From the NCBI RefSeq assembly GCF_003721435.2, contig NZ_CP054585.1, positions 3,038,001 to 3,102,000 of the forward strand: a stretch of DNA of 64,000 nt. Direction: 5' to 3'. The DNA is from Halorubrum sp. CBA1229. Its GTDB lineage: Archaea; Halobacteriota; Halobacteria; Halobacteriales; Haloferacaceae. Below are positions 1-64,000 of the stretch, piece by piece (the first letter of the stretch is position 1; the number at the start of each line of letters is the position of its first letter). The translations under genes were made by a program, and so were the position numbers. The notes beneath the pieces were generated by a model. That model saw only the letters and a program-made list of their open reading frames with translations. It was not told the origin of the DNA and did not search any database.

Positions 1-1
1 G

Positions 2-952
2 ATGCCGCGACTGGACGGGAAGACCGTCGTCGTTACGGGGGCGAACAGCGGCCTCGGCTATGAGGGGAGCCGCGCGTTCGCCGAGAAGGGCGCGACAGTC
101 GTGATGGCGTGCCGGAGCGTCGAGCGCGGCGAGCGCGCGGCCGACGAGATCCGGCGGGAGAGCGCGGTCGACCGCGGCGATCTCGACCTCGACGTGCGCG
201 AGTGCGACCTCGCGTCGCTCGACTCGGTGGCGGCCTTCGCCGAGGGGCTCGGCGACGACTACGACGCGGTCGACGTCTGCTGTAACAACGCCGGCGTGAT
301 GGCGATCCCGCGGAGCGAGACTGAGGACGGCTTCGAGACGCAGTTCGGCGTCAACCACCTCGGCCACTTCGCGCTGACGGGCCGGCTGTTCCCGCTTTTA
401 AATAACGCCGAGGGAGTCGGGGGAGACGCGCGCGTCGTCACGCAGTCCTCGGGCGCCCACGAGCAGGGCGAGATGGACTTCTCGGACCTCAACTGGGAAC
501 GCTCGTACGGGAAGTGGAAGGCCTACGGCCGGAGCAAGCTCGCGAACCTGTTGTTCGCCTACGAGCTCCAGCGGCGGATCAACGACGCCGCGGCGGGAGA
601 CGACCCAGAGCGCGGCGACCCCGGCCTCCGGAGCGTCGCCTGCCACCCGGGTTACGCGGCCACGAACCTCCAGCATCGCACCGCGGAGGAGAGCGGCAGC
701 CCGCTTTTAAAAGCCGGGATGAAGGCCGCGAACGCGGTGCTCGGGCAGGACGCCGCGACGGGCGCCCTACCGATGCTGTACGCCGCGACCGCCGACGTCG
801 ACGGCGGCGCCTACGTCGAGCCGGGCGGGCTCATGAACATACGGGGAACGCCGACCGTGGGGCGGTCGAACGACGCCTCCTACGACCGCGCGGACGCCCG
901 GCGCCTCTGGGAGTACTCCGAGGAGGCGACGGGCGTCGAGTTCCCTATTTAA
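2..952 (+). CDS. Short-chain dehydrogenase/reductase (retinol dehydrogenase-like)
   Basis: NAD(P)-dependent oxidoreductase of the SDR superfamily, 316 residues. The N-terminal Rossmann motif TGANSGLG is at about residues 12-19, NNAGV at about 94-98, and the catalytic Tyr-x3-Lys pair in YGRSKLAN at about 177-184. The layout follows the long retinol-dehydrogenase/WW-oxidoreductase-like SDRs. The substrate cannot be read from sequence. The ATG is at base 2, so the promoter and any longer start lie outside the window. The stop codon sits inside a 16-base perfect palindrome. The next gene is convergent. Confidence 0.85.
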   Translation: MPRLDGKTVVVTGANSGLGYEGSRAFAEKGATVVMACRSVERGERAADEIRRESAVDRGDLDLDVRECDLASLDSVAAFAEGLGDDYDAVDVCCNNAGVMAIPRSETEDGFETQFGVNHLGHFALTGRLFPLLNNAEGVGGDARVVTQSSGAHEQGEMDFSDLNWERSYGKWKAYGRSKLANLLFAYELQRRINDAAAGDDPERGDPGLRSVACHPGYAATNLQHRTAEESGSPLLKAGMKAANAVLGQDAATGALPMLYAATADVDGGAYVEPGGLMNIRGTPTVGRSNDASYDRADARRLWEYSEEATGVEFPI

Positions 953-958
953 ATAGGG
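943..958. repeat. 16-bp perfect AT-centred palindrome over the SDR stop codon
   Basis: The segment ccctatttaaataggg is a perfect inverted repeat containing the TAA stop of the SDR gene. It lies between two convergent genes. It could be a small 3' hairpin or bidirectional terminator, or a protein-binding site. No experimental role can be claimed. Confidence 0.6.
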
Positions 959-968
959 CCCGCCGCGG

Positions 969-1526
969 CTAATGGAGCGTCCCCTCCCGCACGTGGGCGT
1001 CGTGGGCGAACAGCGCGTAGCCGACGTCGACCGCGCGGCGGCCGGTCTCGGCCGCGATTTCGCGGATCGGCTCGATCATCGTCACGTAGTCGTCGGCGTC
1101 GAACGACTCCTTCCGGCCGTCGAGGTAGCCCAACCGCTCCAGCGACGCCCAGACGCGGGTGTCGACGACGGCGTGGCTGTCCCCGTCGAGCGCCGCGACA
1201 ACGCACGACGCCGTCGGCGTCTTGAAGCCCGCGAGTCCGGTGATCAGGTGAATCGTCGAGAAGTCGCCGTCGACGACGCGCGCGTTCCGGGTCACCTCCC
1301 GGCAGCGCCGCTCGGGGTTCTTCCGGACGTGATAGGCGCTCCGCGTCGACGACTCGTAGGCGATCTCGTAGAGCTGCTCGCGCGTCAGGTGCCCCTGGGA
1401 GCGGTACCGCTCGCCGAACTCGCCGAGCCGCTCCGGGAGCACGCCCTGCGTCTCGGCGTAGCGGTCGAGGTTCTCGGCGACGAACGCGTCGAGGTCGACG
1501 GGGTCGTCGGGATCGTCGGTCTCCAT
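969..1526 (-). CDS. HhH/OGG-like hypothetical protein
   Basis: A 185-residue protein of unproven function. Residues 94-125 (LITGLAGFKTPTASC, then AVVDTRVWASLERLG) resemble the helix-hairpin-helix plus catalytic-Asp region of HhH-GPD DNA glycosylases. Lys102 and Asp122 are where the lysine and aspartate of OGG1-type bifunctional glycosylases would fall. The N-terminal 90 residues show nothing recognisable. I start at the ATG at 1526; a longer frame reaches 1559 but adds only 11 residues. The base-excision-repair role is inference; it may be a HhH protein with another role. Confidence 0.55.
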   Translation of the reverse strand: METDDPDDPVDLDAFVAENLDRYAETQGVLPERLGEFGERYRSQGHLTREQLYEIAYESSTRSAYHVRKNPERRCREVTRNARVVDGDFSTIHLITGLAGFKTPTASCVVAALDGDSHAVVDTRVWASLERLGYLDGRKESFDADDYVTMIEPIREIAAETGRRAVDVGYALFAHDAHVREGTLH

Positions 1527-1641
1527 ACCCGAGCGATTCTCGTCCGTCGACCAAAACACCGGCGCCGTCGCTCGCGGGCGTGATATACGCGGAACGTGTT
1601 TCGAGAGCTGTCCGTCGTCGCCGGTCGCGGGTACGGCCGAG

Positions 1642-1836
1642 CTACAGCCGAGTGAGGTTCTTCGCGCGCGGACCCTTCTCCGCCTCCTCGATCTCGAACT
1701 CTACCTCTTGGCCTTCCTCGAGGTCCGGGCCGCCGACGTCTTCCATGTGGAAGAACACGTCCTCGTCAGCGTCGTCACTCTCGATGAATCCGTAGCCGCC
1801 GGTGTCGTTGAAGAAGTCGACCTTGCCTGTCGCCAT
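1642..1836 (-). CDS. cspA: Cold-shock domain protein
   Basis: A 64-residue single cold-shock domain (OB fold), the usual family length. The RNP1-like motif is in GGYGFIESDD (about 13-22) and the RNP2-like motif in DVFFHM (about 26-31), followed by the conserved EEGQEVEFEIEEAEKGPRAKNL. It binds single-stranded RNA or DNA and is expected to act as an RNA chaperone. It is strongly acidic, as usual in haloarchaea. A TATA-like element lies about 30 bases upstream, so the mRNA is probably leaderless. Confidence 0.95.
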   Translation of the reverse strand: MATGKVDFFNDTGGYGFIESDDADEDVFFHMEDVGGPDLEEGQEVEFEIEEAEKGPRAKNLTRL

Positions 1837-1863
1837 CGCATCCTGATAGACTCCCGACTGGGT

Positions 1864-1870
1864 GATAAGT
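1864..1870 (-). promoter_or_regulatory. TATA-like element of the cold-shock gene
   Basis: On the minus strand this reads acttatc, centred about 30 bases before the ATG at 1836. The spacing fits an archaeal TATA box serving a leaderless transcript. Confidence 0.5.
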
Positions 1871-2065
1871 GTTGCGTGCGCCCCGATTCTCCGCAGTTCG
1901 GTCGTTTCCGGCCCGAATAGACGCTGATTCCGTTTTTCCGAGTCGAACCGGTGCCGGTCGGACCGAGGGCCAACGGGAGCCGGACCGGTTCCCGAAACGT
2001 TAGGTCGCGAGCGGTCGTGCGTTCGAACAGAACTCGCCGTGGGAAACGACGACGCCCGGGTCGAT

Positions 2066-3523
2066 ATGACGACGGGGGCGATCTCCCCGAAGCTGTTCGA
2101 CCTCGCGTGGCCGCTGGTGCTCGGGAACCTCCTCCAGACCCTCTACAACCTCGCGGACATGTTCTGGGTCGGGCGAGTGAGCACCGAGGCCGTCGCCGCC
2201 GTCTCGCTCATGTTCCCGCTCTCGTGGATGTTCGTCTCGACCGCGGTGGGGCTCACCGCCGCGACGATCGCCTTGGTCTCCCAGCACGTCGGCGCCGGCA
2301 ACGACCGTCGCGCCGACGAGGTCGTGGGGCAGACGGTGCTGCTCGCGATCGCGGTCTCCGTCGCCCTCGCGGTCCTCGGCTTCGCGGCGCGCCACCGGCT
2401 GCTCTACTGGATCGGCGCGCGCGACGCGGTGTTCGTCGAGGCGCTCGCGTACATCGAGGTGATCCTCCTCACCCTCCCGCTCACGTTCCTCTTCTTCGCG
2501 TTCCGCGCCTCGCTGCAGGGCGCGGGCGACACGACGACCGCGATGTGGCTCGTCGGGATCTCCGCCGGGATCAACATCGTCATCGACCCCGTCTTCATCC
2601 TCGGGTGGGGCCCGGTCCCCGCGCTCGGCACGCGCGGGGCCGCGATCGCGACGCTGATCGCGCGCCTGTTCGCGACCGCGGCCGGCGTCGGGATCCTGCT
2701 GCGCGGCGACTGGGGGGTGAAGCTGTACCTCCGCGACCTCGCGCCGAATCCGGAGATCCTCCGGAAGCTCGTCGACGTCGGCTATCCGGCGACGCTCGAC
2801 GGGTGGGCCCGGTCGTTCGCCGCCGTCTTCATGGCGGCGCTTGTCGCGCGGTTCGGCCCGGCCGCGACCGCGGCCTACGGGATCGGCGTCAGGCTGATGT
2901 CGGTCTCCTGGTCGGTCGCGGGCGCCGTCGGGCAGGCGACCGCGACGGGGGTCGGCCAGAACCTCGGCGCCGACACGCCCGACCGCGCCGTCGCCGTCAC
3001 CCGCGTCGCCACCCTCGGGACCATGGCGCTTCTCGGCGTCGCCGGCGGCGCGGTCTGGCTGTTTCCGGCCGCCGCGATCGGCGTCTTCATCGACGATCCG
3101 GAAACGATCGCCGAGGGGGTCGTCTTCCTCCGCGTCGTCGCGCTGTCGTGGGGCTTCTTCGGCGGCCTCATGGTGATACAGGGGGCGTTCCGCGGCGCGG
3201 GACACACCAAGGCGGCGCTGGCGCTGTCCCTGCTCTCGCGGTGGGCCCTCCGGCTCCCGCTGGCCGCCCTGCTCGCGTTCGGCGCGGTCGGCGTCACGCT
3301 CGGCGGGGTCTCTGTGGGGCCCGTCGACGTTCCCGCGGTCGACGTCGGGTACGTCGGCTTCGACTGGGGCGCGGTGGGACTGTGGTGGGGGTACGCGACG
3401 GCCGCCGTGGTCTCGTTCGCCGTCGGCGCGGCGTGGTTCCTGCGCGGGACCTGGACCGAGGGCGTCGTCGACGAGGACGGCGGCGACGGCCCGGAGGCGT
3501 CCGTCGAGACGGTCGACGATTAA
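2066..3523 (+). CDS. MATE family multidrug efflux transporter
   Basis: Twelve-helix cation-coupled drug/metabolite antiporter of the MATE (DinF/NorM) family, about 485 residues. The protein is hydrophobic throughout. The MATE signature at its start (KLFDLAWPLVLGNLLQTLYNLADMFWVG, given here by its ends: KLFDLAWP and ADMFWVG) is followed by a second similar half from about residue 240 (AT-DGWARSF). A loop at about residues 410-425 contains a Val/Asp-rich insertion. I prefer the ATG at 2066 to the GTG at 2039, which would add nine polar residues. Substrate unknown. Confidence 0.9.
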   Translation: MTTGAISPKLFDLAWPLVLGNLLQTLYNLADMFWVGRVSTEAVAAVSLMFPLSWMFVSTAVGLTAATIALVSQHVGAGNDRRADEVVGQTVLLAIAVSVALAVLGFAARHRLLYWIGARDAVFVEALAYIEVILLTLPLTFLFFAFRASLQGAGDTTTAMWLVGISAGINIVIDPVFILGWGPVPALGTRGAAIATLIARLFATAAGVGILLRGDWGVKLYLRDLAPNPEILRKLVDVGYPATLDGWARSFAAVFMAALVARFGPAATAAYGIGVRLMSVSWSVAGAVGQATATGVGQNLGADTPDRAVAVTRVATLGTMALLGVAGGAVWLFPAAAIGVFIDDPETIAEGVVFLRVVALSWGFFGGLMVIQGAFRGAGHTKAALALSLLSRWALRLPLAALLAFGAVGVTLGGVSVGPVDVPAVDVGYVGFDWGAVGLWWGYATAAVVSFAVGAAWFLRGTWTEGVVDEDGGDGPEASVETVDD

Positions 3524-3539
3524 AAAGAGGGAGCCGCGT

Positions 3540-3797
3540 CTAGCGCTGCTCTCTCGCCATCTGCAGCGAGATGAAGAAGCCGAAGTACGCCGGGATGCCG
3601 GCGAGCATGAACAGGTACAACACCCACTGCGGGGCGGTCGAGAACGCGAAGTCGTAGAGCAGGGACACGAGCGTCACCCACGCGACCGCGAACACGAGGT
3701 CCTGTAGCATCCCGGTTCGGTTCTCGCTGACCTGCGACCGGACGCGCTCCGCGAGGCTCTTCTCGTTCGGGTCGTCGGTCGTGTCCGTCTCTGGCAT
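3540..3797 (-). CDS. Small two-helix membrane protein
   Basis: An 85-residue hypothetical protein with a polar acidic N-terminus of about 30 residues and two hydrophobic segments: about 31-52 (LQDLVFAVAWVTLVSLLYDF) and about 57-79 (WVLYLFMLAGIPAYFGFFIS). Haloarchaeal genomes carry similar small membrane proteins of unknown role. It is convergent with the MATE gene and shares no clear operon. Confidence 0.7.
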   Translation of the reverse strand: MPETDTTDDPNEKSLAERVRSQVSENRTGMLQDLVFAVAWVTLVSLLYDFAFSTAPQWVLYLFMLAGIPAYFGFFISLQMAREQR

Positions 3798-3906
3798 AGG
3801 TGAGCGTGTCGGTCGGGGTACGTCGGTGTTCCGGAAGCGAGGCGGTTCGGCGGCGATGCGGGTCGGCGCCCGGGCGGCAGGCGAAGCCCGGGGCCGGGCC
3901 CGCGGC

Positions 3907-4368
3907 TCAGTCCTCCTCGAGGTAGTCGACGACGAGGACGGGCACGTGCGTCGAGCGCAGCGTGCGCTCGGTGACGCTCCCGAGGAGCGCGCGCCGGACG
4001 CCGGCGCGGCCGTGGCTCCCCATCACGATGAGGTCCACGTCGTGGTCATCGGCGTAGTCCGCGATCACCTTGTGCGGGCGGCCGCCGGAGACGTGTTCGA
4101 CGACGTCGACGTCCCGCTCGGCGCCGCGCTCGGCGACGGCGCCGGTCGCCTCGTCGGCCTTCTCTTTCAGCTCGCCCATCTCGCCGAACCGGCCCTGCTT
4201 GAGGCGGTCGACCTGTTCGGTGCCGAGACTGAGGTGGACCGAGTCGATGTCGACCACGTACAGCGCGTGGACCTCGGCGTCGTACTGCTCGGCGAGGTCG
4301 AGCGCGTGGGCGACCGCTGACTCTGCGACATCGCTACCGTCGGTCGGGATCAGAATGCGTTCGTACAT
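3907..4368 (-). CDS. Universal stress protein (UspA family)
   Basis: A 153-residue single UspA domain. It begins MYERILIPTDGSD and ends with the nucleotide-binding pattern G-x2-G-x9-G-S/T (VMGSHGRAGVRRALLGSVTE, about residues 115-134), so ATP binding is likely. It lies three bases downstream of the symporter gene on the same strand, an arrangement common in haloarchaea where UspA proteins accompany transporters. It may modulate the symporter; that is inference. Confidence 0.92.
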   Translation of the reverse strand: MYERILIPTDGSDVAESAVAHALDLAEQYDAEVHALYVVDIDSVHLSLGTEQVDRLKQGRFGEMGELKEKADEATGAVAERGAERDVDVVEHVSGGRPHKVIADYADDHDVDLIVMGSHGRAGVRRALLGSVTERTLRSTHVPVLVVDYLEED

Positions 4369-4371
4369 GGA

Positions 4372-6129
4372 TTACTCCTCCGTGGCCGCGTCGTCAACTG
4401 CGCGGTCCCCCTCGGCGGCCGCGTCGTCAACTGCGCGGCCGCCATCAGCCGCGAGGTCCTCGCCGCCGTCGGCGACGACGTCCTCGGCGGTCTCCTGTTG
4501 CCCCATCGGCTCGGGGCTGTGGCACTGCCGGACGATCCGCTTCGTCTCGAGCGACGGCTCGTCGGTCGCCATCGAGACGACGATGGTGACGATGAACACG
4601 ATCGGGAGCGTGATCAGCGCCGAGCCGATAGCTGGCATCCAGGTCGCCAGCCCCGCCGACAGCGGCGCGTCGATCGAGCCGATGTACGTCGGGACGATCT
4701 GGTTGATCATCGGGATCGACCAGAGGGTCAGTCCCGTCGTCATGCCGGCGAGCGCCCCTGGCCGGTTAGCGTTCTCCCACCACATTCCGAGGAAGAACAT
4801 CGGGAACAGGACGGAGCCGGCGAGCGAGAACGCGTATCCCACGAGCGCGGCGATCGACGACGCGGGGTTGAGCGCGGCCAGGGTGGTCAGCGCGCCGAGC
4901 GCGACGATCGAGAGGCGGCCGACGAGGATCTGCTGGCGCTGCGTCGCGTCCTCGTTGATGATGTTCGTGTAGATGTCGTGGCTGATCGCCGACGAGCCGG
5001 CGATGAACAGCCCGGCGACCGTCGCGATGGCCGCGGCGATACCGCCCGCCGCGACGATCCCGACGAACCAGTCCGGGAGCCCGGACAGCTGCGCCGCCAG
5101 CACGACGATGACCTCGCTGGCCGCGCCCGTCATCCCGGGATCGCCGTACGTCGCACCGACGTTCTGCGAGTAGAGGTCGGTGCCGAACGCCGCGAACGCC
5201 GGGGCGCTCCAGTAGAGGATACAGATGAAGAACAGCCCCCAGACCGTCGACCAGCGGGCCGTCCGCTCGCTCTCGACCGTGTAGAACCGGACGAGCACGT
5301 GCGGCAGTCCGCAGGTGCCGACGATGAGCGAGAACGTCGTGGCGACCCAGAGGTAGTAGCTCGACGAGGCGAACGGCTCGGAGAACTCGCTGCCGAGCTC
5401 GCTGATCAGCATCCCGTACTCGAGCTGCGGCAGCACCGTGGAGTAGCCGTTGGTGTAGCCGACGACGAAGAGCCCGACGACGAACGCGAGGATGAGGATA
5501 ACGTACTGGACCGCCTGGTTCTTCGTGGCGCCCAGCATCCCGGACAGCGTCAGGTAGCCGACGGTGACGACCATCATGGCGACGACCATCACCTGGTACC
5601 CGTCGAGGCCGGGGATGAGGCCCCCGTAGTTACCGAAGATGTACAGGCCGACCAAGGCCATCCCCTTCGCCTGTCCGATGGCGTAGACGAAGCCGATGAG
5701 GAACGTCGTCACCGCCGCGATGGCGCGCGCGGTGTCGGAGTTGAATCGGTCGCCGACGAAGTCCGGCGCCGTGTACTTCCCGAACCGGCGCAGCTGCGCG
5801 GCGAGGAAGATGAGCAGGATGAAGTAGCCCGTCGTCCAGCCGACGACGAACACGAGGCCGTAGAAGCCGGCCAGCGCGATGGACGCCGCCATCCCGAGAT
5901 AGGACGCCGCCGACATCCAGTTCGCCCCGATCGCCATCCCGTTCTCGACGTTCCCGATGGACCGGCCGGCGACCCACATGTCGTCGGTGTCGGCCACGCG
6001 GAAGACGAAGCCGATCGAGAGGAACAGCCCCAGCATCCCGATCACGAGGATCGCCGGCGCCAGCTTGAACGAGATGTCGAGGGCCTCCGGAAGGAGGTCG
6101 CTCTGCAGCAGGAGCGAGCTCCCCGTCAT
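4372..6129 (-). CDS. Sodium:solute symporter, probably acetate/monocarboxylate uptake
   Basis: A 585-residue member of the sodium:solute symporter (SSS) family, with about 13 predicted helices. The region GAKT-NQAVQYVI and the motif GTCGLPHVLVRFYTV are typical of ActP-like members. Pairing with the upstream DUF4212 small subunit and with two acetyl-CoA synthetases points to acetate or another small organic acid. The C-terminal tail is hydrophilic and carries a near-exact 11-residue repeat (RAVDDAAAEGD / RAVDDAATEE) rich in Asp-Gly-Gly and Ala. It overlaps the upstream gene by four bases (ATGA). Confidence 0.88.
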   Translation of the reverse strand: MTGSSLLLQSDLLPEALDISFKLAPAILVIGMLGLFLSIGFVFRVADTDDMWVAGRSIGNVENGMAIGANWMSAASYLGMAASIALAGFYGLVFVVGWTTGYFILLIFLAAQLRRFGKYTAPDFVGDRFNSDTARAIAAVTTFLIGFVYAIGQAKGMALVGLYIFGNYGGLIPGLDGYQVMVVAMMVVTVGYLTLSGMLGATKNQAVQYVILILAFVVGLFVVGYTNGYSTVLPQLEYGMLISELGSEFSEPFASSSYYLWVATTFSLIVGTCGLPHVLVRFYTVESERTARWSTVWGLFFICILYWSAPAFAAFGTDLYSQNVGATYGDPGMTGAASEVIVVLAAQLSGLPDWFVGIVAAGGIAAAIATVAGLFIAGSSAISHDIYTNIINEDATQRQQILVGRLSIVALGALTTLAALNPASSIAALVGYAFSLAGSVLFPMFFLGMWWENANRPGALAGMTTGLTLWSIPMINQIVPTYIGSIDAPLSAGLATWMPAIGSALITLPIVFIVTIVVSMATDEPSLETKRIVRQCHSPEPMGQQETAEDVVADGGEDLAADGGRAVDDAAAEGDRAVDDAATEE

Positions 6130-6596
6130 TCCTCGGTCCCCCCGTCGGCCGCCGCGACGTCAGCGCCGCTCCCGGTCTCCGCGACGGTGGCGTGATCGAT
6201 ACCGTACTTCTCGTCGAGCGCGTCACGCTTGCGCGAGTACCAGAACGAGAGGATCAGCGCGCTGGTCGGCGCCCCGAACGCGACGAGGAAGTAGTGGATC
6301 GGGAAGCCTAAGATCGGCATCTGACTCGTCATCGGGCCGGGAGCGAGCCGCGTCAGCGTCACCGGCCCCCATACCGCGAGGACCCAGATAGCGAACCCGG
6401 TCCAGACGATGCGGAGGTGATCCCGCATGTACGGCGTGCTCGGGTTCAGGATGTTCACCTCCGCTCCGAGGTAGTCGGTGTCGTTGTGCGTCTGTGCCGC
6501 GCCCGTGGCGACGCCGCCGTCGGTGGCCGCGCCGTCCGATGCGCGTCCACCATCGGCGGCCGCCTCGCCGGAGTCGTGCGTGCTATTATCTGTCAT
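6126..6596 (-). CDS. DUF4212 small subunit of the symporter
   Basis: A 156-residue protein. It has a polar Ala/Gly/Asp-rich N-terminus (about 1-50), the conserved start YMRDHLRIVWTGFAIWVLAV (first helix about 58-80) and a second helix around IHYFLVAFGAPTSALILSFW (about 100-125). DUF4212 proteins are known small partners encoded next to SSS-family symporters. The four-base ATGA overlap with the symporter indicates translational coupling. A short tail repeats the AADGG motif also seen in the symporter tail. Confidence 0.88.
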   Translation of the reverse strand: MTDNSTHDSGEAAADGGRASDGAATDGGVATGAAQTHNDTDYLGAEVNILNPSTPYMRDHLRIVWTGFAIWVLAVWGPVTLTRLAPGPMTSQMPILGFPIHYFLVAFGAPTSALILSFWYSRKRDALDEKYGIDHATVAETGSGADVAAADGGTEE

Positions 6597-6719
6597 GTAT
6601 CGCTGTGTGTCGTTGTGATGTGTCGTCGTTCGTCGTTTGTCTGATTCGATCGTGATGTTTGTTCGCGCGGCGACGTCGTCGGATTGTGTTGTCGCGTCGA
6701 AAACGGAACCGCCGTTCGG

Positions 6720-8714
6720 CTACTCGCTTTTCGCCTTCTGCTGGATCTCCTCGACGATCTCGGGGTTCCGGAGCGTGCTCGTGTTACCGAGCTCCTTGCC
6801 GTCGGCGATGTTCTCCAACAGGCGCCGCATGATCTTCCCCGAGCGCGTCTTCGGTAGGTCGGGCGTGAACACGACCTGCTCGGGTCGGGCGATCGGGCCG
6901 ATGGCGTCCTCGACGCCGGCGACGATCGCGTCGCGGAGCTCGTCGTTACCCTCGTACCCGTCTTCGGTCGTCACGTACGCGTAGACGGCCTCGCCCTTGA
7001 TGTCGTGGTCGCCGCCGACGACGGCGGCCTCGGCGACGCCCTCGACGCCGACGATGGCGGACTCGATCTCCATCGTGCCCAGCCGGTGGCCGGAGACGTT
7101 GAGCACGTCGTCCACCCGCCCGAGCACGGTGATGTAGCCGTCCTCGTCGATCTTCGCCCCGTCCTCCGGGAAGTACACCCAGTCCTCGGGGTCGTCGCTG
7201 TCCGTGTCGGAGTACTCCGCCCAGTACTCGTCGATGTACCGCTCGTCGTTGTTGTACAGCGTCCGGAGCATGCCGGGCCACGGCTTCTGTACCGTGAGGT
7301 AGCCGGCCTTTCCGGGCTCTACCTCGTCGCCGAGCGTGTCGAGGATCTGGACGTCGAGTCCCGGCAGCGGCGGCCCCGCCGCGCCCGGCTTCATGTCCTT
7401 CAACCCGGGGAGCGTCGTGATCATCATCCCGCCCGTCTCGGTCTGCCACCACGTGTCGACGATGGGGCACTCCTCGTCGCCGATGTGCTGGTAGTACCAC
7501 TTCCACGCCCGCGGATTGATCGGCTCGCCGACCGTGCCGAGCAGCCGGAGCGAGGAGAGGTCGTGGCGGTCGGGGAACTCCTCGCCCCACTTCATGAACG
7601 CGCGGATCGCCGTGGGCGCCGTGTACAGCTGGGTGGCCTCGTACTCCTCGACGATCTCCCAGAGGCGGTCCTGTTCGGGATGATCGGGGGTCCCCTCGTA
7701 CATCATCGTCGTCGTCCCGAGCGCGAGCGGCCCGTAGACGATGTAGGAGTGGCCCGTGATCCAGCCGATGTCGGCCGAACAGAAGTACGTGTCATCCGGC
7801 TTGATGTCGAGGACGGACTGCGAGGTCCACGACACCCACGAGAGGTAGCCGCCGGTGGTGTGTTTCACCCCCTTCGGCTCCCCCGTGGTCCCCGAGGTGT
7901 ACATCAGGAACAGCATGTCCTCGGCGTCGCGGGTGACCGGCTCGACCTCGGCGCCCTCGTGCTCTGCGACGAGGTCGTCGTAGTCGAGCTGGTCGTCGCC
8001 GAGCTCGTGGCCGAAGTCGTCGCCGTTCGGCCCGAGCCGGTCGACGACGACGGTCGTGGTGTCGTGGTCGACGCCCGCGAGCCCCTGGTTGGCCTTGTCG
8101 AGGTGGTCGAGGGGGTCGCCGCGGCGGTAGTAGCCGTCGCAGGTGACGAGGTACTCCGACTCCGCGGAGTTCATCCGGGTCGCGAGCGCGTCCGCCGAGA
8201 ACCCGGCGAAGACGACGCTGTGAGGCGCGCCGATGCGGGCGCACGCCAGCATCGCGACCGGCAGCTCCGGGATCATCGGCATGTACAGCGTCACCACGTC
8301 GTCCTCCTCGACGCCCTGCTCGCGGAGCGCGGCCGCGAACTCGTTTACCTCCCGGTGGAGCTCCGCGTACGTGTACGTGCGATCGTCCTCGTCTACCGGC
8401 TCGCCGACCCACTCGATCGCGGCCTCGTCGCCGCGCTCGTCGAGGTGTCGGTCGAGGCAGTTGGCCGACGCGTTCAGTTCGCCGCCGGTGAACCACTCGT
8501 AGAAGGGCGGGTCGCTGTCGTCCAGCACCTGGTCGTAGTCGGACTCCCAGTCGAGGAGGTCGGCCGCGGTCTCCCAGCACTCCGGCCAGTTCTCCTCGAA
8601 CTCCTCGTAGATCTCGGGGTCGGAGACGTTCGCCTGCGCCGCGAACGACTCGGGCGGCTCGAACACCTCCTGCTCTTCCAGTCTCGCTTCCAGTTGGCCG
8701 TCACCCTCTGTCAT
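6720..8714 (-). CDS. acs: Acetyl-CoA synthetase (AMP-forming), copy 1
   Basis: Makes acetyl-CoA from acetate, ATP and CoA. About 664 residues, the usual Acs length. It has the P-loop YTSGTTGEPKGV, the acetate-pocket region VDTWWQTETGG, the A8/hinge motif GRVDDVLNVSGHR, and the C-terminal PKTRSGKIMRR with the catalytic, acetylatable lysine. I start at the ATG at 8714 because a strong TATA element sits about 30 bases before it; the upstream ATG at 8744 falls in that TATA box. It is part of the acetate region with the symporter and a second acs gene. Confidence 0.95.
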   Translation of the reverse strand: MTEGDGQLEARLEEQEVFEPPESFAAQANVSDPEIYEEFEENWPECWETAADLLDWESDYDQVLDDSDPPFYEWFTGGELNASANCLDRHLDERGDEAAIEWVGEPVDEDDRTYTYAELHREVNEFAAALREQGVEEDDVVTLYMPMIPELPVAMLACARIGAPHSVVFAGFSADALATRMNSAESEYLVTCDGYYRRGDPLDHLDKANQGLAGVDHDTTTVVVDRLGPNGDDFGHELGDDQLDYDDLVAEHEGAEVEPVTRDAEDMLFLMYTSGTTGEPKGVKHTTGGYLSWVSWTSQSVLDIKPDDTYFCSADIGWITGHSYIVYGPLALGTTTMMYEGTPDHPEQDRLWEIVEEYEATQLYTAPTAIRAFMKWGEEFPDRHDLSSLRLLGTVGEPINPRAWKWYYQHIGDEECPIVDTWWQTETGGMMITTLPGLKDMKPGAAGPPLPGLDVQILDTLGDEVEPGKAGYLTVQKPWPGMLRTLYNNDERYIDEYWAEYSDTDSDDPEDWVYFPEDGAKIDEDGYITVLGRVDDVLNVSGHRLGTMEIESAIVGVEGVAEAAVVGGDHDIKGEAVYAYVTTEDGYEGNDELRDAIVAGVEDAIGPIARPEQVVFTPDLPKTRSGKIMRRLLENIADGKELGNTSTLRNPEIVEEIQQKAKSE

Positions 8715-8742
8715 GGTACGGTCGTATCCATCCGATCTCGGC

Positions 8743-8750
8743 ATATAAAC
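8743..8750 (-). promoter_or_regulatory. TATA box of acs copy 1
   Basis: Minus-strand gtttatat, centred about 32 bases upstream of the ATG at 8714. It is the clearest archaeal TATA box of the acetate region, implies a leaderless transcript and fixes the start. Confidence 0.65.
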
Positions 8751-8837
8751 GCTGGCGCTAAATACGAAAAATCATGACAGACTCGCGGTGTCTCGGCCGG
8801 TTTCCTCTCACTCGACCCCCGACCCGGGACGCCGGCG

Positions 8838-10631
8838 TCACCGACGCTCCCGGTGCTCCTCATCGAAGAGTCCGTCGAGGAGCGCGCGCTGGGCCTTCCG
8901 GAGGTGGTTATGGAACGTCGGCGAGGAGACGCCCATCGCGTCGGCGACCTCCTCGGCGGTGCTCCCGCGGGGCCAGTCGAAGTAGCCGCCGTGGTACGCG
9001 GCGGACAGCGCGGCCCACTGTCGGTCGGTGAACCGCTCGGCGACCCCCTCGCGGAACGAGGACTCAGAGCGCGACGACCGGGGGACGGACTCCTTGCTCG
9101 CGAGGCGGGCGTCCTCGAACGCCGCGCGGAGCCCGTCGGCCACCGGCCTGACGTCGGCTCCCTTGGGGAGGTCGGCGACGACCCGCACGCGGCCGTCCTC
9201 CGCGGTCGCGTCGCGGACCGTCGCGCCGTGTTCCGTGAGCGTCCGGACGGCCGAGCCGCCCTCGACGCGCACCGAGGCCGAGCAGCCGTCCTCTCGCGTC
9301 TCGATCACACGGAGGTCCGAGACGCCCCCCGTCCCGTCGACGACGTCGGCGACGCCCTGCGGCATCGCCCCCGCGACGGAGAGGTACAGCCGCGAGGCGT
9401 CGTCGGTGACGCCGACGGTGGAGTCGAGGTCGACCCGACAGTCGAGGGCGGCGCTCGCGCGGGCGAGGAACGCCCCCTCGTCGGCGGTGTGGAACTCCAC
9501 CTCGGTGACCGCGTCGGAGTGGAGGAGGTCCCGCCACCGGCCGGCCGTCACCGCCCAGCCGAGACAGCGCCCGAGCGCGACCAGCTCCCGCTGCTCGGTC
9601 TCGGAGACCGGCCCCCCGTCCCCGGCGACGACGCAGAGCGCGCCGTGCGTCACGTCCCGGTAGCTCGCGGGGACGGCGATCCCGGGCCGGCCGTCCGCGG
9701 AGGGGTCGCCGTCCGTTAGGACCGGGTCGCCGGTCTCGACCGCGTCGAGCCACGGGCCCTCGCGCGTGACGCCGCGGTCGACGAGGACCTCCCGGTCGAC
9801 GCCGGCCGCGCCCGCCACCTCAGTCCGGCCGCCGTCGGCCGATCCGCGGACCACCCACGCCTCGGCCCACCGGTCGGACTCGACCAGCCGCGCCGGGACC
9901 GTCGCGAGCGGCGACTCTCGGCCGTCGCCGTCGGCGAGGGCCTCGAACCCGCCGAGCGCTGTCGACCGCCGCGCGCCGGCGTCGGCATCGGTGCCCCCGG
10001 CCGCCCCGTCGCTCCCGGCGGCCGCGTACGCCTCGGCGACCGCCCGCCCGTCGAGGGGGCCGAGGTACCTGTCGAGCGTCCCGAGCGTCTCCCAGCCGCC
10101 GGCCTCGCGCACGGCGTGGGGGTCGACGCCGCGGTCGACGAGGAGGCGCCGCGCGAAGGCGTCTCGGAGGTCGCGCGGCGTGAGGTCGGCCGGCACCGCG
10201 CCGTCGGTCCGCGCCGCCGCCCGCTCGGCGGTCTCGCTCACGATCATCTGGACGCGGCGGGGCGAGACGTCGACGAACGGCTCCGCCTCGCCGAGCCCCT
10301 CGCTCTCGGCGTACCGCCGGAGCTCGGCCGCCAGCGAGGACGGGACGACGGTCTCGCGGTCGATCGGTTCCGCGGCGTCGCCGCCGCCCGGCGACCCCTC
10401 ATCGGTCTCGGAGCGCGCTCCCGCGTCGTCGGCCGGAACGGCGAGGAGGGAGACGTCCGCGACGCCCGGATCACTGAGGTGTCGGGGCGCGACGCGGGTG
10501 ATCTCGCCGGTCCGGAGGCCGACCTCGCCGGCGAGGCGGACCACGACCGCGGCGCGGTACGTCTCCGCGGCGGTCACGAGCGCGTCGTACGCGTCGGCGT
10601 CGAGCCCGTCGACCATCTGTTTCGTGGACAC
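8838..10631 (-). CDS. Integrase-like/GAF/HTH_10 (Bat-type) transcription regulator
   Basis: A 597-residue probable transcription factor. Residues 1-200 resemble a tyrosine recombinase catalytic domain: GLRTGE with Arg40, then LTPRDLRDAFARRL with Arg156, Trp180 and Tyr189. The box-II histidine is Arg153, so recombinase activity is doubtful. The middle (about 240-420) resembles a GAF-type sensor, followed by a Bat-associated domain. The C-terminus (about 530-597, FTDRQWAALSAAYHGGYFDWPRG onward) is an HTH_10 DNA-binding domain. It sits between two acs genes, so it may regulate acetate use. Start is GTG 10631 or ATG 10616; a weak TATA near 10640 favours 10616. Confidence 0.85.
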   Translation of the reverse strand: MSTKQMVDGLDADAYDALVTAAETYRAAVVVRLAGEVGLRTGEITRVAPRHLSDPGVADVSLLAVPADDAGARSETDEGSPGGGDAAEPIDRETVVPSSLAAELRRYAESEGLGEAEPFVDVSPRRVQMIVSETAERAAARTDGAVPADLTPRDLRDAFARRLLVDRGVDPHAVREAGGWETLGTLDRYLGPLDGRAVAEAYAAAGSDGAAGGTDADAGARRSTALGGFEALADGDGRESPLATVPARLVESDRWAEAWVVRGSADGGRTEVAGAAGVDREVLVDRGVTREGPWLDAVETGDPVLTDGDPSADGRPGIAVPASYRDVTHGALCVVAGDGGPVSETEQRELVALGRCLGWAVTAGRWRDLLHSDAVTEVEFHTADEGAFLARASAALDCRVDLDSTVGVTDDASRLYLSVAGAMPQGVADVVDGTGGVSDLRVIETREDGCSASVRVEGGSAVRTLTEHGATVRDATAEDGRVRVVADLPKGADVRPVADGLRAAFEDARLASKESVPRSSRSESSFREGVAERFTDRQWAALSAAYHGGYFDWPRGSTAEEVADAMGVSSPTFHNHLRKAQRALLDGLFDEEHRERR

Positions 10632-10872
10632 ACGAAAATACGAAACAAAAATCTTCCGCCGTGGCCTCGAATCCGATTACTTCTGAGGGCGATCGCGTTC
10701 GAGGTTTCCGAACCGGTCGTTTCGGCGCCCTTTAATTTCGTTTTGAGATATCAGACCGAAACAGTTTCCACACAGGTTGGTCCCGTTCCGCTTCGTTCGG
10801 ATCCGTCCCGGTCCGAGCGTGGCCCTGACGGAGGCCCCGGTCCGAGCAGGACCCTGAGGGGGTCCAGTCAGC
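10632..10872. other. Intergenic region with GC-rich short repeats
   Basis: About 240 bases between the regulator and the DUF2061 gene. The first part is AT-richer and holds the probable promoter of the regulator. Bases 10790-10865 contain two copies of cggtccgagc in a GC-rich context that could fold. No gene seen. Confidence 0.5.
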
Positions 10873-11109
10873 TCAGGCGCCGGTGACGACGCCCCACGAG
10901 ACGTGGTCCCACAGTCGCTCGTAGGTGTAGTAGGTCGCGGTCTTGACGACGTTGGTAACCAGTCCGATGTTCACGGCGTCGCTCACGTTGCCGACGACTG
11001 CCCACGCCACGAGCACGGTGATGGCGACCATGAGGGTGCGGTAACAGAGCGTCTTGGCGACCGCGCGCTTCCGCTCGTGAAGCGCCGACCGGGAGACGAA
11101 CGTGCCCAT
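10873..11109 (-). CDS. DUF2061 membrane protein
   Basis: A 78-residue protein with the DUF2061 pattern: basic start (SALHERKRAVAKTLCYRTLMV), a helix at about 25-43, the conserved stretch NIGLVTNVVKTATYYTYERLW at about 48-68, and an Asp-His-Val-Ser-Trp-Gly end. Probably two membrane segments. Function unknown. In bacteria similar proteins occur near sulfate-assimilation genes, but nothing here supports that link. Confidence 0.85.
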   Translation of the reverse strand: MGTFVSRSALHERKRAVAKTLCYRTLMVAITVLVAWAVVGNVSDAVNIGLVTNVVKTATYYTYERLWDHVSWGVVTGA

Positions 11110-11181
11110 GCCGACGCATCGGAGCCCACCTATATGAAACTTCCAGACGCTTCTATATGCCCTAGAAGTAACATTAAACAG

Positions 11182-13140
11182 TTACTCTCCGCGGACCGAC
11201 GACTCGATCTCGCCGACGACCTCCGGGTTCCGGAGCGCGCTGACGTCGCCGAACTCCTCGCCGCGGGCGATGTCCTCCAGCAGCCGGCGCATGATCTTCC
11301 CCGAACGGGTCTTCGGGAGCTCCGGGGTGAACACGATCCGGTCGGCGCGCGCCACGTCGCCGACGGAGCGGGCCAGCTCCTCGCCGATCGTCGCCTCGAG
11401 CGACTTGTCGGGCTCGACGTCGCTCCGGGTGGTCACGTAGGCGACGATGTCGCCGTCGTCGTCGCCGACGACCGCGGCCTCGGTCACCCCGTCCACGCCG
11501 ACGATCGCCGACTCCAGCTCGGCGGTGTTGAACCGCTGTGCCCGCACGTTGATCACGTCGTCGACGCGACCGAGAATGGTTACGTAGCCGTCCTCGTCGA
11601 CCGTCGCGCCGTCACCGGTGCGGTAGCGCCACCCGTCCTCGGTCTCGAGCCAGTACTCCCGGCGGTAGCGATCGTCGCCCTCGCGGAGCCCCCGGAGCAT
11701 CCCGGGCCACGGCGAGCCGATCGTGAGGTACCCCGGCTCGCCCGGGTCGACCGGATCGCCGTCCTCGTCGACGACGCGGGCGTCGATCCCGGGCAGGGGC
11801 GGCCCGACCTTCCCCGGCTTCATCGGGGTGATCCCGGGCAGCGTCGCGAGCGCGATGGCGCCCGTCTCCGTCTGCCACCACGTGTCGACAACCGGCGCCT
11901 CGCCGCCGCCGACGTGCTCGCGGTACCAGTGCCAGGCCTTGGCGGTGATCGACTCGCCGACGGTGCCCAGCAGGCGGATCGACGAGAGGTCGTGGCGGTC
12001 GGGGTACTCCGCGCCCCACTTCATGAAGGACCGAATCGCGGTCGGGGAGGTGTAGAAGACGCTGACGGCGTTGCGCTCGATGAGGTCCCACACGCGCTCG
12101 CGGTCCGGGTAGTCGGGCGACCCCTCGTAGAGGACGGTCGTGGTCCCGACCGAGAGGGGACCGTACACGCCGTAGGAGTGGCCCGTGATCCAGCCGATGT
12201 CGGCCGCGCACCAGTAGGTGTCGTCGGGGCGCACGTCGAGCACGTTCCGGGTGGTCCACGCGACGTGCGAGAGATACCCCCCGGTCGCGTGCTCGACGCC
12301 CTTCGGCCGGCCGGTCGTCCCGGAGGTGTACATCACGAACAGGAGATCGGTGGCGTCGCGCGCGACCGGTTCGACAGTCTCCCCGTCGTGTGCGTCGACG
12401 AGCGACTCGTACGCGTGCTCGTCGTCGCCGAGGGACACGTGGAGCGCGTCCCCGAGCCGGTCGACGACGACCGTCGCCGCGAGGTCGGTCTCGGTCCGGA
12501 GCCGGGCGTTGTCCGCCTTCGACTTCTGGTTGAACGCGTCCTCCCGCCGGTAGTAGCCGTCGCAGGTGATCAGGTACGACGAGTCGGCCGCGTCGAGGCG
12601 GGTCGCCAGCGCCTCCGCCGAGAGCCCCGCGAAGACGACGTTGTGCGGCGCGCCGATGCGGGCGCACGCCAGCATCGCGACCGGCAGCTCCGGGACCATC
12701 GGGAGGTACAGCGTCACCACGTCGTCCTCCTCGACGCCGAGGTCCCGCAGGCCGGCCGCGAGCGCGTTCACCTCGCGGTGGAGGTCGAGGTAGGTGTACG
12801 AGCGCCGTTCGCCGCGCTTCCCGAACCACCGGATCGCGAGCTGGTTGCGCCGCTCGTCGAGGTGCCGGTCGACGCAGTTGACGGCGGCGTTGAGCCGTCC
12901 GTCCGGGAACCACTGATAAAAGGGCGGCTCGCTGTCGTCGAGCACGGTCTCGTACTCCGTCTCCCAGTCGAGGAGATCGGCGGCCCGCCGCCAGGCGTCC
13001 GGTCCCTCGGTCTCGAACGCGTCGTGCACCCCCGCGTCGCTCGCGACGGCCTGCTCGCTGAACCCGGTCGGGGGCTCGATGGCGTCGGCGGCGGCGACGG
13101 AGCGGTCCCGCCGTCGGCCGTCGATTCCGGCGTCGTCCAT
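11182..13140 (-). CDS. acs: Acetyl-CoA synthetase (AMP-forming)-like, copy 2
   Basis: A paralogue of the first acs, about 652 residues. It has the P-loop YTSGTTGRPKGV, the pocket region VDTWWQTETGA, and the C-terminal PKTRSGKIMRR with the catalytic lysine. One conserved motif differs: after GRVDDV the usual N-V-S-G-H-R is N-V-R-A-Q-R, where the glycine and histidine normally help form the CoA-facing site. It may use another short acid or have altered kinetics. I start at ATG 13140, about 30 bases downstream of a TATA-like element; a longer start at 13155 is possible. Confidence 0.9.
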   Translation of the reverse strand: MDDAGIDGRRRDRSVAAADAIEPPTGFSEQAVASDAGVHDAFETEGPDAWRRAADLLDWETEYETVLDDSEPPFYQWFPDGRLNAAVNCVDRHLDERRNQLAIRWFGKRGERRSYTYLDLHREVNALAAGLRDLGVEEDDVVTLYLPMVPELPVAMLACARIGAPHNVVFAGLSAEALATRLDAADSSYLITCDGYYRREDAFNQKSKADNARLRTETDLAATVVVDRLGDALHVSLGDDEHAYESLVDAHDGETVEPVARDATDLLFVMYTSGTTGRPKGVEHATGGYLSHVAWTTRNVLDVRPDDTYWCAADIGWITGHSYGVYGPLSVGTTTVLYEGSPDYPDRERVWDLIERNAVSVFYTSPTAIRSFMKWGAEYPDRHDLSSIRLLGTVGESITAKAWHWYREHVGGGEAPVVDTWWQTETGAIALATLPGITPMKPGKVGPPLPGIDARVVDEDGDPVDPGEPGYLTIGSPWPGMLRGLREGDDRYRREYWLETEDGWRYRTGDGATVDEDGYVTILGRVDDVINVRAQRFNTAELESAIVGVDGVTEAAVVGDDDGDIVAYVTTRSDVEPDKSLEATIGEELARSVGDVARADRIVFTPELPKTRSGKIMRRLLEDIARGEEFGDVSALRNPEVVGEIESSVRGE

Positions 13141-13166
13141 GATACCTGTTCGCAAGCGAAGGAATG

Positions 13167-13174
13167 TATACTTT
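13167..13174 (-). promoter_or_regulatory. TATA-like element of acs copy 2
   Basis: Minus-strand aaagtata, centred about 30 bases upstream of the ATG at 13140. Supports that start and a leaderless mRNA. Confidence 0.5.
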
Positions 13175-13272
13175 GTCCGGGGTCCCGGCCAGTGAGCCGA
13201 GCCGATGGGAGCGACGGGGGCGTCGCCTGCGGAGCGGCGGTCTGGTCTCCCGGGGATCGACGGAGAACCCGC

Positions 13273-14628
13273 CTACGTCGACTCCGCGGGCGCGAGCGAG
13301 GCGGCCTTCGACCGGGCGCGGGCCACGATCGAGGGCTTGGCCTCGAAGTCGACGGTCACCTGGTCGCTGGCGTACGACTCCTCGTCGACGTGGCCGTGGT
13401 CGTGGATCCACGAGACGAGGCTCATCGCCTCGTCGGAGACGGGGAGGACGAGCCGCTCGCGCTCCCAGTCGGGCAGCTCGTCCTCGACGCGGTCGCGGAG
13501 CTCCGCGACGCCCGCACCCGTCTTCGCCGAGACGGCGACGGGGTCGGGCGCGATGCCGGAGAGCGCGCCGCGCTTGTCGGCCAGCTCGCCGGGCGCGAGC
13601 CGGTCGATCTTGTTGAACACCGTGACGACGGGGGCCTCGTTGCGCTCGTAGAGGGTGTCGTGGCTCGTGACGAGCTTCTCGCGCATGTCCTCGACGGGCT
13701 CGCTCGCGTCGACGACGAGCAGCACGAGGTCGGCCCGGTAGACGGAGTCGAGCGTCGACTCGAACGACTCCACGAGCCAGTGGGGGAGGTCCGCGATGAA
13801 CCCGACCGTGTCCGTGAGGAGCACGTCGCGCTTCTCCATCTCGGCCCGCCGGGTCGTCGTGCCGAGCGTGGTGAACAGCATGTCCTGCGACTCCGCGGTC
13901 GTGTCGAGGTCGGGATGCCGGTCGGCGTTCTCGTCGACGTCGATCTCGGCCGCGAGCCGGCGCATCAGCGTCGACTTCCCGGCGTTGGTGTACCCCGCGA
14001 GCGCGACCAGGTCGAAGCCGGAGTCGCGGCGCTGCTCGCGTCGCGCCTCCTCCTTCGCCGCGATCGACTCCAGCTCGTCGCGGATCTCGGAGATCTGGCG
14101 TTTGATGTCGCGCTCGACGCTCTCGTCGTACTCGCCGAGCCCCATGAAGCCGGGGCGCTCGTCGCGCTTCGCGAGGCTCGCCTTCGCCTCGGCGCGCGGG
14201 AGCTCGTACCGGAGCTCGGCCAGCTCGACCTGGAGCTGCGCCTTCCGAGTGTTCGCGCGCTGCCCGAAGATCTCGAGGATGAGCGTGAACCGGTCGATCA
14301 CCTCGACGCCCTCGGGGAGCTCCCCGCCGATGTTGAACGTCTGGTAGGGTCCCACGTCGTTGTCGACGATGACGGCGCCGGCGTCGGTCCGGCGGACGAG
14401 GTCGCGCAGCTCCGCGACCTTCCCCTCCCCGAACATGAACGCGGCGTCCTCCGTGCGGGTCTGCGTGAGCTCGCCGACGACCTCGTAGCCCGCGGCCGCG
14501 GCGAGCTGGGTGATCTCGGCGAGGTCGGCGTCGCCGGAGTCGACGCGCTTGGCGACGACCGCCCGACGCTCCTTGGGGACCGGTTCTGCGTTGCCGTCGG
14601 CGCCCGCTCTCTCGACGCTCCCGGTCAT
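13273..14628 (-). CDS. hflX: GTPase HflX
   Basis: A 451-residue ribosome-associated GTPase of the HflX family. The N-terminal HflX domain (about 1-120) includes GEGKVAELRDLVRRT, typical of the family. A coiled-coil linker (about 130-190) precedes the G domain with G1 ALAGYTNAGKST (about 210-221), G3 DTVGFI (about 268-273) and G4 NKID (about 340-343). A C-terminal domain follows. HflX is known to split or rescue stalled ribosomes. It overlaps the upstream DUF2209 gene by four bases, so the two are co-transcribed. Confidence 0.95.
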   Translation of the reverse strand: MTGSVERAGADGNAEPVPKERRAVVAKRVDSGDADLAEITQLAAAAGYEVVGELTQTRTEDAAFMFGEGKVAELRDLVRRTDAGAVIVDNDVGPYQTFNIGGELPEGVEVIDRFTLILEIFGQRANTRKAQLQVELAELRYELPRAEAKASLAKRDERPGFMGLGEYDESVERDIKRQISEIRDELESIAAKEEARREQRRDSGFDLVALAGYTNAGKSTLMRRLAAEIDVDENADRHPDLDTTAESQDMLFTTLGTTTRRAEMEKRDVLLTDTVGFIADLPHWLVESFESTLDSVYRADLVLLVVDASEPVEDMREKLVTSHDTLYERNEAPVVTVFNKIDRLAPGELADKRGALSGIAPDPVAVSAKTGAGVAELRDRVEDELPDWERERLVLPVSDEAMSLVSWIHDHGHVDEESYASDQVTVDFEAKPSIVARARSKAASLAPAEST

Positions 14629-14990
14629 AAGAGGAGGTCTCGGGCGGCGTACGCGGCGTGGTGTGCTGCCTGCACTGTTTCGCGTTCCCCTATGCTCTCG
14701 ACGTATTTAAACTCGGGTCGGAAGCTCAGTCCGACTCGCTCGGGGGGCTCCTCGTAGAACTCGCCGTGCTCGGCGACGATCGGCCCGTCCGGTGGCTCCG
14801 GCAGGTTTCCGACGGCCGTCGCCACGAGTCCCAGCGTCGCATCGAGCGTCGGTCCCTCCCGCGCGGCGGCGAACCCCATCCCCTCGACCGCCCGGATCCG
14901 TGTCGAGTCGATTCGGGCGTGGACCGCTGCCGCGACCATCAGGTACTCGCCGTCCTCCTCGTGGCGGCCGCTGATGTCGACGCCGACCAC
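14625..14990 (-). CDS. DUF2209 family protein
   Basis: A 121-residue protein with the DUF2209 pattern: VGVDISGRHEEDGEYLMVAA at the N-terminus, then the conserved VAEHGEFYEEPPERVGLSFRPEFKYVESIGERETVQAAHHAAY at the C-terminus (positions about 70-115). The DISGR segment looks like an RNase H-fold first strand, but this is only a resemblance. The start is probably the GTG at 14990; the frame is open further upstream. It is translationally coupled to hflX, hinting at an RNA- or ribosome-related role. Confidence 0.8.
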   Translation of the reverse strand: MVGVDISGRHEEDGEYLMVAAAVHARIDSTRIRAVEGMGFAAAREGPTLDATLGLVATAVGNLPEPPDGPIVAEHGEFYEEPPERVGLSFRPEFKYVESIGERETVQAAHHAAYAARDLLL

Positions 14991-15120
14991 CTCAGGGACG
15001 GGCGCCGGCCACCTCGGTTCGGCCGGAGCGCAGTTCCGATCCCGCGGGTACTGTGCCCATACGACCGACTTGATCGCCCGCCGAATTGAACGTTTCTGTG
15101 GTGTGCGTCAGACCTCCAAC

Positions 15121-15215
15121 CGCGCCGCCTCAAGCCGACCGCGCCGCCTCAAGCCGACCGCGCCGCCTCAAGCCGACCGCGCCGCCTCAAGCCGACCGCG
15201 CCGCCTCAGGCCGAC
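15121..15215. repeat. Five tandem copies of a 19-bp repeat
   Basis: Five head-to-tail copies of cgcgccgcctcaagccgac at 15121, 15140, 15159, 15178 and 15197; the last has one mismatch (aag to agg). The fifth copy overlaps the 3' end of the threonine aldolase gene and contains its TGA stop; the others lie just downstream. Each copy carries a TGA in the same relative position. This looks like local amplification of the gene's own tail. There are no spacers, so it is not a CRISPR array. Confidence 0.95.
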
Positions 15216-16255
15216 AGCTCCGCGACCGCGTCGCCGATCCGGTCGATCGCGTCGTCGACATCGGCGGCGTCCACGTCGAGGTGCGTCGTGAACCGCGTCG
15301 TGTAGTCGTCGAATTCGACGCAGCCGACGCCGGCCGCCTTACAGGCCTCCACGAGGTCCGCGGCGGGGATCCCGGCGTCGTCGGTGTGCGAGACGACGAT
15401 ATTGGTGTCCGGCGCGGGCGCGTCGACCCCGTCGAGCGCGTCGAGCCCGGCGGCGAGCCGTTCCGCGTTGGCGTGGTCGTCGGCGAGGCGGTCGACGTTC
15501 TCCAGCGCGAGCAGCCCGGGCGCGGCGATTATCCCGGCCTGTCGCATCCCGCCGCCGAACAGCTTCCGGACGCGGCGCGCCTCCTCGACGAATTCCTCGC
15601 CGCCCGCGAGGATCGAGCCGACCGGCGCGCCGAGCCCCTTCGAGAGGCAGAAGGTGACGCTGTCGACGGGCGCGACGATCTCGCTCGCGTCGACGCCGAG
15701 CGCGACCGCGGCGTTGAACACTCGGGCGCCGTCGAGGTGAACCGGCACGTCGGCGTCGCGAGCGACCTCGGCGGCCGCGGCGATCTCCTCGACCGGGACC
15801 GCGACACCGCCGCGGTAGTTGTGGGTGTTCTCCAGCGACAGGAGGCCGGTTCCCGGCCGGTGGAGGTCCTCGGTCACGAGCCCCTCGGCGACCGCGTCCG
15901 GCGTCGGGACGCAGCGGTCGCCGGCGTCGATCGTCCGGGTCTGCGCGCCCGAGAGCTTCGACGCGCCGGCGAGCTCCCACCGGTAGATGTGCGACTCGCG
16001 CTCCAAGAGGAGCTCCTCGCCCGGCTCCGTGTGGACGTGGACGGCGATCTGGTTGGCCATCGTCCCGGAGGGGACGTAGAGCGCGGCCTCGGTCCCGACC
16101 GCCTCGGCGGCGCGGCGCTCCAGCTCGTTGACGGTCGGGTCGTCGCGGTACACGTCGTCGCCGACCTCGGCGTCGCGGGCGGCCTCGCGCATCGCGTCCG
16201 AGGGCGTCGTGACGGTGTCGGATCGCAGGTCGATGGTGTCCTCGTCGATGTCCAT
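15206..16255 (-). CDS. ltaE: Threonine aldolase (beta-eliminating lyase family)
   Basis: PLP-dependent fold-type I enzyme of the low-specificity L-threonine aldolase family, 349 residues. It begins [17 protein letters not shown], a family hallmark. [15 protein letters not shown] (about 173-187) holds the PLP-binding Asp and Arg region. [20 protein letters not shown] (about 199-218) carries the Schiff-base lysine. It cleaves threonine or allo-threonine to glycine and acetaldehyde. The stop codon lies inside the last copy of a 19-bp tandem repeat. Confidence 0.93.
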
Positions 16256-16375
16256 TCGTTAGCAGCGATTCGGCGGCCGGTCTGAAATAGGTCGCGCTCG
16301 GGGCCGATTCGCCCGGCTCCCAGCGGCGGAGGCGGCCGTGGCCCGCCGTCCCGTCGATTCCGCGTTCGCTTCCTT

Positions 16376-16382
16376 CTTAAGC
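16376..16382 (+). promoter_or_regulatory. TATA-like element of the carboxypeptidase gene
   Basis: Reads cttaagc, about 25 bases before the ATG at 16404. Supports that start over an upstream in-frame start at 16338, which would add 22 residues. Confidence 0.5.
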
Positions 16383-16403
16383 GACGCGGCCGATCCGTGT
16401 CGT

Positions 16404-17930
16404 ATGGCAACGGAAGCCGCGGCTGACGACGCGAGCGACGCCCCCGAGGCGTACGAGGCCCTCCTGGACCGCGTTCGACGGTGGAACACGGTCGGGAGCG
16501 CCGCCGGCGTGCTCGGGTGGGACCAGCAGGTGATGATGCCCGAGGGGGGCACCCCCGCCCGGTCGAAGGAGCTCTCGACGCTCTCGTCGATCCAGCACGA
16601 CATGATCACGGACGACGAGACCGGCGAGCTGCTCGCCGAGCTCGACGACGCCGACCTCACCGACGAGCAGTCGGCGGTCGTCCGCGAGGTCCGCCGCGAG
16701 TACGAGCGCGCCGACGCGGTCCCGGTCGAGCTGGTCGAGGAGATCTCCGAGACCGGCTCCGAGGCGCTGCAGGCGTGGGAGGAGGCGAAGGCCGAGGACG
16801 ACTTCGATGAGTTCGCCCCCTATCTGGAGAAGCACGTCGAGCTCAAGCGGGAGTACGCCGAGCACATCGACCCCGACCGCGACCCCTACGAGGTCCTCTT
16901 CGAGGAGTACGAGCCGTGCCTCTCGATCGACCGCGCCGAGGCCATCTTAGCGGAGCTCCGTGAGACGCTCGTCCCCATGATCGACGCGATTCGCGAGTCG
17001 GACGCCGACCTCGCGGTCGACACCTTCGAGGGCACCTTCCCCGAGGGCGAGCAGGAGGAACTCGCCCGCGAGGCGCTCGAACTCGTGGGCTACGACTTCG
17101 ACCGCGGCCGGCTCGACGTCTCCTCGCACCCGTTCACCGCCGGGAACCAGTTCGACTGCCGGGTGACGACCCGGTTCGACGAGTCCGACCCGCTCGGTGC
17201 GATCGGCTCGACGATCCACGAGTACGGCCACGCGCAGTACAACCTCGGACTCCCGCAGGAGGAGTGGGCGACCCCGCTCGGGGAGTCGCGCGACCTCTCG
17301 GTCCACGAGTCGCAGTCGCGGCTCTGGGAGAACCACGTCGGGCGGAGCCGGTCGTTCTGGGAGCTGTTCCTGCCGCGGTTTAAAGAGCAGTTCCCCCAGA
17401 CCGAGGACGCGACCGTCGAGGACGCCTACGAGGCGTTCAACCAGGTCCACGAGGACAACTTCATCCGCGTCGAGGCGGACGAGCTCACCTACCACCTTCA
17501 CATCATCGTGCGATTCGAGATCGAGCGCGACCTGGTCCGCGGCGACCTCGCGGTCGAGGACGTGCCGGAGGTCTGGAACGACAAGTACGAGGAGTACCTC
17601 GGGATCCGCCCCGAGACCGACAGCGAGGGCTGCCTCCAGGACATCCACTGGAGCCACGGCAACTTCGGCTACTTCCCCACCTACTCGCTCGGCTCGGTGA
17701 TGGCCGCGCAGCTGTTCGAGGCCGCCGAGAGCGAGATCGACGACCTCGACGCGAAGATCGCCGACGGCGACTTCGACGACCTCCAGGCGTGGCTCGGCGA
17801 GAACGTCCACCGGCACGGCTCCCGCTACGAGACGAACGAGCTGGTCAAGCGGGCGACCGGCGAGGACTTCTCCGCGGACGCCTTCACCGACTACGTCGAG
17901 GAGAAGTACGGCGAGCTGTACGGGATCTAG
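16404..17930 (+). CDS. M32 family metallocarboxypeptidase
   Basis: Thermostable carboxypeptidase 1 (Taq/Pfu type), about 508 residues, the family length. The metal-binding motif HEYGH lies in IGSTIHEYGHAQYNLGLP (about residues 267-284), followed by VHESQSRLWENHVGRS, which supplies the second metal-binding Glu. The C-terminal half carries the conserved DIHWSHGNFGYFPTYSLG. It removes C-terminal residues from peptides, probably in the cytosol since there is no signal peptide. A monocistronic gene with its own TATA element. Confidence 0.95.
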   Translation: MATEAAADDASDAPEAYEALLDRVRRWNTVGSAAGVLGWDQQVMMPEGGTPARSKELSTLSSIQHDMITDDETGELLAELDDADLTDEQSAVVREVRREYERADAVPVELVEEISETGSEALQAWEEAKAEDDFDEFAPYLEKHVELKREYAEHIDPDRDPYEVLFEEYEPCLSIDRAEAILAELRETLVPMIDAIRESDADLAVDTFEGTFPEGEQEELAREALELVGYDFDRGRLDVSSHPFTAGNQFDCRVTTRFDESDPLGAIGSTIHEYGHAQYNLGLPQEEWATPLGESRDLSVHESQSRLWENHVGRSRSFWELFLPRFKEQFPQTEDATVEDAYEAFNQVHEDNFIRVEADELTYHLHIIVRFEIERDLVRGDLAVEDVPEVWNDKYEEYLGIRPETDSEGCLQDIHWSHGNFGYFPTYSLGSVMAAQLFEAAESEIDDLDAKIADGDFDDLQAWLGENVHRHGSRYETNELVKRATGEDFSADAFTDYVEEKYGELYGI

Positions 17931-17982
17931 CTCGCACACCTCGCAGTCGGGGTTTTTACCGATACGCCGCGATGTGCAGCGC

Positions 17983-18873
17983 ATGGTCGGCCAGGTGTCT
18001 CCGCCGAAATGGGCGACAGACGTCTTCTCGGCGTACGATCAGGTGTTTTCGGAGCTGTTCTGGTTTCTCGTGGGGTTCGGGGTCATCTATCTCGTCGGCC
18101 AGACGTTTCTCGTCCCCGTTCTCACCCGCGTCATCAGAACGCGTAACCGGAACAACCCCACGATCGAGACGGCGGCGAAGACGTATCTCCGGGTGCTCCT
18201 GATCGGATTCGCGACCCTCACGGGCATCATCGCCGCCGGCTACGGACGGGTGCTCTCCGAGTCGGCGGTCATCATCGCGGCGCTCACGTTCGCGCTCGGG
18301 ATCGCCGGTCAGCAGGTGTTCGGGTCGCTCATCAGCGGGATGTTTCTGGTCGCCGACCCGGATTTCAACGTCGGCGACTGGATCGAGTGGTCGGGCGGGA
18401 GCGGCACGGTCGAAGCGGTCGACTTCCGCGTCACCCGGGTCCGGACGCCTGACAACGAGACCGTCTCGATCCCCAACACCGAACTCACGACCAACGCCAT
18501 CACCCGGCCCTACGGTCGGAACACGTATCGAATCACGGAACAGGTGTACGTCGCCTACGACGAGGACGCCGAGCGGGCCCTGCTGACGGTACAGCAGATC
18601 GCCGCGACTCTCGATCCGGTTCTCGGTGACCCGGCGCCGAACACCCGCCTCGTCGAACTCGGCGAGAACGCGATCACGATACAGGCGGAGTTCTGGATCG
18701 ACGATCCGAGAAATCGGAGTATGCCGACGATCCGCTCTGACTTCCGTCGGCTAGTGAAACGGCGCTTCGACGAGGAGGGGATCACGCTCGCACCCCCGTC
18801 TGCGCAGTTACTCTCGGGGGAAGTGACCGTGACGGAGCGTCCGACCGAGCCGGCCGCCTCGAGCAGCGAGTGA
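17983..18873 (+). CDS. MscS family mechanosensitive channel
   Basis: Small-conductance mechanosensitive channel, about 296 residues. Three hydrophobic helices lie at about 24-45, 68-87 and 94-115. The pore-lining helix VIIAALTFALGIAGQQVFGSLISGMF (given by its ends, VIIAALTF and GSLISGMF) is followed by the MscS beta domain (PDFNVGDWIEW, GTVEAVDFRVTRVRT, SIPNTELTTNAITR). It releases solutes on hypo-osmotic shock. The first ATG of the body is at 17983; a GTG at 17974 would add three residues. Confidence 0.93.
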   Translation: MVGQVSPPKWATDVFSAYDQVFSELFWFLVGFGVIYLVGQTFLVPVLTRVIRTRNRNNPTIETAAKTYLRVLLIGFATLTGIIAAGYGRVLSESAVIIAALTFALGIAGQQVFGSLISGMFLVADPDFNVGDWIEWSGGSGTVEAVDFRVTRVRTPDNETVSIPNTELTTNAITRPYGRNTYRITEQVYVAYDEDAERALLTVQQIAATLDPVLGDPAPNTRLVELGENAITIQAEFWIDDPRNRSMPTIRSDFRRLVKRRFDEEGITLAPPSAQLLSGEVTVTERPTEPAASSSE

Positions 18874-18964
18874 AAGCGAACGCGGCGGGTCCGGCGGACG
18901 GGCGCGCGCCCCTACGACGGAACGTATCGCGGGTCGGTTCGGACGCGAAAGCGACGACGCATAC

Positions 18965-19579
18965 TCACACTCCCAGCCGGAACCCGGTCATCAGGACGAT
19001 GATCCCGAGCATCGTCGCGGCCTCGAACAGGCCGACCACGAGGTTCTTCTTCTCGATCGCTTCGAGCCGCGAGGCGTCCGGGTCCGACGAGAGCGTCTCG
19101 TAGTAGGCGCTGAGCTGGAGCCGGTGCGGGACCGCGAGGCCGAACGCGAACAGCCCCCACCCGAGCGCGAGCGCGAGCCCCGACCACGTCCCGGCGAACC
19201 CGTACCCCAGCCCGAGGCCGGGCGTCAGCAGGACGGTCCCCGAGACGACGGTCGTGAGCGAGAAGCCGACGAGGAAGAAGACGGCCTTCGGAACGAGCGT
19301 CGTCGTCACCGCGGCCGACGCCTCCTCGCCGAGCCCTCCGAGCGTCGGGCCGATGATCGCCGGGAAGATCAGGGCGAAGCCGAACCACACCGCCCCGGCG
19401 ACGACGTGCGTATAAAAGAGGAGCTCCGTGCTCGAGAGGAGGAGGCTCGCGCCGAAAAAGGCCAGCGGGACGAGGAGGCTCCCCGCCGCGAACGCCGGAT
19501 TCGCGGCGTTCGCGAGGTGTTGTACGCGATCCACTACGGTACCGTCCGTCACGCGGCTATGCTCGTGACTCACAGCCAT
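18965..19579 (-). CDS. Multi-pass membrane protein
   Basis: A 204-residue integral membrane protein of unknown function. About five hydrophobic segments: about 28-48, 55-80, 98-118, 128-150 and 183-201. It has HVVAGAVWFGFALIFPAIIG, which recalls the His-containing helices of CopD/DUF2269-like membrane proteins, and a basic RLEAIEKKN loop before the last helix. No signal for a partner; flanking genes are convergent or divergent. Confidence 0.75.
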   Translation of the reverse strand: MAVSHEHSRVTDGTVVDRVQHLANAANPAFAAGSLLVPLAFFGASLLLSSTELLFYTHVVAGAVWFGFALIFPAIIGPTLGGLGEEASAAVTTTLVPKAVFFLVGFSLTTVVSGTVLLTPGLGLGYGFAGTWSGLALALGWGLFAFGLAVPHRLQLSAYYETLSSDPDASRLEAIEKKNLVVGLFEAATMLGIIVLMTGFRLGV

Positions 19580-19724
19580 GGACCGATGAACGGTAAGACG
19601 TTTGGTAATAGTAACGGTCGGGGCAGTCCTCTGACAGAAAGGCGGCTCTGAGACCGACCGGATCGGACGTGTCGTGCTTCGAGCAGGTCTCGCGACTCGC
19701 TGGTCGAGGGCCGGCTCGTTCGTA

Positions 19725-19804
19725 GTGGCCTCGCGTTCGCTCGGCCACTCGGCTCGCGGGCCTGCGGCCCGCTCGCGTACGAGACCTCGCTCCGCTCGGT
19801 CTCG
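19725..19804. repeat. Three consecutive GC-rich hairpins downstream of dehydroquinate synthase II
   Basis: Three inverted repeats in a row: gtggcc/ggccac (19725-19730 with 19743-19748), gcgggcc/ggcccgc with a 3-base loop (19756-19772), and cgagacc/ggtctcg (19780-19786 with 19798-19804). The last arm ends at the base before the stop codon of the minus-strand gene. This could be a 3' stabiliser or terminator, or a dispersed haloarchaeal palindromic element. Confidence 0.75.
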
Positions 19805-20977
19805 CTACTTCTCGATGATGCTCTCCTCCACCGCCTCGCCGAAGTGCCGCGCCACGTCCTCGTAGTAGACGAGCGCCTCGTCGCCCTCCTCGAGGTCCGT
19901 GACCGCCTTCTTGCCGTCCGCGGTCGCGACCTTGACGGTCTCGGCGTTCTGGATCAGGGTCTCGACGCGGTCGACGCCCTCTTCCGTCTCTATCTCGGCC
20001 TGAATCCGGAACATCGGCCGCTTCTCGATCTTCACGCGGCCGACGATCGCCTCGCGGGTGTGGCCCGCGGTGTCGACGACCTGCACCTCGTCGCCGCTGG
20101 ACAGTTCCGCGAGGTAGTTGGTGCCGCCCTCGGCGTTCCGGACGTACGCGTGGACGGCCCCGGCGTTCACGCGGAAGGGGCGCGACTCGACGTACGGCGA
20201 CTCCGCGGTCTCGGCGTGGACGAAGAACAGCCCCCGCGACATCGACCCCACGAGCATCCCCTCGTCGTCGTCCATCAGCGAGCCGGTATCGATGCAGACG
20301 CGGTCGGCCATCCCGGTGCGCTCGACCGCGGTGACCTCGGCGTGTCTGAGGTCCAGCGTCTCGCGGTCGGCCGCGTCGCGGGCGTCGACCGCGCCCCGGA
20401 TCTCGTCCGGCTCGTCGGAGTCGAGGAGCACGCCGTCGGCGCCGATCTCCAGCGTCTCGAAGGCGGTCCGCGCCTCGGCGGCGGTCGTCGCGCCGGCGAC
20501 GAGGTGCGTCTCCTCGCCGACCCGCGCGATCAGGTTCTCCAGCGGGATGATCGACCAGTCCTCGCCGACGACGATCGTGTACTCGGCGTCGTTCGCCGCC
20601 TCCTCGGCGAACCGCTCGTAGTCGGTCCCGAGCACGCGGACGTACACGCCCTGCGCGCGGTCGTCTCGCCGGCGGACCGTCGTGAGGTCCGCGGAGCCGG
20701 AGAAGTCGTCGGGGAGGTCGATCGTCCCGTCGCCCTCGCCGCCCTTGCCGACGAAGTAGGCGTCGGCTTCGGCGTCGCTCTCGGCGTCGTCGATGACGTC
20801 TGCCTCGGAGCGGAACGCCGCGACCGAGACGTCGCCGAGCTCGCGGACGCGCCCCACGTCGGCCTCGTCGACGAGCACCCAGTCCGCGCCGGCCTCGATG
20901 GCGGTCGTGATCCGTCGCTTGCGCGCCTCCCAGTCGCCGACGCTCCCGTCGGCCTTCACCCAGACCGTGCGTGTCAT
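19805..20977 (-). CDS. 3-dehydroquinate synthase II (AroB')
   Basis: Archaeal enzyme that converts 2-amino-3,7-dideoxy-D-threo-hept-6-ulosonate (ADTH) to 3-dehydroquinate with NAD, about 390 residues. Family features: the start MTRTVWVKADGSVGDWEARK, WSIIPLENLIA at about residue 145, and the C-terminal GSMSRGLFFVHAET, RPFRVNAGAVHAYV, and GRVKIEKRPM. I start at ATG 20977; the longer frame to 21124 has a proline/alanine-rich extension typical of translated spacer. Its pathway partner, ADTH synthase, lies 1.8 kb away on the same strand. Confidence 0.95.
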   Translation of the reverse strand: MTRTVWVKADGSVGDWEARKRRITTAIEAGADWVLVDEADVGRVRELGDVSVAAFRSEADVIDDAESDAEADAYFVGKGGEGDGTIDLPDDFSGSADLTTVRRRDDRAQGVYVRVLGTDYERFAEEAANDAEYTIVVGEDWSIIPLENLIARVGEETHLVAGATTAAEARTAFETLEIGADGVLLDSDEPDEIRGAVDARDAADRETLDLRHAEVTAVERTGMADRVCIDTGSLMDDDEGMLVGSMSRGLFFVHAETAESPYVESRPFRVNAGAVHAYVRNAEGGTNYLAELSSGDEVQVVDTAGHTREAIVGRVKIEKRPMFRIQAEIETEEGVDRVETLIQNAETVKVATADGKKAVTDLEEGDEALVYYEDVARHFGEAVEESIIEK

Positions 20978-21162
20978 TACCGGAACCTCACGGCGGGCGG
21001 GCTTGAAAACTGCGGAAGGGTCGCGCGTTGCGAGCGGCGGCGCCGGGGGAGCGTCCGCCGATGGCGGCGGTGCGACGGGACCGGCCGCCGTTGGCGACGC
21101 AACGACCCGGAGACGACAAAGCACTTATCACTAAGCTCGTATCGTAGGACGTACATCTCCGA

Positions 21163-22710
21163 ATGACGACACCACGCCGGCGGCCCTCGAACGCGGGGTC
21201 CCGATACGCCGCTGCGCGCGAGGCCCTCCGGGAGCGCGCCGCGCCGCACCTCGGGATCGATCCGCGAGCGCTGGGCGCGTTCCGGATCGGGCTGGCCCTC
21301 CTGCTGCTCGGTGACCTGCTCGTCTACCGGCTCCCGGTGGTGGGCGCGTTCTACACCGACGACGGCGTCCTGCCGCGCTCGACGCTCGCCGAGCTGTACC
21401 CGTTCTTGGAGACCGTCTCGATCCACGCGGTGTCCGGCTCGGCGTGGGTCCAAACGGGGCTCCTCGCGCTCGGCGCGTGCGCCGCCGCCTGCCTGCTCGT
21501 CGGCTACCGAACGCGAGCGTCGACGGGCCTCTCCCTCGTCCTGCTCGCGTCGCTTTACGCTCGCAACCCGTTCGTGATCAACGGCGGGAACACGATTCTG
21601 CTGATGCTCCTCTTTTTAAGCCTCTTTCTTCCGCTCGACGCCCGCTGGTCGCTCGGTGCCGGCCGGTCGAGCGACCCCGGTTACCGCGACGACGCCGATG
21701 GAGGCGCGACTGACGGGGGCGAGAGCGGCGTCGGTCGGCGGGTCTGTTCGCTCGGAACCGCCGTCACCCTCCTGACGCTCGTCTCGATCTACGCGGCCAA
21801 CGTGGTCTCCAAGGTCCGGAGCGACGCGTGGATGTCGGGCGTCGCGGTCCCGCGGATCTTCCAGATAGAGGAGTTCGTCGTGCTGTTCGGCCCGTTCGTC
21901 TCGGACCACACCGCGGTCCTCGCGGCCATAAACTGGCTCTGGATCGCGCTCCTCTCGGCGTCCGTGCTGCTGGTCGCCGCCACCGGGTGGCTGCGAGCCG
22001 GCGTGGCCCTCGCGTTCGTCTCCGCGCACCTCAGCATGGCCGCGACGATGCGGCTCGGCGTGTTCCCGTTCGTCATGATCTCGGTCCTGCTCCTCTTCCT
22101 CCCGCCGAGGGTCTGGGACGCCGTCGAGGCGCTCGCGTCGAGCCTCCCCGGGTCGTCTCGGCTCCCAGATCGGGCGTACCGAAGCGACGGCGGAAGCCCG
22201 ACCGAGGCGGCGTCTCCGGTCACGTCGCGGGCGCGTCGCGGGATCCGCGTCGCGGCCGCCGTCCTGCTCGTTGGCGTCTTCGTCGCGCTCGTGGTCTGGC
22301 AGGCCGCGGGGGTCGGGCTCGTCGACATGCCGGCGTCGGAGTCGGCCGGCGAACTCTCGGAGGTGAGCTGGTCGTTCTTCGCGCCGAACCCGCCGGACAC
22401 CTCCAGCTGGTACGTCGTCCGAGCGACGCTCGACTCCGGCGAGACCGTCGACGCGCTCGACGGGGGTCCGGTCGCGTTCGACCGGCCGCCGGACGCGGCG
22501 GACACGTACCCGACGACCCTCTGGCACCAGTTCGGGCACAGAGTGCGGTACGCCGGCGAGACGCAGTACCGCCCGGTTGCGGCGTACGTCTGTGAACGGG
22601 CGGACCCCGACGTGGAGTCCGTGACCGTCTTCCACGTCGAGCAGGAGGTCGGTCCGAACGGACCGGTGGGAGAGCCGGAGCCCCAAGAGCGGATCAGCGC
22701 CGCCTGCTGA
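21163..22710 (+). CDS. HTTM-domain membrane protein (gamma-carboxylase-like)
   Basis: A 515-residue membrane protein with an HTTM (horizontally transferred transmembrane) domain, the fold shared with vitamin K-dependent gamma-carboxylase. The conserved start LGAFRIGLALLLLGDLLVYR and FYTDDGVLPRSTLAELYPF lie at about 35-90. Helices follow to about residue 400. The last ~120 residues are a soluble domain (EVSWSFFAPNPPDTSSWYVV). Haloarchaea carry several such proteins of unknown role. It stands opposite to and between two aromatic-biosynthesis genes and is probably unrelated to them. Confidence 0.85.
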   Translation: MTTPRRRPSNAGSRYAAAREALRERAAPHLGIDPRALGAFRIGLALLLLGDLLVYRLPVVGAFYTDDGVLPRSTLAELYPFLETVSIHAVSGSAWVQTGLLALGACAAACLLVGYRTRASTGLSLVLLASLYARNPFVINGGNTILLMLLFLSLFLPLDARWSLGAGRSSDPGYRDDADGGATDGGESGVGRRVCSLGTAVTLLTLVSIYAANVVSKVRSDAWMSGVAVPRIFQIEEFVVLFGPFVSDHTAVLAAINWLWIALLSASVLLVAATGWLRAGVALAFVSAHLSMAATMRLGVFPFVMISVLLLFLPPRVWDAVEALASSLPGSSRLPDRAYRSDGGSPTEAASPVTSRARRGIRVAAAVLLVGVFVALVVWQAAGVGLVDMPASESAGELSEVSWSFFAPNPPDTSSWYVVRATLDSGETVDALDGGPVAFDRPPDAADTYPTTLWHQFGHRVRYAGETQYRPVAAYVCERADPDVESVTVFHVEQEVGPNGPVGEPEPQERISAAC

Positions 22711-22758
22711 CGCCTCGAGCGTTGTTACGCCTCGGGCGTCGCCACGCCGCGAGAGTCG

Positions 22759-23550
22759 CTACGCCTCGATGAACCCGCCCGCGCGGAGCGCCTCGTCGAC
22801 GTCGGCGTCGTCGTGGACGATCGCCGAGACGGCGCGGGCGATCCCCTCGGGGTCCTCGTGCTGGAAGATCGACCGGCCCATCGACACGCCGGCCGCGTCG
22901 CCGTCCATCGCGCCGCGGACCATCTCCACCGTCTCGCGGTCGGTGCCCTTCGAGCCGCCGGCGATGACGACCGGGAGCCGCGTCGACTCCGTGACGCGGG
23001 CGAACGAGTCGCCGTCGCCGGAGTAGCCGGTCTTCACCACGTCGGCGCCGAGCTCCTCGGCGAGCCGGACGGCGTGCCCGAGCGACTCGGGGTCGGTCTC
23101 GTCGACGCCCTCGCCGCGCGCGTACGCCATCGCGAGCACCGGCAGGCCGAGGCGCTCGGCGTCGGCGGTCAGCTCCGCCAGCTCCTCGATCTGGTCCGGC
23201 TCGTGCTCCGAGCCGACGTTGATGTGGAACGAGACCGCGTCGGCGCCCGCGCGAACCGCATCGTCGACGGTTCCGGTGACGCGCTTGTCGCTCTCGTCCG
23301 GGCCGATCGTCGTCGACCCGTTGAGGTGGACGATGTAGCCCGCGTCGTTCTTGTTCGGATGGACGCGGGGGGCGACGCCGCGCTGCGTGAGGACCGCGTC
23401 CGCGCCGCCGCGCGTGACGCCGTCGATCGTCGACTCGATGTCGACGAGCCCGTCGACGGCGCCCATCGTGATCCCGTGGTCCATCGGGACGATGAGGTAC
23501 CGGTCGTTCGTGGAGATGCGATCGAGTCGTGCCGAGTGTCCTGCTGTCAT
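22759..23550 (-). CDS. 2-amino-3,7-dideoxy-D-threo-hept-6-ulosonate synthase (ADTH synthase, AroA')
   Basis: Class I (Schiff-base) aldolase of the DhnA/FbaB family, about 263 residues. It starts ARLDRIS and has MDHGITMGAVDGLVD at about 24-38. The catalytic-lysine region is DVVKTGYSGDGDSF at about 165-178, and the phosphate-binding end is PVVIAGGSKGTDRETV at about 188-203. The family includes fructose-bisphosphate aldolases, but the setting beside dehydroquinate synthase II and trp genes favours ADTH synthase, the first step of the archaeal shikimate route. I start at ATG 23550; the 11-residue longer start at 23583 is less likely. Confidence 0.88.
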   Translation of the reverse strand: MTAGHSARLDRISTNDRYLIVPMDHGITMGAVDGLVDIESTIDGVTRGGADAVLTQRGVAPRVHPNKNDAGYIVHLNGSTTIGPDESDKRVTGTVDDAVRAGADAVSFHINVGSEHEPDQIEELAELTADAERLGLPVLAMAYARGEGVDETDPESLGHAVRLAEELGADVVKTGYSGDGDSFARVTESTRLPVVIAGGSKGTDRETVEMVRGAMDGDAAGVSMGRSIFQHEDPEGIARAVSAIVHDDADVDEALRAGGFIEA

Positions 23551-23632
23551 GGTGGGTTCGGTCGTTGTGTGAGAGTGTGGCAATCGCAGGTAAGTGGGTT
23601 TCGTTCGGGGACGTATTGGCTCGAAACGGCGG

Positions 23633-24517
23633 TCACCGCGACTCGGCCGCGCCGACGCGGGCGGCGTAGCCCCGTTCGGCGCCCGCCTTCAGCTCCCGCG
23701 AGAGCGCCTCCAGGCGGTCGGCGACCTCGTCGGTCGGGCGGTCGTTCTCGACGCCGTCGGCGACGATGTCGACCAGCGCCGAGCCGACGATGACCCCGTC
23801 GGCGCCGCCGGCGACGATGCGCTCGGCGTGCTCGCCGGCCGAGATACCGAACCCGACGGCCTTCGGCACGTCGTACTCGGCGAGTCGGTCTAAGCTCTCG
23901 GTGGTCTGGTCGGAGACGTCGTCGCGCGCGCCGGTCGTCCCGAGCCGCGCCTGCACGTAGACGTACCCCGACACCCGGCTCATGATCCGGTCGAGCCGGT
24001 CGCCGACCGTGGTCGGCGCGACGATGAAGACCAGATCGAGGCCGAACTCGTCGCACGCCTCCCGCAGCGGGTCGGCCTCCTCGGCCGGGAGGTCGGGGAC
24101 GACGAGCCCCTCGATGCCGGCCGCGGCGGCGCGCTCGACGAAGGGACGGGGACCGGCCTCTTTTCCATACTGATAAATCAAGTTGTAGTACGTCATGCAG
24201 ACGAGCGGCGCCTCGACCTCCAGCTCTTCGGCGAACGCGAAGAACTGGTCCGGCGTCATCCCGGCATCGAGCGAGCGCACGAGGGCCCCCTGAATCGTCG
24301 GCCCCTCGGCGATCGGCTCCGAGAACGGGAGCCCGAGCTCGATCACGTCGGCGCCGCCGCGGTCGAGCGCGCGGACGTACTCCAGCGACGACTCGTAGTC
24401 CGGGTCGCCGACGGCGAGGTACGGGACGTACGCGGGGCCGTCGGCGAACGCCTCGGCTATCGCGGCCGAGTTACCCGCCTCCGGCTTCGCCGCCGACTCC
24501 GGAGTCCGCTCCGCCAT
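23633..24517 (-). CDS. trpA: Tryptophan synthase alpha chain
   Basis: Cleaves indole-3-glycerol phosphate to indole, which passes to TrpB; 294 residues. Signature [18 protein letters not shown] (about 54-71) contains the catalytic Glu, and Asp lies in [12 protein letters not shown] (about 137-148). The phosphate-binding loop is at [14 protein letters not shown] and VIVGSALVD (about 215-250). Its ATG immediately follows the trpB stop, so it is the third gene of a trpC-trpB-trpA operon. Confidence 0.97.
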
Positions 24518-25843
24518 TTAAATACCCCCCGTGAACATCGACATGTCGGGCGCCTCGTCGATGTCGCGCTTGTCGGTCTCCTCGATGGCGGCGTCGAGGT
24601 CCTTGTCGCCGCGTCCGGAGACGTTCACGACGACACGCTCGCCGAGCTCCTCGTGATGCTCCTCGAGGAAGCCGAACGCGTGCGCCGTCTCCAGCGCGGG
24701 GATGATCCCCTCCGTGTGCGAGAGCCGGTGGAACCCCTCCAGCGCGGCGTCGTCGTCGACGGCGACGGGGTTCACGCGCCCCTCGTCGACGAGGTACGCG
24801 AGCTCCGGGCCGACGCCGGCGTAGTCGAGCCCGGAGGAGATGGAGTGGCTCTCCATGATCTGGCCGTCGGAGTCCTGCAGGAGCTTCGTGCGCGCCCCGT
24901 GGAGCACGCCCTCCTCGCCGGTGTACAGCGACGCGGAGTTGGGGGCGACGCCGGCCTCCTCGTCGACCTCCAGCGTCGACCCGCCGGCCTCGACCGCGTG
25001 GAGCGCGACTTCCTCGTCGTCGACGAACGCCGCGAACGACCCCATCGTGTTCGAGCCGCCCCCCGCGCAGGCGACCACGTCGGTCGGGAGCGCGCCCGTC
25101 TTCTCGATCGTCTGCTCGCGCGCCTCCTCGGAGATGACCGCCTGGAAGTCGCGGACCATCACCGGGAACGGGTGCGGGCCGACGATCGACCCGATGACGT
25201 AGTGGGTGTTCTCGACGGTGGTCGCCCAGTCGCGCATCGTCTCCGAGATGGCCTCCTTCAGGGTGCCCCGCCCCGCGGTCACCGGATTCACCTCGGCGCC
25301 GTTGAGCTTCATCCGGAAGACGTTCGGACGCTGGCGGTTGATGTCGCGCTCGCCCATGTAGATCTCGCAGGGCATGTCGAGGTGGGCGGCCGCCATCGCG
25401 GTCGCGGTGCCGTGCTGTCCGGCGCCGGTCTCGGCGATGATCCGCTCTTTGCCCATGTACTTCGCGAGCAGGACCTGTCCGAGCGCGTTGTTCAGCTTGT
25501 GCGCGCCGCCGTGGAGCAGGTCCTCACGCTTGAGGAAGACGTCCCGGTCGTAGCGCTCCGAGAGCCGGTCGGCCCGCTGGAGCGGGATGGGGCGGCCGCC
25601 GAAGTCGGCGAGCCGCTCGCGGAACTCGTCCATGAAGCCGTCCTCGTTCTCGAGGACGTACCGCTCGTAGGCGTCGGTCAGCTCCTCGATCGCCGGCATC
25701 AACGCCTCGGGGACGTACTGGCCGCCGTAGCGGCCGAACTTCCCGTCCTCGCGGCCGCGCTCGCGGCCGGGGCGTCGCGACAGCTCCGCCCGCGTTGCTC
25801 CCGCGCCGGTCGTCTCGCTCGTGGTGGATCCGGTTTCGCTCAT
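24518..25843 (-). CDS. trpB: Tryptophan synthase beta chain
   Basis: Condenses indole with serine to give tryptophan; 441 residues. [20 protein letters not shown] at about 37-56 is the TrpB1 start. [15 protein letters not shown] at about 109-123 holds the PLP lysine, and AGQHGTATA the catalytic Glu region (ETGAGQHG). [11 protein letters not shown] at about 257-267 binds the PLP phosphate. The N-terminal ~35 residues are a polar Arg/Gly-rich extension. It overlaps trpC by four bases (ATGA). Confidence 0.97.
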
Positions 25844-26673
25844 GTGGGTGTCTCCGTGGTGTCTCGGTGGTCCTCGTCGCCCGCGACCGCGTCGTCCTCG
25901 TCGACGTCCGCCTCCGCCCGCGTCAGCGCCCGCGTGTTCGCCTCGACGTCGCCGTCCATGATCGCGCTACCGACGAGCAGCGCGTCGGCGCCGGCCGCCC
26001 GCATCCGGCGGACGTCGCCCGGCGAGCCGATCCCGCTCTCGGCGATCAGGGTCACCTCGTCGGGGACGTGGGGCGCCACGGACTCGAATGTTCCGAGGTC
26101 GACGACCAACTCTGCCAGGTCGCGGTTGTTCACGCCGATCGTCGTCGCCCCGGCGTCGAGCGCGGCGTCCAGCTCCTCGCGGTCGTGGACCTCGACGAGG
26201 ACCTGGAACCCGCGCTCGCGGGCGGCGGAAAGCAAGTCCGGGAGGTCGTCCCCGACGAACCGCGCGATCAGCAGGACGACGTCGCTCTCGACGGCGTCGA
26301 GCTGCGACTCGGCGACGACGAAGTCCTTGCGGAGGACCGGCACGTCGACGGCCGCCCTGACGCGATCCAGCACCTCGACGCTCCCGCCGAAGTGCTCCGG
26401 CTCGGTGAGCACCGAGAGCGCCGCGGCGCCGCCGGCGACCATCCCCTCGGCGAGCGCGACGGGGTCGTCCTCGCGGGTCCCGTCCGTGGTCGGGCTCGTC
26501 GGCTTGACCTCGGCGACGACGGGCACGCGCCCGTCGGCCTCGGCCCGGTCGAACGCGGCGCGCAGGTCGCGCGGGTCGACGTCGACGCGGTCGGTGCTGC
26601 CCTCGGCCGCCCGGTCGCGGGCCGCCGACAGTATCGACCTGACCGCGGGGGCCAGCTCGGTTGCATCCTCCAT
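25840..26673 (-). CDS. trpC: Indole-3-glycerol phosphate synthase
   Basis: Ring closure and decarboxylation of the anthranilate-derived CdRP; 277 residues. [12 protein letters not shown] (about 50-61) carries the first catalytic Lys (E-V-K), PVLRKDFVV (about 93-101 region) the second, then [27 protein letters not shown] and [13 protein letters not shown]. It is the first gene of trpCBA. The C-terminal ~20 residues are acidic and lie beyond the barrel. A TATA-like element and a TGTACA sequence lie upstream. Confidence 0.96.
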
Positions 26674-26676
26674 TAC

Positions 26677-26708
26677 TGTACACTAATGCACGTATCTGTT
26701 CATAAGGC
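26677..26708 (-). promoter_or_regulatory. trpCBA promoter region with a TGTACA box
   Basis: The minus-strand TATA-like element aagcctta/catg region (26701-26708) is about 30 bases before the trpC ATG. TGTACA at 26677-26682 lies within the first ten bases before the start codon. TGTACA is the known binding box of the Methanothermobacter TrpY repressor; whether it matters here is unknown. Confidence 0.4.
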
Positions 26709-26780
26709 TTGCGGGCGCGAGCACGTTCGGGGACGCGGCGGGAGGCCGTCGGGCCACGGACGGCCGGCTCCGTCCCCTCG

Positions 26781-26790
26781 TTTTAATTAT
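26781..26790 (+). promoter_or_regulatory. TATA-like element of the alkyltransferase-like gene
   Basis: ttttaattat, about 26 bases before the ATG at 26812. The spacing favours 26812 over the ATG at 26803. Confidence 0.55.
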
Positions 26791-26811
26791 TCGGCCCGTC
26801 GTATGACGGGT

Positions 26812-27276
26812 ATGAATACGACGGGAACGTCGGGCGTCTTCGCCCGCGAGTTCGAGGTCCTCGACCGCGCGGTGGAGGTCGGCTTCGCCGGCGGGCGGGT
26901 CATCTCGGTGTCGTTCCCGGCCGACGTGCCGGCGGACGCGGCGGCGGACCACGAGCTGCTCGACCGGATCGGCGCGTACCTCCGCGGGGAGCGCGACGAA
27001 TTCGCCGAGGTCCCCGTGGGACTGACGGTGCCGACCGACAGACGGGACGTCCTCGAAGCGCTCCGGACGGTCCCCTACGGCGAGGAGGTGTCCGTGAGCC
27101 GCCTCACGCGGCTCGCCGCGCTCGACGCGGACGACCCCGAGGACCTCGAACTGGTGACGAGCGCGCTCGACGAGAACCCGATCCCGATCCTCTTCCCGGA
27201 CCACCGGGTGCAGGGCGGTCCGTACGCAGCGCCGGGAGACGTGCGGAACGCGCTGCGGCGCGTCGAGGGACTGTAG
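26812..27276 (+). CDS. Alkyltransferase-like protein (MGMT/Ogt fold) lacking the catalytic Cys
   Basis: About 154 residues with the fold of O6-alkylguanine-DNA alkyltransferases. An N-terminal RNase H-like part (about 1-75) precedes the DNA-binding part. VPYGEEVSVSRLTRLAA (about 88-104) matches the helix-turn-helix region, and the active-site loop is PIPILFPDHRVQGG. In active enzymes this loop reads P-C-H-R-V; here the cysteine is Asp130 (codon gac). So it cannot transfer alkyl groups to itself. Alkyltransferase-like (ATL) proteins with other residues there bind alkylated DNA and hand it to nucleotide excision repair; that role is inference. Confidence 0.85.
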   Translation: MNTTGTSGVFAREFEVLDRAVEVGFAGGRVISVSFPADVPADAAADHELLDRIGAYLRGERDEFAEVPVGLTVPTDRRDVLEALRTVPYGEEVSVSRLTRLAALDADDPEDLELVTSALDENPIPILFPDHRVQGGPYAAPGDVRNALRRVEGL

Positions 27277-27332
27277 CTGGGCTGTTCGGACCGCTCGGCG
27301 CTCAGAGCGACTCCCGCTGCGACGCCCTCGAC

Positions 27333-27809
27333 TTACTCCGCCGCGCGCTTGCGGCCGTGCTCCTCGATGTTCTCCCAGACGACCGTCATCAGCTCCCCGG
27401 TCTTCTCGACGAGGTCGTCGACCGCGCCGTCGCAGCCGGTCGGCGCGCAGCCGAGGTCGCGGATCGCCTTGGTCGCCGACGTGTGGTGGACGTGGACGAG
27501 GTCGTCCCCCTCGCGTTCGTACACGATCGTCGTACACGGGAGCATCCCGGCGAGCGTGGGATCGATCTCGATCGCGTCGAACGCGATCTCGGGGTGACAC
27601 ACCACGATGAGGGCGGTCCGCTCGACGTCGTCGTGGCCCAACATCCCCTCGATCATCTGGTCGAGCCGCGTGACCTGCACCGTCTCGAAGTCGGTGAGCT
27701 CGTGTTCGATCTGCACGAAGGGGACAGCGTCGTCGAACGGCATGTCGAGGGTCGTGTGGAGCGCCTCGTCTGCCGTCGGCGCCGGCGACCCGCGCTGAGC
27801 GTCGCTCAT
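27333..27809 (-). CDS. DUF302 domain protein
   Basis: A 158-residue protein with a DUF302 domain at about 15-130: LHTTLDMPFDDAVPFVQIEHELTDF at the start and LIVVCHPEIAFDAIEIDPTLAGMLPCTTIVYER in the middle (positions about 66-100). Cys at about 70 and 92, plus CAPTGC at about 120-125, could bind metal or sulfur, but this is not proven. Function unknown. No membrane segment or signal peptide. It is divergent from the JAMM gene 126 bases away. Confidence 0.85.
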   Translation of the reverse strand: MSDAQRGSPAPTADEALHTTLDMPFDDAVPFVQIEHELTDFETVQVTRLDQMIEGMLGHDDVERTALIVVCHPEIAFDAIEIDPTLAGMLPCTTIVYEREGDDLVHVHHTSATKAIRDLGCAPTGCDGAVDDLVEKTGELMTVVWENIEEHGRKRAAE

Positions 27810-27935
27810 GCGTGCGCCTTCCGCCGCGAATTAAAAACACCCCGTCGGCCCGTCAACGACTGCCGCTACCTCTGACGGAGCGCGGCCCTTGCCGGTCGGG
27901 ACGGACTTATCGGTCGGACCCGCCTTCCGGTATCC

Positions 27936-28364
27936 ATGATCGAACTCTCGCGGGCGGTTTACGACGACATCGTGTACCACGCGTACGGCGGCGGCGAGGC
28001 GGAGATCTGCGGCGTCCTCGCGGGCACCCACGGGACCGACGGGGAGCCGAGCGTCGTCACCGAAGCGTATCAGGCCGAAAACGTCGCCGAAACGCCCCAG
28101 ATACGCTACCTCATCGACCCCGAGGAGCAGTTCGAACTCATCGAGACGATCGAGGGCGACGGGCTCGACGTGGTCGGCTTCTACCACTCGCACCCGACCG
28201 GGCCGACCAACCCGAGCGAGACGGACGCCGCGCGGGCGACCTGGCCCGACCACTCGTACGTGATCTGCGCGCTGGACGGCTACCCGTTCGTCGGCTCGTG
28301 GCGCTGGCGGGGCGACGAGGACGGCTTCGAGCAGGAGACCGTCTCGGTGCAGGGCGAGCGATAG
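27936..28364 (+). CDS. JAMM/MPN+ metalloprotease (desampylase / Mec-like)
   Basis: A 142-residue single JAMM domain. All zinc-site residues are present: Glu23 (EICGVLAG), His84 and His86 (HSHPTGP), Ser94 and Asp97 (NPSETD). Archaeal homologues (HvJAMM1 type) remove ubiquitin-like SAMPs from proteins and process carrier C-termini. The mycobacterial homologue Mec releases cysteine from the CysO carrier. An E1 enzyme, a CysO-like carrier and a cysteine-synthase-like gene lie within 5 kb, so either role fits. Confidence 0.93.
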   Translation: MIELSRAVYDDIVYHAYGGGEAEICGVLAGTHGTDGEPSVVTEAYQAENVAETPQIRYLIDPEEQFELIETIEGDGLDVVGFYHSHPTGPTNPSETDAARATWPDHSYVICALDGYPFVGSWRWRGDEDGFEQETVSVQGER

Positions 28365-28409
28365 AATACTTAAAAAACCGAACGGCTATCGGAAACGCGC
28401 CGGTCCGCG

Positions 28410-29261
28410 CTACTCCTCGTCTCCCTCCGGCGTGGCTTTCGCGCCCTCCGGCATGGCTTCCGCGCCCTCCGCTCCGGACTCCCGACGGTCGCGGACGACG
28501 AGAACCGGCCCCACAGAGGCGGCGGCCACCCGCTCGCTCTCGTCGCCGAACACGAACGACCGGAACGAAGGCGCGCGCTCGCCCATCACGACCGCGTCGT
28601 GGCCGGGCACCGCGTCGATCAGCGCGTCGAACGGCGAGCCCGCCGCGGCCAACGCCGTGTCGGCGTCGATCCCCGCCTCGCGGAGCCGATCGGCTGCGGT
28701 CTCCAGTCGGGCGGCGGCGAGGTCTGCGGCGTCGGAGACGTCGGCGGCAGTGCCGACGTCGTCGCCCTCGCCGGAGGCGGGTCCCTCGGACGCGTCGGCG
28801 GCCGCCGCGTCGGCGGGGGCCTGATCCTCGGCCGCGAGGAACAGCGTCACGCCGATATCGCGGCCGCCGACGAGGGCCTCGACGAACGAGAGGACCCGAT
28901 CGACGTCGACGTCGCCGGAGAGCGACACGAGGACCCGCTCGACGTCGCCGGTCGTCCCGGGGACGGCGAACGCGTCCGCGTCGACCTCGTCGGTCACCCG
29001 ATCGATCGTCTGCTCGCGGTCGTGCGTGAACACGAGCCGGTGGTCGGCCGCGCCGCCCGCGGCCCGGAAGTCATCGTTGATCGCCTCCAGCGCGGCCGTC
29101 GCGCGCTCCTCGAACTGGAGCCGAGCCTGGTCCGGCGGCGTCTGTTCCGGCAGGACGTGATAGCCGAGCACGGTCACGTCGACCGCGCCGAGCAGCGAGA
29201 TCAGGCCGGACGAGACGCTCTCTCCCTCCAGCACCGCGACGGGTACGAGTACGCGTGTCAT
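28410..29261 (-). CDS. UspA-like protein, long form
   Basis: A 283-residue protein that starts like a UspA domain (MTRVLVPVAVLEGESVSSGL) and ends with a UspA-like segment (HDAVVMGERAPSFRSFVFGDESERV, positions about 220-250). The usual nucleotide-binding glycines there are mostly absent, so ATP binding is uncertain. An Ala/Asp-rich linker (about 145-180) and a short repeated C-tail (EGAEAMPEGAKATPEG) are low-complexity. It directly follows the permease gene (stop and start adjacent), a usual haloarchaeal transporter-UspA pairing. Confidence 0.83.
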   Translation of the reverse strand: MTRVLVPVAVLEGESVSSGLISLLGAVDVTVLGYHVLPEQTPPDQARLQFEERATAALEAINDDFRAAGGAADHRLVFTHDREQTIDRVTDEVDADAFAVPGTTGDVERVLVSLSGDVDVDRVLSFVEALVGGRDIGVTLFLAAEDQAPADAAAADASEGPASGEGDDVGTAADVSDAADLAAARLETAADRLREAGIDADTALAAAGSPFDALIDAVPGHDAVVMGERAPSFRSFVFGDESERVAAASVGPVLVVRDRRESGAEGAEAMPEGAKATPEGDEE

Positions 29262-30686
29262 TTACAGGGCCCCCTTGAGTGACACGTCTCGGGCGTAGTA
29301 GAAATACCATCCGGCCGTCACGGCGATGACGGCGGTCCCGACGAGGATCGAGAGCCGGTCCATGAAGGCGATCAGGCCGAAGCTGGCGAGCGCGCCGACG
29401 ACGGGGACGACGGGACCGCCCGGCACGACGAAGTCCGGGTCGTACCACTCGGGCCGGTCCCGGCGGATGGCGACGAGCGCGACGCACATCAGCCCGTACA
29501 TGATGAGGTGCAGGAAAGAGGCGACCTCGGCGAGCAGCTGCACCTGTCCGGTCGCCGCCAGGACGACGACCGGCCCGCCGGCCATGCCGAGCGCCACGTG
29601 CGGCGTGCCGTACCGCAGGTTGATCCGGCTCGCCCGGCGCGGGAGGAGCGCGTCCTTCGACACCCCGTAGATCGCCCGCGAGGTGCTGAGGATCGACGCG
29701 TTCGCCGACGACATCGTCGCGAGCAGCCCGCCGACGATGATCACGAGCGCCCCGGCGGGACCGAGGAGCACCCGGCCGACCTCGACCATCGCGGTCTCGC
29801 CGGCAGAAAGCAGCGCGTCCCGCGTGAAGATGTTGGTCGCGATGAAGATGGTCAGCACGTAGAGGACCGTCACGATGACCACGGATCCCACCATCGCCAG
29901 CGGCAGATTCCGTCCGGGGTCCTTCATCTCCCCGGCCACCGTCGCGACCTGCGCGAACCCGAGGTAAGAGGTGAACACGAGCGCGGCGACCGAGAGGATC
30001 GGCACGGCCTCCCAGACGTCCGCGGCCTGCCCGGGCGGCGTGTCGACGACGACGAGCCCGAACGCCTCCAACAGGCCGAACCCGAGGAAGACGACCAGCA
30101 TCGAGAGGAGTAGCGCGACGATGCCGTTCTGGAGCTTCGCGGCGTTCTCGGTGCCGGTGACGTTCAGGACGGTGAACGCGACCCCGGCGACGACGGCGAG
30201 GACGGAGACGATCGCTTCCGATCCGGCGCCGACCGTGATCCCGAGCTGCGCGAGCGCATCGAGCGCGTAGTACCCGAGCCCGACGAGGTAGAAGGCGGTC
30301 GCGAACACCAGCCCGAGCCACAGCGACAGTCCGATCACCGTGCCCGCGAGCGTCCCGAGCCCCCGAGAGATGAAGTAGTAGCCGCCGCCGCTCCGCGGCA
30401 TCGCCGTCGCCAGCTCCGAAGTCGGGAGCGCGACGAGGAGGGCGATCACCCCGCCGACCGCGAACGAGGCGGACGCCGCGGTCCCGATCTCCCCGCCGGC
30501 GAGGCCGGGGAAGACGAAGATCCCGGCGCCGATCATCGTCCCGATCCCGATCGCGAGACCGCCCGTCAGGCCGATGGTGCGCTCGAGCTCGGCGTCCCCG
30601 GCGATCGTCGCCTCGTCGGTCTCGACGACGGTCTCCGCGACCGGCGCGTCGCCGTCGAGGTTCCGACCGCTCGGCTCGTCGGTCAT
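29262..30686 (-). CDS. APC family amino acid permease
   Basis: About 474 residues, twelve predicted helices. TIGLTGGLAIGIGTMIGAGIFVFPG (about 28-52) is the typical first helix with the unwound GIGxMIGAGI substrate site, and PRSGGGYYFISRGLG follows at about 95-110. It takes up amino acids or similar compounds; the substrate is not clear. I start at ATG 30686 because the sequence before it is not protein-like. It forms an operon with the UspA-like gene. Confidence 0.92.
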   Translation of the reverse strand: MTDEPSGRNLDGDAPVAETVVETDEATIAGDAELERTIGLTGGLAIGIGTMIGAGIFVFPGLAGGEIGTAASASFAVGGVIALLVALPTSELATAMPRSGGGYYFISRGLGTLAGTVIGLSLWLGLVFATAFYLVGLGYYALDALAQLGITVGAGSEAIVSVLAVVAGVAFTVLNVTGTENAAKLQNGIVALLLSMLVVFLGFGLLEAFGLVVVDTPPGQAADVWEAVPILSVAALVFTSYLGFAQVATVAGEMKDPGRNLPLAMVGSVVIVTVLYVLTIFIATNIFTRDALLSAGETAMVEVGRVLLGPAGALVIIVGGLLATMSSANASILSTSRAIYGVSKDALLPRRASRINLRYGTPHVALGMAGGPVVVLAATGQVQLLAEVASFLHLIMYGLMCVALVAIRRDRPEWYDPDFVVPGGPVVPVVGALASFGLIAFMDRLSILVGTAVIAVTAGWYFYYARDVSLKGAL

Positions 30687-30753
30687 GTGCCGCCGGTACG
30701 GACAGCCGTCTGATAAGTGTGTGCTGCGGGGAACGGCGCGCCGTCGCGTCGGG

Positions 30754-31608
30754 TCAGTCGTCGGCTTCGATCTCGGGCTCGTCGCCGCCGGCGTCGATGG
30801 CGCAGGAAGCGCTGTAGTCAACGTCGTGAACCGACTCGATGGCGGGGTCGTCGCCGCACACCGGACAGTCGTCCTGCTTGGGGATGTCGACCTTGTCGAA
30901 CTCCATCTCGAGCGCGTCGAAGAACAGCATCGAGCCGTCGAGCGACTCGCCCTCGCCGATGATGTGTTTGACCGTCTCGGTCGCCTGCAGGCAGCCGACG
31001 GTCCCGGGGAGGACGCCGAGGACGCCGGCGGTCGCGCAGTTCGGGACCATCCCGGCCGGCGGCGCCTCGGGGAACAGACAGCGGTAACACGGCGAGTCGT
31101 CGCCGCCCGCGAACGTCGTCACCTGCCCCTCGAACTTGAAGATGGAGCCGTGCGAGAAGGGGATCCCGGCGAGCGTGCAGGCGTCGTTGACCAGGTACCG
31201 CGTCGCGAAGTTGTCGGTGCCGTCGACGACGAAGTCGTAGCCGGAGATCAGGTCCTCGATGTTGTCGGCGCGCACGCGCAGCTCGTGTTTCCGGACGTCG
31301 ATGTCGGGGTTGAGCCCCTCGACGAAGTCGGCGGCGGAGTCGACCTTCTTGCGGCCGACGTCGTCGTTCCCGTGGATCACCTGTCGCTGGAGGTTCGACA
31401 GCTCCACCTCGTCGTCGTCGGCGATGCCGAGCGTGCCCACGCCGGCGGCGGCGAGGTACTGGATGATCGGCGCGCCGAGGCCGCCGGCGCCGAGTACGAG
31501 CACCTCGGCGTCGAGCAGGGCCTTCTGGCCCTCGGGGCCGACGTCGTCCATGATGATGTGTCTGGAGTAGCGGTCGAGCTGCGTCGGGTCGAGATCGAGG
31601 TCGCTCAT
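30754..31608 (-). CDS. ubaA: E1-like ubiquitin-activating enzyme (UbaA/MoeB/ThiF family)
   Basis: Adenylates the C-terminus of beta-grasp carriers for SAMP conjugation, tRNA thiolation and molybdopterin synthesis; 284 residues. It has the nucleotide motif GAGGLG (40-45), DDDEVELSNLQRQ (64-76), zinc cysteines CYRC (174, 177) and CPVC (248, 251), and the probable thioester Cys191 in VPNCATAGVLG. There is no C-terminal rhodanese domain. The start at 31608 fits a TATA element 30 bases upstream. A CysO-like carrier gene is divergent at 31919. Confidence 0.95.
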   Translation of the reverse strand: MSDLDLDPTQLDRYSRHIIMDDVGPEGQKALLDAEVLVLGAGGLGAPIIQYLAAAGVGTLGIADDDEVELSNLQRQVIHGNDDVGRKKVDSAADFVEGLNPDIDVRKHELRVRADNIEDLISGYDFVVDGTDNFATRYLVNDACTLAGIPFSHGSIFKFEGQVTTFAGGDDSPCYRCLFPEAPPAGMVPNCATAGVLGVLPGTVGCLQATETVKHIIGEGESLDGSMLFFDALEMEFDKVDIPKQDDCPVCGDDPAIESVHDVDYSASCAIDAGGDEPEIEADD

Positions 31609-31918
31609 TCGTCGCCCTTTGTGACTACGAACGCATAAGCCGGCCGCCCACCGGCGCGTACTGCCGCCATCTCGGAGGTGCGTTTCGCCCGCACGACCGG
31701 GTAGACGCCGGAAAATGGTGACGATCGGCTCACCGCGACCGCGACGATCACCGTATCGCGACCCCCGCGGTCGGCCCACCGCGGGATCGGTCTCGGCCGC
31801 GCGGAGTCGACTCGCCGGTCGCACTCAGGAGCGCGGAGTCGGACCGCCGGCCGTACGAGACCGGGGCCGACGTTGCCGTCGGCGGGCCCCTTTTTGAGCT
31901 GGGACGCGAACGCCGGGT
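31609..31918. other. Intergenic region between the E1 and carrier genes
   Basis: About 310 bases between two divergent genes. It holds a TATA-like element for each (near 31637 minus strand and near 31894 plus strand). The rest is GC-rich with short cggagtcg direct repeats near 31803 and 31838. No gene or RNA recognised. Confidence 0.55.
31634..31640 (-). promoter_or_regulatory. TATA-like element of the E1 gene
   Basis: Minus-strand gcttatg, about 29 bases before the ATG at 31608; it supports that start. Confidence 0.45.
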
Positions 31919-32182
31919 ATGGCTACGATCAAGCTGCCGGCCGTCCTCGTCGGCGGGTCCGCGACCTCGGAGGTAGAGGTCGAGGGCGACACCGTCCGCG
32001 AACTGTTCGACAACCACGCCGACGAGCACGGGTCGGAGCTCCGGGACAGCGTGCTCGAAGACGGCGAGATCAAGGAGTTCATCAACGTCTACGTCGAGGG
32101 GACGCCCGTCGACGGCGTCGACGCCGAGGTCCCGGCCGACGCGCAGGTCCGCGTCATTCCGGCCGCGAGCGGCGGCCGATAA
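31919..32182 (+). CDS. CysO/MoaD-like sulfur carrier (ubiquitin-like small modifier)
   Basis: An 87-residue beta-grasp protein. DTVRELFDNHADEHGSELRDSVLEDGEIKEFINVYVEGTPV (about 25-65, given by its key parts DTVRELF and FINVYVEG) and the end VRVIPAASGGR match CysO/MoaD/SAMP carriers. Such proteins normally end in Gly-Gly, which E1 adenylates; here an extra Arg87 follows, so removal by a protease (perhaps the nearby JAMM enzyme) may be needed. It is flanked by the E1 gene (divergent) and a cysteine-synthase-like gene (convergent). Confidence 0.9.
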   Translation: MATIKLPAVLVGGSATSEVEVEGDTVRELFDNHADEHGSELRDSVLEDGEIKEFINVYVEGTPVDGVDAEVPADAQVRVIPAASGGR

Positions 32183-32217
32183 CCGGTCACGTTTCGTCCG
32201 ACTCCGCCGGATGCGGT

Positions 32218-33237
32218 TTATAAGTAGTCTTCCCAGAGCGGGATGTCCGCGTACTTGTCGCCGCGGTCGCACAGCATGAACACGACGACGTCGTCGTCCG
32301 CGAGCTCGCCCGCCGCGTCGAGGTTCGCCACCACGGCCGCGCCGCCGCCCGCCGAGGTGCCCACGACGAACTGGTCGTCGACCCGGAGGTGCTCGCGGAC
32401 CGTCGCCTCGTCGTGCTGGCCGGGGTCGGCGATCGGCACCGGCTCGTCTAGGTAGCGCTCGCGGAGCGCCCGGGCGTGGTCGTACGCATCCGAGGTGGTG
32501 ACGTACTCCGTCCGGTCGAGCACCGACTCGTCGTACGTCTCGGGGTGGTAGTGGTCGCCCGACTTGAGGTATTTCAGGCCGTCGATGGCGTGGAGCTGCT
32601 CGTCGGGCTCGAATCCCACGACCTCCACCGCGCCGTCGCTCAGGTCGGTCAGCCCGCGGCCCGTTCCGGTGATCGTCCCGCCGGTGCCGACGCCCGCGAC
32701 GAAGTGGGTCACGTCGCCGTCGGTCGCCTCGTAGATCTCCCGGGCGGTCGTCCGCTCGTGGGTGCCGGGGTTGTCCGGGTTCTCGTACTGGTTTGGGCGG
32801 AAGTACGCCTCGGGGTCGGCGGCGATGATCTCCTCGCAGCGCTCGATCACGGCGTCGTAGCCGAGATTGGCGTCGACGAAGTGGATTTCCGCGCCCGCGT
32901 CCCGGACCGCCTCCACCTTACCGCCCGCGGCGTTGTCGGGCATAACGATCTCGACGTCGTAGCCGCGCGCGGCGGCGAGTCGCGCCACCTCGCTGCCGGT
33001 GTTGCCCGAGGTCGGCTCGATGACGGTGACGCCGGGCTCGAGCTCGCCGCGCTCCTCGGTGCCGTCTAACATTCCCTTCGCGATCCGGGACTTGATCGAG
33101 CCGCCGCCGTGCGGGGCGTCGCAGAGGTTGAACCACTCCGCCTTCGCGTACACGTCCGTGTCGGCCTCGAGGCCGAGGTCGAGTTCCACGAGGGGCGTCT
33201 CGAAGATCGTCGACTCGTCGACGACGTACTCGCTCAT
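32218..33237 (-). CDS. PLP-dependent cysteine synthase-like protein (CysM type)
   Basis: Fold-type II PLP enzyme, 339 residues. The Schiff-base lysine is Lys49 in GGSIKSRIAKG, where typical cysteine synthases have S-V-K-D-R. The substrate loop PTSGNTG is at 75-81, and the phosphate loop VGTGGTITGTGRGL at about 182-195. It makes cysteine from an activated serine; the sulfur donor could be sulfide or the thiocarboxylate of the adjacent CysO-like carrier. It is convergent with that carrier, 35 bases apart. It could also be a cystathionine synthase-like enzyme. Confidence 0.88.
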   Translation of the reverse strand: MSEYVVDESTIFETPLVELDLGLEADTDVYAKAEWFNLCDAPHGGGSIKSRIAKGMLDGTEERGELEPGVTVIEPTSGNTGSEVARLAAARGYDVEIVMPDNAAGGKVEAVRDAGAEIHFVDANLGYDAVIERCEEIIAADPEAYFRPNQYENPDNPGTHERTTAREIYEATDGDVTHFVAGVGTGGTITGTGRGLTDLSDGAVEVVGFEPDEQLHAIDGLKYLKSGDHYHPETYDESVLDRTEYVTTSDAYDHARALRERYLDEPVPIADPGQHDEATVREHLRVDDQFVVGTSAGGGAAVVANLDAAGELADDDVVVFMLCDRGDKYADIPLWEDYL

Positions 33238-33257
33238 GGGTCTCGTAGATCGCTCCC

Positions 33258-33265
33258 TAATAAGA
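33258..33265 (-). promoter_or_regulatory. TATA-like element of the cysteine-synthase-like gene
   Basis: Minus-strand cttattag, about 25 bases before the ATG at 33237; consistent with a leaderless mRNA. Confidence 0.45.
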
Positions 33266-33387
33266 GTCCGACGGAAACGGCGCTCTCGACGCCTATCGCG
33301 GTCATGCGCCGCGATCGCCCGTCAGAGATACGGGAGAAGCCTGCCGGTCACGAAAGGGGTTACGGGGCTGGAGGTCTACACGTGGCC

Positions 33388-33687
33388 ATGAGTCAACCAT
33401 CGTGGGACGACGTCGTCGAGACGCCCGACGAGCTCGACGACGAGAGCGCCGAGGCGCTCTTGGAGGACGCGACCGAGGTACAGGACATGACCGGCGAGGT
33501 CTGCCCGTACCCGCAGGTCGAGGCGAAGAAGGCCATCGCGGGGCTCGCCCCCGGCGACGTGCTCGTCCAGAAGACGGACCACGTCCCGAGCACGGAGAAC
33601 GTGCCGAAGGCGGTCGGCGACGACGCGACCGCGAAGGTGTGGAAGTCCGGCGACGGCCGCTACCGCATCTTCATGCGGAAGGAGTAA
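33388..33687 (+). CDS. TusA family sulfur carrier
   Basis: A 99-residue protein. After an acidic N-terminus (about 1-30), the TusA core starts at DMTGEVCPYPQVEAKKAI (about 33-50) with the persulfide Cys39 in the CPxP motif (Cys-Pro-Tyr-Pro). TusA proteins pass sulfane sulfur between donors and enzymes. A rhodanese gene begins two bases after its stop, and the YeeE/YedE transporter is nearby, a known association of these families. I start at ATG 33388; a longer frame reaches into the promoter. Confidence 0.93.
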   Translation: MSQPSWDDVVETPDELDDESAEALLEDATEVQDMTGEVCPYPQVEAKKAIAGLAPGDVLVQKTDHVPSTENVPKAVGDDATAKVWKSGDGRYRIFMRKE

Positions 33688-33689
33688 CC

Positions 33690-34025
33690 ATGGTCGAGGA
33701 ACTCACCCCCGAGGAAGTCAACGAGCGCGTCCAGGAGGGCGACGTCCGCGTCATCGACACGCGACCGCCCGAGCAGTTCGAGGAAGGTCACATCCCCGGC
33801 GCGATCAACGTGCCGCTGGGCGACCTCCCGTCGATGGTCCCGGACATCGAGTGGGACGACACCGACGTCGTCTGCGCCTGTCCGATCGGCCAGTCGTCGA
33901 AGCAGGCCGCGATGCTGATCAGCAGCTACGAGGGCGTCGAGGACGACGTCGTCGTCGCCAGCATGGCCGGCGGCTACGAGGAGTGGGACTTCGAGCTGGA
34001 GACCGGCGCGGCGGCAGACGCCTGA
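33690..34025 (+). CDS. Rhodanese-like sulfurtransferase
   Basis: A 111-residue single rhodanese domain. VIDTRPPEQFEEGHIPGAINVPL (key part GHIPGAIN, about 33-40) is the typical substrate side, and the active loop CPIGQSS has the catalytic Cys64, with Cys62 two residues before. It takes sulfane sulfur and passes it to an acceptor, likely the TusA carrier encoded just upstream. Two-gene operon with TusA. Confidence 0.94.
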   Translation: MVEELTPEEVNERVQEGDVRVIDTRPPEQFEEGHIPGAINVPLGDLPSMVPDIEWDDTDVVCACPIGQSSKQAAMLISSYEGVEDDVVVASMAGGYEEWDFELETGAAADA

Positions 34026-34522
34026 GCGGGCAGTCTGGTTTTCCGGGTTCTTTCCGTAGAGTTTCAGATCCGAGTAGCGTCGCGGCTGAGAGACGTTTGC
34101 GGCGATTTAGGCCCGATACCCGCGATGGCGCGTGCCGACGAGCGCCCGCAGGGCGCGAGTCGCACGCGCGAGGGAGTCGGCCGACCGGAGCGAAGCGGAG
34201 GGAGGCCGACGAGGCTGGGGAGGCGTGAGGTGCTGTGCGGTGCCTTGCGGGGCGGGACTCAAAGGGGCAGCCGCGAGGACGAAGGCGCGTGACGCAAGGA
34301 CCGCAGGAACGAGTGAAACGAGTGACGAGGACCGCAGCGAGCGCACCGAGTCCTCGCGGCTGGGGCTTTGGAGGTGTGCGCCATCGAGTAGCAGTCACCC
34401 GTGTATCGCCGAGCGGCTGGGGTTTTGGAAGTGAACGGCGTCGATTTGTGGGAAGTTATTCCGTTGAAAAAAGGCCTTTCACCGCATCGTTCGACGAACT
34501 AGAACCCGACCGATACACCTGA
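34026..34522. repeat. Non-coding region with inverted and direct repeats
   Basis: About 500 bases between the rhodanese and YeeE genes without a convincing ORF. It has an inverted repeat gtcggcc/ggccgac (34176-34182 with 34204-34210), a perfect 13-base inverted repeat (34268-34280 with 34350-34362), and a 21-base direct repeat at 34356-34376 and 34413-34433 (two mismatches) containing tttggagg-type sequence. Short runs such as gagtgaaacgagtgacgag also repeat. This looks like a dispersed haloarchaeal repeat element or a structured RNA; I cannot tell which. Confidence 0.7.
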
Positions 34523-35731
34523 TTAAATCGCGCAGCCGACCTCGCGGTACATGTAGTGGGTCATCACGTAGACGCCGAGGATGATCCCCGCGCCGGCGAG
34601 GAAGGAGTGCACCGAGAGCAGCGCGACCCCCGAGAAGAGGTTCGCGATGTTGCAGCCGGCGGCGAGCCGCGAGCCGACGCCCATCAGGAGCCCGCCCGCG
34701 GCGTAATTCGGGACCCGGTTCAGCTTCGGCTTGCGGATCCGGAAGTCGCCGGAGGCGTACGCGGCGATGAAGGAGCCGACGATGAGCGACGCGATCATCA
34801 CCATGTCGATGGTCAGCGAGATGTTCCCGTCGCGGAACAGGATCGAGCCCCAGTACTCGACGCTCGCGACGTCGAACCCGGCCCCCGCCAACAGGTAGCC
34901 GGCCCAGCGCGCCTCGCTGCCGGTGATCGCCCAGTGACCGTGCACGTAGAACCAGAGGCTCGCGACGAGCGCCATCGCGACGCCCGCGGTCCGCGCGTCC
35001 CACGAGTCGCGGAGCCGGACCGTCAACGGCCGGTCGTCGTCGCGGAGCGCGCGGACGTACTCCACGGTGCCGTCGGCGATACCGCGTAGCCCGACCGAGA
35101 CGGCCGAGAGCGTCCGCGAGGCGCCGAGCGCGGCCTGCGCGCGCGTGTCGGCCCCCACGCCGCTCCCGCCGGAGGGGTCGTCGGGGAGCCGGCTCCGTCC
35201 CTTGACGAACGCGTACGCGAGTGTCCCAAGCGCGACGGCGCCGGCCCCGGTGACCGCCGGCGAGAACGGCAGGGAGAGGTACAGCGTCCGCCCCTCGAAC
35301 GGGTTCAGCGTCTGGAAGTAGTACGTCTCCGCGACGGGGAACGCGAACGCGAAGAGGACGTAGCCGACGAACATGAAGAGGAGGACGAGCCAGAACTGGA
35401 GGTACCCCTGCCCGGCGCGATACAGCGTTCCGGAGGCGCACCCGCCCGCGAGCGTCATCCCGAGCCCGAAGACGAAGCCGCCGAACAGCGACCCGAGCCC
35501 CCACGCGGGCGTCCAGAAGCCGCGGAAGTAGCCGAACGTCGCCTGCACGCTCCAGAAGACGGTCATCACCGCGATCCCGGCGAGAAGCCCCTTCAGCACC
35601 CGGGTGTCTTTGAACGCGACGAAGTCCCGGAAGGCGCTGACGAAGCAGAACCGCGCCTTCTGTAGCAACACCCCGAACGAGAGCCCGACCGCGACGGAGA
35701 TCCCGACGTAAGCGACGGGCGATAGCATCAT
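34523..35731 (-). CDS. YeeE/YedE family sulfur-compound transporter
   Basis: About 402 residues, two YeeE/YedE halves fused. Half one has ARFCFVSAFRDF (about 22-33) and GGCASGTLYRAGQG (about 90-103). Half two has GSRLAAGCNIANLFSGVA (about 348-365). Cysteines in these motifs are the known relay sites for thiosulfate or sulfane sulfur uptake. A Cys also lies three residues from the C-terminus (GCAI). About ten helices; the linker at about 180-230 is soluble. TusA and rhodanese genes nearby supply likely cytosolic acceptors. Start 35731 or 35728, 25 bases after a TATA element. Confidence 0.92.
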   Translation of the reverse strand: MMLSPVAYVGISVAVGLSFGVLLQKARFCFVSAFRDFVAFKDTRVLKGLLAGIAVMTVFWSVQATFGYFRGFWTPAWGLGSLFGGFVFGLGMTLAGGCASGTLYRAGQGYLQFWLVLLFMFVGYVLFAFAFPVAETYYFQTLNPFEGRTLYLSLPFSPAVTGAGAVALGTLAYAFVKGRSRLPDDPSGGSGVGADTRAQAALGASRTLSAVSVGLRGIADGTVEYVRALRDDDRPLTVRLRDSWDARTAGVAMALVASLWFYVHGHWAITGSEARWAGYLLAGAGFDVASVEYWGSILFRDGNISLTIDMVMIASLIVGSFIAAYASGDFRIRKPKLNRVPNYAAGGLLMGVGSRLAAGCNIANLFSGVALLSVHSFLAGAGIILGVYVMTHYMYREVGCAI

Positions 35732-35753
35732 TAGCGGTGCGGAGTGTTCCCGC

Positions 35754-35761
35754 ACTTAAAA
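35754..35761 (-). promoter_or_regulatory. TATA-like element of the YeeE/YedE gene
   Basis: Minus-strand ttttaagt, about 26 bases before the ATG at 35731. It supports the shorter start over 35755. Confidence 0.5.
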
Positions 35762-35886
35762 CGTCGCTGAAGACGGTAACGGTACGCGTCAGTCCGAGAA
35801 AGGGGCAACAATTACGCCTATGTCACACCCGGGGCAACGAAGCGCGCGTTCGGGAGCCCTTTAGGCGCGAGACGCGTCGTACGGGT

Positions 35887-37263
35887 ATGAGCGACGACTG
35901 CGGATGCGGCACGAACGACGCGACGGCGCGCCCCGCTGACGGCGGGACGACGCCGTCATCGACCGGGTCGGAGCCGCGCCCGGCGAAGGGGAGCGAACTG
36001 GCGAACGACGACCGCCGCAACCCCTTCGCGGACGGGATCGACCGACGCCGACTGCTACAGGCCTCCGGCGCCGTCGGCGCGACGACGGCGCTGGCCGGCT
36101 GTGCGGGCGGCGACGGCGGCGACGGCGACGAGCCCGCGCCGACGATGTTCGTCTTCAACAACGGGGACCGGACGCTGAGCGTCATCGACGCGGAGAGCGA
36201 CGAGCTGCTCACGACCGCGTTCCTCGGGACGACCGCCTCCTTCCCGGCCAACCAGTACGCCACCGGCATCGACGACGAGCACGACGTGCTCTGGCTGAAC
36301 GTCTCCGGCGGCGTCCGGGCGTTCGACCAGCGCACCCTCGAAGAGCTCGCCTTCGTCGAGACGGGGTACGGCCCGAACTACCCGAACGTGACGCCCGACG
36401 GCGAGCACCTCCTCATCGCCTCCGGCGGGACGACCGGGATGGCCCCCGAGGGCGACGAGGCCCACGCCATCTTCCGCGTCGACGCGAACCGCGACAGCGA
36501 CACCTTCGGCGAGGTGACCGACGAGATCGAGACCGGCTACGTCGGCCCCTGCGACATGACGCTCGGCCCGAACGGGGACTACGCCTTCGTCGTCGACGTC
36601 GCCGACGAGGCGGTCCGCGTGCTGAGCGTCGACCCGTTCGAGACGGTGACGCGGGTCGACGCCGGCGAGCCGGTCACCGAGGGGAACGTCCTCCCGTTCA
36701 TGTGCACCGCCTCCTTCGACGGGGAGCTCCTCCTCGTCGAGAACGGCGAGGGGACGCTCGGCGGCGACCCCGAGGTGCCCCGCGAGGGCTCCGAGAGCGT
36801 CTGGGACATCTCCGACCCCGAGAACCCGGAAGAGATCGCGAAGGTCACCCGCGATGACGGGCTGCCGGGCGCGCCGATCACGAGCGAGGTCGCCCCGGAC
36901 AACACGGCCGCGTACCTCTTCATCCCCGGCGAGGGCGTCGGCGTGATAGACCTCGAGGCGAACGAGTACGAGACGACGATCGACGTCGGCGGCAGCAGCA
37001 TCGCCGGCGCGTGGGGACCGAACCGCGAGAAGCTGTACGTCCCCGTGCAGGACGCGAACCAGGTGGCCGTGATCGAACACGAGAGCCGCGAGGTCGTCGC
37101 GACCCTCGAGGCGGGCGAGGCGCCCACTGGCGCGGTCGCCGGATCGGTCCGACCCGAGGAGGACGCGGTGTCGAGCATCCAGGCGTCGCTCGCCTCGCTC
37201 GGTATCACCTTCGGCGAGATGGAGGCGTCGTGGTGCATGGACGACCACTGCTACTGCGGATAG
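35887..37263 (+). CDS. Tat-exported lipoprotein with YVTN-type beta-propeller
   Basis: A 458-residue protein. The first 50 residues are polar and start with a Cys pair (MSDDCGCG). A twin-arginine signal follows, DRRRLLQASGAVGATTALAG, with lipobox Cys72 (LAGC). Residues 80-430 are a beta-propeller of YVTN/YncE-like blades (MFVFNNGDRTLSVIDAES, DEHDVLWLNVSGGVRAF, YAFVVDVADEAVRVLSV). The extreme C-terminus is Trp-Cys-(x4)-His-Cys-Tyr-Cys-Gly. A surface-anchored scaffold or electron/sulfur partner is possible. The next gene starts at the base after the stop. Confidence 0.88.
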   Translation: MSDDCGCGTNDATARPADGGTTPSSTGSEPRPAKGSELANDDRRNPFADGIDRRRLLQASGAVGATTALAGCAGGDGGDGDEPAPTMFVFNNGDRTLSVIDAESDELLTTAFLGTTASFPANQYATGIDDEHDVLWLNVSGGVRAFDQRTLEELAFVETGYGPNYPNVTPDGEHLLIASGGTTGMAPEGDEAHAIFRVDANRDSDTFGEVTDEIETGYVGPCDMTLGPNGDYAFVVDVADEAVRVLSVDPFETVTRVDAGEPVTEGNVLPFMCTASFDGELLLVENGEGTLGGDPEVPREGSESVWDISDPENPEEIAKVTRDDGLPGAPITSEVAPDNTAAYLFIPGEGVGVIDLEANEYETTIDVGGSSIAGAWGPNREKLYVPVQDANQVAVIEHESREVVATLEAGEAPTGAVAGSVRPEEDAVSSIQASLASLGITFGEMEASWCMDDHCYCG

Positions 37264-38355
37264 ATGGCCTCCGATAACACGCCGAGCGACCGGGAAGTCG
37301 ACGATCCCGACAAGTCGGACTCGGCGTCGACCCGGCGCGGGCTCCTGCGGGCCGCGGCGGGCGCGACGGTCGCCGGCGCGGCGAGCACGGCCGGCTGTCT
37401 CGGCGTCACGACGCCGGCGGACGTCGCCGCGCGGAACCAGGTCAGCGGGAACGTCGCCCACTTCGTCGGGCCGAGCTGGCTCGCCGACAACCGCGAGGAC
37501 GTGGTCGTCCTCGACGCGCGCAACGTCGAACGGTTCCGCAAAGAGCGGATCTACGGCGCTCGGCGCGTGCCGTTCGACGCGATCACGAGTCGGCGGTCGA
37601 CCGACGCGGGCCTGGTCCCGGACGCCGAGGCGATCGCCGACGCGTTCGCCGAGGTCGGCGTGTCGCCCGACGACGACGTCCTCGTCTACGGCGCGAGCGT
37701 CGGGTCGCGGGTGACGCGGACCGCGTTCGCGCTCGCGGCGCTGGGTCACGAGGGCGACATCAAAGCCCTCAACGGCGGCCTCTCTGGGTGGAACGGCCGG
37801 CTCGGGACGGGCTCGCGCGACCGGGTCCAGGAGGCCGAGTACGAGCCCGACCCCGCCGAGTCGGCGTGGGTCACCCGAGAGTGGCTCGCCGATCGGGTCG
37901 GCACGTTCAACGGCGACGGCCCGGGTCTGGTCGACGTCCGCGTGCCCGAGGCGTACGTCGGCGCGCCCGCCTCCGACGCCCTCAACCCCGACAACGACCG
38001 CCACGGCCACCTCCCCGGCGCGATCGGCGTCCACTGGGTCGGCAACGTCGCCGGCCGGCGGATGACCGAACCGGGGCGCCTCGTACAGCTGTACGAGAAC
38101 CAGGCGGAGCTCGATCGCGCGGGCACCGTGGTCGTCTACGGCGACGATAACGTCGACCCCACGTCGACGTGGCTCACGCTGCGGGCGATCGGGTTCGAGG
38201 ACGTGCGCGTGTACGACGGCGGGTTCGGCGAGTGGGCGAACGTCGAGGACGACCGCGGCCGGTACCCCGTCGAGACCAAGACCAGCGTCGTCGTCGAGAC
38301 GGAAGGGAGCGTCGGCGGCGACGACGGCGGCGGCGACTTCTCCTGTACGGGATGA
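37264..38355 (+). CDS. Tat-exported double rhodanese without catalytic cysteines
   Basis: A 363-residue protein with a twin-arginine signal (STRRGLLRAAAGATVAGAAS) and lipobox Cys45 (TAGC). Two rhodanese domains follow, about 65-180 and 200-335, the layout of thiosulfate sulfurtransferases. The active loops read VYGASVGSR (domain 1, from Val141) and VVYGDDNVDPTS (domain 2), so the catalytic Cys is absent in both. After a Gly/Asp-rich linker the protein ends Phe-Ser-Cys-Thr-Gly (Cys361). Sulfur transfer by the normal route is not possible; binding or tail chemistry is speculation. Confidence 0.9.
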   Translation: MASDNTPSDREVDDPDKSDSASTRRGLLRAAAGATVAGAASTAGCLGVTTPADVAARNQVSGNVAHFVGPSWLADNREDVVVLDARNVERFRKERIYGARRVPFDAITSRRSTDAGLVPDAEAIADAFAEVGVSPDDDVLVYGASVGSRVTRTAFALAALGHEGDIKALNGGLSGWNGRLGTGSRDRVQEAEYEPDPAESAWVTREWLADRVGTFNGDGPGLVDVRVPEAYVGAPASDALNPDNDRHGHLPGAIGVHWVGNVAGRRMTEPGRLVQLYENQAELDRAGTVVVYGDDNVDPTSTWLTLRAIGFEDVRVYDGGFGEWANVEDDRGRYPVETKTSVVVETEGSVGGDDGGGDFSCTG

Positions 38356-39389
38356 CGGGCGGCGGAAGGGCCGAGCGCGACGACGTGGGCGACGCCGGTA
38401 GCCCGCCCGCCCGCGTCGTCGCGGTCCCCTGCGAGGGCGACGACGCCCTCGCGCTGTTCGCGCTCGCCGACGGCGATCCGCTCGGCGAGGTCCCGGTCGG
38501 GAGCCACCCGGTCCACGCGACGACCTTCGGGGGACGGACCTTCGTCGCGACGATGGGCGACCGGGCGGTCACCGCGGTGGACGCGGACGGCGCCGTCTCG
38601 CGCATCGAGACGGGCGTGCTGGGCCCCTCGCACTTCGCGGCCGCGAACGGCGAGCTGTTCGTCTCCTGCACCGCCGGCGACGCGCTCGCCGTCGTTGACC
38701 CCGAGACGCTGACCCTCGTCGCCCGCGTGGCGGTCGGCGCGGAGCCCCACGAGGTCGCCGTCGCTCCGGACGGTCGGCGGCTCTACGCCGGGAGCCGCCG
38801 AGAGGGCGTCGTCGACGTCGTCGATCCCGCGTCTCACGAGCGGATCGGTGCGGTCGACGTCGGCGCCGACGCCCGCGTGCAGGGCGTCGCGATCGGTCCC
38901 GAGGGAGCCCGCGGCTACGCCGTCGACCAGGCGGGCGCCCGCGTCGTCGCCTTCGATCCGGGCGGGGTCGACGAGCCGGGCGGCGCCTCCGAGGAGCCGG
39001 TTCTCGGCGCGGCCGCGGTCGGCGCGGACCCGTACGACCTCGTCGTCACCGCCGACCGCGTGTTCGTTCCCGGCCGCGAGGACGGCGTCGTCCACGAGTT
39101 CGACCGCGACCTCGGGCTCGCGGCGGTCCACGAGGGGTTCGCCCGTCCCGTCGACCTGTTCCGGATCGGCGGCGAACGCTGGGTGCTCGACGCCGGCGAC
39201 GACCGGCTCCGGTCGCTCGGGGGGTCGGTCGTCGAGACGCCGGCGCCGGGCCTCGTCGCGACCCGCGTCGAAGACCGACTCGTCGTCTCGCACTACGACG
39301 ACGACCGGATCTCGCTCGTCGACGTCGCCGAGGGGACGGTCTGGACGGCGGAGACGCCGGCGTACCCCTTCGGCTCGGTCGTCGTCTGA
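38352..39389 (+). CDS. Cytosolic beta-propeller protein
   Basis: About 345 residues of propeller-like repeats with no signal peptide: VVAVPCEGDDALALFALADG, FVSCTAGDALAVVDPETL, EVAVAPDGRRLYAGSRREGVVDVVD, and similar blades to the end. It overlaps the pseudo-rhodanese gene by four bases (ATGA), so it is translated in step with it. It resembles the propeller of the first gene of this operon but stays in the cytosol. Function unknown; a binding platform is likely for the fold. Confidence 0.85.
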   Translation: MTGGGRAERDDVGDAGSPPARVVAVPCEGDDALALFALADGDPLGEVPVGSHPVHATTFGGRTFVATMGDRAVTAVDADGAVSRIETGVLGPSHFAAANGELFVSCTAGDALAVVDPETLTLVARVAVGAEPHEVAVAPDGRRLYAGSRREGVVDVVDPASHERIGAVDVGADARVQGVAIGPEGARGYAVDQAGARVVAFDPGGVDEPGGASEEPVLGAAAVGADPYDLVVTADRVFVPGREDGVVHEFDRDLGLAAVHEGFARPVDLFRIGGERWVLDAGDDRLRSLGGSVVETPAPGLVATRVEDRLVVSHYDDDRISLVDVAEGTVWTAETPAYPFGSVVV

Positions 39390-39516
39390 GACCGTTCCGG
39401 CGCCTCGGCGGGCGCGGGTCCGCGGGCGACGAGGCGGACGGTTCGCCCCCGTCACAGACAGCGGGGAACGCTGCCGGAGCCCTCGGAGCCATCCCCCGCC
39501 TCGTCGTCCCCGCGGT

Positions 39517-39900
39517 ATGAAGGTCGCCTACGTCTTCGCGACGGCCGGACAGACCATCGACTACGTGCTCGGGGACATGATCCTCCCGCAGCTCGAGGCC
39601 GGGGCCCACGGCGCCGACGTCGTCGGGATGTTCTTCTTCCACGACAACACCTACGCGCTCCGCGAGGACGACCCGCTGGGCCAGCGGCTCGCCGACGTGG
39701 CGGCCGAGCGGGAGATCCTCCTCATGCTGTGCGACCAGTGCGCGACCCGCCGGGGGCTCGCCGAGTTCGACCACACCGACGAGCACGGGCGCGACCACTA
39801 CGAGCCGACGAACACCGTCGAGGGCGCGACGGTGGGCTGCTTCCCCGACCTCTACGCGGCGCTCGGCGAGGTCGGCGTCGACCACGTGATCACGCTGTGA
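39517..39900 (+). CDS. DsrE-like protein
   Basis: A 127-residue protein with a DsrE/DsrF-like fold: start MKVAYVFATAGQTIDYVLGD, middle GADVVGMFFFHDNTYALRED, and a Cys pair in LLMLCDQCATRRGLAEF (Cys72 and Cys75), plus Cys108. DsrE-family proteins carry persulfide sulfur on a conserved Cys. Its place after TusA, rhodanese, YeeE and the Tat-exported genes suggests it accepts or passes sulfur in the cytosol. It is 127 bases from the propeller gene on the same strand. Confidence 0.82.
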   Translation: MKVAYVFATAGQTIDYVLGDMILPQLEAGAHGADVVGMFFFHDNTYALREDDPLGQRLADVAAEREILLMLCDQCATRRGLAEFDHTDEHGRDHYEPTNTVEGATVGCFPDLYAALGEVGVDHVITL

Positions 39901-39931
39901 GCGGGAGCTGTCGCGGCCCGAAACGCGCCGC

Positions 39932-40546
39932 TTAAATCTCGAAGTCGGGCGTGTCGAACGCGCCCTCGTCGTCGTCGACGTCGTACCCCTCGATCGCGGT
40001 GAGCGCGACGTCGAGCGTCGTCTCCACGTCCCACCGCCCCGTGTTGATCGCGAGGTCGTAGATCGAGCGGTCGGACAGGTCGATCCCGTAGTACGACTGG
40101 TAGCGCTTCTCTTCGATCACTTCCCGGACCTGCATCTCGGAGGTCATCTCCTCGCGGTCGAGCGTCCGGTCGGCGCGCACCTCGTCGGGGGCGTCGAGCC
40201 AGATCCGGACGTCGGCGCGGTTCCCGGCGATCCACCCGGCGAGGCGCGACTCCAGGATGAACGCCTTGTTGGCGGCGCCCCACTTCTCGGCGATCCGGCG
40301 GAGCCGCCGGTCGAGCGCGCGGTCGATCTCCTCGGACTCGCCGGTCTTCGCGATCAGCTGCGAGAGGCTCATGTCGCGCTCGGCGGCGATCTCGCGGAAC
40401 AGCTCCCCGCCGGAGACGTAGCCGCAGTCGAGCGCCTCCGCCAGCCCCTCGACCAGCGTCGTCGCCCCGCAGCCCGGCGGACCGGAGACGGTGACGAACA
40501 GGTTTCGGTCGATCTCCCGCTCCGTCGCCGGCGAGGTTCCACTCAT
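39932..40546 (-). CDS. cmk: Cytidylate kinase
   Basis: Phosphorylates CMP (and dCMP) with ATP; 204 residues, typical archaeal size. LFVTVSGPPGCGATTLVEGLA (key GPPGCGATT, about 22-30) is the P-loop. CGYVSGGELFREIAAERDMSLSQL follows at about 41-64 for CMP binding, and DAPDEVRADR at about 117-126. The last ~15 residues are acidic. The gene is divergent from lhr by about 100 bases. Confidence 0.93.
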   Translation of the reverse strand: MSGTSPATEREIDRNLFVTVSGPPGCGATTLVEGLAEALDCGYVSGGELFREIAAERDMSLSQLIAKTGESEEIDRALDRRLRRIAEKWGAANKAFILESRLAGWIAGNRADVRIWLDAPDEVRADRTLDREEMTSEMQVREVIEEKRYQSYYGIDLSDRSIYDLAINTGRWDVETTLDVALTAIEGYDVDDDEGAFDTPDFEI

Positions 40547-40642
40547 ACGTGCGGCGCCACGGACGGATCGCGGATAAACGGGCCGGTTCACGCACCGCCA
40601 CCGACACAACCGATATGCCTCCGCGCGCCCACGTACGGGACA

Positions 40643-43450
40643 GTGACCGGACTCACGGAACGCGGCGCGGAGCTCCCCTCGGCGAGGGCCCTCCTCCGCG
40701 AGGCCCTCGCCGAGCACGACGGCCCCTCCGTCGAGTTCGATCCGGAGACCGTGCCGCTCCCGGACGCCCACGTGCTCGACCGGCTCTCGCCGCCGGTCCG
40801 TCGCTGGTGGGTCTCGGAGTTCGGCGCGTACGTCGGCGAGAACGGCGGCTTCTTCACCCCGCCGCAGCGCGAGGCGATCCCCCACGTCGACGAGGGAGAG
40901 AACTGCCTCGTCGCCGCGCCGACCGGGAGCGGGAAGACGCTCGCCTCCTTCACCGCCGTACTCGACGACCTCTTCGCCCGAGAGCGGGCGGGAGAGCTGG
41001 AGAACTCGGTCTACTGCCTCTACGTCTCGCCGCTGAAGTCGCTCGCTAACGACATCGAGCGCAACCTGGAGGCCCCGATCGAGGGGATCGCGGCGGAGGC
41101 GGCCGCCGGCGACGAGGGAGACGGCGACCCCGATCCGGGGGTCAGGCAGGCGATCCGCCACGGCGACACGAGCAAAGCCGACCGGCAGGCGATGCTGGAG
41201 GAGACGCCGCACGTGCTCAACACCACGCCGGAGACGCTGGCGATCCTGCTCAACTCCCCGAAGTTCAAGGAGAAGCTCCGGACCGTCGAGTACGTCGTCG
41301 TCGACGAGATCCACTCGCTGGCGGCGAACAAGCGCGGCACCCACCTCGCCGTCTCGCTGGAGCGGCTGACGGATCTGGCCGACGGCTCCCCGACCCGGAT
41401 CGGCTGCTCGGCGACGGTCGAGCCGCTCGACGAGGTGGCCGAGTTCCTCGTCGGCCGCGAGCGCGTCGCCGGCGAGGTGGGCGACGAGTCCGGGCTCGAC
41501 CCCCGACCCTACGAGCTGGTGGACGAGCGCTTCGTCCGGGAGTTCGACCTCGAACTGCGGACGCCGGCGGCCGACCTGATCCACACGCCCCGATCGGCCG
41601 TCACCGATCGCTTTTATAACTCTCTCCGCGACCTGATCGAGTCCCACGAGAACACGCTGGTGTTCACCAACTCCCGGTCGGGCGCGGAGCGCACGTTGCA
41701 GGAGCTCCGCGAGCGGTTCGGCTACGACGAGTCGGACTCGGGCTGCCACCACGGGAGCCTCGGCGAGGGCCAGCGCACTCGGATCGAGGAGGGGCTGAAA
41801 GAGGGCTCGCTCGACGTGGTGACCACCTCGACGAGCTTGGAGCTCGGCATCGACATGCCGCACCTCGACTTGGTGGTGCAGGTCGGCTCGCCGAAGTCGG
41901 TCGCGGCGCTGCTCCAGCGCGTCGGGCGCGCCGGCCACAGTCCCGGCGAGACCGTCGAGGGGCGGGTGTTCGCGCTCGACCGCGACGAGCTGGTCGAGTG
42001 CGCGGCGATGCTCGCCCGCGCCGAGGACGGGTTCGTCGACCGCGTGTTCCTCCCCGAGGGAGCCTACGACGTGGCCGCCCAGCACGTCTACGGGATGGCG
42101 ATAAACCGGATCCGACCCGACCGCGAGGTCCGCGAGACGCTCCGGCGCGCACACCCGTATCGCGAGTTCGGCGAGAGGGAGTACGAGCGGCTCATGCGGT
42201 ACCTCACGGCGGACTACGAGGGGCTCGAAGACCGGAACGTCTACCCGAAGGTGTGGCGCGACGAGAACGACCCGCCGGGCGGGGAGCACCACCACGAGGA
42301 GCACCCGGTCGGCGAACTCCTCGTCGGGAAGCGCGGCCGGCTGGCGCGGGTCATTTATATGACCAACGTCGGGACAATCCCGGACTCGTTCAGCTGTCAG
42401 GTGCTCACTCGCGACGGCGAGCCGGTCGGGACGCTCGACGAGAGCTACCTCGACACCCTCGACCCCGGCGACGTGTTCGCGCTGGGGGGCGAGCGGTTCG
42501 CCTTCCGGTACCGCCGCGGCTCGAAGGTGTACGTCGACCGGACGAGCGAGCGCCCGACCGTCCCCTCGTGGTACTCCGAGCGGCTGCCGCTCTCCTACGA
42601 CCTCGCGCGGGAGGTGCTGGCGTTCCAGGGCGAGCTGCTCGACCGGCTTTCAGACGGCGGCCCCCCGGCGGTCCGCGCGTGGCTCCGGGAGTTCCCCCTC
42701 GACGGGAACGCGGTCCGGGCAATCACGCGGATGTACGACGAGCAGGTCAACTACGCGGGCGCCGAGAGCGTCCCCACGCCCTCCCGGCTCGTCGTGGAGG
42801 AGGAGCTCGACCGGGCCGAGTACAAGCGCCGGTTCTACGTCCACTCGAACTACGGTCGGCGGTTCAACGACGGCCTCTCCCGGCTCGTCGCCGCCGCGGT
42901 CGCGAACCGCACGGACGCGAACGTCGCCGTCGCGGTCGCGGACCGCGGCTTCTCGCTCGCGCTCCCGCTGAACCGCAAGGTCGACGTCGCCGGGATCCTC
43001 CGCGAGCTGGACCCCGACACGGCGCGCGAGGACCTCCGCGAGGCGGTGCAGGGGACCGACCTCCTCCAGCGCTACTTCCGCATCGACGCGGCGCGCTCGC
43101 TCCTCATCTTGAAGCGGTACAAGGGGTACGAGAAGACGGCGGCCGAACAGCAGGTGTCGGCCGAGATGCTGCTGTCGTTCGCCGAGGAGCTCGACGAGTT
43201 CGCCGTCACCGAGGAGACGTACCGGGAGCTGCTGGAGGACCGCCTCGACCTCGCCGGCATTCGCGAGGTGCTCTCGGGGGTCGCCGACGGCGACGTCGAC
43301 GTGGTCCACCACACGGTCGACTCACCGACCCCGATATCCTTCGGGCTCGCGACGCTCGTCGACTCCGACACGGTGCTCGCCGACGACGAGTCGGCGGTGC
43401 TCCGAGAGTTCCACGCCCGCGTCACGGAGTCGATCGAGGAGGTCGAGTGA
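40643..43450 (+). CDS. lhr: Lhr-type ATP-dependent helicase
   Basis: Large superfamily 2 helicase of the Lhr-core group, 935 residues from a GTG start. Walker A APTGSGKT (about 92-99), Walker B VVDEIHSLAANKRG (about 218-231), motif III GCSATVEPL, motif IV-VI VFTNSRSGAERTL, STSLELGIDMPHLDLVVQVGSPKSVA and QRVGRAGHS (ends of the core at about 440). A winged-helix and Lhr C-terminal domain follow. It probably acts in DNA repair. An Arg/Gln/Glu-rich region is present mid-protein. No operon partner. Confidence 0.95.
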   Translation: MTGLTERGAELPSARALLREALAEHDGPSVEFDPETVPLPDAHVLDRLSPPVRRWWVSEFGAYVGENGGFFTPPQREAIPHVDEGENCLVAAPTGSGKTLASFTAVLDDLFARERAGELENSVYCLYVSPLKSLANDIERNLEAPIEGIAAEAAAGDEGDGDPDPGVRQAIRHGDTSKADRQAMLEETPHVLNTTPETLAILLNSPKFKEKLRTVEYVVVDEIHSLAANKRGTHLAVSLERLTDLADGSPTRIGCSATVEPLDEVAEFLVGRERVAGEVGDESGLDPRPYELVDERFVREFDLELRTPAADLIHTPRSAVTDRFYNSLRDLIESHENTLVFTNSRSGAERTLQELRERFGYDESDSGCHHGSLGEGQRTRIEEGLKEGSLDVVTTSTSLELGIDMPHLDLVVQVGSPKSVAALLQRVGRAGHSPGETVEGRVFALDRDELVECAAMLARAEDGFVDRVFLPEGAYDVAAQHVYGMAINRIRPDREVRETLRRAHPYREFGEREYERLMRYLTADYEGLEDRNVYPKVWRDENDPPGGEHHHEEHPVGELLVGKRGRLARVIYMTNVGTIPDSFSCQVLTRDGEPVGTLDESYLDTLDPGDVFALGGERFAFRYRRGSKVYVDRTSERPTVPSWYSERLPLSYDLAREVLAFQGELLDRLSDGGPPAVRAWLREFPLDGNAVRAITRMYDEQVNYAGAESVPTPSRLVVEEELDRAEYKRRFYVHSNYGRRFNDGLSRLVAAAVANRTDANVAVAVADRGFSLALPLNRKVDVAGILRELDPDTAREDLREAVQGTDLLQRYFRIDAARSLLILKRYKGYEKTAAEQQVSAEMLLSFAEELDEFAVTEETYRELLEDRLDLAGIREVLSGVADGDVDVVHHTVDSPTPISFGLATLVDSDTVLADDESAVLREFHARVTESIEEVE

Positions 43451-43492
43451 GGGCGACGGGAGGGCGACTGAGAGCCGATGCCCCCGCGCCGC

Positions 43493-43681
43493 TCACGGCC
43501 GCGGCGGCTCCGAGGGGATCACGTCCGGGAGCCCGTCGAGGAGCAGGGTGGTGTAGTAGAGGAAGACCACGAGCGCCGCGACGGAGAGCAGCAGGAGGAA
43601 GAGTAGGATCATGCGCTCGTCGCTGCGGACGACGGCGCTTCCGTCGGCGACGAACCGCGCGAGGGACCGGTCCGTAGGCAT
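43493..43681 (-). CDS. Small single-helix membrane protein
   Basis: A 62-residue hypothetical protein with one strong hydrophobic stretch at about 25-50 (LLFLLLLSVAALVVFLYYTT) after a short charged start, and a Pro-rich end. Length and hydrophobicity suggest a single membrane helix. Its frame does not read through the neighbouring genes, which supports it. Function unknown. Confidence 0.6.
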   Translation of the reverse strand: MPTDRSLARFVADGSAVVRSDERMILLFLLLLSVAALVVFLYYTTLLLDGLPDVIPSEPPRP

Positions 43682-43733
43682 CGACGGTACCCTACGCGCT
43701 CGGGCTTTTAAAAAGGTCGCCCGAAAGAGCGAC

Positions 43734-44717
43734 TCAGTCGCTCTCGATCGGCGGCGTCTCCGAGCGCGACAGCGGCTCGCCGTCGACGGGCTCGTCGGGG
43801 TTGGCGTCGACGGCCGCGTCGCTCAGGCCGAGCTGCGCGTCGACGTCGGCGTCCTCCCGCACGTGGACCGTGCCGCGGTGGATCGCGATCGCGTCGGCGA
43901 GGTGGAGCCGGACGGCGTCGAGCAGCACGTCGGCCTCGAGGGGCTGCCCGCGGCGCTTGATCGCCTCGACGTCGGCGCCCGCGGGCACGTCGAAGGCGCG
44001 CTGGGCGATCACGGGCCCCTGGTCGAGGTCGGTCGTGACGTAGTGGGCGGTGACGCCCGCGACGCGGACGCCGGCGTCCTTCGCCTGCCGGTACGCCTCC
44101 GCGCCGGGGAACGCCGGCAGCAGCGAGGGGTGGACGTTGATGATCCGGCCCTCGTAGCGGAAGACGACCTCCGGCGAGAGGATCCGCATGTAGCGGGCTA
44201 AGGCGATCAGGTCCACGTCGTACTCGGCCAGCAGGTCGAGCAGCCGGCCCTCGTCGGTGTTGCCGTTCCCGTCGCCCACGTCGTAGAAGGGCTTGTCGTA
44301 GCGCTCCGCGAGCGACCGGAGGTCGCCCCGGTTGCCGATGACGACCGGGATCTCGGCCTCCTCCCCGTCGTCGGCGAGCTCGTTGTTGGCCTCGGCCTCC
44401 AGCAGCGCCTCGGGCGCGTGCGTCTCCTTCGTGACGAGCAGCGCGATCCGGCGCGCGTCGCGGTCGCTCGGGAAGCGCACCTGGATGTCGACGTCGAGCT
44501 CCCGGCCGAGCTCGGCGAGCGCGCGCCGGAGCTCGCCTCTGGACGTCTCCATCTCCGAGGCGTCCACGCGGGTCGTCATCCGGAAGACGCCCTCGCGGAC
44601 CGCCTGGTCGAGGTCCTCGATGTTGATCCCCCGCTCGAACAGCAGGGAGGTGACCCGCGCGATGAGTCCGGTCTTGTCTCCTCCGACCACCGTGATCTCG
44701 GTCAGTTCGCGGGTCAT
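43734..44717 (-). CDS. purU: Formyltetrahydrofolate deformylase
   Basis: Releases formate from 10-formyl-THF; 327 residues. An N-terminal ACT domain (EITVVGGDKTGLIARVTSLL, about 6-25) is followed by the formyltransferase domain with INVHPSLLPAFPGAEAY (about 206-222) and the Asp-containing DLDQGPVIAQR (about 244-254). About 45 extra acidic residues follow the domain. It starts near purS and purQ on the opposite strand, so it may supply formate for purine synthesis. A GART-type role of the same fold is less likely given the ACT domain. Confidence 0.9.
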   Translation of the reverse strand: MTRELTEITVVGGDKTGLIARVTSLLFERGINIEDLDQAVREGVFRMTTRVDASEMETSRGELRRALAELGRELDVDIQVRFPSDRDARRIALLVTKETHAPEALLEAEANNELADDGEEAEIPVVIGNRGDLRSLAERYDKPFYDVGDGNGNTDEGRLLDLLAEYDVDLIALARYMRILSPEVVFRYEGRIINVHPSLLPAFPGAEAYRQAKDAGVRVAGVTAHYVTTDLDQGPVIAQRAFDVPAGADVEAIKRRGQPLEADVLLDAVRLHLADAIAIHRGTVHVREDADVDAQLGLSDAAVDANPDEPVDGEPLSRSETPPIESD

Positions 44718-44897
44718 GCGACGATCACCTCCGCAGTGTCGAGCGGCTGCATACACCGGGACCAAGTCGCGGAGGGGTTTGCCCCTTTCGTTCCGCGCGG
44801 AGCCTGCCGCCCGCCCGATCGACCGGGATATACCCACAAACGTGCATATAAAAGGCGTTCCAAAACGGTTTTTACACACGACTCCGCAGTATCGCTC

Positions 44898-45149
44898 ATG
44901 ACGGCATACACCGCGACGGTGACGGTCCGGCTGAAGCGGGGCGTCCTCGACCCGGAGGCCGAGACCACCCAGCAGGCGCTCGAACGCCTCGGGTTCGAGC
45001 TGTCGGACCTCCGGTCCGCCGACCGCTTCGAGGTGGACCTGGAGGCGGCCGACGCCGACGAGGCCGCCGACCGCGCCGACGAGATGGCCGAGCGGCTCCT
45101 CGCGAACCCGACCATCCACGACTACGACGTCGCGGTCGCCGAGCGATGA
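44898..45149 (+). CDS. purS: FGAM synthase subunit PurS
   Basis: An 83-residue PurS protein (family length): YTATVTVRLKRGVLDPEAETTQQALERLGF at the start (key RLKRGVLDPEAET) and VAVAER at the end. It bridges PurQ and PurL in the formylglycinamidine ribonucleotide synthase complex. It overlaps purQ by four bases (ATGA), so the pair is co-translated. A TATA-like tttttac lies about 25 bases upstream. Confidence 0.95.
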   Translation: MTAYTATVTVRLKRGVLDPEAETTQQALERLGFELSDLRSADRFEVDLEAADADEAADRADEMAERLLANPTIHDYDVAVAER

Positions 45150-45823
45150 CGGTCGCCGTCGTCCAATTCGGCGGATCGAACTGCGACCGCGACGCGGTCC
45201 GCGCGCTGGCGCACCTCGGGGTCGACGCCGAGCGCGTCTGGCACGAGGACGGCCTCCCGGCCGACCCGGACGGGATCGTCCTCCCCGGCGGCTTCTCGTA
45301 CGGCGACTACCTCCGCGCCGGCGCGATGGCCGCCCGCGCGCCGGTCATGGAGGAGGTCCGCGAGGCCGCGGCCGACGGCGTCCCCGTGATCGGTGTCTGC
45401 AACGGCGCGCAGATCGGCGCGGAGTCCGGGCTCACCCCCGGCGCGTTCACCACCAACGCCTCCGCGCGCTTCCAGTGCGAGCCCGTCCACCTGCGCGTCG
45501 AGCGCGCGGACACGCCCTGGACCGCCGCCTACGACGAGGGCGACGTGATCGAGGTCCCCATCGCGCACGGCGAGGGCCGCTTCGAGATCGGCGAGGAGGC
45601 ACACGCCGACCTCGTCGCCGACGACCGCGTGCTCTTCCGCTACTGCGACGCCGACGGGAACGTCACCGACGCCGCCAACCCGAACGGCTCCACCGACAAC
45701 GTCGCCGGCGTCCTCGGCGAGCGCGAGACGGTCGCCGTGCTCATGCCTCACCCCGAGCGCGCCACCCTCCCGGACCTCGGCCGGAGCACGGACGGGGCGG
45801 GCATCCTCCGAGCGTTCGCCTGA
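45146..45823 (+). CDS. purQ: FGAM synthase glutamine amidotransferase subunit PurQ
   Basis: A 225-residue class I glutaminase. VAVVQFGGSNCDRD starts the family; GFSYGDYLRAGAMAARAP and the catalytic Cys in GVCNGAQIG (about 90-98) follow, with His and Glu in MPHPERATLP (about 199-208). It supplies ammonia to PurL. Translationally coupled to purS. PurL is not in the window. Confidence 0.96.
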   Translation: MTVAVVQFGGSNCDRDAVRALAHLGVDAERVWHEDGLPADPDGIVLPGGFSYGDYLRAGAMAARAPVMEEVREAAADGVPVIGVCNGAQIGAESGLTPGAFTTNASARFQCEPVHLRVERADTPWTAAYDEGDVIEVPIAHGEGRFEIGEEAHADLVADDRVLFRYCDADGNVTDAANPNGSTDNVAGVLGERETVAVLMPHPERATLPDLGRSTDGAGILRAFA

Positions 45824-45847
45824 ACGGCCGCCGACCCGCCGGCCCCG

Positions 45848-46405
45848 CTATCGCTCGCGTCCCGAGAGCGAACGCTCCGCGCTCGCTCCGCCGATGTCGC
45901 GCTCGTCGTCGGCCCGGTCGACGCCGCCGTCGGTCTCCTCGCCGCCGAGTTCGCGTTCGAGCGCCCGCTCGAACTCGGCCTCGGTGAGCTCGCCCTCGGT
46001 GTACCGCCGCTGGAGCCGGGCGATCGGGTCGGTCTCTTCGTCGTCTGCCTTTGTATCGACCTGACCGCTCTCGTCCGGTCCGGCCATCGCGCGGATCCCG
46101 ACGTAGCCGAGCGCGAGGAGCGCCGCAAACGTGAGGAACATGAACGGGAAGAAGACGAACGGGAAGCCCCCCGCTCCGCCCATCATCCCGCCGCCCATCA
46201 TCCCGCCGCCCATCATCCCGAGGGGACCCGCCGTCCCGGTGCTCGTCACCCCGGTGCCGGCCACCGTCCCGCCGCTCGTCACCCCGGTGCCGCCGGTCGC
46301 GCTCGCGGTCGGCGTCCCGACGGCGAGCGCGAGGAACGCGATACCCGCGAACGCAGCGACGGCGACGCCGGCAGCGGCGCGTTCGGCCCGATCGAACGTA
46401 GTCAT
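45848..46405 (-). CDS. SHOCT-domain membrane protein
   Basis: About 185 residues. A basic start is followed by a hydrophobic segment (about 10-33), then a Gly/Thr-rich and a Met-Gly run with MMGGG repeated three times (about 65-82), a second helix (about 83-108) and a soluble tail with the SHOCT motif DPIARLQRRYTEGELTEAEFERALEREL (key EGELTEAEFERAL, about 140-152). SHOCT ends bind other proteins or oligomerise. The extra residues past it are charged. TATA element about 26 bases before the ATG. Confidence 0.85.
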   Translation of the reverse strand: MTTFDRAERAAAGVAVAAFAGIAFLALAVGTPTASATGGTGVTSGGTVAGTGVTSTGTAGPLGMMGGGMMGGGMMGGAGGFPFVFFPFMFLTFAALLALGYVGIRAMAGPDESGQVDTKADDEETDPIARLQRRYTEGELTEAEFERALERELGGEETDGGVDRADDERDIGGASAERSLSGRER

Positions 46406-46427
46406 GTGTGATGGATACACGTCTACG

Positions 46428-46435
46428 CATAAATA
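46428..46435 (-). promoter_or_regulatory. TATA-like element of the SHOCT gene
   Basis: Minus-strand tatttatg, about 27 bases before the ATG at 46405; good fit to archaeal TATA and leaderless start. Confidence 0.5.
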
Positions 46436-46504
46436 CGGTGGTGGCCGGTTTCACTCCCGGGAAATCCCCGTCTATTTTTGCGGTTCGGTACCCAACCGCG
46501 TCAC

Positions 46505-46897
46505 ATGCAGGCACGGCATATCGACCACGTGAACCTCCGGATCCCGGCGGAGGGCGTCGACGACGCCCGGGAGTTCTACGGCGAGCGGCTCGGGTTCGGG
46601 ATCGAGGACGCGCTGTACGCGGCCGACGAGAAGCCCTTCTTCGACGTGCGGTTGTCGGCGACGGCCGTCGTTCACCTGTGGCCCACCGCTTCGTTCGAGC
46701 CGCCGGCGGCGACGAACTACGACCACGTCGCCGTCGTCGTCGAGGAGTCGCTCGACGAGATCGCGGCCGAACTCGACGCGGCCGGCGTCGAGATAGAGAA
46801 GACGCTCGACTCGCCCCTCGGCGCGACCGGGGAGGCGCCGGCGGTGTACGTCAGGGACCCGTTCGGGTACCGGGTCGAGCTGAAGGCGCGGGTGTGA
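46505..46897 (+). CDS. VOC superfamily (glyoxalase-like) protein
   Basis: A 130-residue protein with two beta-alpha-beta-beta-beta units. HIDHVNLRIPAE (about 4-15) and YDHVAVVVEE (about 74-83) hold the two metal-binding His positions; Glu is in YRVELKARV at the end. The pattern fits a glyoxalase, dioxygenase or antibiotic-resistance type protein; the substrate is not clear. A TATA-like element (tatttttg) lies about 30 bases before the ATG at 46505. Confidence 0.85.
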   Translation: MQARHIDHVNLRIPAEGVDDAREFYGERLGFGIEDALYAADEKPFFDVRLSATAVVHLWPTASFEPPAATNYDHVAVVVEESLDEIAAELDAAGVEIEKTLDSPLGATGEAPAVYVRDPFGYRVELKARV

Positions 46898-46955
46898 ACG
46901 CGACACTACCGACGTTTGTACTTTTAAGAGGGCACGCACGCGACGTATCAGGAGG

Positions 46956-48047
46956 ATGGACGAGGAGACGGTGACGAAGTATATTGAACGCTCGCAGTCG
47001 CTCGTGGAGGCGTCCCCGCAGATGGACGAGCAGAACACTCGGGCACGGCTGATAGATCCGTTTATAAGGGACGTACTCGGTTGGGACTTTTACTCGACAT
47101 CGATCGAGATGGAATACTCGGTCCAGATGGGGTCGAGTAAAAAGAAAGTCGACTACGCGCTATTCGCCGACGGATCTCCGGCGGTGTTCGTCGAAGCGAA
47201 AGGCTGTGACACGACTATTTCCGAGTCGCACGCTGATCAGCTCCGAAGCTACATGCGCCAAGAGTGGGTCGACTGGGGACTTCTCACAAACGGAAGGTCG
47301 TTTCTTGTTTTCCGACTTAAAAAGGACGGCGACAGGCCAGACGTGGAACTTCTTAGGCGCATGGAACTGGCCGACCTCACTGCGAACGACTGGCTGCTTG
47401 CGGCATTATCTAAAGAATCGATCCAGTCGGGCGCGTCGACGGAAATATACGAGCGTGTCGAACGCCGTCGACAGGCGATTAATGCACTTTCCGACGGAAA
47501 ATCGGAGATCGCCGAAGCGATCCGGAAAACCGTTGTAGACCGCGTCGGCGAAGTCGTCTCACAGCCGGCGGAGTCTCTTTCGAAAACTTTTGTCGATGAC
47601 CTAATTTCGGAGCTGGAAAGCGATCAAAATGACGGTCGAGACACCGCGAGCAATTCCACGCCATCGGAAACTGTGTCAGGCCACGGTAAAGAGACCGAAA
47701 CCGTCGATTCGTCCGATGCATACGTAGTCAAAATCGCTGATCAAATGGAGTCTACATCGTTCAGCGACGACAGTCAGGCCGATCTTATGGGAACAGTCGT
47801 GGATCATCTCATTAGGGAACACGACCTGATCGACGCGTATGCCCCGCTTCCGTACGTTCCGGGAAAGAAAATCGCGATACTGAACGATGAGCCGACTCAC
47901 CCGTCGGGCGAAGATATGCGTTTATATCGTGCGGCCGGCGGCGGCTACTACGTGTACACCTCGCTGAACAAGGGAGACAAGAAGCGCCACCTCACCGACT
48001 TCGCCGACGCGTGCGGCGTCGACATCTCTTTTGACGGCGACTGGTAA
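46956..48047 (+). CDS. Orphan HsdR-N nuclease-like protein
   Basis: A 363-residue protein starting with a type I restriction HsdR N-terminal domain. Residues 25-90 hold the PD-(D/E)xK-type nuclease site: Glu25, Asp66 in KKKVDYALF, and Glu80-Ala-Lys82 in VFVEAKGCD. The middle (about 160-260) is Ser/Asp-rich and charged; the end (about 285-363) is compact and basic. No HsdM/HsdS gene is nearby. The codon use is clearly AT-richer than the neighbours except for the last ~100 bases, so gene transfer is likely. A solitary defence or repair nuclease is possible. Confidence 0.8.
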   Translation: MDEETVTKYIERSQSLVEASPQMDEQNTRARLIDPFIRDVLGWDFYSTSIEMEYSVQMGSSKKKVDYALFADGSPAVFVEAKGCDTTISESHADQLRSYMRQEWVDWGLLTNGRSFLVFRLKKDGDRPDVELLRRMELADLTANDWLLAALSKESIQSGASTEIYERVERRRQAINALSDGKSEIAEAIRKTVVDRVGEVVSQPAESLSKTFVDDLISELESDQNDGRDTASNSTPSETVSGHGKETETVDSSDAYVVKIADQMESTSFSDDSQADLMGTVVDHLIREHDLIDAYAPLPYVPGKKIAILNDEPTHPSGEDMRLYRAAGGGYYVYTSLNKGDKKRHLTDFADACGVDISFDGDW

Positions 48048-48102
48048 CCTGACCGGACCGAACGCGTTCGCCGGCCCGAGCAACCCTCGCCCCGTTGCGG
48101 TC

Positions 48103-48110
48103 GTTTAAGA
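48103..48110 (+). promoter_or_regulatory. TATA-like element of ilvD
   Basis: gtttaaga, about 27 bases before the ATG at 48133; supports that start. Confidence 0.5.
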
Positions 48111-48132
48111 CCCCCGAGCGACAGGACCAACT

Positions 48133-49923
48133 ATGAGCGAACAGCAGTCACGATCCGACGAGGGGGAGACCGCTCGCGGGCGCGGAGACGCGGACCGGTT
48201 CGCGGGCGAGAAGGACGAGGATCTGCGGAGCAGGGACGTGACGGAGGGCGCGGCGCGCGCCCCCCACCGCTCGATGTTCCGGGCGATGGGGTTCGACGAC
48301 GAGGACCTCTCCTCGCCGATCGTCGGCGTGCCGAACCCGGCGGCCGACATCACGCCGTGTAACGTCCACCTCGACGACGTCGCCGACGCGGCGATAGAGG
48401 GGATCGACGCCGCGGGCGGGATGCCGATCGAGTTCGGGACGATCACCATCTCCGACGCCATCTCGATGGGGACCGAGGGGATGAAGGCGAGCCTCATCTC
48501 ACGGGAGGTCATCGCCGACTCGGTCGAACTGGTCTCGTTCGGCGAGCGCATGGACGCGCTGGTGACGGTGGCTGGCTGTGACAAGAACCTCCCCGGCATG
48601 CTGATGGCGTCGATCCGCACCGACCTCCCGAGCGTCTTCCTCTACGGCGGCTCGATCATGCCCGGCGAACACGAGGGGCGCGACGTCACCATCGTCCAGG
48701 TGTTCGAGGGCGTCGGCGCCTACGCCGAGGGCGATATGAGCGGGGAGGAGCTCGACGACTTGGAGCGCCACGCCTGCCCCGGCGCGGGCTCCTGTGGCGG
48801 GATGTTCACCGCCAACACGATGGCCTCCATCTCCGAGGCGCTCGGGATGGCGCCGCTCGGCTCCGCCTCCGCGCCCGCCGAGGACCAAGAGCGCTATGCG
48901 GTCGCGGAGCGGGCGGGCGAGCTCGTCTTGGACTGCATCGAGAACGACCGCCGCCCCTCCGACATCCTCTCACGGGAGTCGTTCGAGAACGCGATCGCGC
49001 TCCAGACCGCGATCGGGGGCTCGACGAACGGCGTCCTCCACCTGCTCGCTTTGGCCGCCGAGGCCGACGTCGACCTCTCGATCGAGGACTTCGACGAGAT
49101 CTCGCGGCGCACGCCGAAGATCGCCGACCTCCAGCCCGGCGGGAGCCGCGTGATGAACGACCTCCACGAGGTCGGGGGCGTCCCGGTCGTGCTCCGTCGC
49201 CTGCTGGAGGCCGACCTGCTCCACGGCGACGCGATGACCGTCACCGGCCGCACCCTCGCCGAGGAGATCGCGGAACTAGAGGAGCGCGGCACGCTCCCGG
49301 ACGACGACGATATCGAGGCCGACTTCCTCTACACCGTCGACGAGCCGAAGGAGGAGGAGGGCGCCATCAAGATCCTCAAGGGGAACCTCGCGCCTGACGG
49401 CTCGGTGCTGAAGGTGACCGGCGACGACGAGTTCTACCACGAGGGGCCCGCCCGCGTGTTCGAGAACGAGGAGGACGCGATGGAGTACGTCCAATCTGGC
49501 GCGGTCGACTCCGGTGACGTGATCGTGATCCGCAACGAGGGGCCGACCGGCGGCCCCGGGATGCGCGAGATGCTCGGCGTCACCGCCGCCGTCGTCGGCG
49601 CGGGCCACGAGGACGATGTCGCGCTCCTCACCGACGGGCGATTCTCCGGCGCGACGCGCGGCCCGATGATCGGCCACGTCGCCCCCGAGGCGGCCGACGG
49701 CGGCCCGATCGGCCTCATCGAGGACGGCGACCACATCACCGTCGACATCCCCGAGCGCGACCTCGCGGTCGACCTCTCCGACGAGGAGCTCGCGGAGCGC
49801 CGCGAGGCGTGGGAGGCGCCCGCGCCGCAGTACGAGGGCGGCATCCTCGCGAAGTACGCCCGCGACTTCGACTCCGCGGCCGCCGGCGCCGTGACGAACC
49901 CGCGGCTGACGCAAGACCGCTAG
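48133..49923 (+). CDS. ilvD: Dihydroxy-acid dehydratase
   Basis: Last shared step of branched-chain amino acid synthesis; 596 residues. Iron-sulfur cysteines lie in [10 protein letters not shown] (about 75-84), [11 protein letters not shown] (about 148-158) and [16 protein letters not shown] (about 216-231). [13 protein letters not shown] (about 296-308) and the C-terminal [30 protein letters not shown] (about 472-518) complete the family. The first ~30 residues are an extra polar stretch. Probably monocistronic. Confidence 0.96.
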
Positions 49924-50013
49924 CGACAACCGGCGTTCTTTTTAAATAGACAGCGAGGAAGGACCGAAGGCGCGAGGCGGTGAGAGCGGCGGGACCGGTC
50001 GATTCGTCGCCGT

Positions 50014-50265
50014 TTACTCCCGTTTCCCGCCGTCCGTGTGCGCGGTCCGGACGGCCTCTGCGCGCCAGACGTTGCTGCGGCGGCCGGCGCGCGACAGCTC
50101 CATCTTGACGACCGAGCCGACCGGCAGGTCCGCGACCGTCTCGCGCGCGTCGTCGTCGGCGTAGTCGACGACGTGGTACGTCTCGTTGCGCGGATGTGCA
50201 CGAAGCGTGGTGCATTCGTGATCGTTCTGTTCGGAAATGACGGTGAAGGTGTCGTAGTTCGACAT
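50014..50265 (-). CDS. Small hypothetical haloarchaeal protein
   Basis: An 83-residue soluble protein (MSNYDTFTVISEQNDHECTTLRAHP start; VVDYADDDARETVADLPVGSVVKMEL middle). The DLPVGSVVKMELSRAGRRSNVWRAEAV part looks like a small beta-barrel, perhaps nucleic-acid-binding. A low-GC promoter-like stretch (near 50290) lies upstream. No known family recalled. Confidence 0.65.
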   Translation of the reverse strand: MSNYDTFTVISEQNDHECTTLRAHPRNETYHVVDYADDDARETVADLPVGSVVKMELSRAGRRSNVWRAEAVRTAHTDGGKRE

Positions 50266-50400
50266 CTTGAATCGAGATAGTTGGACATACTATTTTAAAT
50301 CTCCGTATATTCACTACGGTCGTCGGTCAGGTCGTAATACGGATATAAGGTGTTTAACAACGGGGCGCGGGACGCGGGAGCGCCGGCTCGGACCAGCACG

Positions 50401-50407
50401 CATATTT
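50401..50407 (+). promoter_or_regulatory. TATA-like element of the NYN gene
   Basis: catattt, about 27 bases before the ATG at 50431. Confidence 0.45.
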
Positions 50408-50430
50408 CCGCCCGCCGCCGACCTCGTCGC

Positions 50431-51039
50431 ATGGAATCCAGTCGGGAGGACGAGGAGCCGGTCGGCGTGGCGCTGTTCGTCGACGGGCCGAACGTGTTGC
50501 GCGAGGAGTTCGACGTCGACCTCGACGACGTGCGGCGGGCCGCCGAGGCGGAGGGCCCGCTCGTCACGACGCGGCTCTACCTCGACGAGCACGCGACCCC
50601 GGGGCTCATTCAGGCCGCCGAGGCGCGCGGGTTCGAGGTGGTGATCACGAGCGGCGACGTCGACGTGAAACTCGCCGTCGACGCCGCCCGGTTCGCGGCC
50701 GAGGACCGGATGTCGGTCCTCGCGATCGCCTCCCGGGACACCGACTTCAAGCCCGTCGTCGAGACGGCGAACGGGTACGGGATCCGGACCCTCGCGATCG
50801 CGCCCGGCGAGTTCGGGCGGTCCGACGCCCTGCGCAACGCCGCGAACGGGTCGGTGACCCTCGAGGAGGCGAACGGGGAGGACGACGAGACGAACGGGAG
50901 CGGAGACGAGGACGCCGCAGATTGGGCCGGCGACGAGGACGCCGACGGCGGGGACGCCGCAGACGGGGACGCCACCGACGCCGAACCCGGCGACTCGGAG
51001 ACCGATTCGGGCGCGACGGCCGACTCCGCGCCGGAGTGA
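50431..51039 (+). CDS. NYN-domain protein (PIN-like nuclease fold)
   Basis: About 202 residues with a NYN domain at about 12-140. VALFVDGPNVLREEFDVDL (about 12-30) gives the first acidic site, SGDVDVKLAVDAARF (about 77-91) and ASRDTDFKPVVETANGYG (about 101-118) the others, matching the TIGR00288 group. NYN proteins are RNA-processing or decay nucleases. The last ~55 residues are a highly acidic Asp/Gly/Ala repeat tail with low complexity. I start at ATG 50431 because a TATA element sits 27 bases before. Confidence 0.9.
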   Translation: MESSREDEEPVGVALFVDGPNVLREEFDVDLDDVRRAAEAEGPLVTTRLYLDEHATPGLIQAAEARGFEVVITSGDVDVKLAVDAARFAAEDRMSVLAIASRDTDFKPVVETANGYGIRTLAIAPGEFGRSDALRNAANGSVTLEEANGEDDETNGSGDEDAADWAGDEDADGGDAADGDATDAEPGDSETDSGATADSAPE

Positions 51040-51107
51040 GGCGTCGCCTTCGCGGTCGCGTACCGCGTCGCTCTCACTACCGCGTCGCTCTCACTACCGC
51101 GCCGCGG

Positions 51108-51770
51108 TCACTCCCCCGCACCGTCGCGCCCGCGGCCGATCCGCCCGATCAGCACCGCGCCGAAGCCGCCCGCGACCGCCGCGGCGCCGCCGACGCCGAG
51201 GGCGGTCGGCAGGAGGCCGAGCCGAGCGATTGCGGCGTCGACGCCGACCCGGAACCAGCCGAGGTTCGGGACCGAGACCAGCGCCTTGGCGCTGATCCAC
51301 TCCTCGCGGACGACCGGGGCGATCCCCGCGCTCTGGTCGTACTCTCCGTTCGCGTCGCCGTAGGTGATGTACCCGTCGTGGGGCGCGGGACAGGCCTCGA
51401 TCGCGGCGCAGTCGCCGTCGAGCAGCGCCGGGTCCGCGCGGTCCGTCCAGTCCTCCCCGGCGCTGACGGGAAACGCGATCCGGTGGAGGATCGGCCGCGT
51501 CTCCGCGTCGGGCGGGTCGAACACCACCACGTCGCCCCGGCCGCCGAGTCGCGTCGGGGCGCCGGGCTCGTCGCTCGCGACCAGCCCGCCCCAGGGGAAC
51601 CGCTCCGTCGAGGTGACGACCACGAGGTCGCCGCGCTCGACGGTCGGCTCCATGCTCCCGCTCTCGACGGCGACGAACGGGGGCCACGCGCCCGCGGCCG
51701 CCGCGACGACGAGCGCGACGAGCAGGACCGCGGCGGCGGGCGCGAGCAGTCCGGAGACGTTCCGCTTCAC
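51108..51770 (-). CDS. Signal peptidase I (archaeal/ER type)
   Basis: About 220 residues from a GTG start. A hydrophobic anchor (about 8-30) is followed by VESGSMEPTVERGDLVVV with the catalytic Ser39, GDVVVFDPPD and RPILHRI, where His replaces the Lys of bacterial enzymes, then GYITYGDANGEYDQ with the Asp. A second hydrophobic segment near the C-terminus (about 183-208) anchors the other end. It removes signal peptides from Sec substrates. The start region could be slightly longer. Confidence 0.88.
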   Translation of the reverse strand: MKRNVSGLLAPAAAVLLVALVVAAAAGAWPPFVAVESGSMEPTVERGDLVVVTSTERFPWGGLVASDEPGAPTRLGGRGDVVVFDPPDAETRPILHRIAFPVSAGEDWTDRADPALLDGDCAAIEACPAPHDGYITYGDANGEYDQSAGIAPVVREEWISAKALVSVPNLGWFRVGVDAAIARLGLLPTALGVGGAAAVAGGFGAVLIGRIGRGRDGAGE

Positions 51771-51863
51771 GTGGGACAGGGAGAGAGGAAGCGGCTTGAG
51801 GCTGTCGGCGCTGAGAGCGCCCCGATGGCAAGACCTTAGGCGCGTCCCGGTGACCGTCCCGCC

Positions 51864-53042
51864 ATGACGGATCGGCTTCCACCCCTCCACGAGACCCACG
51901 AGGCGCGCGGCGCGACGTTCACCGACTTCGGCGGCTGGCAGATGCCGGTCGAGTTCGACTCGATCCGCGAGGAGCACGCCGCGGTCCGGGAGTCCGTCGG
52001 CGTCTTCGACGTCTCGCACATGGGCGAGATCGAGGTGGCCGGCCCGGACGCGACGGCGCTGATGAACCGCCTGACGACGAACGACGTGACGGCGCTCGAC
52101 CCGGGCGACTCCCAGTACGCGGCGATCACGGACGACGAGGGGATCATGCTCGACGACACCGTCGTCTACCGGCTCCCGGACGGGGTCGAGGCCGGAACGG
52201 GCGCCGACGCGCTCGCCGGGATGGACCGCGACCTCGACGCGGGCGACGGCGACCCCGCGTACCTCTTCGTCCCGAACGCGGGCCACGACGAGCAGATGAC
52301 CGACCGCTGGACCGACTACCGCGACGAGGCCGGGCTCGACGCGACCGTCGCAAACGCCACCGACGACTGGGCGATGCTCGCGGTGCAGGGCCCGGACGCG
52401 GCGGATGCCGTCGACGACGCGACCCCCGCGGACCGCGTGGTCGGCCTCTCGAAGTTCGAGGCGACGGTCGCCGGGATCGCGGGCGTCGACGCGTGGGTCG
52501 CCCGCACCGGGTACACCGGCGAGGACGGCTTCGAGGTCATGTGTCCGGCGAGCGCGGTCGAGGACCTCTGGTCGGTGTTCGTCGGCGGTGACGCAGACGA
52601 GGGTGCACAGCCGTGCGGGCTCGGCGCGCGGGACACCCTCCGGACCGAGATGGGCTACCTCCTCTCCGGACAGGACTTCGATCCCGAGGGCGAACCGCGT
52701 ACCCCCTACGAGGCGCGGATCGGCTTCGTCGTGAAGCTGGACACCGAGTTCGTCGGTCGGGACGCGCTGGAGCGGCAGAAGGAGGAGGGAGTCGACGAGC
52801 GGTTCGTCGGCGTCCGCCTGCTCGACCGCGGCGTCCCGCGCGGCGGCTACGCCGTGACCGACGGCGACCTCACCCGGATCGGCCAACTGACCTCCGGCAC
52901 GATGAGCCCCACGCTCGACGAGCCGATCGGCCTCGGCTACCTCCGCGAGGGCTACGCCGACGCCGGCACCGAGGTGAGCGTCGTGGTGCGCGGCGACGAG
53001 AAGCGCGCCGAGGTCGTGATCCCGCCGTTCCTGGACCGGTGA
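51864..53042 (+). CDS. gcvT: Glycine cleavage system T protein
   Basis: Aminomethyltransferase, 392 residues. It starts TDRLPPLHETHEARGATFTDFGGWQMPVEF (key FGGWQMPVEF), then VGVFDVSHMGEIEVAG and the Asp-rich folate site (NRLTTNDVTALDPG). YTGEDGFEV and LGARDTLRTEMGYLLSGQD follow at about 216-270. A haloarchaeal insertion of about 25 residues lies near 110-145 (GMDRDLDAGDGDPAYLFV). A formate-THF ligase gene follows 123 bases later on the same strand, suggesting shared one-carbon metabolism. Confidence 0.95.
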   Translation: MTDRLPPLHETHEARGATFTDFGGWQMPVEFDSIREEHAAVRESVGVFDVSHMGEIEVAGPDATALMNRLTTNDVTALDPGDSQYAAITDDEGIMLDDTVVYRLPDGVEAGTGADALAGMDRDLDAGDGDPAYLFVPNAGHDEQMTDRWTDYRDEAGLDATVANATDDWAMLAVQGPDAADAVDDATPADRVVGLSKFEATVAGIAGVDAWVARTGYTGEDGFEVMCPASAVEDLWSVFVGGDADEGAQPCGLGARDTLRTEMGYLLSGQDFDPEGEPRTPYEARIGFVVKLDTEFVGRDALERQKEEGVDERFVGVRLLDRGVPRGGYAVTDGDLTRIGQLTSGTMSPTLDEPIGLGYLREGYADAGTEVSVVVRGDEKRAEVVIPPFLDR

Positions 53043-53165
53043 GCGCGGTGAAATCGGGGGAGTGCGCGGAGTCGACCGCCAACAGGTAGCGATGGACCGG
53101 CAGCCGATTTTTAACGGGCGGGAACGGGTCCAAGACTCATAACCGCGCCGAGAGAAGGCTTCGGC

Positions 53166-54887
53166 ATGGCGCACTCAGAGCCGGACGGCGACGCGGTCGA
53201 CGCACCGGAGTCCGACCTCGCGGTCGCGCGGGCCGCGGACCCCCGGCCGATCGAGGCGGTCGCGGCCGATCTCGGCCTGCGCCCCGCCGACATCGAGCCG
53301 CGGGGCGACGGGGTCGCGAAGCTCACCCTCGACGCGGTCCGCTCGGCGACCGCGGACGCCGACCCCGGCGACGGGACGACCGTCCTCGTCACCGGGATGA
53401 CCCCGACGCCGAAGGGCGAGGGGAAGACCGTGACGACGGTGGGGCTCGGGCAGGCGCTCGCGGGGCTGGGGGAGTCCGCGGCGGTCGCGGTCAGAGAGCC
53501 CTCGCTCGGCCCCGTCTTCGGGGTGAAGGGCGGCGCCGCGGGCGGGGGGTACTCGCAGGTGCTCCCGATGGAGGCGATCAACCTCCACTTCACCGGCGAC
53601 ATCCACGCGCTCACGGCCGCGCACAACCTGATCGCCGCCGCGCTCGACAACCACCTCCATCAGGGGAACGACGAGGGGATCGACGTGCGCCGCGTCGACT
53701 GGCCGCGCGCGCTCGACGTCAACGACCGCGCGCTCCGCGAGACCGTCGTGGGGCTCGGCGGCCCCGCCCGCGGCGTCCCGCGCGAGGACGAGTTCGTCAT
53801 CACCGCCGCCTCGGAGCTGATGGCCGTCCTCGGGCTCGCGGAGGACCTGACGGATCTGAAGGCCCGCATCGGGCGGATCGTCCTCGCGGAGGACGAGAAC
53901 GGGGACCCGGTCACCCCCGACGACCTCGGCGTCACGGGGGCCGCGGCGGCGCTCCTCCGCGACGCGTTCCGCCCGAACCTCGTCCAGACGGTCGAGGGCG
54001 TCCCCGCCCTGGTCCACGGCGGTCCCTTCGCCAACATCGCGCACGGGACCAACACGCTCGTGGCCGACCGGGTCGGCGCCTCGCTCGCCGACTACCTCGT
54101 CACCGAGGCCGGCTTCGGGGCGGACCTCGGCGCCGAGAAGTTCGCGCACATCGTCGCCCGCGAGGGGGTCGTCCCGGACGTCGCGGTCGTCGTCGCGACG
54201 GTCCGCGGGGCCAAGCGCCACGGGCTGGAGATGTGGCCGACCGACTTCGACGCGCTGGACGCGACCGACCCCGAGGCCGTCCGGGCGGGCGTCGACAACG
54301 TGGCGCGTCACGTCGAGGTCATCGAGTCGCTCGGGATCCCAGCGGTCGTCGGGATCAACGTCTTCCCTGACGACGCGGAGTCGGAGCTCGCGGCCTTGGA
54401 ATCGACGCTTTCGGACGCGGGGATTCCGGCCGCACGCTCGACCGCCTACCGCGACGGCGGCGAGGGGGCGACCGCCCTCGCGGAGCTGGTCCGCGAGCGC
54501 GCCGGAACCGGGACGTTCGCGCCGCTGTATGACCTCGACGCGCCGATCCGCGAGAAGATCGAGACCGTCGCCCGCGAGGTGTACGGCGCCGACGGCGTGG
54601 AGTACGTCGACGGCGCCGCCGCCGACATCGACCGCGTCGAGGCGTGGGGGTACGGCGACCTCCCCGTCTGCGTCTCGAAGACGCCGTACTCCTTCTCGGA
54701 CGACGCCTCCTTGACCGGCGTGCCGGAGGGGTGGACGCTCACCGTCCGCGAGGTGTCGCCGTCGGCCGGCGCGGGCTTCGTCGTCGCCAAGACCGCCGAC
54801 GTGATGACGATGCCCGGGCTGCCCGCCGAGCCGGCCGCCGAGGACATCGACGTGGACGCCGACGGCGACGTGAGCGGGCTGTTCTGA
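53166..54887 (+). CDS. fhs: Formate-tetrahydrofolate ligase
   Basis: Makes 10-formyl-THF from formate, THF and ATP; 573 residues. GMTPTPKGEGKTVTTVGLGQAL (P-loop GEGKT region, about 78-95), EPSLGPVFGVKGGAAGGGYSQVLPMEAINLHFTGD (key GPVFGVKGGAAGGG, about 116-129), ANIAHGTNT, and the end VMTMPGLP. The N-terminal acidic extension is about 20 residues. It follows gcvT, feeding one-carbon units; purU, elsewhere in the window, does the reverse step. Confidence 0.96.
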   Translation: MAHSEPDGDAVDAPESDLAVARAADPRPIEAVAADLGLRPADIEPRGDGVAKLTLDAVRSATADADPGDGTTVLVTGMTPTPKGEGKTVTTVGLGQALAGLGESAAVAVREPSLGPVFGVKGGAAGGGYSQVLPMEAINLHFTGDIHALTAAHNLIAAALDNHLHQGNDEGIDVRRVDWPRALDVNDRALRETVVGLGGPARGVPREDEFVITAASELMAVLGLAEDLTDLKARIGRIVLAEDENGDPVTPDDLGVTGAAAALLRDAFRPNLVQTVEGVPALVHGGPFANIAHGTNTLVADRVGASLADYLVTEAGFGADLGAEKFAHIVAREGVVPDVAVVVATVRGAKRHGLEMWPTDFDALDATDPEAVRAGVDNVARHVEVIESLGIPAVVGINVFPDDAESELAALESTLSDAGIPAARSTAYRDGGEGATALAELVRERAGTGTFAPLYDLDAPIREKIETVAREVYGADGVEYVDGAAADIDRVEAWGYGDLPVCVSKTPYSFSDDASLTGVPEGWTLTVREVSPSAGAGFVVAKTADVMTMPGLPAEPAAEDIDVDADGDVSGLF

Positions 54888-54924
54888 GCCCGCGGGCGCG
54901 TCCGTCGCCCGCCGCTCCGGGGGC

Positions 54925-55437
54925 TCAGTCGCCGCCGTCGAGCGCCCGCTTCTCCTTCTCGATGACCTCGACGCCGGAGATGCCGGTGTCCGGGTACTGA
55001 CCGTCGCCGTCCTTCTCGGCGGCCTTCACCATGTCCCAGACGACGTTGAGGCCGGTCGTGACGCCCTCCAACGCCTCCATCTCGCAGCCGGTCTTGCCGG
55101 TCGTCTCGACGGCGACGGTCAGCTCGATCCGGTCGTCGCCGACCGCGAAGTCGGTGTCGACGTTCGTGATCGGGATCTGGTGGCACATCGGGATCGTCTC
55201 CCACGTGTGTTTGACGGCCTGTACAGCGCCGACCCGCGCGGTCGCGAGCACGTCGCCCTTCCCGACCTCGTCCGCCTCCACGGCCGCGATCGTCGAGGGC
55301 GTCAGCCGGATCTCGCCGCGCGCGACCGCGCGTCGGCTCGTGTCCGGCTTCGCGCCGACGTCGACCATGCGGACCTCGCCGGAGTCGTCGGTGTGGGTCA
55401 GCTCCCCCGCCGCCTCCGTTGGCTCGTCACTCATCAC
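54925..55437 (-). CDS. moaC: Cyclic pyranopterin monophosphate synthase
   Basis: Molybdenum cofactor step after MoaA; 170 residues. HTDDSGEVRMVDVGAKPDTSRRAVARG (about 14-40), the catalytic-region MCHQIPITNVDTDF (about 83-96) and GKTGCEMEALEGVTTGLNVVWDMVK (about 112-136) are family features. The start is ATG 55437 or 55434. It overlaps the upstream NAD(P)HX repair gene by 8-11 bases on the same strand. Confidence 0.95.
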   Translation of the reverse strand: MMSDEPTEAAGELTHTDDSGEVRMVDVGAKPDTSRRAVARGEIRLTPSTIAAVEADEVGKGDVLATARVGAVQAVKHTWETIPMCHQIPITNVDTDFAVGDDRIELTVAVETTGKTGCEMEALEGVTTGLNVVWDMVKAAEKDGDGQYPDTGISGVEVIEKEKRALDGGD

Positions 55438-56869
55438 GCATCGCCTCGGGAAGCCGGTCGGGTAAGTCCGTCGCCACGAGCCCGTTCCCGTGCGCGGCGG
55501 CCGCCGCGTCGCCGGCCAGCCCGTTGACGTACGCCCCGACCGCGGCCGCGCGGAACGGGTCGGTCACGGCCGCCAGCGCGCCGACCGTCCCCGCGAGCAC
55601 GTCGCCGGTCCCACCCACGGTCATCCCCGGGTTCCCGGTCCGGTTCAACCGCACCGCGTCGCCGTCGCTGACGATGTCTACGGCGCCCTTCACGAGCAGC
55701 GTGTGGCCGATCTCGTCGGCGAACGACCGCACGAGCGCGGCCCGCTCGTCCGGGTCCTCGGCCGTTTCGCCGCCCATCCCGACGAGCTCGCCCTGGTGCG
55801 GCGTGCCGATCAGCGTCGCGTCGGTGTCGACCTCGGGGACGACGCGGAGCGCGTCGGCGTCGACGACGGCCCGGCCGTCGTAGCTGTCGAGGAACTCACG
55901 GACGAACGCCAGTGTGGCGTCGTCGTCGCCGAGCCCCGGGCCGAGCACGACGACGTCGTTGTCGGCGGCGAGCTCCGCGACGCGGTCGACGTGGGCGGGT
56001 CCCAGCCGATCGCCGGGGAGCCCGCGGACGATGAGGTCGGCGGAGTACCCCTGCACCTCCCGCGCGACGGTCTCCGGGCAGGCGACCCGGACGAGGTCGG
56101 CGCCGGCCCGGAGCGCGGCCCGCGCGGACAGCGACGGCGCGCCGGTGTAGGGGCCGCCGCCGACGACGAGGGCCTCGCCGTTCTCGCCCTTGTGCGAGTC
56201 CCCGGCGCGGCCGAGCGCGAGCAGGTCTCCGGGACCGGTGTACCGCTCCGCGGCCGCCGGGATGCCGATGTCGGCGACCGTCACGGCGGCGTCGAGCCCG
56301 GCAAGCCCCGGCTTCCCGTCGTGGAAGGTGACGACGCGGTCGGCCTCGACGCGGACGGCGGACTCCCCCCCGGTCGGCCCGCCCGTGTCGGCGTCGACCC
56401 CGCTCGGGACGTCGACGGCGACGACGGTCGCGTCGCGCTCGTTGGCCAGCCGCGCCGCCGTCCGCTCGGGCTCTCGGAGCGCGCCGGACACCCCGGTCCC
56501 CAGCATCGCGTCGACGATCACGTCCGGGTCGCCGAGCGACAGGTCGGTCGAGTCCGTGACGGTCTCCGTCGGGATATCGGTCTCGCCGAGGGCCTCCCAG
56601 TTCTCCCGCGCGATGTCGGTCCGGATCGACTCCGGGCGACCGAGCAGGTGCACCGTCGCGTCGTACGCCGAGAGGAAGCGCGCGGCGACGAGCGCGTCGC
56701 CGCCGTTGTTCCCGCGCCCGCACAGCAGCGCGACCTCGGCGCCCGGCTCGGCGACCGCCCGCACCTCGCGGGCGACCGCGTTGCCGGACGACTCCATGAG
56801 CTGTTTCCGCGGCACGCCGAGGGCGGCGGCGTTGGCGTCGACCGCGGCCATGCGTTCGGTCGATATCAT
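55427..56869 (-). CDS. nnr: Bifunctional NAD(P)HX epimerase/dehydratase
   Basis: Repairs hydrated NADH/NADPH; 480 residues. N-terminal epimerase (about 1-215) with GRGNNGGDALVAARFL (about 48-63) and DVPSGVDADTG (about 138-148). C-terminal ADP-dependent dehydratase (about 230-480) with GGGPYTGAPSLSARAALRAGAD, DNDVVVLGPGLGDD and GNPGMTVGGTGDVLAGTVGAL (key GTGDVLAG, about 425-432). Start at ATG 56869, about 27 bases after a TATA element (minus-strand cttaat near 56897). It overlaps moaC. Confidence 0.94.
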   Translation of the reverse strand: MISTERMAAVDANAAALGVPRKQLMESSGNAVAREVRAVAEPGAEVALLCGRGNNGGDALVAARFLSAYDATVHLLGRPESIRTDIARENWEALGETDIPTETVTDSTDLSLGDPDVIVDAMLGTGVSGALREPERTAARLANERDATVVAVDVPSGVDADTGGPTGGESAVRVEADRVVTFHDGKPGLAGLDAAVTVADIGIPAAAERYTGPGDLLALGRAGDSHKGENGEALVVGGGPYTGAPSLSARAALRAGADLVRVACPETVAREVQGYSADLIVRGLPGDRLGPAHVDRVAELAADNDVVVLGPGLGDDDATLAFVREFLDSYDGRAVVDADALRVVPEVDTDATLIGTPHQGELVGMGGETAEDPDERAALVRSFADEIGHTLLVKGAVDIVSDGDAVRLNRTGNPGMTVGGTGDVLAGTVGALAAVTDPFRAAAVGAYVNGLAGDAAAAAHGNGLVATDLPDRLPEAMRDE

Positions 56870-57183
56870 GCCTCCCGATCCGCGCCCCGTGGGATTAAGG
56901 GTGGGGTCGCCGCCTCGCCGGTTTGCTCTACCACGGGACCCGGCCCCGCGCGGCCGCCGCCTCGCCCCGCCTGCGGTCGGAATGAAAATGTTGAAGCTTT
57001 TCGGTGCGGAATCCCGGAGACAGAACCCGTGCGACCCGCTGTACATCCCGACGCGCCGACGCGGTCCGACCGGCTCCCGTCCGCCGCTGACGCGGCGGTC
57101 GGCGGATCGGCTCGTCAGAACGTCGTCCGCGCCCCTCCCGAGATCGGTCTCCGGCGGGCGACACGCGAACGACGGACCCTCGC
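56870..57183. other. Intergenic region with an AT-rich island
   Basis: About 310 bases between two divergent genes. It has the TATA element of the NAD(P)HX repair gene (near 56897) and an AT-richer stretch (gaatgaaaatgttgaagctt, near 56981-57000) in otherwise GC-rich DNA. No gene recognised. The short AT island could be a promoter for the glycosyltransferase with a long leader. Confidence 0.45.
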
Positions 57184-58218
57184 ATGAACATCGGATTCTT
57201 CACCGACAGCTACTTCCCCGGCGTCGACGGCGTCACCTACACGATCCAGTCCTGGCGCGATCGGTTGGAGGACCGAGGCCACGACGTGTACGTCGTCTAC
57301 CCGGCGAGCAGCCACGAGCCGGACGCCCGGGAGATCCCGGTGCGGTCGCTGCCGAACCCCTTCTACCGCCAGTACCGCGTCCCGCTCTACCGCCGCCTCT
57401 CCACCCTCCCCGACCTCGACGTGGTCCACTGCCACGGCCCGGCGTCGACGGGGGTGATGGGGCGCCGGTACGCGAAGAAGCGGGGCGTCAAGTCCGTCTA
57501 CACCCACCACACGCCGGTCGAGGACTACTTCGTGCAGGGGCTCAAACTGGAATCGCTCTCCGACGTCGCCGGGCGCGTGTACGTCGCCTACGAGAACCGG
57601 TTCCTCCGGTCGTTCGACTGCGTCACGGCGTCGACGTCGCGGATCCGCCGCGACGTGGCCCCGCGGAAGCTCCCGGTCGGCATCGAGACGGAGACGTTCC
57701 GGCCCGTCGACGGCTCGCGGTTCGAGCGCGACGAGCCGACCGTCGGCTACAGCGGGCGGATGACCCGCAACAAGAACGTCGACGAGATCCTCCGGCTGGC
57801 CGAGCGGATGCCGGAGGCGCGCTTCGAGCTCGTCGGCGAGGGGCCGGTTCGCGACGCCCTCGAACGCGACGCCCCGGACAACGCGCGGTTCCGCGACTTC
57901 CTCCCGCGCGAGGACCTGCCGGCCTTCTACTCCGCGCTCGACGTCTTCGTCACCGCCTCGACCTGCGACACCCTCGGGCTCTCGACGCTTGAGGCGAACG
58001 CCTGCGGGACGCCCGTCGCCGCCGCCGACGTCTCGCCGTTCGACGAGACCATCGGCGAGGCCAACGGCGCCCGGTTCGCGTACGGCGACCTCGACGACAT
58101 GGAGCGGGCGGTCGAGGACTGCCTCGACGGCGACCGCCGGACCCGGGAGGCGGTCGAGGAGTTCTCCGTGACGCGCACGATAGACGAGCTGGAGTCCATC
58201 TACGGGGTGTCCTCGTAG
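57184..58218 (+). CDS. Glycosyltransferase family 4
   Basis: A 344-residue GT-B glycosyltransferase. MNIGFFTDSYFPGVDGVTYTIQSW is the N-domain donor-side start (about 1-24), and YSGRMTRNKNVDEILRLAERMP (about 194-215), LPREDLPAFYSALDVFVTAS and TCDTLGLSTLEANACGTPVA (about 265-285) are GT4 C-domain features; the E-x7-E motif starts with Asp here. It probably adds a sugar to a lipid or surface glycan. The DUF2070 gene starts directly after its stop. Confidence 0.9.
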   Translation: MNIGFFTDSYFPGVDGVTYTIQSWRDRLEDRGHDVYVVYPASSHEPDAREIPVRSLPNPFYRQYRVPLYRRLSTLPDLDVVHCHGPASTGVMGRRYAKKRGVKSVYTHHTPVEDYFVQGLKLESLSDVAGRVYVAYENRFLRSFDCVTASTSRIRRDVAPRKLPVGIETETFRPVDGSRFERDEPTVGYSGRMTRNKNVDEILRLAERMPEARFELVGEGPVRDALERDAPDNARFRDFLPREDLPAFYSALDVFVTASTCDTLGLSTLEANACGTPVAAADVSPFDETIGEANGARFAYGDLDDMERAVEDCLDGDRRTREAVEEFSVTRTIDELESIYGVSS

Positions 58219-59871
58219 ATGGGGGCGGACAACGTCGACGTCTTCCAGCGGCTGGTGTTCAGCGTCCCGTCGCTGAAGGTACAGCTCCCGGCGCTGGTCG
58301 GACTCAGCGCGGTGTACAGCCTCGTCGCGTTCTCGGCGTTCTCGGCGTTCACGCCGCTCTCGCCCGAGCCGTCCAGCGTCCTACCGGTCGCGGTCCTCCT
58401 CTTCCTGCTTCCATTTCTGTTCGCCGGGGAGCTGTTCCATCGGCTGCTGCCGAGCTACCCTCGGTCGTGGAGCTTCTTTCTCGCCTTGGTCAACCAGCTC
58501 GTCCTGTTCGTCTACGCGCTGGTGCTCTCCGGCGCCAACGACGTCGGGAACGTCTGGAGCATCGTCTGGCTCCTCTTCATCACAATATACCTGATCAACA
58601 TCCTCGCGCTCGTCGTCTCGACGGGGATCGACCGCTACAAGCGGATCCTCCTCGTGTCGCTCGCGGAGCCGGCGGCGCTGATCGCGGCCTTCTACGCGTT
58701 CGCGGGCGGCGACCTCGGGTTCTCGACGTACCGCCACGTGTTCGCGTTCGCGTCGCTGCTGATCGCGGCCGCGTTCCTCGTCTCGGTGCTCGCCCTCGTC
58801 GACTACCTGATCCGGAGCAACACGGACGTCTCCGCGTTCGCGCTCACGTCGGGGATCCTCCGGAACGACCGGGAGTCGCTCGACCTCGGCGTCGAGGCCG
58901 AACCGACCGTCGAGACCCTCGCGATCGACAACGGCGACCGGCTGACGCTCGCCGCCCCGTGGGTCCACCCCGGGCCGCTGGGCGGGTTCGGCGGCGGCCA
59001 GCTCAGCGGGAACGTCATCGAGGCCCTGAACGACGGCGCCGACGAGCACGGCTTCTTCCTCCACGTCCCCTGCACGCACAAGGAGGACCTCTCGAACCCG
59101 ACCGACGCCGAGAAGATCCTCGACGCCGTCGGCGACCCCGAGGGCTCGGGTCGCGCCTCGCGGCTCGTCCACGAGGACTACGGCGAGATCGAGTTCTACG
59201 GGCGCCGGTTCGGCGACAAGCAGGTCGTGTACCTCCACAGCGAGGGGATCGACGACTACGACACCGGGGTGTTCATGCGCGACGTCGACGAGTCCGAGGT
59301 GCTCTTAGTCGATCTCCACAAACACGACATCCAGGACGGGCCGACGAAGGAGGTCCAGTACGGGTCGAGCGAGGCCGACCGCCTGAAGCGCCACTTCGAC
59401 GACTTCCGCGAGCGGATCGCCGAGGAGCCGCTCGGCGAGTACGCGGCCGGGTTCGCGGTCGAGCGCACCGACCAGGACATGATCGCGGTGGTCGAGTCAG
59501 TCGACGGGCAAGACGTGCTGACGATCGGGATCGACACGAACGGCGTCACGCCGGACATCCGCGAGATGGAGACCCGCCACGGCGAGGCGTACGACGAGGT
59601 GCTCGTGTTCTCCACGGACACCCACGCCTCGATCTACGAGCTGGCGAACATGAAACAGTCGAACGTCGACGCCCTCGAGGCGGCGATCGAGCGCGCCCTC
59701 GACGACGTCTCGCCGGCGACGATCGGGCTCGAAAGCCGGCGCACGGCGCCGCTGAAGCTGCTTAAAAACGACTACAACGGGCTCGTGTTCAGCGTCAACA
59801 TCCTCATCCGGCTGACGGTGATCGCGCTGGTGGCGCTGTACGCGCTGCTCGTGATGTGGCTGTTCTTCTGA
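58219..59871 (+). CDS. DUF2070 membrane protein
   Basis: A 550-residue DUF2070 protein. About seven N-terminal helices (about 20-200) and one last helix (about 527-548) enclose a large soluble part (about 210-500) with AAPWVHPGPLGGFGGGQLSGNV (key HPGPLGGFGGGQLS), HVPCTHKEDLSNP and VLLVDLHKHDIQDGPTKEV. His/Asp-rich motifs suggest a metal-dependent hydrolase-type domain, but no role is known. It follows the glycosyltransferase with no gap, so the two are probably one operon. Confidence 0.88.
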   Translation: MGADNVDVFQRLVFSVPSLKVQLPALVGLSAVYSLVAFSAFSAFTPLSPEPSSVLPVAVLLFLLPFLFAGELFHRLLPSYPRSWSFFLALVNQLVLFVYALVLSGANDVGNVWSIVWLLFITIYLINILALVVSTGIDRYKRILLVSLAEPAALIAAFYAFAGGDLGFSTYRHVFAFASLLIAAAFLVSVLALVDYLIRSNTDVSAFALTSGILRNDRESLDLGVEAEPTVETLAIDNGDRLTLAAPWVHPGPLGGFGGGQLSGNVIEALNDGADEHGFFLHVPCTHKEDLSNPTDAEKILDAVGDPEGSGRASRLVHEDYGEIEFYGRRFGDKQVVYLHSEGIDDYDTGVFMRDVDESEVLLVDLHKHDIQDGPTKEVQYGSSEADRLKRHFDDFRERIAEEPLGEYAAGFAVERTDQDMIAVVESVDGQDVLTIGIDTNGVTPDIREMETRHGEAYDEVLVFSTDTHASIYELANMKQSNVDALEAAIERALDDVSPATIGLESRRTAPLKLLKNDYNGLVFSVNILIRLTVIALVALYALLVMWLFF

Positions 59872-59887
59872 GCGGGGCTCGCGGATC

Positions 59888-59943
59888 TGCGGTGTAGCGT
59901 TCGACCGACCGCCCGTGCGGTGTAGCGTTCGACCGACCGCCCG
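59888..59943. repeat. Exact tandem duplication of 28 bases
   Basis: Two identical 28-base copies (59888-59915 and 59916-59943) starting tgcggtgtagcgttcgacc. They lie between the DUF2070 stop and the GATase start, where the GATase promoter should be. A recent slippage or duplication; it may duplicate a regulatory site. Confidence 0.95.
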
Positions 59944-59983
59944 AGCCGAAAGGGTAAGGGCGATCGCCGCGGAACGGGCGCGT

Positions 59984-60652
59984 GTGACAACTCCCACCAC
60001 GGTCGCGTCGGACCTGTTCGTCGTTCGCAGCGAGGTCGACGCCGACTGCGAGTACCACTGCGACGCGCTGGCGGCGGGGTTCCCGACCGCCGAGGAGGTG
60101 GACTTCGTCGCGGGCGAGCGGGTGCCCCTCGACGAGGCGGACGGCGTGGTCTTGACCGGGAGCACGGCCGCCGTCTACGAGGCCGACCGCCGCCCGTGGA
60201 TCGCCGAGCAGGAGTCTTTCGTCCGCGAACTCGTCGATCGGGAGATCCCGACGCTGGGCGTCTGCTTCGGGCATCAGGTCGCCAACTCCGCGCTCGGCGG
60301 GACGGTCGAGCGCGTCGGGACGACCGCGGGACTCGTCGAGGCGACCCTCGCCGACGACCCGCTGTTCGAGGGCGTCGAACCGATCGTCGTCTCGTTACAC
60401 GGCGACGCCGTGACGGAGCTCGGCGACGGGATGGAGGTGATCGCGTCGGCCGACCACGCGAGCGCGTTCGGCACCCGCCACCGGACGGCGCCGCTGTGGA
60501 CGGTCCAATTTCACCCGGAGATCGACGCCTCTCACCGCGACCGCCTCGCCGAGGACTTCGACTGGGAGCCGGGGCGACGCTCGTTCGAGGACGTCACCGC
60601 CGGTCAGATCTTCGAGAACTTCCGAGCGCTCGTCAGCCGAGCGGAAGCGTAA
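59984..60652 (+). CDS. Class I glutamine amidotransferase-like protein
   Basis: About 222 residues from a GTG start (the preceding frame is not protein-like). The fold of stand-alone class I GATases: GVVLTGSTAAVYEADRRPW (about 49-67), catalytic Cys in GVCFGHQVANSALGG (about 91-105), and His/Glu in VQFHPEIDASH (about 169-179). Domain order is that of GuaA-type/YfeJ-like proteins that hydrolyse glutamine or a related gamma-glutamyl compound. The partner synthase is not next to it. Confidence 0.88.
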   Translation: MTTPTTVASDLFVVRSEVDADCEYHCDALAAGFPTAEEVDFVAGERVPLDEADGVVLTGSTAAVYEADRRPWIAEQESFVRELVDREIPTLGVCFGHQVANSALGGTVERVGTTAGLVEATLADDPLFEGVEPIVVSLHGDAVTELGDGMEVIASADHASAFGTRHRTAPLWTVQFHPEIDASHRDRLAEDFDWEPGRRSFEDVTAGQIFENFRALVSRAEA

Positions 60653-60760
60653 CGCCGGCCTCGGTGGCGTGCGGCTCCCGGTTTCCGAGCCGATCCGGTC
60701 GCTCGTATCGGCCGCAGTCGACCTCGACGGAGCCGGTCGTACTTAAATAGACGCCGGCGC

Positions 60761-61774
60761 TCACCGCACCGCGTCGATGCCGAGCACCGAGACGGAGACG
60801 CCGCCGATCAGCATCGGGAGCCAGTAGACGGCGCCGCGGAACACGAGCACGGCGGCGGTGACGGTCGAGGCGGCCACGCCCGTGGTCGGGACGAGCAGCG
60901 CGACGAACGCCGCCTCGATCCCGCCGAGCCCCCCGGGCAGCGGCGTGGCGCCGGCGACGTACGCGAGCGGGACCGCGAACAGCGCGATCTCCGGCGCGAT
61001 CGGGGCGCCGACGGCGGCGAACGCGACCGCGAGCGCGGCCGCCTGCAGCGTCCAGCCCGCGAGCGAGAGCCCCACCGCGGCCGCGAGCCGACGCGGGCTC
61101 GTGCCCACGCGCTCGATGTCCTCGAAGAAGTTCCCGAGACGCGCCGCGAGCGCCGCCTCGACCGCGGCGGCGTCGAACCGCCGCAGCCGCCCGAGGAGCC
61201 CCCCGACGGCGGCCGGGAGGCGGTCCACGATCGCCCGCCTGGAGCGCCAGCCGAGCGCGATCGCGGTCGCGATCGACGCGATCAGGGCGACGGCGACGGT
61301 GACGGCGACCTCCAGCCGCTCGCCGACGGCCGCGGTGGCGGCGTAGGCGCCGACGCCGAGGAAGACGAGGGAGATGGAGGGGACGACGTTGAGCACGTCG
61401 ACGCTGGCGATGCCGACGAGCCCCGTCTCGTAGCGCGAGCCCGACACCTTCGCGATGAGCGCCGCGGCGACCGGCTCGCCGCCGGCCTGTCCGAAGGGGG
61501 TGACGTTGTTCGCGAAGACGGCGCCGGCGTAGACGAGGAACGACGTCGCGATCGGGAGATGGACGTCGAGCGAGCCGAGCACCGTCCTGAGCATGAGGCT
61601 CCACGCGAAAAGCCAGCAGAGCGCGAGCCCGAACGTCGCCGCGACCAGCCCGCGGTCGGCCGCGAGCACCGTGTCGACCACCCGGTCCGCGCCGACGACC
61701 GCGAACAGCACCGCGAGGATCGCGACCGCCGCCGCCCCGCCGATCACCAGCCCGCGCCGACGGCTCCCGTCCAT
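60761..61774 (-). CDS. Flippase-like membrane protein (LPG-synthase TM domain family)
   Basis: A 337-residue protein with about eight hydrophobic segments. TPFGQAGGEPVAAALIAK (about 92-109) and ATPLPGGLGGIEAAFVALLVP (about 272-292) are hallmarks of the UPF0104/lysylphosphatidylglycerol-synthase TM family; archaeal members such as AglD work in glycolipid or N-glycan steps. Its divergence from a glycan-type gene set (next two features) supports a role in surface glycan assembly. Flippase or transferase activity cannot be told from sequence. Confidence 0.85.
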   Translation of the reverse strand: MDGSRRRGLVIGGAAAVAILAVLFAVVGADRVVDTVLAADRGLVAATFGLALCWLFAWSLMLRTVLGSLDVHLPIATSFLVYAGAVFANNVTPFGQAGGEPVAAALIAKVSGSRYETGLVGIASVDVLNVVPSISLVFLGVGAYAATAAVGERLEVAVTVAVALIASIATAIALGWRSRRAIVDRLPAAVGGLLGRLRRFDAAAVEAALAARLGNFFEDIERVGTSPRRLAAAVGLSLAGWTLQAAALAVAFAAVGAPIAPEIALFAVPLAYVAGATPLPGGLGGIEAAFVALLVPTTGVAASTVTAAVLVFRGAVYWLPMLIGGVSVSVLGIDAVR

Positions 61775-61883
61775 ACGGCCCCTGCGTCGCTGGCGAACTT
61801 GAAACGTCTGATCGCCCCGGGGAGCCCCCGCGACCGAGCATCAACAAGAATACAACGGTCGGTCGGGTACGGTAGCGCAACCT

Positions 61884-62753
61884 ATGGAAGACCAGCGGTT
61901 CCTCGAGTCCGAGTGGGATTACTGTCTGGTCCTCGACGCGTGTCGCTACGACGTGTTCGAGGACGTGTACGACGAGTACCTGGACGGCGACCTCGAGAAG
62001 CGCTGGAGCGTCGGCTCCTCGACGCCGGAGTGGGCCTACCGGACGTTCACCGGCGACCACGACATCGCCTACTTCTCGGGGAATCCCTTCATCAACGACC
62101 TCGGCATCCCGCTGAACGAGCTGAAGTGGGGGGCGAGCTGCGACTACGAGTGGACCGCCTCCGACCACATCAGCGACATCCACGACGTCTGGAAGACCGG
62201 CTGGGACGACGACCTCGGCACGGTCCCTCCGGAGGGGATCGCGGAGGCGTTCCGGAACAACCGGGAGGCCGTCGAGCGCGCCGACCGCACGGTGCTCCAC
62301 TACATGCAGCCCCACGCCCCGTACCTCTCGCGCGGGAAGGGCCAGAAGCTCAAACAGATCCAGAAGGGGATCAAACAGCAGGAGGAGGAGGAAGCCGGGG
62401 AGGAGACGACGGACGACGACGGCGGCCTCCTCTCGTCGCTCAGCGACACGGTCCGTCCGAAGATAGAGAGCCGGCTCGACGACAGCGAGTTCGCGCAGAA
62501 GGCGGGGCTCTGGCTCGAGCTCGACCCGGCGGACCTCGTGACAGACGGCACGCGCGTCACCGCGCTCCGGCTCTACGAGGAGAACCTCCGGATCGCCCTC
62601 GAATCGGTCGCGGAGCTCGTCGAGGAGCTCGACGGGACCGTCGTCGTCACCGCCGACCACGGCGAGGCGTTCGGCGAGGAGGGCGTGTGGGAGCACCACA
62701 TCGAGACGCACATCCCGCCGCTGATGGAGGTCCCGTGGCTGGAAGTCGAGTGA
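61884..62753 (+). CDS. Sulfatase/alkaline phosphatase-like protein
   Basis: A 289-residue protein. WDYCLVLDACRYDVF (about 11-25) and TVVVTADHGEAFGEEGVWEHH (about 254-274) are the metal-binding ends of the alkaline phosphatase/sulfatase superfamily; VGSSTPEWAYRTF follows the first. The middle has an acidic, Gln/Glu-rich stretch (about 160-180). It is shorter than usual sulfatases and lacks a signal peptide. It may move phospho- or sulfo-groups on glycans. A glycosyltransferase gene follows. Confidence 0.85.
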   Translation: MEDQRFLESEWDYCLVLDACRYDVFEDVYDEYLDGDLEKRWSVGSSTPEWAYRTFTGDHDIAYFSGNPFINDLGIPLNELKWGASCDYEWTASDHISDIHDVWKTGWDDDLGTVPPEGIAEAFRNNREAVERADRTVLHYMQPHAPYLSRGKGQKLKQIQKGIKQQEEEEAGEETTDDDGGLLSSLSDTVRPKIESRLDDSEFAQKAGLWLELDPADLVTDGTRVTALRLYEENLRIALESVAELVEELDGTVVVTADHGEAFGEEGVWEHHIETHIPPLMEVPWLEVE

Positions 62754-62811
62754 TCGATCGGTCGGCGACGGCGGTCGTCTCCGGCCTCCCGACCCCCGCC
62801 GACGCGACGCG

Positions 62812-63807
62812 ATGAAGGTCAGCCACTACTTCGAGTTCGAGGACCGCGTGACGGGCGGTATCAAGGAGTCCGTCGTCCACCAGCGGAAGATGCTCGACCG
62901 CGAGGGGATCGCGTACACGACGGAGCCGACCCTCGACGCCGACGTGCTCCACTGCAACCTGATGGGGCCCCGCTCGGTGTGGTACGCGAAGCGCGCGAGC
63001 GACCGGGGCGTGCCGGTGGTCGCGCACACCCACGTCACCGCCGAGGACTTCGGCGACAGCTTCCGCTTTACCAACGCGCTCGCGAAACCGCTCAGGCCCT
63101 ATCTCAGCCGGGCGTACGGGCTCGCCGACGCCTTAGTCTGCCCCTCCGAGTACAACCGCGGCGTGATCGAGGAGTACACCGACGCCCCGACGACCGTCAT
63201 CTCGAACGGCGTCGACCGCGAGAAGCTGTCGGGCTTCGAGTCGCTGGAGGGGGAGTACCGCGAGCGGTACGACCTCTCCCCGCCGACCGTCTTCCTCGTC
63301 GGCCACGTGATCAAGCGGAAGGGGTTGGAGACGTTCGTCGACCTCGCCCGCGCGCTCCCCGACGTCGACTTCGCGTGGTTCGGGCCGCTCGACCTCTCTT
63401 TAAAAGGCCGCGAGACGACCCGGCTCATCGAGGAGTCGCCCGACAACTGCACGTTCACCGGCTTCGTCGACGATATTCGCGGGGCGTTCGCCGCCGGCGA
63501 CGTGTTCCTGTTCCCGACCCACGAGGAGAACGAGGGGATCGCGCTGCTGGAGGCGATGACGGCCGGGAAGGCCGTCGTGGTCCGCGACATCGAGACGTTC
63601 TCGTGGCTCGACGACGGCGAGGACTGCCTCAAGGTCGATCCCGCCGACGGGGACTCTGAGACCGAGGCGTTCGCCGACGCGATCCGGCGACTGGAAGACC
63701 CTCAGCTCCGCGAGCGGCTCGGGTCGAACGCGGCCGCCCGCAGCGAGGTGTTCTCGCTCGACGCCATCGCCGAGCGGTACCGGTCGCTGTACGATCGGCT
63801 GGTGTGA
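62812..63807 (+). CDS. Glycosyltransferase family 4
   Basis: A 331-residue GT4 protein. MKVSHYFEFEDRVTGGIKESVVHQRKML start (key GGIKESVVHQ), VISNGVDREKL (about 129-139), LVGHVIKRKGLETFVDLARAL (about 162-182), and HEENEGIALLEAMTAGKAVVVRD with the E-x7-E site (about 244-266). It probably uses a nucleotide sugar to build a surface glycan. Together with the sulfatase-like gene 58 bases upstream it forms a small operon. Confidence 0.92.
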   Translation: MKVSHYFEFEDRVTGGIKESVVHQRKMLDREGIAYTTEPTLDADVLHCNLMGPRSVWYAKRASDRGVPVVAHTHVTAEDFGDSFRFTNALAKPLRPYLSRAYGLADALVCPSEYNRGVIEEYTDAPTTVISNGVDREKLSGFESLEGEYRERYDLSPPTVFLVGHVIKRKGLETFVDLARALPDVDFAWFGPLDLSLKGRETTRLIEESPDNCTFTGFVDDIRGAFAAGDVFLFPTHEENEGIALLEAMTAGKAVVVRDIETFSWLDDGEDCLKVDPADGDSETEAFADAIRRLEDPQLRERLGSNAAARSEVFSLDAIAERYRSLYDRLV

Positions 63808-63823
63808 CTCCTTCCCCCCGAGT

Positions 63824-63856
63824 TTCGACCGCTTCGACCGCTTCGACCGCTTCGAC
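63824..63856. repeat. Short 9-bp tandem repeat
   Basis: The 9-mer ttcgaccgc occurs three times in a row (from 63824) and partly a fourth time. It lies between the glycosyltransferase and the next gene. Confidence 0.8.
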
Positions 63857-63921
63857 TCACCCGCAGCGTCCGTGTCCAAACCGCAGTTGGTATGTCGGTG
63901 AGTCCACTCCCTGCAGGTAAC

Positions 63922-64000
63922 ATGACACGCGTGAGCGTCATCGGCTGCGGGAACATGGGGGGTGCCCTGTTGCGCGGCCTCGCGAGAACCGACTCGTATC
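63922..64000 (+). CDS. proC: Pyrroline-5-carboxylate reductase, N-terminal part
   Basis: Only the first 26 residues are in the window: TRVSVIGCGNMGGALLRGLA, the Rossmann start of ProC (last step of proline synthesis), with GCGNMGG for NADPH. The gene runs beyond the edge. Start is ATG 63922, or ATG 63892 in the same frame (ten more residues). Another NADP-dependent reductase of this shape cannot be ruled out. Confidence 0.75.
   Translation, partial: MTRVSVIGCGNMGGALLRGLARTDSY

Follow-up and report, generated by a model that had tools for sequence, protein, structure and literature searches.

A route proposed for Hyphomicrobium leads from an extracytoplasmic carrier to SoxT, an importer of the YeeE family, and from there to Rhd442, DsrE3C, and TusA, with SoxYZ, together with a DsbA-like protein ending in a C-terminal CxxC, acting as the outside donor (PMC11582611). 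The substrate Cys of SoxY lies in a C-terminal GGCGG motif (PMC6067878), and a Cys relay through YeeE to YeeD has been shown in part (PMC11073785). For the delivery of sulfur to YeeE-family importers from outside, DsbA-like and SoxS donors have been proposed only (PMC11582611). The module described here offers a specific, genetically testable candidate in culturable haloarchaea. One of its proteins, rhoD, seems to be a former enzyme with a new role, possibly as a sulfur carrier. A search of literature outside subscription journals yielded no description of a rhoD-like protein and nothing on point on SaoD/DsrE or on rhodanese tail-Cys carriers.

Export signal, rhodanese domains, and active-site loops

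The window analysed is a stretch of 64,000 nucleotides from Halorubrum sp. CBA1229, and its relevant features are listed in Table 1. The rhoD ORF encodes 363 aa, and its ATG directly abuts the stop codon of the upstream gene. PF00581 (Rhodanese) matches the protein twice in the Pfam search (5e-30), and according to the profile match to 3hzu (E 1e-34) two rhodanese folds span the whole chain. The N-terminal stretch TRRGLLRAAAGATVAGAASTAGC45 combines a Tat motif with a lipobox, of which T23, R24, R25, L28, A43, G44, and C45 are invariant among 29 orthologues; the original prediction of an exported double rhodanese is thus borne out. The DxR at the end of beta-1 is also invariant in both domains (D84-R86 and D224-R226, 29/29), which together with the full-length profile match agrees with the earlier claim that the fold was kept. 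An AlphaFold model built from eight sequences was too poor to use (mean pLDDT 41).

Table 1. Coordinates of rhoD, its parts, and the neighbouring genes in the window
Feature	Coordinates	Strand	Evidence or remark
Cysteine synthase-like PLP enzyme	32218..33237	-	PF00291 5e-50; TIGR01136 8e-72, below its cut-off
TusA/YeeD-like protein, CPxP motif	33388..33687	+	PF01206 1.4e-12
Small cytoplasmic rhodanese, Cys loop VVCACPIGQSSK	33690..34025	+	PF00581 1.6e-18
YeeE/TsuA-type sulfur importer, divergent	34523..35755	-	PF04143 8.5e-55
propA, Tat-lipoprotein beta-propeller with Cys-triad tail	35887..37263	+	
rhoD	37264..38355	+	Tat-exported lipoprotein, two rhodanese domains, loops without Cys
Tat motif TRRGLL through lipobox TAGC45	37330..37398	+	Sequence
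Domain I loop YGASVGSRVTR, residues 142-152	37687..37719	+	No Cys; alignment to solved rhodaneses
Domain II loop YGDDNVDPTSTW, residues 292-303	38137..38172	+	Gly293 at the catalytic Cys position; aligned with YCRIGERSSHTW
Gly/Asp-rich linker, residues 341-358, variable	38284..38337	+	Not more conserved than the protein as a whole
Tail FSCTG with Cys361 (codon 38344-38346)	38338..38352	+	Invariant in 29/29
propB, beta-propeller, no evident signal peptide	38352..39389	+	Start overlaps the rhoD stop (ATGA)
SaoD/DsrE family protein	39517..39900	+	NCBIfam NF040913 189 bits, cut-off 152

Regarding the active-site loops, the two Cys-less stretches were located as claimed, VYGASVGSR at residues 141-149 and VVYGDDNVDPTS at residues 290-301. 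The further claim that both domains had lost a catalytic Cys does not hold. According to profile alignments, the solved double rhodaneses 3hzu, 8k55, and 3hwi have YCRIGERSSHTW in domain II and no Cys at the corresponding point of domain I, so that a loss of two catalytic Cys is ruled out and only the domain II residue has been lost. Gly293 takes the place of the catalytic Cys of the Cx4-5R/T loop in 29/29 orthologues, and the Cys-based sulfurtransferase loop is therefore gone, as had been stated. With this defining catalytic feature absent, rhoD is, as judged from sequence, a homologue of two-domain rhodaneses and not an active rhodanese. The only Cys residues of the protein are C45 of the lipobox and C361, the latter third from the C-terminus after the Gly/Asp-rich stretch, exactly as first described.

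Conservation of loops and tail, and the probable order of events

Relatives of rhoD were searched in whole genomes of the class, of its own family (170), of the family of a second genome, G029 (125), and of the phylum. The comparison set comprises 29 sequences from 28 genomes (G206 has two copies) in six genera and two families, with orthologues in 22 Halorubrum genomes and five other genera. Viral contigs, when scanned, yielded no relative. Neither loop holds a Cys in any of the 29 orthologues, which rules out a single decayed copy or chance, and the alignment of homologues suggested earlier thus found no member of the clade with a retained loop Cys, while the tail Cys is present in all 29 and in G029. 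Among the 318 residues of the mature chain, 92 are invariant. Loop I has 8 invariant residues of 11 versus 84/307 elsewhere (p 0.003), loop II has 7/12 (p 0.03), and the tail FSCTG has 5/5 (p 0.002), all three p-values serving as guides only because related sequences are not independent. Both loops are therefore enriched in invariant residues, so a function persisted once the Cys had been lost. The TGT codon of the tail Cys was considered as unusual and dismissed, because TGT accounts for 44% of the Cys codons across this gene set.

The relative in G029, a genome from another family of the same order, is 40-41% identical to rhoD, is directly followed by propB, and has YeeE and TusA near. Its domain II has YCVSGEFASNTW, with YCVSGEFAS in the loop, and its C-terminus reads DAFSC, so that it carries both the domain II Cys and the FSC tail end. 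No propA was found in G029. The tail Cys is missing and the domain II Cys present in paralogues of about 35% identity, namely L044-L059 and three further tandem copies in G029. In G029 (L040:6164-11033), four tandem double-rhodanese lipoprotein genes have as neighbours YeeE, TusA, and an MBL-rhodanese ORF, which on visual inspection looks like a persulfide dioxygenase.

The tree joins the Cys-less proteins in a single group (93/92) that excludes G029, which points to a single loss of the loop Cys in the whole clade. Since the G029 relative has both residues, the simplest reading suggests that the tail Cys was gained first and the loop Cys lost later, with the root and the placement of the long G029 branch being uncertain. 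The series would then run from canonical proteins (loop Cys only) through an intermediate (both, G029) to the derived state (tail Cys only).

Gene neighbourhood of rhoD

The order propA-rhoD-propB, consecutive and with YeeE divergent from propA, is found in the window and in 15/15 wide orthologous loci, the adjacency of YeeE having been checked wherever contigs reach far enough. Of the 170 genomes of the family, 27 carry rhoD, and 27/27 of these have a YeeE orthologue (at least 68% identity). Only two other genomes have this YeeE orthologue; both are fragmentary assemblies, and in one the reading frame of rhoD is broken. TusA, the small Cys-bearing rhodanese, and the cysteine synthase lie close to the cluster in many orthologous loci, the cysteine synthase-like gene being conserved beside it in 9 other loci. 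As for DsrE, it is present in 19 genomes, 16 of which have a full rhoD match. A broken cluster was observed in G135 (L107:5630-7944), with propA in two pieces, fragments of propB and YeeE, and rhoD without a match, a pattern that looks like joint decay of the module.

Residues C36, C105, and C367 of YeeE are invariant and match C22, C91, and C293 of the published protein by order and motif (PMC11073785). Besides these three transport Cys, a further invariant one, C407, lies two residues from the C-terminus of the haloarchaeal YeeE. Against the curated TsuA model the importer scores 145 bits (cut-off 400), and thiosulfate is only a candidate substrate because the score is below the cut-offs of that model. 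The highest-scoring model for it is that of a selenium-associated YedE, also below cut-off. The same genome contains a second, split YeeE-type pair (L120, G000:C1:2197406-2198350) of two short PmpA/PmpB-like ORFs, adjoining an ORF that resembles a metallo-beta-lactamase-type sulfur enzyme.

The tail of propA, WCMDDHCYCG, holds C450, C455, and C457 (37234-37260), all invariant, in the pattern C-x4-C-x-C-G, which in other genera becomes C-x3-C-x-C-G-H (YCIGxCACGH). The solved sequences closest to propA are a YVTN S-layer protein, hydrazine synthase beta, and NirF, and the triad is possibly a metal site. Genes for propA with the triad also occur in many haloarchaeal genomes without rhoD, in several genera and varied gene contexts. 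As for propB, it has two invariant Cys and is probably cytoplasmic, since it has no evident signal sequence.

Proposed role, alternatives, and known systems

We consider it an even call that rhoD is an extracellular, lipid-anchored pseudo-rhodanese of a haloarchaeal sulfur-import and assimilation module, whose Cys361 arm feeds the YeeE/TsuA importer. The rhodanese folds, with their constrained loops, would bind partner proteins, a sulfur anion, or both, and the sulfur-handling Cys would now be on the C-terminal arm (Cys361, FSCTG). Sulfane sulfur would most likely be loaded onto this arm in persulfide or thiosulfonate form, possibly through exchange with the triad-bearing tail of propA, and would then be offered to the importer next to it at the entry Cys on the outer side; on the cytoplasmic side TusA, the small rhodanese, and DsrE would receive the sulfur and cysteine synthase would use it. 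The route proposed for SoxT in Hyphomicrobium follows a comparable logic (PMC11582611). Our data establish the export signal, the missing domain II Cys, the conserved loops, tail, and gene order, the strict co-occurrence of rhoD with the importer, and the existence of a relative with both Cys. We infer the sulfur loading of Cys361, its transfer partners, and the direction of transfer. A carrier function for Cys361 on its arm is itself a balanced proposition. The original prediction had left both a swinging tail Cys and a pure binding role as options, of which the gene neighbourhood and the G029 intermediate favour an active tail Cys. Somewhat more tentative, at a little under even confidence, is the claim that a sulfurtransferase shifted its reactive Cys out of the active-site loop onto a swinging C-terminal arm and thereby became a carrier that supplies the YeeE importer with sulfane sulfur outside the cell. 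If true, this would clearly exemplify the transfer of a catalytic residue onto a mobile arm, with the intermediate state still extant.

The lone exposed Cys361 could equally be linked to propA by a structural disulfide or share a metal site with it. A structural docking role, ranked next after the carrier role, appears rather unlikely. In a fuller version, to which we also give a minor share of belief, the inactive rhodanese pair would be a docking or anion-sensing module, and a disulfide or thiol tether between Cys361 and the propA triad would hold an extracellular complex. Such a complex fits the position of propA directly before rhoD in the Cys-less clade, the invariance of C450, C455, and C457, the kept catalytic Cys in G029, where propA is missing, and the general view of inactive rhodanese domains as interaction modules (PMC10135228). 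However, G029 has the tail Cys although propA is absent, and the triad has another purpose because propA keeps it in many genomes without rhoD. It is improbable that Cys361 and the triad form a metal (e.g., copper) or selenium site and that the module handles those elements rather than sulfane sulfur: the propA tail does resemble a metal-site motif, and the top-scoring YeeE model is the selenium-associated one, but no selD above cut-off is present in the genome, and TusA, the cytoplasmic rhodanese, DsrE, and cysteine synthase indicate sulfur.

As for decay, by which rhoD would be a former rhodanese under relaxed constraint and its tail a by-product of the propB overlap, we give it next to no credence. 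The stop codon of rhoD overlaps the propB start (ATGA) in Halorubrum, the last codons overlap in many species, and part of the tail's nucleotide conservation may be translational in origin. However, the tail peptide is retained in L092, L095, and G029, which have a different overlap or none, and its Thr codon varies, which makes it unlikely that the overlap alone accounts for the conservation. According to simple counting, dN/dS is 0.24-0.43 in ten of eleven rhoD pairs, and the value of 0.69 in one distant pair, like the broken cluster of G135, is what decay might leave behind. Against these stand the one Cys loss common to the whole clade and the loops and tail exceeding the rest of the protein in conservation. 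The tree, dN/dS, and loop and tail conservation thus largely refute this reading.

Compared with two-domain rhodaneses and 3-mercaptopyruvate sulfurtransferases (3hzu SseA, 8k55, 1urh, and 1rhd), rhoD shares the full-length tandem folds, the DxR in both domains, the Cys-free domain I loop, and the TW after the domain II loop. It differs from them in having Gly for the domain II Cys and no Cx4-5R/T loop, in being an exported lipoprotein, and in carrying an additional Gly-rich tail that bears an invariant Cys. In class 4 of PMC10135228, inactive rhodanese domains are fused to other domains and likewise have no loop Cys, whereas rhoD has two rhodanese domains, the second one inactivated, no unrelated domain, and a Cys on its tail; it fits none of the four rhodanese domain classes listed there. 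The module also resembles the YeeE/TsuA-YeeD/TsuB thiosulfate uptake system (PMC11073785), where a Sulf_transp importer with three conserved Cys lies beside a CPxP TusA-like protein, but its importer scores below the curated TsuA cut-off, has an exported rhodanese and propellers as partners, and carries the extra C407. SoxY, the SoxYZ carrier, is like rhoD extracytoplasmic, with one Cys near the C-terminus on a Gly-rich arm, and is tied to a YeeE-family importer (SoxT) with a cytoplasmic rhodanese, DsrE, and TusA (PMC6067878, PMC11582611). The two proteins have different folds and no homology: the SoxY fold (PF13501) is absent from rhoD, for which Rhodanese is the sole Pfam match. The Cys third from the end of rhoD follows a Gly-rich arm and lies in FSCTG, not GGCGG. 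A SoxY search of the genome gave no match, with an uninformative control search. Thus, rhoD resembles the swinging arm of SoxY by analogy, in mechanism if the carrier reading is right and not in ancestry.
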